Origin: Dehalococcoidia bacterium
Lineage (GTDB): Bacteria; Chloroflexota; Dehalococcoidia; Dehalococcoidales; W498
Length of the DNA: 10,585 nt
Direction: 5' to 3'
Assembly: GCA_030608125.1 (NCBI GenBank)
Contig: JAUWEU010000011.1
Coordinates: forward strand, 1 to 10,585
In this document: in pieces, positions 1 through 10,585 of the stretch
How positions within the stretch are numbered: position 1 is the stretch's first letter
Layout of the letters: each line of letters opens with the position of its first letter
Program-made: the position numbers and the translations under genes
Notes under the pieces: generated by a model
Databases searched by the model: none
What the model was told of the DNA's origin: nothing
The model's input: the letters and a program-made list of their open reading frames with translations, nothing else

Positions 1-63
1 GGAAACTGCCAGGATAAGAGCCATCACTATTGTGATGACTATCTGCCACCTTGCTACCTTCAT
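1..63 (-). CDS. N-terminus of an exported or membrane protein (partial, runs off left edge)
   Basis: Only the first 21 codons are inside the window. They read MKVARWQIVITIVMALILAV and one further Ser: a short positive start followed by an unbroken hydrophobic stretch. This is typical of a signal peptide or an N-terminal membrane anchor. The ATG (63-61) is preceded by a strong ribosome binding site, GGAGGG at 77-72, spaced 8 nt, which makes the start convincing despite the short length. A candidate promoter lies about 50 nt upstream. It is on the same strand as the tyrosine phenol-lyase gene, but two hairpins and about 350 bp separate them, so it is probably its own transcription unit. The mature part lies outside the window, so no function can be given. 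Confidence 0.6.
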   Translation of the reverse strand, partial: MKVARWQIVITIVMALILAVS

Positions 64-110
64 GCTACTCTCCCTCCTTCCTGTTTTATTATGAGATACA
101 GGCTAATACT

Positions 111-140
111 ATCATATCTACAGTGGTGAGAGCTAGTCAG
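111..140 (-). promoter_or_regulatory. Candidate sigma-70 promoter for the exported-protein gene
   Basis: On the minus strand a -35-like CTGACT (140-135, 4 of 6 consensus) is followed after 18 nt by a -10-like TATGAT (116-111, 5 of 6). Transcription would start near 104 and give a leader of about 40 nt before the ATG at 63. A 14-bp palindromic patch, GGCATGGCTATGCC (147-160), lies just upstream of the -35 box and could be an operator. This is judged by motif match only. Confidence 0.35.
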
Positions 141-181
141 ACTGTCGGCATGGCTATGCCTGGATACAAAACATCGAATTG

Positions 182-210
182 TTACTCTACAAGAAAATCT
201 TGTGGAGTAA
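182..210. repeat. Inverted repeat, 13-bp arms, 3-nt loop
   Basis: TTACTCTACAAGA (182-194) and TCTTGTGGAGTAA (198-210) are reverse complements except for one position, which would be a G-U pair in RNA on the plus strand. The loop is AAA. The repeat lies upstream of the promoter for the gene at 1-63 and downstream of the tyrosine phenol-lyase gene. It could be a regulator binding site or a hairpin at the end of the lyase transcript. No run of T follows on either strand, so it is not a classical terminator by itself. Confidence 0.6.
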
Positions 211-221
211 ATAATACTATC

Positions 222-245
222 GGGGAGTCCCTTTTGAGACTCCCC
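222..245 (-). terminator. GC-rich hairpin, possible terminator of the tyrosine phenol-lyase transcript
   Basis: GGGGAGTC (222-229) and GACTCCCC (238-245) form a perfect 8-bp, GC-rich stem with an 8-nt loop. Read on the minus strand, the stem is followed by a moderately U-rich stretch (GATAGTATTATTTA). It lies about 170 nt beyond the lyase stop codon and before the next minus-strand gene, a sensible place for termination. The U tract is interrupted, so intrinsic termination is uncertain. Confidence 0.4.
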
Positions 246-272
246 TGTCAATTGATTGGCTTATTTGTATAG

Positions 273-407
273 TTAGCCAGCCAGTTGCCAGGCTAAGGCC
301 AGCAAAATGAGAGAAGGCAAGCCAAACATTAAAAGGTCCGGCAAAAGGGCGGGAGGCTTATCCTCGAGGAAGGTGGAAAACCCCGGGCTGAATACTTCAT
401 AGACCAA
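273..407 (-). CDS. Possible small single-pass membrane protein (44 aa) or coding remnant
   Basis: The frame just past the lyase stop codon stays open for 47 more codons, to a TAA at 275-273. Its translation has a short soluble part ending in a Pro-rich patch (EDKPPALLPD), then a hydrophobic segment (LLMFGLPSLILLALAWQLAG) at the C-terminus. The only initiator in the right place is TTG at 407-405, with no Shine-Dalgarno sequence before it, so expression is doubtful. Alternatives are the tail of a decayed membrane protein gene, a coupled small protein, or chance. It is in the same reading frame as the lyase, so stop readthrough would append it, but nothing in the sequence suggests readthrough. 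Confidence 0.2.
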   Translation of the reverse strand: MVYEVFSPGFSTFLEDKPPALLPDLLMFGLPSLILLALAWQLAG

Positions 408-416
408 TTTAATAAG

Positions 417-2275
<1,859 letters not shown>

Positions 2276-2761
2276 ATGATTCAATTGAACGATAAGCAAA
2301 TCGCAGAGTTTTATTATCGCAGCTACACTGCCGCGGATGGGCTATGGTTCATGAAGGTTGAAGAGAAGTATGGATTCGCTGCAGCTCTTGAGATTGATGA
2401 CGAGGTCTGGAAGGTGCTGCCCAAAATACAAGCCCGTATGCTTAAATCCATGGGGAACGTGGGGAATGGAATGGAAGCGCTGTTAGAATGTTTTACGACT
2501 AAGCTGACCTTGGATGGCTTTACTTTCAGGGTTGAAAGAACTGGAGATGACAGTGGTTTCAGAGTAATCATTGAGAGATGCCCTTGGCATGATTTGATGG
2601 TCAAGTCTGGAAGAGAACACCTTTCTGAGAAAGTGGGGACTCTTATTTGTAATACAGAATATTCGGCCTGGGCTTCCGAATTTGACGACAACATATGCTT
2701 TGAACTGCAACATCAAATTTGCAAAGGCTCTCAATTCTGTATATTACAGTTCAGTCGTTAG
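2276..2761 (+). CDS. DUF6125-like protein, Cys-rich, function unknown
   Basis: This 161-residue soluble protein has no signal peptide or membrane segment. The ATG is preceded by AGGAGG (2260-2265) at a 10-nt spacing. The pattern I recognise is that of the DUF6125 family: an N-terminal helix with FYYRSYTAADGLWF (residues 12-25) and EKYGFAAALEID, then IQARMLK, a CPW motif at 102-104 followed by KSGREHL, C125 followed by EYSAWASEF, and a C-terminal C149-x5-C155 in CKGSQFC. Conserved-looking Cys at 102, 125, 149 and 155 could bind a metal or take part in thiol chemistry. The family is, to my recollection, related to L-2-amino-thiazoline-4-carboxylate hydrolase-like proteins, but no reaction can be assigned here. 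It stands alone, with no evident operon partner. Confidence 0.7.
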   Translation: MIQLNDKQIAEFYYRSYTAADGLWFMKVEEKYGFAAALEIDDEVWKVLPKIQARMLKSMGNVGNGMEALLECFTTKLTLDGFTFRVERTGDDSGFRVIIERCPWHDLMVKSGREHLSEKVGTLICNTEYSAWASEFDDNICFELQHQICKGSQFCILQFSR

Positions 2762-3083
2762 TGTTTGTTACAAAGAGCAACCAGTAGAAGAAATAACCAA
2801 ATTTGAACGAACAACAAGCCACTTTACGCAATGAGGTAACAAATCAAGCAAATGTGACCTCATACATTTTGGAGCTTTGTATAATTCTGGTGATACGACA
2901 GTGCGGAAGTAGGAAAACCAACTTGGCTCAAGCATGAAACTATTGCCAATGGGTGAAGGTTGGTGCTACAATCAATAAGGTGACAAAGTGGAGGGCAGAG
3001 GCTAGCTGGTCTATTATCCAAGGCAGAAGTGGTTTTAACAGGGAAATACCCGACTTTAACCTTCCAGAAAGGCATTCTTAGTC
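2762..3083 (+). other. Intergenic region before the winged-helix gene
   Basis: No gene is supported here. A TATAAT hexamer at 2880-2885 could be a -10 box for the gene at 3084, but the best -35-like sequence (GTGACC, 2854-2859) is 20 nt away, which is too far for a confident call. Nothing resembling a terminator hairpin with a T run is visible after the DUF6125-like gene. Confidence 0.5.
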
Positions 3084-3881
3084 ATGGCACAAATACAGCG
3101 AAATAGGAATCTGGACACAAAATTCCAGATATTAGTTCAGATAGCTGCGAATCAGCCCAACATACAGCAGAAAGATATTGCTCAAAAACTCGATGTCACC
3201 CCGCAAGCGGTTTCGGAATATATCAAGGAAATGGTGAAGGACGGCTCAGTTACCTCAGATGGGCGATCCAGATATAGAATAACCACTGAGGGCGTGAACC
3301 GGGTTTTGAAGGCGCTGAAAGAGCTACGAGCCTACCTCACCTTTGTGGAGAGGTCAATAACCAATATAACAGTCTGTACCGCGGTAGCAGACCATGACCT
3401 GTCTCAAGGTCAAGTAGTGGGGTTGAAGATGAAAGATGGCTTGCTATTTGCCACTGACGCTTTAGACAAAGCGGCAAAGGGGGTAGCAGTTTCCAATGCC
3501 AGAAAGGGCGAGGATGTAGGCATCTCAAGCATAGAGGGAATAATAGAGTTTGAGATGGGAAGGATAACTATTTTAAAGGTGCCCGGCATTCAAAGGGGCA
3601 GCTCTAGGAATGTTGACCTGGCCAGGTTGAAAAAGGAGCTTAGCCAGAAAGAGCTTGTTGGCACTATAGGCATTGAAGCTTTGATTGCACTACGGCGTGT
3701 AGGCATTGAGCCTTCCTATCTCTATGGTGTGACCGAGGCAGCTATTGAAGCGGCTCACTCTGGTTTATCATTTCTCATACTCTGTACTGATGATGACATC
3801 CCTGCCCTACTTAAACGACTAGAGGAACAGAATCTAAGTTACGAAATCTTAGATTTAAGCACAGGTAGCAATCTGGAATAA
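3084..3881 (+). CDS. Winged helix-turn-helix DNA-binding protein, probable transcriptional regulator
   Basis: The N-terminal ~85 residues form a MarR/ArsR-like winged helix. Residues 27-50 (IQQKDIAQKLDVTPQAVSEY and on) are a clear helix-turn-helix, and SDGRSRYRITTEG (58-70) fits the wing. The remaining ~180 residues are unlike common effector domains. They contain a beta-rich middle (about 95-170) and an alpha/beta end (about 190-258) with TIGIEALIALRRVGIEP and FLILCTDDDIPALLKRL, which could be a ligand-sensing fold. The arrangement recalls predicted regulators common in archaea and some anaerobic bacteria (DUF7839-type), from memory only. The ribosome binding site is weak (AAAGG, 3068-3072). 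It lies just upstream of the cobalamin operon in the same direction but about 400 bp away, and the operon has its own promoter, so a link to cobalamin control is only a possibility. Confidence 0.7.
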   Translation: MAQIQRNRNLDTKFQILVQIAANQPNIQQKDIAQKLDVTPQAVSEYIKEMVKDGSVTSDGRSRYRITTEGVNRVLKALKELRAYLTFVERSITNITVCTAVADHDLSQGQVVGLKMKDGLLFATDALDKAAKGVAVSNARKGEDVGISSIEGIIEFEMGRITILKVPGIQRGSSRNVDLARLKKELSQKELVGTIGIEALIALRRVGIEPSYLYGVTEAAIEAAHSGLSFLILCTDDDIPALLKRLEEQNLSYEILDLSTGSNLE

Positions 3882-3964
3882 CTCCCCATTTGAGGACTTA
3901 CCATTCTCCTCCCAATTTCCCTCCCCGTCTTCTAATGTGCCGCTCATCAGCAAATTTTGACCCC

Positions 3965-3993
3965 TTGACATCCCGACTAAATGGTGTTATAAT
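3965..3993 (+). promoter_or_regulatory. Consensus sigma-70 promoter of the cobalamin operon
   Basis: TTGACA (3965-3970) and TATAAT (3988-3993) both match the sigma-70 consensus at all six positions and are spaced by the ideal 17 nt. Transcription should start near 4000. The riboswitch aptamer begins about 55 nt later, which fits a strong promoter whose output is trimmed by the riboswitch. A second TATAAT at 4008-4013 lacks a -35 partner. Confidence 0.85.
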
Positions 3994-4053
3994 CAAAAAA
4001 TTCTGTTTATAATCAGATTATCTTGCATTCGTACCTTTACAGTTATATGGATA

Positions 4054-4178
4054 CAGCAAGGTGCCCTCAAAGGGCTTAAACGGGGAAGCTCGGTGGGAAT
4101 CCGGCACTGTCCCGCAACTGTGATTTAGCCCTGATATCAGGTTGGTTAGGCTAATAAGTCAGGTCGCCCGCCTTGTAG
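4054..4178 (+). promoter_or_regulatory. Cobalamin (B12) riboswitch aptamer
   Basis: This leader RNA binds a cobalamin cofactor and lowers expression of the downstream genes when B12 is plentiful. The class hallmarks appear in order: GGTGCCCTCAAAGGGC (4060-4075), the conserved core GGTGGGAATCCGGCAC (4091-4106) and TGTCCCGCAACTGTGA (4108-4123), and a B12-box-like AAGTCAGGTCGCCCGCC (4156-4172) close to the usual consensus. The closing stem can form between CAAGG (4057-4061) and CCTTG (4171-4175). It sits between a consensus promoter and a cobalamin biosynthesis operon, the classical setting. The usual helix between the core and the B12 box is short, so the exact subclass is not assigned. Confidence 0.93.
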
Positions 4179-4187
4179 TGAGCTGAA

Positions 4188-4275
4188 TGCCTCCGAGGAG
4201 AGGATGTAGGCAGAAATATTCAGGTATTTCTGGCGAGTCCCTTGTCTTTTTGCGGAGGCAGGGGGATTTATTTTT
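4188..4275 (+). promoter_or_regulatory. Likely expression platform of the cobalamin riboswitch
   Basis: TGCCTCCG (4188-4195) pairs perfectly with CGGAGGCA (4253-4260), and the enclosed CAGAAATA (4211-4218) pairs perfectly with TATTTCTG (4225-4232). The outer stem is followed by GGGGG and the T-rich ATTTATTTTT (4266-4275), which could allow transcription termination. The ribosome binding site AGGAG of the next gene (4276-4280) comes immediately after, so translation control is also possible. Which mechanism operates cannot be decided from the sequence. Confidence 0.5.
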
Positions 4276-4286
4276 AGGAGAAAGAA

Positions 4287-5318
4287 ATGGCAGAAACAGG
4301 GGTAATAATATTAGCCCACGGTAGTCGCAATGAGAGTGAAGTCAGTGAAATTTTGAGGGAGGTCTCCCGCACGGTAAAGGCATGGCTTCCTCCAGAGATA
4401 AAGGTGGTGGGGGCAGCCATGCAATTCAACCACCCCGACTTAGAAGAGGCAATTGAGCTTCTGGTGAAGCAGGACGTAAAGCGGGTGGTGATAATGCCCT
4501 ACTTCCTTTTCCAAGGTATACACCCTACGAGGGATATTCCCAACCGTATCGGGGTCATCAAGCAGACCAATCCGGAGGTGGAGTTGGTTTTGGCAAACAC
4601 ACTGGGGGTAGATGAACATTTAACTAACCTTGTTGTTAAGCGCATACAGGAGGCAGCACCGGAACTTTCCCCGCACCACAGCTTTTCAGTGACGCATAAT
4701 GCTCCTCAGACCATCGAGGAACGCAGTATGGTGATAATAGAGGATTTGCTGCCGCCACTGGACGGCTCCGAGGAGGAACGCCAGGTAATAAAGCGTATCG
4801 TCCATGCCGCCGGCGACCCTCAGGTGGCTAGTCTCGTCCGGCTTCACCCCAATGCGGTTTCAGCCGGTATTGCCGCCATTCGCCAAGGAAAGCCGATATT
4901 CACCGATGTCAGGATGGTTGTGGAGGGTATCAATCACCATCTGGCTCGAAACTTTGGCTGTTCCATACATTGCGCTTTTGATGAGCCTGAGGTGATGAGG
5001 CAGGCACCAGAGAAGAATACTACCCGTAGTGCGGCTGCCGTCCGCAGTCTAGGCATGAGACTCCATGGTGCCATTGTTGCCATTGGCAATGCCCCTACCG
5101 CCCTGTTCACCCTGCTTGACTTGATTGGCAGCCGAGGTGTCCAACCGGCTCTGGTTGTGGGAACGCCCGTTGGCTTTGTGCAAGCTAAAGAGTCAAAGGC
5201 GGAGTTGATGAAGCAGGATATACCCTATATTACCATTGAGGGGACTCGGGGTGGAAGTGCCGCGGCGGTAGCTACAGTTAATGCCCTGCTAAACCTTGCC
5301 CGGAAGGTTCATAAATGA
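4287..5318 (+). CDS. cbiXC: CbiX-CbiC fusion: sirohydrochlorin cobaltochelatase plus cobalt-precorrin-8 methylmutase
   Basis: The protein joins two steps of the anaerobic cobalamin pathway. Residues 1 to about 128 are a short CbiX chelatase that inserts cobalt into sirohydrochlorin; His11 in ILAHGSR and His79 in FQGIHPTRD are the expected metal-binding and catalytic histidines. Residues about 140-343 are CbiC, which moves the C11 methyl to C12 to give cobyrinate; His173 in KRIVHAAGD matches the catalytic His of CobH/CbiC, and the terminal VVGTPVGF and GTRGGSAAA motifs are typical. It is soluble. The ATG follows AGGAG at 6 nt and is the first gene after the riboswitch. The gene ends in a 4-nt ATGA overlap with the next, so they are translationally coupled. 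The chelatase half could in principle accept nickel (CfbA-like), but the fusion to CbiC and the riboswitch argue for cobalt. Confidence 0.93.
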   Translation: MAETGVIILAHGSRNESEVSEILREVSRTVKAWLPPEIKVVGAAMQFNHPDLEEAIELLVKQDVKRVVIMPYFLFQGIHPTRDIPNRIGVIKQTNPEVELVLANTLGVDEHLTNLVVKRIQEAAPELSPHHSFSVTHNAPQTIEERSMVIIEDLLPPLDGSEEERQVIKRIVHAAGDPQVASLVRLHPNAVSAGIAAIRQGKPIFTDVRMVVEGINHHLARNFGCSIHCAFDEPEVMRQAPEKNTTRSAAAVRSLGMRLHGAIVAIGNAPTALFTLLDLIGSRGVQPALVVGTPVGFVQAKESKAELMKQDIPYITIEGTRGGSAAAVATVNALLNLARKVHK

Positions 5319-6439
5319 GTCAATTAGCACTGCCCAAAGAGCCGAGATTGAAGGAACTGGTGCTGTGGGTCACCACCGACTGTAATCTACGCTGCCGCTA
5401 CTGTTACGCCAGTGGTGGCGACGAGGTGGAATACATGGACTGGCGAGTAGCTAAGCGAGCCTTGGACATCATGATTGGTCAGTTTAGTCGTTTCAAGATT
5501 CAGTTCGCCGGTGGTGAGCCACTGCTTAACATGGACTTGATTGAGCAGGTGGTGCGCTACACGCAGGGTCTGGGCATTGGCTATCAGCTCCAAACCAACG
5601 CTACTCTCATTGATGACAAGATTGCCGCAAATCTTAAACGGATGGGAGTAGATGTAGGCGTGAGCCTCGATGGCTTACCAGAGGTAAATGACTCTTTGCG
5701 TCCTTTTGCCAATGGGTATGGCTCTACGCGAGCCACGATAGCCGGGCTAGAGAAGCTTCGGGTGGCTGGTATTGGCGTGGGGTTGACCTGTGTCCTATCC
5801 GCCGAGAATATTACTGGGTTACCCGGACTGGTCGAGCTTGCCAGCTACGTGGGAAATGTAGAGGGCATTGCCTTTGACCTGTTACGGCTGATAGGAAGGG
5901 CTAGTGAAGATAGCGTGAGGCAGGCAGACCCTACTTTGGCAGCCCGCTCGGTAAGTGCCGCTCTCAGGCGGGCGGATGAGCTGGCACTTATGGGCGGAAG
6001 AAGGGTAAGGTTTCGCGAGGTAGAGCGTATGCGCTATCTTCTCATCAACGGGATAAGACGCCGACACCGCTGCTATTTTGACACCGGGCAGTTGCTTATG
6101 GTGAAACCAAATGGTGATGCGTATCCCTGTGCTTCCCTAGCTGGTTTCCCCCGCCAGTTTTACCTAGGTAATGTTCTAGAGCAAGGTTTCACCGATGAAG
6201 TAGGTGTTAATTTGCAGAGGTGCCGGCAGCTTATCACCCCACCCCATTATTGCCTTACGTGTGGTAGACACTGGCTCTGCGGTGGTTCGTGTCCGGCTCA
6301 GACCTATGCCCAGCAATTGGCTGAGGAGATAAAGCCGACCGAGTGCTATATCAAAAGGGTATTCATTGATTATATCTCTGATGCCAGAAAGAAAGTGGTG
6401 AGCTATGCACCGGCGAATCAGGTTAGTTTATCCGTTTAG
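5315..6439 (+). CDS. Radical SAM/SPASM domain protein in cobalamin operon, probable peptide or protein maturase
   Basis: At residues 23-30 the CNLRCRYC motif (CxxxCxxC) binds the radical SAM 4Fe-4S cluster, and GGEP (66-69) is the SAM-binding motif. The C-terminus has a complete SPASM signature: C253-x13-G267-x4-C272, then C313-x2-C316-x5-C322-x3-C326, and C344. This would hold two more 4Fe-4S clusters. Such enzymes usually modify ribosomally made peptides or proteins (anaerobic sulfatase maturase, sactipeptide and PqqE-like enzymes). The closest kind I recall is the cobalt-linked peptide-modifying type called CbpB, but I cannot confirm that. The start overlaps the previous stop (ATGA) and has GGAAGG at 7 nt. 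It is embedded in the B12-controlled operon, so its job is probably tied to cobalt or corrin metabolism. No sulfatase or clear precursor peptide is visible nearby. Confidence 0.85.
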
Positions 6440-8453
6440 CACCATTGTTGGGCAGGAGAACATGAAGAAGGCACTTCTCCTTAATGCCATCAACCCCAAA
6501 ATTGGTGGGGTGCTTCTTCGGGGTGAAAAGGGGACAGCCAAGTCCATGGCAGTGCGGGCTCTGGCTCAACTCCTTCCCCAGATTGAGGTGGTATCTGATT
6601 GTCCCTTCCTTTGCGAACCTAAGTGTGCAGATGAGCTATGTGATACTTGTGCCGCCAGAGCAGCTAAGGGCGAGAAGCTTGGTGCTGCCAGGAGGCAGGT
6701 GCCTGTAGTGGAGATGCCAATAGGGGCTACCGAGGACAGGGTTGTGGGCACGCTTGACATTGAAAGGGCAATTAAGACCGGGGAGAAACACTTTGAGCCG
6801 GGACTTCTGGCTGCTGCCAATCGTGGCATCCTATACATTGATGAGGTGAACCTGCTGGATGACCATCTGGTGGATGTTTTACTTGATGCCGCCGCTATGG
6901 GGGTGAACTTCGTGGAGCGGGAGGGAATCTCCTTCAGTCACCCGGCACAATTCATTCTGGTGGGCACCATGAATCCCGAAGAGGGTGAGCTGCGTCCGCA
7001 ACTACTGGACCGTTTTGGGTTGGCAGTGGAGGGCAAGGGTATTCCAGACCAGGAGTCCAGGGCAGAGGTGGTGCGAAGACGGGTCGCCTTCGAGGCGAAC
7101 CCGGCAGCCTTTGTCACTACCGGGGAGGATGAGCAGGAGAAGCTGCGGCAGCAGGTTATGGAAGCCAAGCAGCTGCTGCCCGGGGTGCAACTCAGTGAGG
7201 AGATGCTGAAGCTCATCACCCAGATCTGCATTGACTTCGCAGTTGATGGTCAACGGGCTGATATTGTGATACATAAGACTGCCACTACCATTGCTGCCTA
7301 CTATGGGAGAATAGAGGTGAATGAGGAGGATGTCAAGGAGGCGGCTGAGCTGGCACTTCTGCACCGTCGTCGTCGCCAGCCCTTTGAGCAGCCGGAGCTA
7401 GACCAGCAGCAGCTAGAGGAGAGCGTTCAAAGATGGCATCAGAATCAGGAGAATCAACCCCAGGATAAACAAGAGAATGAGCAAGCCCCTCCGCCCAGTG
7501 ACCCACCTCCTCATAATGATACCGATGATTCTCCTGATAATAGGCAAGAGCCCGAAAGAGAGCAAGTCTTCGAAGCTGACCCGCCATACCGGGTAAGACC
7601 ATTGATTACTCCTGTGCTGGATCAGGAATTTAGGAGTGGAGCAGGACGACGGTCAAAGAGCAGAACCAACTCCAAGACGGGGCGCTATGTGGACAGTGTC
7701 ATTCCCCAGGGGAAAGTTACTGACCTGGCTTTTGATGCCACCCTGCGGGCAGCGGCTCCCTTCCAGGCGCAGCGAAGGAAGGAAGTACAGGGACAGAATG
7801 CCCTGCTCATTGAGAGCCACGACCTGCGAGAGAAGGTGCGGGAGAAAAAGGTGGGCAATCTCATTGTGTTTGTCCTTGATGCCTCAGGTTCCATGGCTGC
7901 TGAAGAGAGGATGGTAGCTACCAAGGGGGCAGTACTATCTCTGCTGCTGGATGCCTATCAGCGGCGAGACCGCGTGGGGATGGTGGTCTTCCGAGGGGAG
8001 AAGGCAAAGCTGGTGCTGCCCCCGACCAACAGTGTGGAACTGGCTCAAAAATACCTGACCGAGCTTCCCACCGGTGGGCGCACCCCTCTAGCCCATGGTT
8101 TAAAGCTGGGTCTGGATACCATCAAGGAGCACCTGTGGAGAGATAAGCATACCATCCCACTTCTGGTTCTGGTCTCCGATGGGCGGGCGAATGTCAGCCT
8201 AAATGGTGGCAACCCCGTGGAGGAGGCGAAAAGAATAGCTCAGGAGATAAAGGCAGCGAATATCAGGTCACTTGCCGTTGATACTGAGCAGCGCTTTGTT
8301 ACCTTCAGTCTAGTAGAGCAAATCTGCACCGAGCTGGGAGGAACCTATCTACGGCTGGAGGAGTTGAAATCTGCCCCTATAGCCTCTGCGGTAAGGGACA
8401 GCCTGGGCTATGCAAGTGAAAGGGGTGATAGACATGGTGAGGTAAAAAACTGA
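6405..8453 (+). CDS. Fused ChlI-ChlD-type AAA+/VWA chelatase subunit (putative cobaltochelatase subunit)
   Basis: Residues about 8-325 are a Mg-chelatase I-type AAA+ ATPase: Walker A GEKGTAKS (40-47), Walker B ILYIDE (142-147), sensor Asn190 in [12 protein letters not shown] and Arg203 in LLDRFGL. A polar, acidic, Pro/Gln-rich linker (about 330-395) leads to a VWA domain at about 485-670 with an intact MIDAS (DASGS at 492-496, Thr560, Asp592). The family powers metal insertion into tetrapyrroles together with a large CobN/ChlH-type subunit, which is not in this window. A cysteine cluster, C66, C70, C74, C79 and C82, is inserted after Walker A; this is seen in putative cobaltochelatase members and may bind metal. 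The ATG overlaps the previous gene by 35 nt; the ribosome binding site is weak, but the conserved VYPF...IVGQE start at residue 8 supports it. Co-occurrence with CbiX suggests a helper role or a different metal. Confidence 0.88.
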
Positions 8454-8570
8454 GGGCGATTGCCAGCACTCTGTATGATGGAAACTGGTAGAACCATGCA
8501 ACAAGGGCTGAAGTCAAGCGCCCCCAGCCTTATTTCGTTATAGCAAATTTGAGACAAAGGAGAAAGGTTG

Positions 8571-8773
8571 ATGAAGAAGATAATTCTGGTTGGGATGATG
8601 AGACTGTAATACGCTCTACCTTGAAGGATATAGTAAAGGAAGTACGCGCACTGGGTATAAAGAAACAGGCATTGATATTGGTAGGTAGCGTTTTAGACTC
8701 TGAGAGAAAAGGCTACCACTCCGAACTTTACCACAAGAATTTCAGCCATGGATATCGTCAAAGGAAGCCATGA
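8571..8773 (+). pseudogene. cbiF: Remnant of cobalt-precorrin-4 C11-methyltransferase (cbiF), internal deletion
   Basis: A good ribosome binding site, AAAGGAG (8556-8562), sits 8 nt before ATG 8571, which reads MKKIILVG, just like the start of a tetrapyrrole methylase, but then shifts into MMRL and a stop at 8607. In another frame, from about 8591, the reading matches the end of CbiF/CobM: WDDETVIRSTLKDI, ALGIKKQALILVG and SELYHKNFSHGYR. A normal CbiF has about 250 residues; here only the first 8 and the last ~60 codons seem to survive, out of frame with each other. The C-terminal frame is open from 8492 and could start at TTG 8549, but lacks the SAM-binding and active-site parts. Its stop overlaps the ATG of the next gene. 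The 95 bp between the preceding gene and TTG 8549 hold nothing I recognise. A cbiF elsewhere, or an assembly error, would be needed for the pathway to work. Confidence 0.7.
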
Positions 8774-10585
8774 GCCACAAGATAGCCATCGTTGCTATAA
8801 CCAAGAACGGCGTTGAGCTTGGGCAACGGCTAACTCAGCTCTTCCCGGGAAGCCATTTATACATCCCGGCTAAATTTGCTTCCGAGCCGAAAGCAGGAGA
8901 GTATTCTTTTCAGGAGCCAGTGAAAGAGGTGGTGAGGAAGGTATTTAGTGAGTATGATAATCTGGCGCTCATCATGGCTGTGGGTGTTGCCGGTCGTCTA
9001 TTAGTTCCAGAGCTCAAGGGTAAGGACAAGGACCCTGGAGTGGTAGTGCTCGATGAGAAGGGTAAATTTGCAGTAAGCCTTCTCTCAGGACACAAGGGGG
9101 GTGCTAACCAGTTGGCAAGCAAAATTGCCTCTGTTATCGGTGCCCAGCCAGTTATCACCACTGCCTCAGAGGTAAGCGGGACCATTGCTGTCGATCTTCT
9201 GGGGCGAGAGTTCGGGTGGGAACTTGAGAGTGAAGCCAATGTCACTAAGGTGAGTGCCGCCATAGTCAACGGCGAGAAGGTGGGGCTCTATCAAGATGCC
9301 GGTGAGAGAAATTGGTGGAGGGGAAGCCTCCCTGAGAATATTCGTAAATTTTCCAGCCTTGAGGACTTGGAGAGGTTCGCTTGCCTTGCAGGGCTGGTCA
9401 TCACTGACCAGCTTTTGGGACAGGAACATCAAGCGCTACTTGATAGAGCGGTGATATACTGCCCTAAGAGCCTGGTGGTTGGCATCGGTTGCAACCGGGG
9501 AGCAATCTGCTCCAAAATAGAGGAAGCTATCGCTCAAGTTCTTGTAGAGCATAGGCTTTCTATCAAGAGTATAAGGAATATAGTCACTATTGACCTAAAG
9601 AGGGATGAGACGGGTCTTTTGGAATTTGCCCGAAAGCGCGAGCTGCCGGTAGAATTTTTTACCGGAGAAGCTCTGAGCCGGGTGAAGTTTCCATCCGCCC
9701 CCTCGGCTACGACATTCAAGTGGGTGGGAACCCCGGCGGTATGCGAGCCAGCGGCATTGATGAGCAGCAAGAGCCACCATCTGGTAGTGACTAAGACGAA
9801 ATTGAATGATGTTACCATCGCTGTAGCCCGGGTGTCGTTCAACGGCAGTGAAAAACGGGAAGACGGCAAGCTTTTCTTAATAGGGGTTGGACCCGGTGCT
9901 CCGGAACAGATGACTTTCAAGGCAAGGGAAGCTCTTACCTGGAGCAATGTGGTTGTGGGCTACAAGACCTATGTTAAGTTAATCGAGCAATTTCTATCTC
10001 AAAAGGAGGTCATTGCTGGTGGTATGGGAGGAGAGGTTGAAAGGATGAAAAGGGCAGTTAGTTTGGCAGAGGAAGGCAAAACAGTGGCTGTGGTTTGCGG
10101 TGGAGACGCCGGCATCTATGGCATGACTGGGCTTGTGGGCGAGATAATGCAGCAACAGGGATACCCTACCAAGCTCGAAATAGAGGTAATACCTGGTGTG
10201 CCATCTGTCTGCGCCACTGCTGCCCTGCTCGGTGCTCCTGTGATGCACGACTTCGCCTCAATCAGCCTCAGCGACCGGCTAACACCTTGGCGAGTTATTG
10301 CTCAGCGACTCCGCATGGCAGCTAAAGGGGACTTCGTTATCGCTCTCCATAATCCCAAAAGTAGGGAACGGCGATGCCAGATTGCTGAGGCGAGGAAGAT
10401 TCTTCTGCGATACCGTAGCCGCTCTACCCCGGTTGGCATTGTTGATAATGCCTATCGCCAGGGTCAAAAGGTAACCATAACCGACCTAGAACACATGCTG
10501 GATTTTGACATTGGCATGTCCACCACTCTCATCGTGGGAAACTCGACCACTTTCACCTTTGACAGGTGGATGGTGACTCCCCGTG
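8770..10585 (+). CDS. cbiGH: CbiG-CbiH fusion: cobalt-precorrin-5A hydrolase plus cobalt-factor III (precorrin-3B) C17-methyltransferase (partial)
   Basis: The frame is open from ATG 8770 to the right edge (605 codons, no stop). Residues 1 to about 360 are CbiG, which opens the lactone of cobalt-precorrin-5A and releases acetaldehyde. Its N-terminal domain has IMAVGVAGRLLVPEL and SLLSGHKGGAN (103-113); its C-terminal domain starts at VVGIGCNRG (about 235) and ends with APSATTFKWVGTPAVCEPAA. From residue 366, GKLFLIGVGPG begins CbiH, the SAM-dependent C17 methylase that also contracts the ring. It shows GGDAGIYGM (444-452), IPGVPS (474-479), HDFASISLSDRLTPW (493-507) and a near-complete end GMSTTLIVGNS...DRWMVTPR. 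Only a few residues are probably missing. The ATG overlaps the cbiF remnant's TGA, with AGGA 4 nt upstream. Consecutive pathway enzymes fused in this way fit substrate channelling, though that is inference. Confidence 0.93.
   Translation, partial: MSHKIAIVAITKNGVELGQRLTQLFPGSHLYIPAKFASEPKAGEYSFQEPVKEVVRKVFSEYDNLALIMAVGVAGRLLVPELKGKDKDPGVVVLDEKGKFAVSLLSGHKGGANQLASKIASVIGAQPVITTASEVSGTIAVDLLGREFGWELESEANVTKVSAAIVNGEKVGLYQDAGERNWWRGSLPENIRKFSSLEDLERFACLAGLVITDQLLGQEHQALLDRAVIYCPKSLVVGIGCNRGAICSKIEEAIAQVLVEHRLSIKSIRNIVTIDLKRDETGLLEFARKRELPVEFFTGEALSRVKFPSAPSATTFKWVGTPAVCEPAALMSSKSHHLVVTKTKLNDVTIAVARVSFNGSEKREDGKLFLIGVGPGAPEQMTFKAREALTWSNVVVGYKTYVKLIEQFLSQKEVIAGGMGGEVERMKRAVSLAEEGKTVAVVCGGDAGIYGMTGLVGEIMQQQGYPTKLEIEVIPGVPSVCATAALLGAPVMHDFASISLSDRLTPWRVIAQRLRMAAKGDFVIALHNPKSRERRCQIAEARKILLRYRSRSTPVGIVDNAYRQGQKVTITDLEHMLDFDIGMSTTLIVGNSTTFTFDRWMVTPR

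Follow-up and report, generated by a model that had tools for sequence, protein, structure and literature searches.

A btuF::cbiF joint in a Dehalococcoidia-like bacterium, probably left by an ancestral deletion in a cobalamin gene cluster

Results

A short open reading frame is a btuF::cbiF joint

The open reading frame at 8549-8773 of the window (the whole 10,585-nucleotide stretch of DNA analysed here) is a joint of two genes, most likely a deletion scar and not a gene, and carries no enzyme: the tail of cbiF is united in it with the start of a gene for a btuF-like substrate-binding protein, preceded by the leader of that gene, and the same joint recurs in a second organism. We consider it probable, at roughly three in four, that an ancestral deletion fused the btuF-like start, which followed a chelatase gene, to the cbiF tail, which preceded cbiGH. 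These odds overlap with those of a relocation or duplication of the operon, since a deletion in one of two cluster copies would satisfy both. A single-gene pseudogene call, made by the first-pass annotation, is corrected here to a cluster-scale event.

The frame encodes 74 residues and is open from a TTG start. As that annotation proposed, its tail is the CbiF C-terminus: residues 13-70 of 74 align with positions 191-247 of the 247-position CbiF/CobM model TIGR01465 (E 6.4e-15, 55.1 bits), and solved precorrin-4 C11-methyltransferases match it near their own C-termini (4e16, E 1.3e-7; 1cbf, E 3.8e-6). About three quarters of cbiF is indeed missing, the first ~195 residues being absent together with the GAGPGDPEL start. 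The score does not reach the full-length cutoff of the model (259.65 bits), against 356.4 and 340.9 bits for the CbiFs of comparison loci L040 and L041. No PF00590 tetrapyrrole-methylase domain was found in 8549-8770, where 0 Pfam families matched at E up to 1. Inspection of the sequence revealed neither an in-frame ATG nor a ribosome binding site (RBS) before TTG 8549, and with no RBS seen there the 74-residue product would probably not be made.

The flanking frames of cbiXC, the chelatase gene and cbiGH are open, as previously noted (Table 1). The stop codon of the remnant overlaps the cbiG start in an ATGA at 8770-8773, likewise in L040 (minus strand; cbiF end 9591, cbiGH start 9594). Because a Shine-Dalgarno-like AAAGGAAG is kept within the remnant at 8760-8767, just 5' of the cbiG start, cbiGH is probably still translatable.

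Table 1 Features of the window that bear on the joint
Feature	Coordinates	Strand	Basis
Cobalamin riboswitch upstream of cluster	4042..4189	+	Rfam RF00174, 59.7 bits, gathering 31.5
cbiXC fusion: CbiX + precorrin-8X methylmutase CbiC	4287..5318	+	Pfam CbiC E 5.7e-73, CbiX E 4.5e-22
Radical SAM/SPASM protein, same place in L001	5315..6439	+	Pfam Radical_SAM E 2.2e-20; 74% to L001 gene
Fused chelatase ATPase subunits I/D, putative cobaltochelatase subunit	6405..8453	+	TIGR02442 846.6 bits, cutoff 779.45
Leader, RBS and first ~6 codons of btuF-like substrate-binding protein gene	8493..8588	+	75/95 identical to L001 12118-12207, ahead of Peripla_BP_2 gene; alignment ends 8587
12-codon mini-ORF MKKIILVGMMRL, left by fusion	8571..8609	+	Translation
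Joint, possible 4-base shared GTTG	8589..8592	+	GTTG at L002/L003 btuF start and in L040 cbiF
cbiF 3' remnant, last ~58 codons + stop	8589..8773	+	TIGR01465 E 6.4e-15, model 191-247/247; alignment with CbiFs
cbiGH fusion, open frame, runs off window end	8770..10585	+	Pfam CbiG_N/mid/C + TP_methylase; TIGR01466 E 3.1e-89

A btuF-like gene contributed the 5' part

An RBS and a methylase-like MKKIILVG start had been described ahead of the cbiF tail. Both are present, as an RBS-like AAAGGAGAAAGG at 8556-8567 and ATGAAGAAGATAATTCTG (MKKIIL...) at 8571-8588, in another frame than the 74-residue ORF; the start, however, is not methylase-like and corresponds to the btuF-like leader and start of locus L001. 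The L001 gene behind the matched leader contains PF01497 (E 2.8e-28), and the leader of a second L001 btuF gives a shorter match (52/67) with the same end at 8587. In the window this btuF frame stops after 12 codons, and the PF01497 periplasmic binding domain is absent. The leader and start stand in place 3' of the chelatase gene, as in L001; a substrate-binding protein gene comes next in the closest four chelatase loci (L001-L004), and a BtuF-like gene lies 3' of the chelatase gene in 13 of the 28 chelatase loci fetched, these four included. BtuF, BtuC and BtuD labels denote best NCBIfam matches below their cutoffs, 'BtuF' resting also on BtuC/BtuD-like neighbours; both L001 substrate-binding protein genes carry Peripla_BP_2. 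These two L001 genes (leaders at 12118-12207 and 13261-13320) are arranged in tandem; nearly the same in leader and signal-peptide start, they are likely to offer a substrate for recombination.

The two-sided match switches at 8587/8589, where the btuF leader (L001) ends and cbiF (L040) begins, and the joint is therefore btuF::cbiF. Window positions 8589-8860 are identical to the L040 cbiF tail and cbiG start at 197/277 positions. When 8440-8860 was searched against 393 genomes of the class, drawn from a larger group, matches were found in 3 genomes, none across the joint: both matches in genome G001 end at 8587, the match in G002 begins at 8589, and that in G366 lies in cbiG (8782-8855). The parts had been placed together around 8588-8594 at a TTGGG-like sequence; a joint at ~8588-8592 is upheld, TTGGG is unconfirmed, and GTTG (8589-8592) would fit relatives of both parents.

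A deletion inside cbiF itself, as first proposed, would account for a cbiF tail beside an RBS and a start. We reject it as scarcely credible: 8493-8587 matches the btuF leader and start, and all full-length CbiFs aligned (11/11) start differently, with MA(V/I/A)QVYFIGAGPGDPEL, unlike MKKIIL. Of the proposed deletion through brief homology, a deletion-type joint via few shared bases is supported, but it is not confined to cbiF; the 5' parent being btuF-like, at least two genes and probably ~20 kb are involved.

The same joint occurs in a second organism

Among 5.8 billion proteins searched, one of 2 candidates, P0001, proved to be the sole relative of the 74-residue ORF found. Encoded on a 17,520-base JGI metagenome contig, it is likewise 74 residues long, is 88% identical and crosses the joint at the same place, with no difference over residues 1-28 beyond the notation of the TTG start and with 9 among the last 46. 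A scan of viral contigs in which CbiGH served as query gave no relative. One joint in two diverged organisms favours shared descent or spread, and the earlier suggestion of a strain-specific loss is therefore unlikely.

The same finding bears on an assembly chimera, in which two operon ends would have been wrongly joined. A shared stretch of ~4 bases is too short for collapse by a k-mer assembler, at most ~4 bases are shared at the joint, and the joint recurs on a different JGI contig with 9/74 residues changed; we regard both this explanation and the assembly collapse raised in the first-pass annotation as very unlikely.

Recurrence also invites the reading that the ORF encodes a functional small protein, a C-terminal fragment of CbiF, with its frame open in two organisms. 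Of the 9 positions at which the tails of the window and P0001 differ, 8 have both residues represented in a set of 120 intact CbiFs, where a random change would be represented ~48% of the time (binomial p 0.014); however, this test was devised after the data were seen, and its 120 sequences, the best of 7998 CbiF matches, are related. In the P0001 tail, G33 is unseen among these 120 and E38 is seen once. The short ORF thus recurs once among relatives and purifying selection on it is weakly suggested, but the TTG at 8549 lacks a visible RBS, an in-frame ATG and a Pfam domain are missing, and one relative was found, which makes a functional product improbable. The 74-residue public protein entry P0001 is probably itself a deletion joint.

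Gene order in relatives suggests a loss of about 20 kb

In G001, family scans confirmed the cbi, ABC and hemL labels of a long cluster. Its contig C128 carries, on one strand, cbiXC-rSAM-chelatase-btuF-btuF-btuC-btuD-cobN-ABC ATPase-ABC permease-sirC/hemA-hemC-cobA/hemD-hemB-hemL-cbiD and ends within cbiD (residues 4-103); contig C166 starts within cbiD (residues 110-360) and continues on the same strand with cbiET-cbiL-cbiF-cbiGH. The contig ends do not overlap, but G001 has no third piece of cbiD, and the contigs are therefore very probably neighbours. Both flanks of the scar would thus be colinear on one strand in G001, across a contig break within cbiD. Coordinate arithmetic would then put ~16.6 kb of C128 and 3.3 kb of C166 between the btuF and cbiF breakpoints. 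As had been noted, cbiL, cbiE/T and cbiD are not seen in the window in the interval that separates cbiGH from the chelatase gene; the operon is nevertheless not otherwise intact, as the btu genes, cobN and more stand between them in G001.

Ahead of cbiGH, cbiF is the next cbi gene in 11/11 loci examined (within 200 bases in 10, with a 1.3-kb gap in one). The 393-genome class search matched CbiGH in 24 genomes, and these loci represent 11 of them; the family (8 genomes) and order (18 genomes) of G002 were also searched with CbiGH. Elsewhere the order varies. In G002, nearer to the window than G001 by CbiGH (72 vs 60%), cbiMQO precede cbiD (L040), as in L049, L050, L051, L053 and L056, and the size of the loss in the window lineage is therefore an estimate. 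Chelatase genes of G002 lie on other contigs than the L040 cbi genes. Against a deletion, this order means that the ancestral distance may differ and that the event may be a relocation.

A relocation or operon duplication, by which the missing genes, an intact cbiF among them, would reside elsewhere in the genome and B12 synthesis would be intact, is a serious possibility that we place somewhat below even odds. It agrees with the open frames of cbiXC, the chelatase gene and cbiGH, with a cbiGH free of excess odd residues, and with the two different chelatase-btuF-btuC contigs (L002, L003) of G002; in addition, the loss of hemA/B/C/D/L implied by the G001 arrangement would be drastic. Yet only one full-length CbiF-like gene was found in each of G001 and G002, their other matches, 29-40% identical, being other methylases of the family.

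Some further features of these loci were observed. L002 and L003 belong to one genome record; in L003 the btuF match falls in two reading frames that part near 2390, next to a G run. L004 comes from a record titled Neomarinimicrobiota. Its chelatase shares 72-75% identity with the window and L001 chelatases and belongs to a chelatase-btuF-btuC-btuD-cobN cluster; a strong cobalamin riboswitch lies at 189-378.

The tail and cbiGH show no visible decay

A recent loss had been considered, and here the evidence is divided: the shared joint points to an old event, while the undecayed tail and cbiGH point to one that is recent or to sequences still constrained. No decay was seen in counts of odd residues. 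At otherwise invariant columns of a 16-row tail set, the window tail has 1 and P0001 none, compared with 0-2 in the 14 intact rows, which were taken from the 120 CbiFs; across 600 of 633 CbiGH columns (rows P0019 and P0021-P0121 left out), the window has 5 singletons, P0002-P0018 have 0-11 and the more distant P0020 has 26. Had both organisms inherited the joint from one ancestor, the tail should have been free to drift, and it has not drifted. The shared but undecayed 61-residue remnant (window 8589-8770 and P0001), in organisms 15% apart there, is at odds with an old, useless scar; explanations that would each suffice are a recent spread through recombination, conversion by an intact gene copy, and chance, given how short the tail is.

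Tail comparisons were made with the best 120 of 7998 CbiF matches. Among these, the window is nearest to the intact P0144 (55/61) and P0001 to the intact P0138 (54/61), the two tails agreeing with each other at 52/61. In a tree of 20 rows and 64 columns (18 of the 120 CbiFs, the window and P0001), a sister relationship of window and P0001 is neither supported nor rejected (p-AU 0.352); the free tree places the window with P0144 (support 71/93, not starred).

In the underlying protein searches, the 7995 CbiGH and 7999 CbiF candidates with most shared words were scored and the best 120 of each listed. Among the matches listed, the CbiGHs of the nearest kin are 84-92% identical to that of the window (P0002, 92%; P0003, 91%), and 8 of the 17 nearest CbiGH clusters (P0002-P0018) pair with a full-length CbiF cluster by equal longest contig. 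These eight pairs probably lie on the same contig, which would place intact CbiFs close by; for P0002 and P0003, the two nearest, no such pairing was seen among the CbiFs listed.

The cluster around the joint

Corrin synthesis at the window locus is without CbiF, CbiL, CbiD, CbiE/T and the CobN subunit. We rejected a regulatory element in the interval from the chelatase gene to the scar: folding of 8454-8570 is unremarkable (z -1.16, 29/200 shuffles as good), 8400-8800 contains a single promoter-like site, where 0.8 would be expected, and no terminator-like one, where 0.2 would be, and the riboswitch is the sole match in an Rfam scan of the window at gathering threshold.

Three further genes of the window were noted. 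A tyrosine phenol-lyase/tryptophanase-type gene (417-1877; TIGR02618, 766 bits, above cutoff) lies on the minus strand, opposite to the B12 cluster, and a DUF6125/ATC_hydrolase-like protein (Pfam E 8e-12 and 1.9e-9) is encoded at 2276-2761 (+). A winged-helix regulator with DUF7839 at 3084-3881 (+) is a candidate cluster regulator; a relative adjoins cbiXC in L049, and in the Bathyarchaeota loci L007, L008, L009 and L015 one lies close to chelatase or cbiM genes.

Discussion

In the favoured scenario of an ancestral deletion, an ancestor of this Dehalococcoidia-like bacterium would have undergone a deletion through at most ~4 shared bases, joining the first ~6 btuF-like codons to the last ~58 codons of cbiF. 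Were that ancestor arranged as G001, one deletion of ~20 kb would have sufficed, removing two btuF-like genes, btuC, btuD, cobN, two ABC genes, sirC/hemA, hemC, cobA/hemD, hemB, hemL, cbiD, cbiET, cbiL and three quarters of cbiF. It would have left cbiGH downstream of the cbiXC-rSAM-chelatase run with a cobalamin riboswitch ahead, and cbiGH, now behind the chelatase gene, would probably stay expressed.

A further reading is that the joint has been kept, or has spread, among related Dehalococcoidia-like bacteria. Lacking cobN and cbiF at the site, the shortened cluster (riboswitch-cbiXC-radical SAM-chelatase I/D-cbiGH) might be useful as such, for example in acting on imported late corrinoid precursors; or recombination that broke within the tail might have carried the allele from one lineage to another. 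The different nearest intact tails of the window and P0001 bear on the recombination version; we hold either to be unlikely.

Should the missing genes truly be lost, the lineage would rely on corrinoids taken up from outside, and the shared joint would give a date for the change. Should they survive elsewhere, the joint would record a rearrangement of the operon.

A literature search, judged by title or abstract start, yielded no paper describing a btuF::cbiF deletion. The remnant resembles CbiF/CobM, precorrin-4 C11-methyltransferase, in its last ~58 residues, its place before cbiGH and the ATGA overlap with cbiG seen in L040, but differs in being no enzyme, the first ~195 residues having gone. 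With the chelatase I/D-BtuF-BtuC-BtuD-CobN cluster of Dehalococcoidia and Bathyarchaeota records (L001, L005, L006 and others) the window shares the chelatase gene and btuF leader, whereas everything from btuF codon ~7 through cobN is missing. A precedent is provided by Dehalobacter restrictus PER-K23, in which cbiH is truncated by a 101-bp deletion, the gene being intact in the five other Dehalobacter strains tabulated; its authors link this deletion to corrinoid auxotrophy (PMC4285132). As described there, a corrin-ring gene was lost by deletion with the corrinoid gene set otherwise retained, and the event in the window would be of this same, ordinary kind on a larger scale: 101 bp inside one gene in PER-K23, as against a fusion of two genes, probably over ~20 kb, common to two related organisms.
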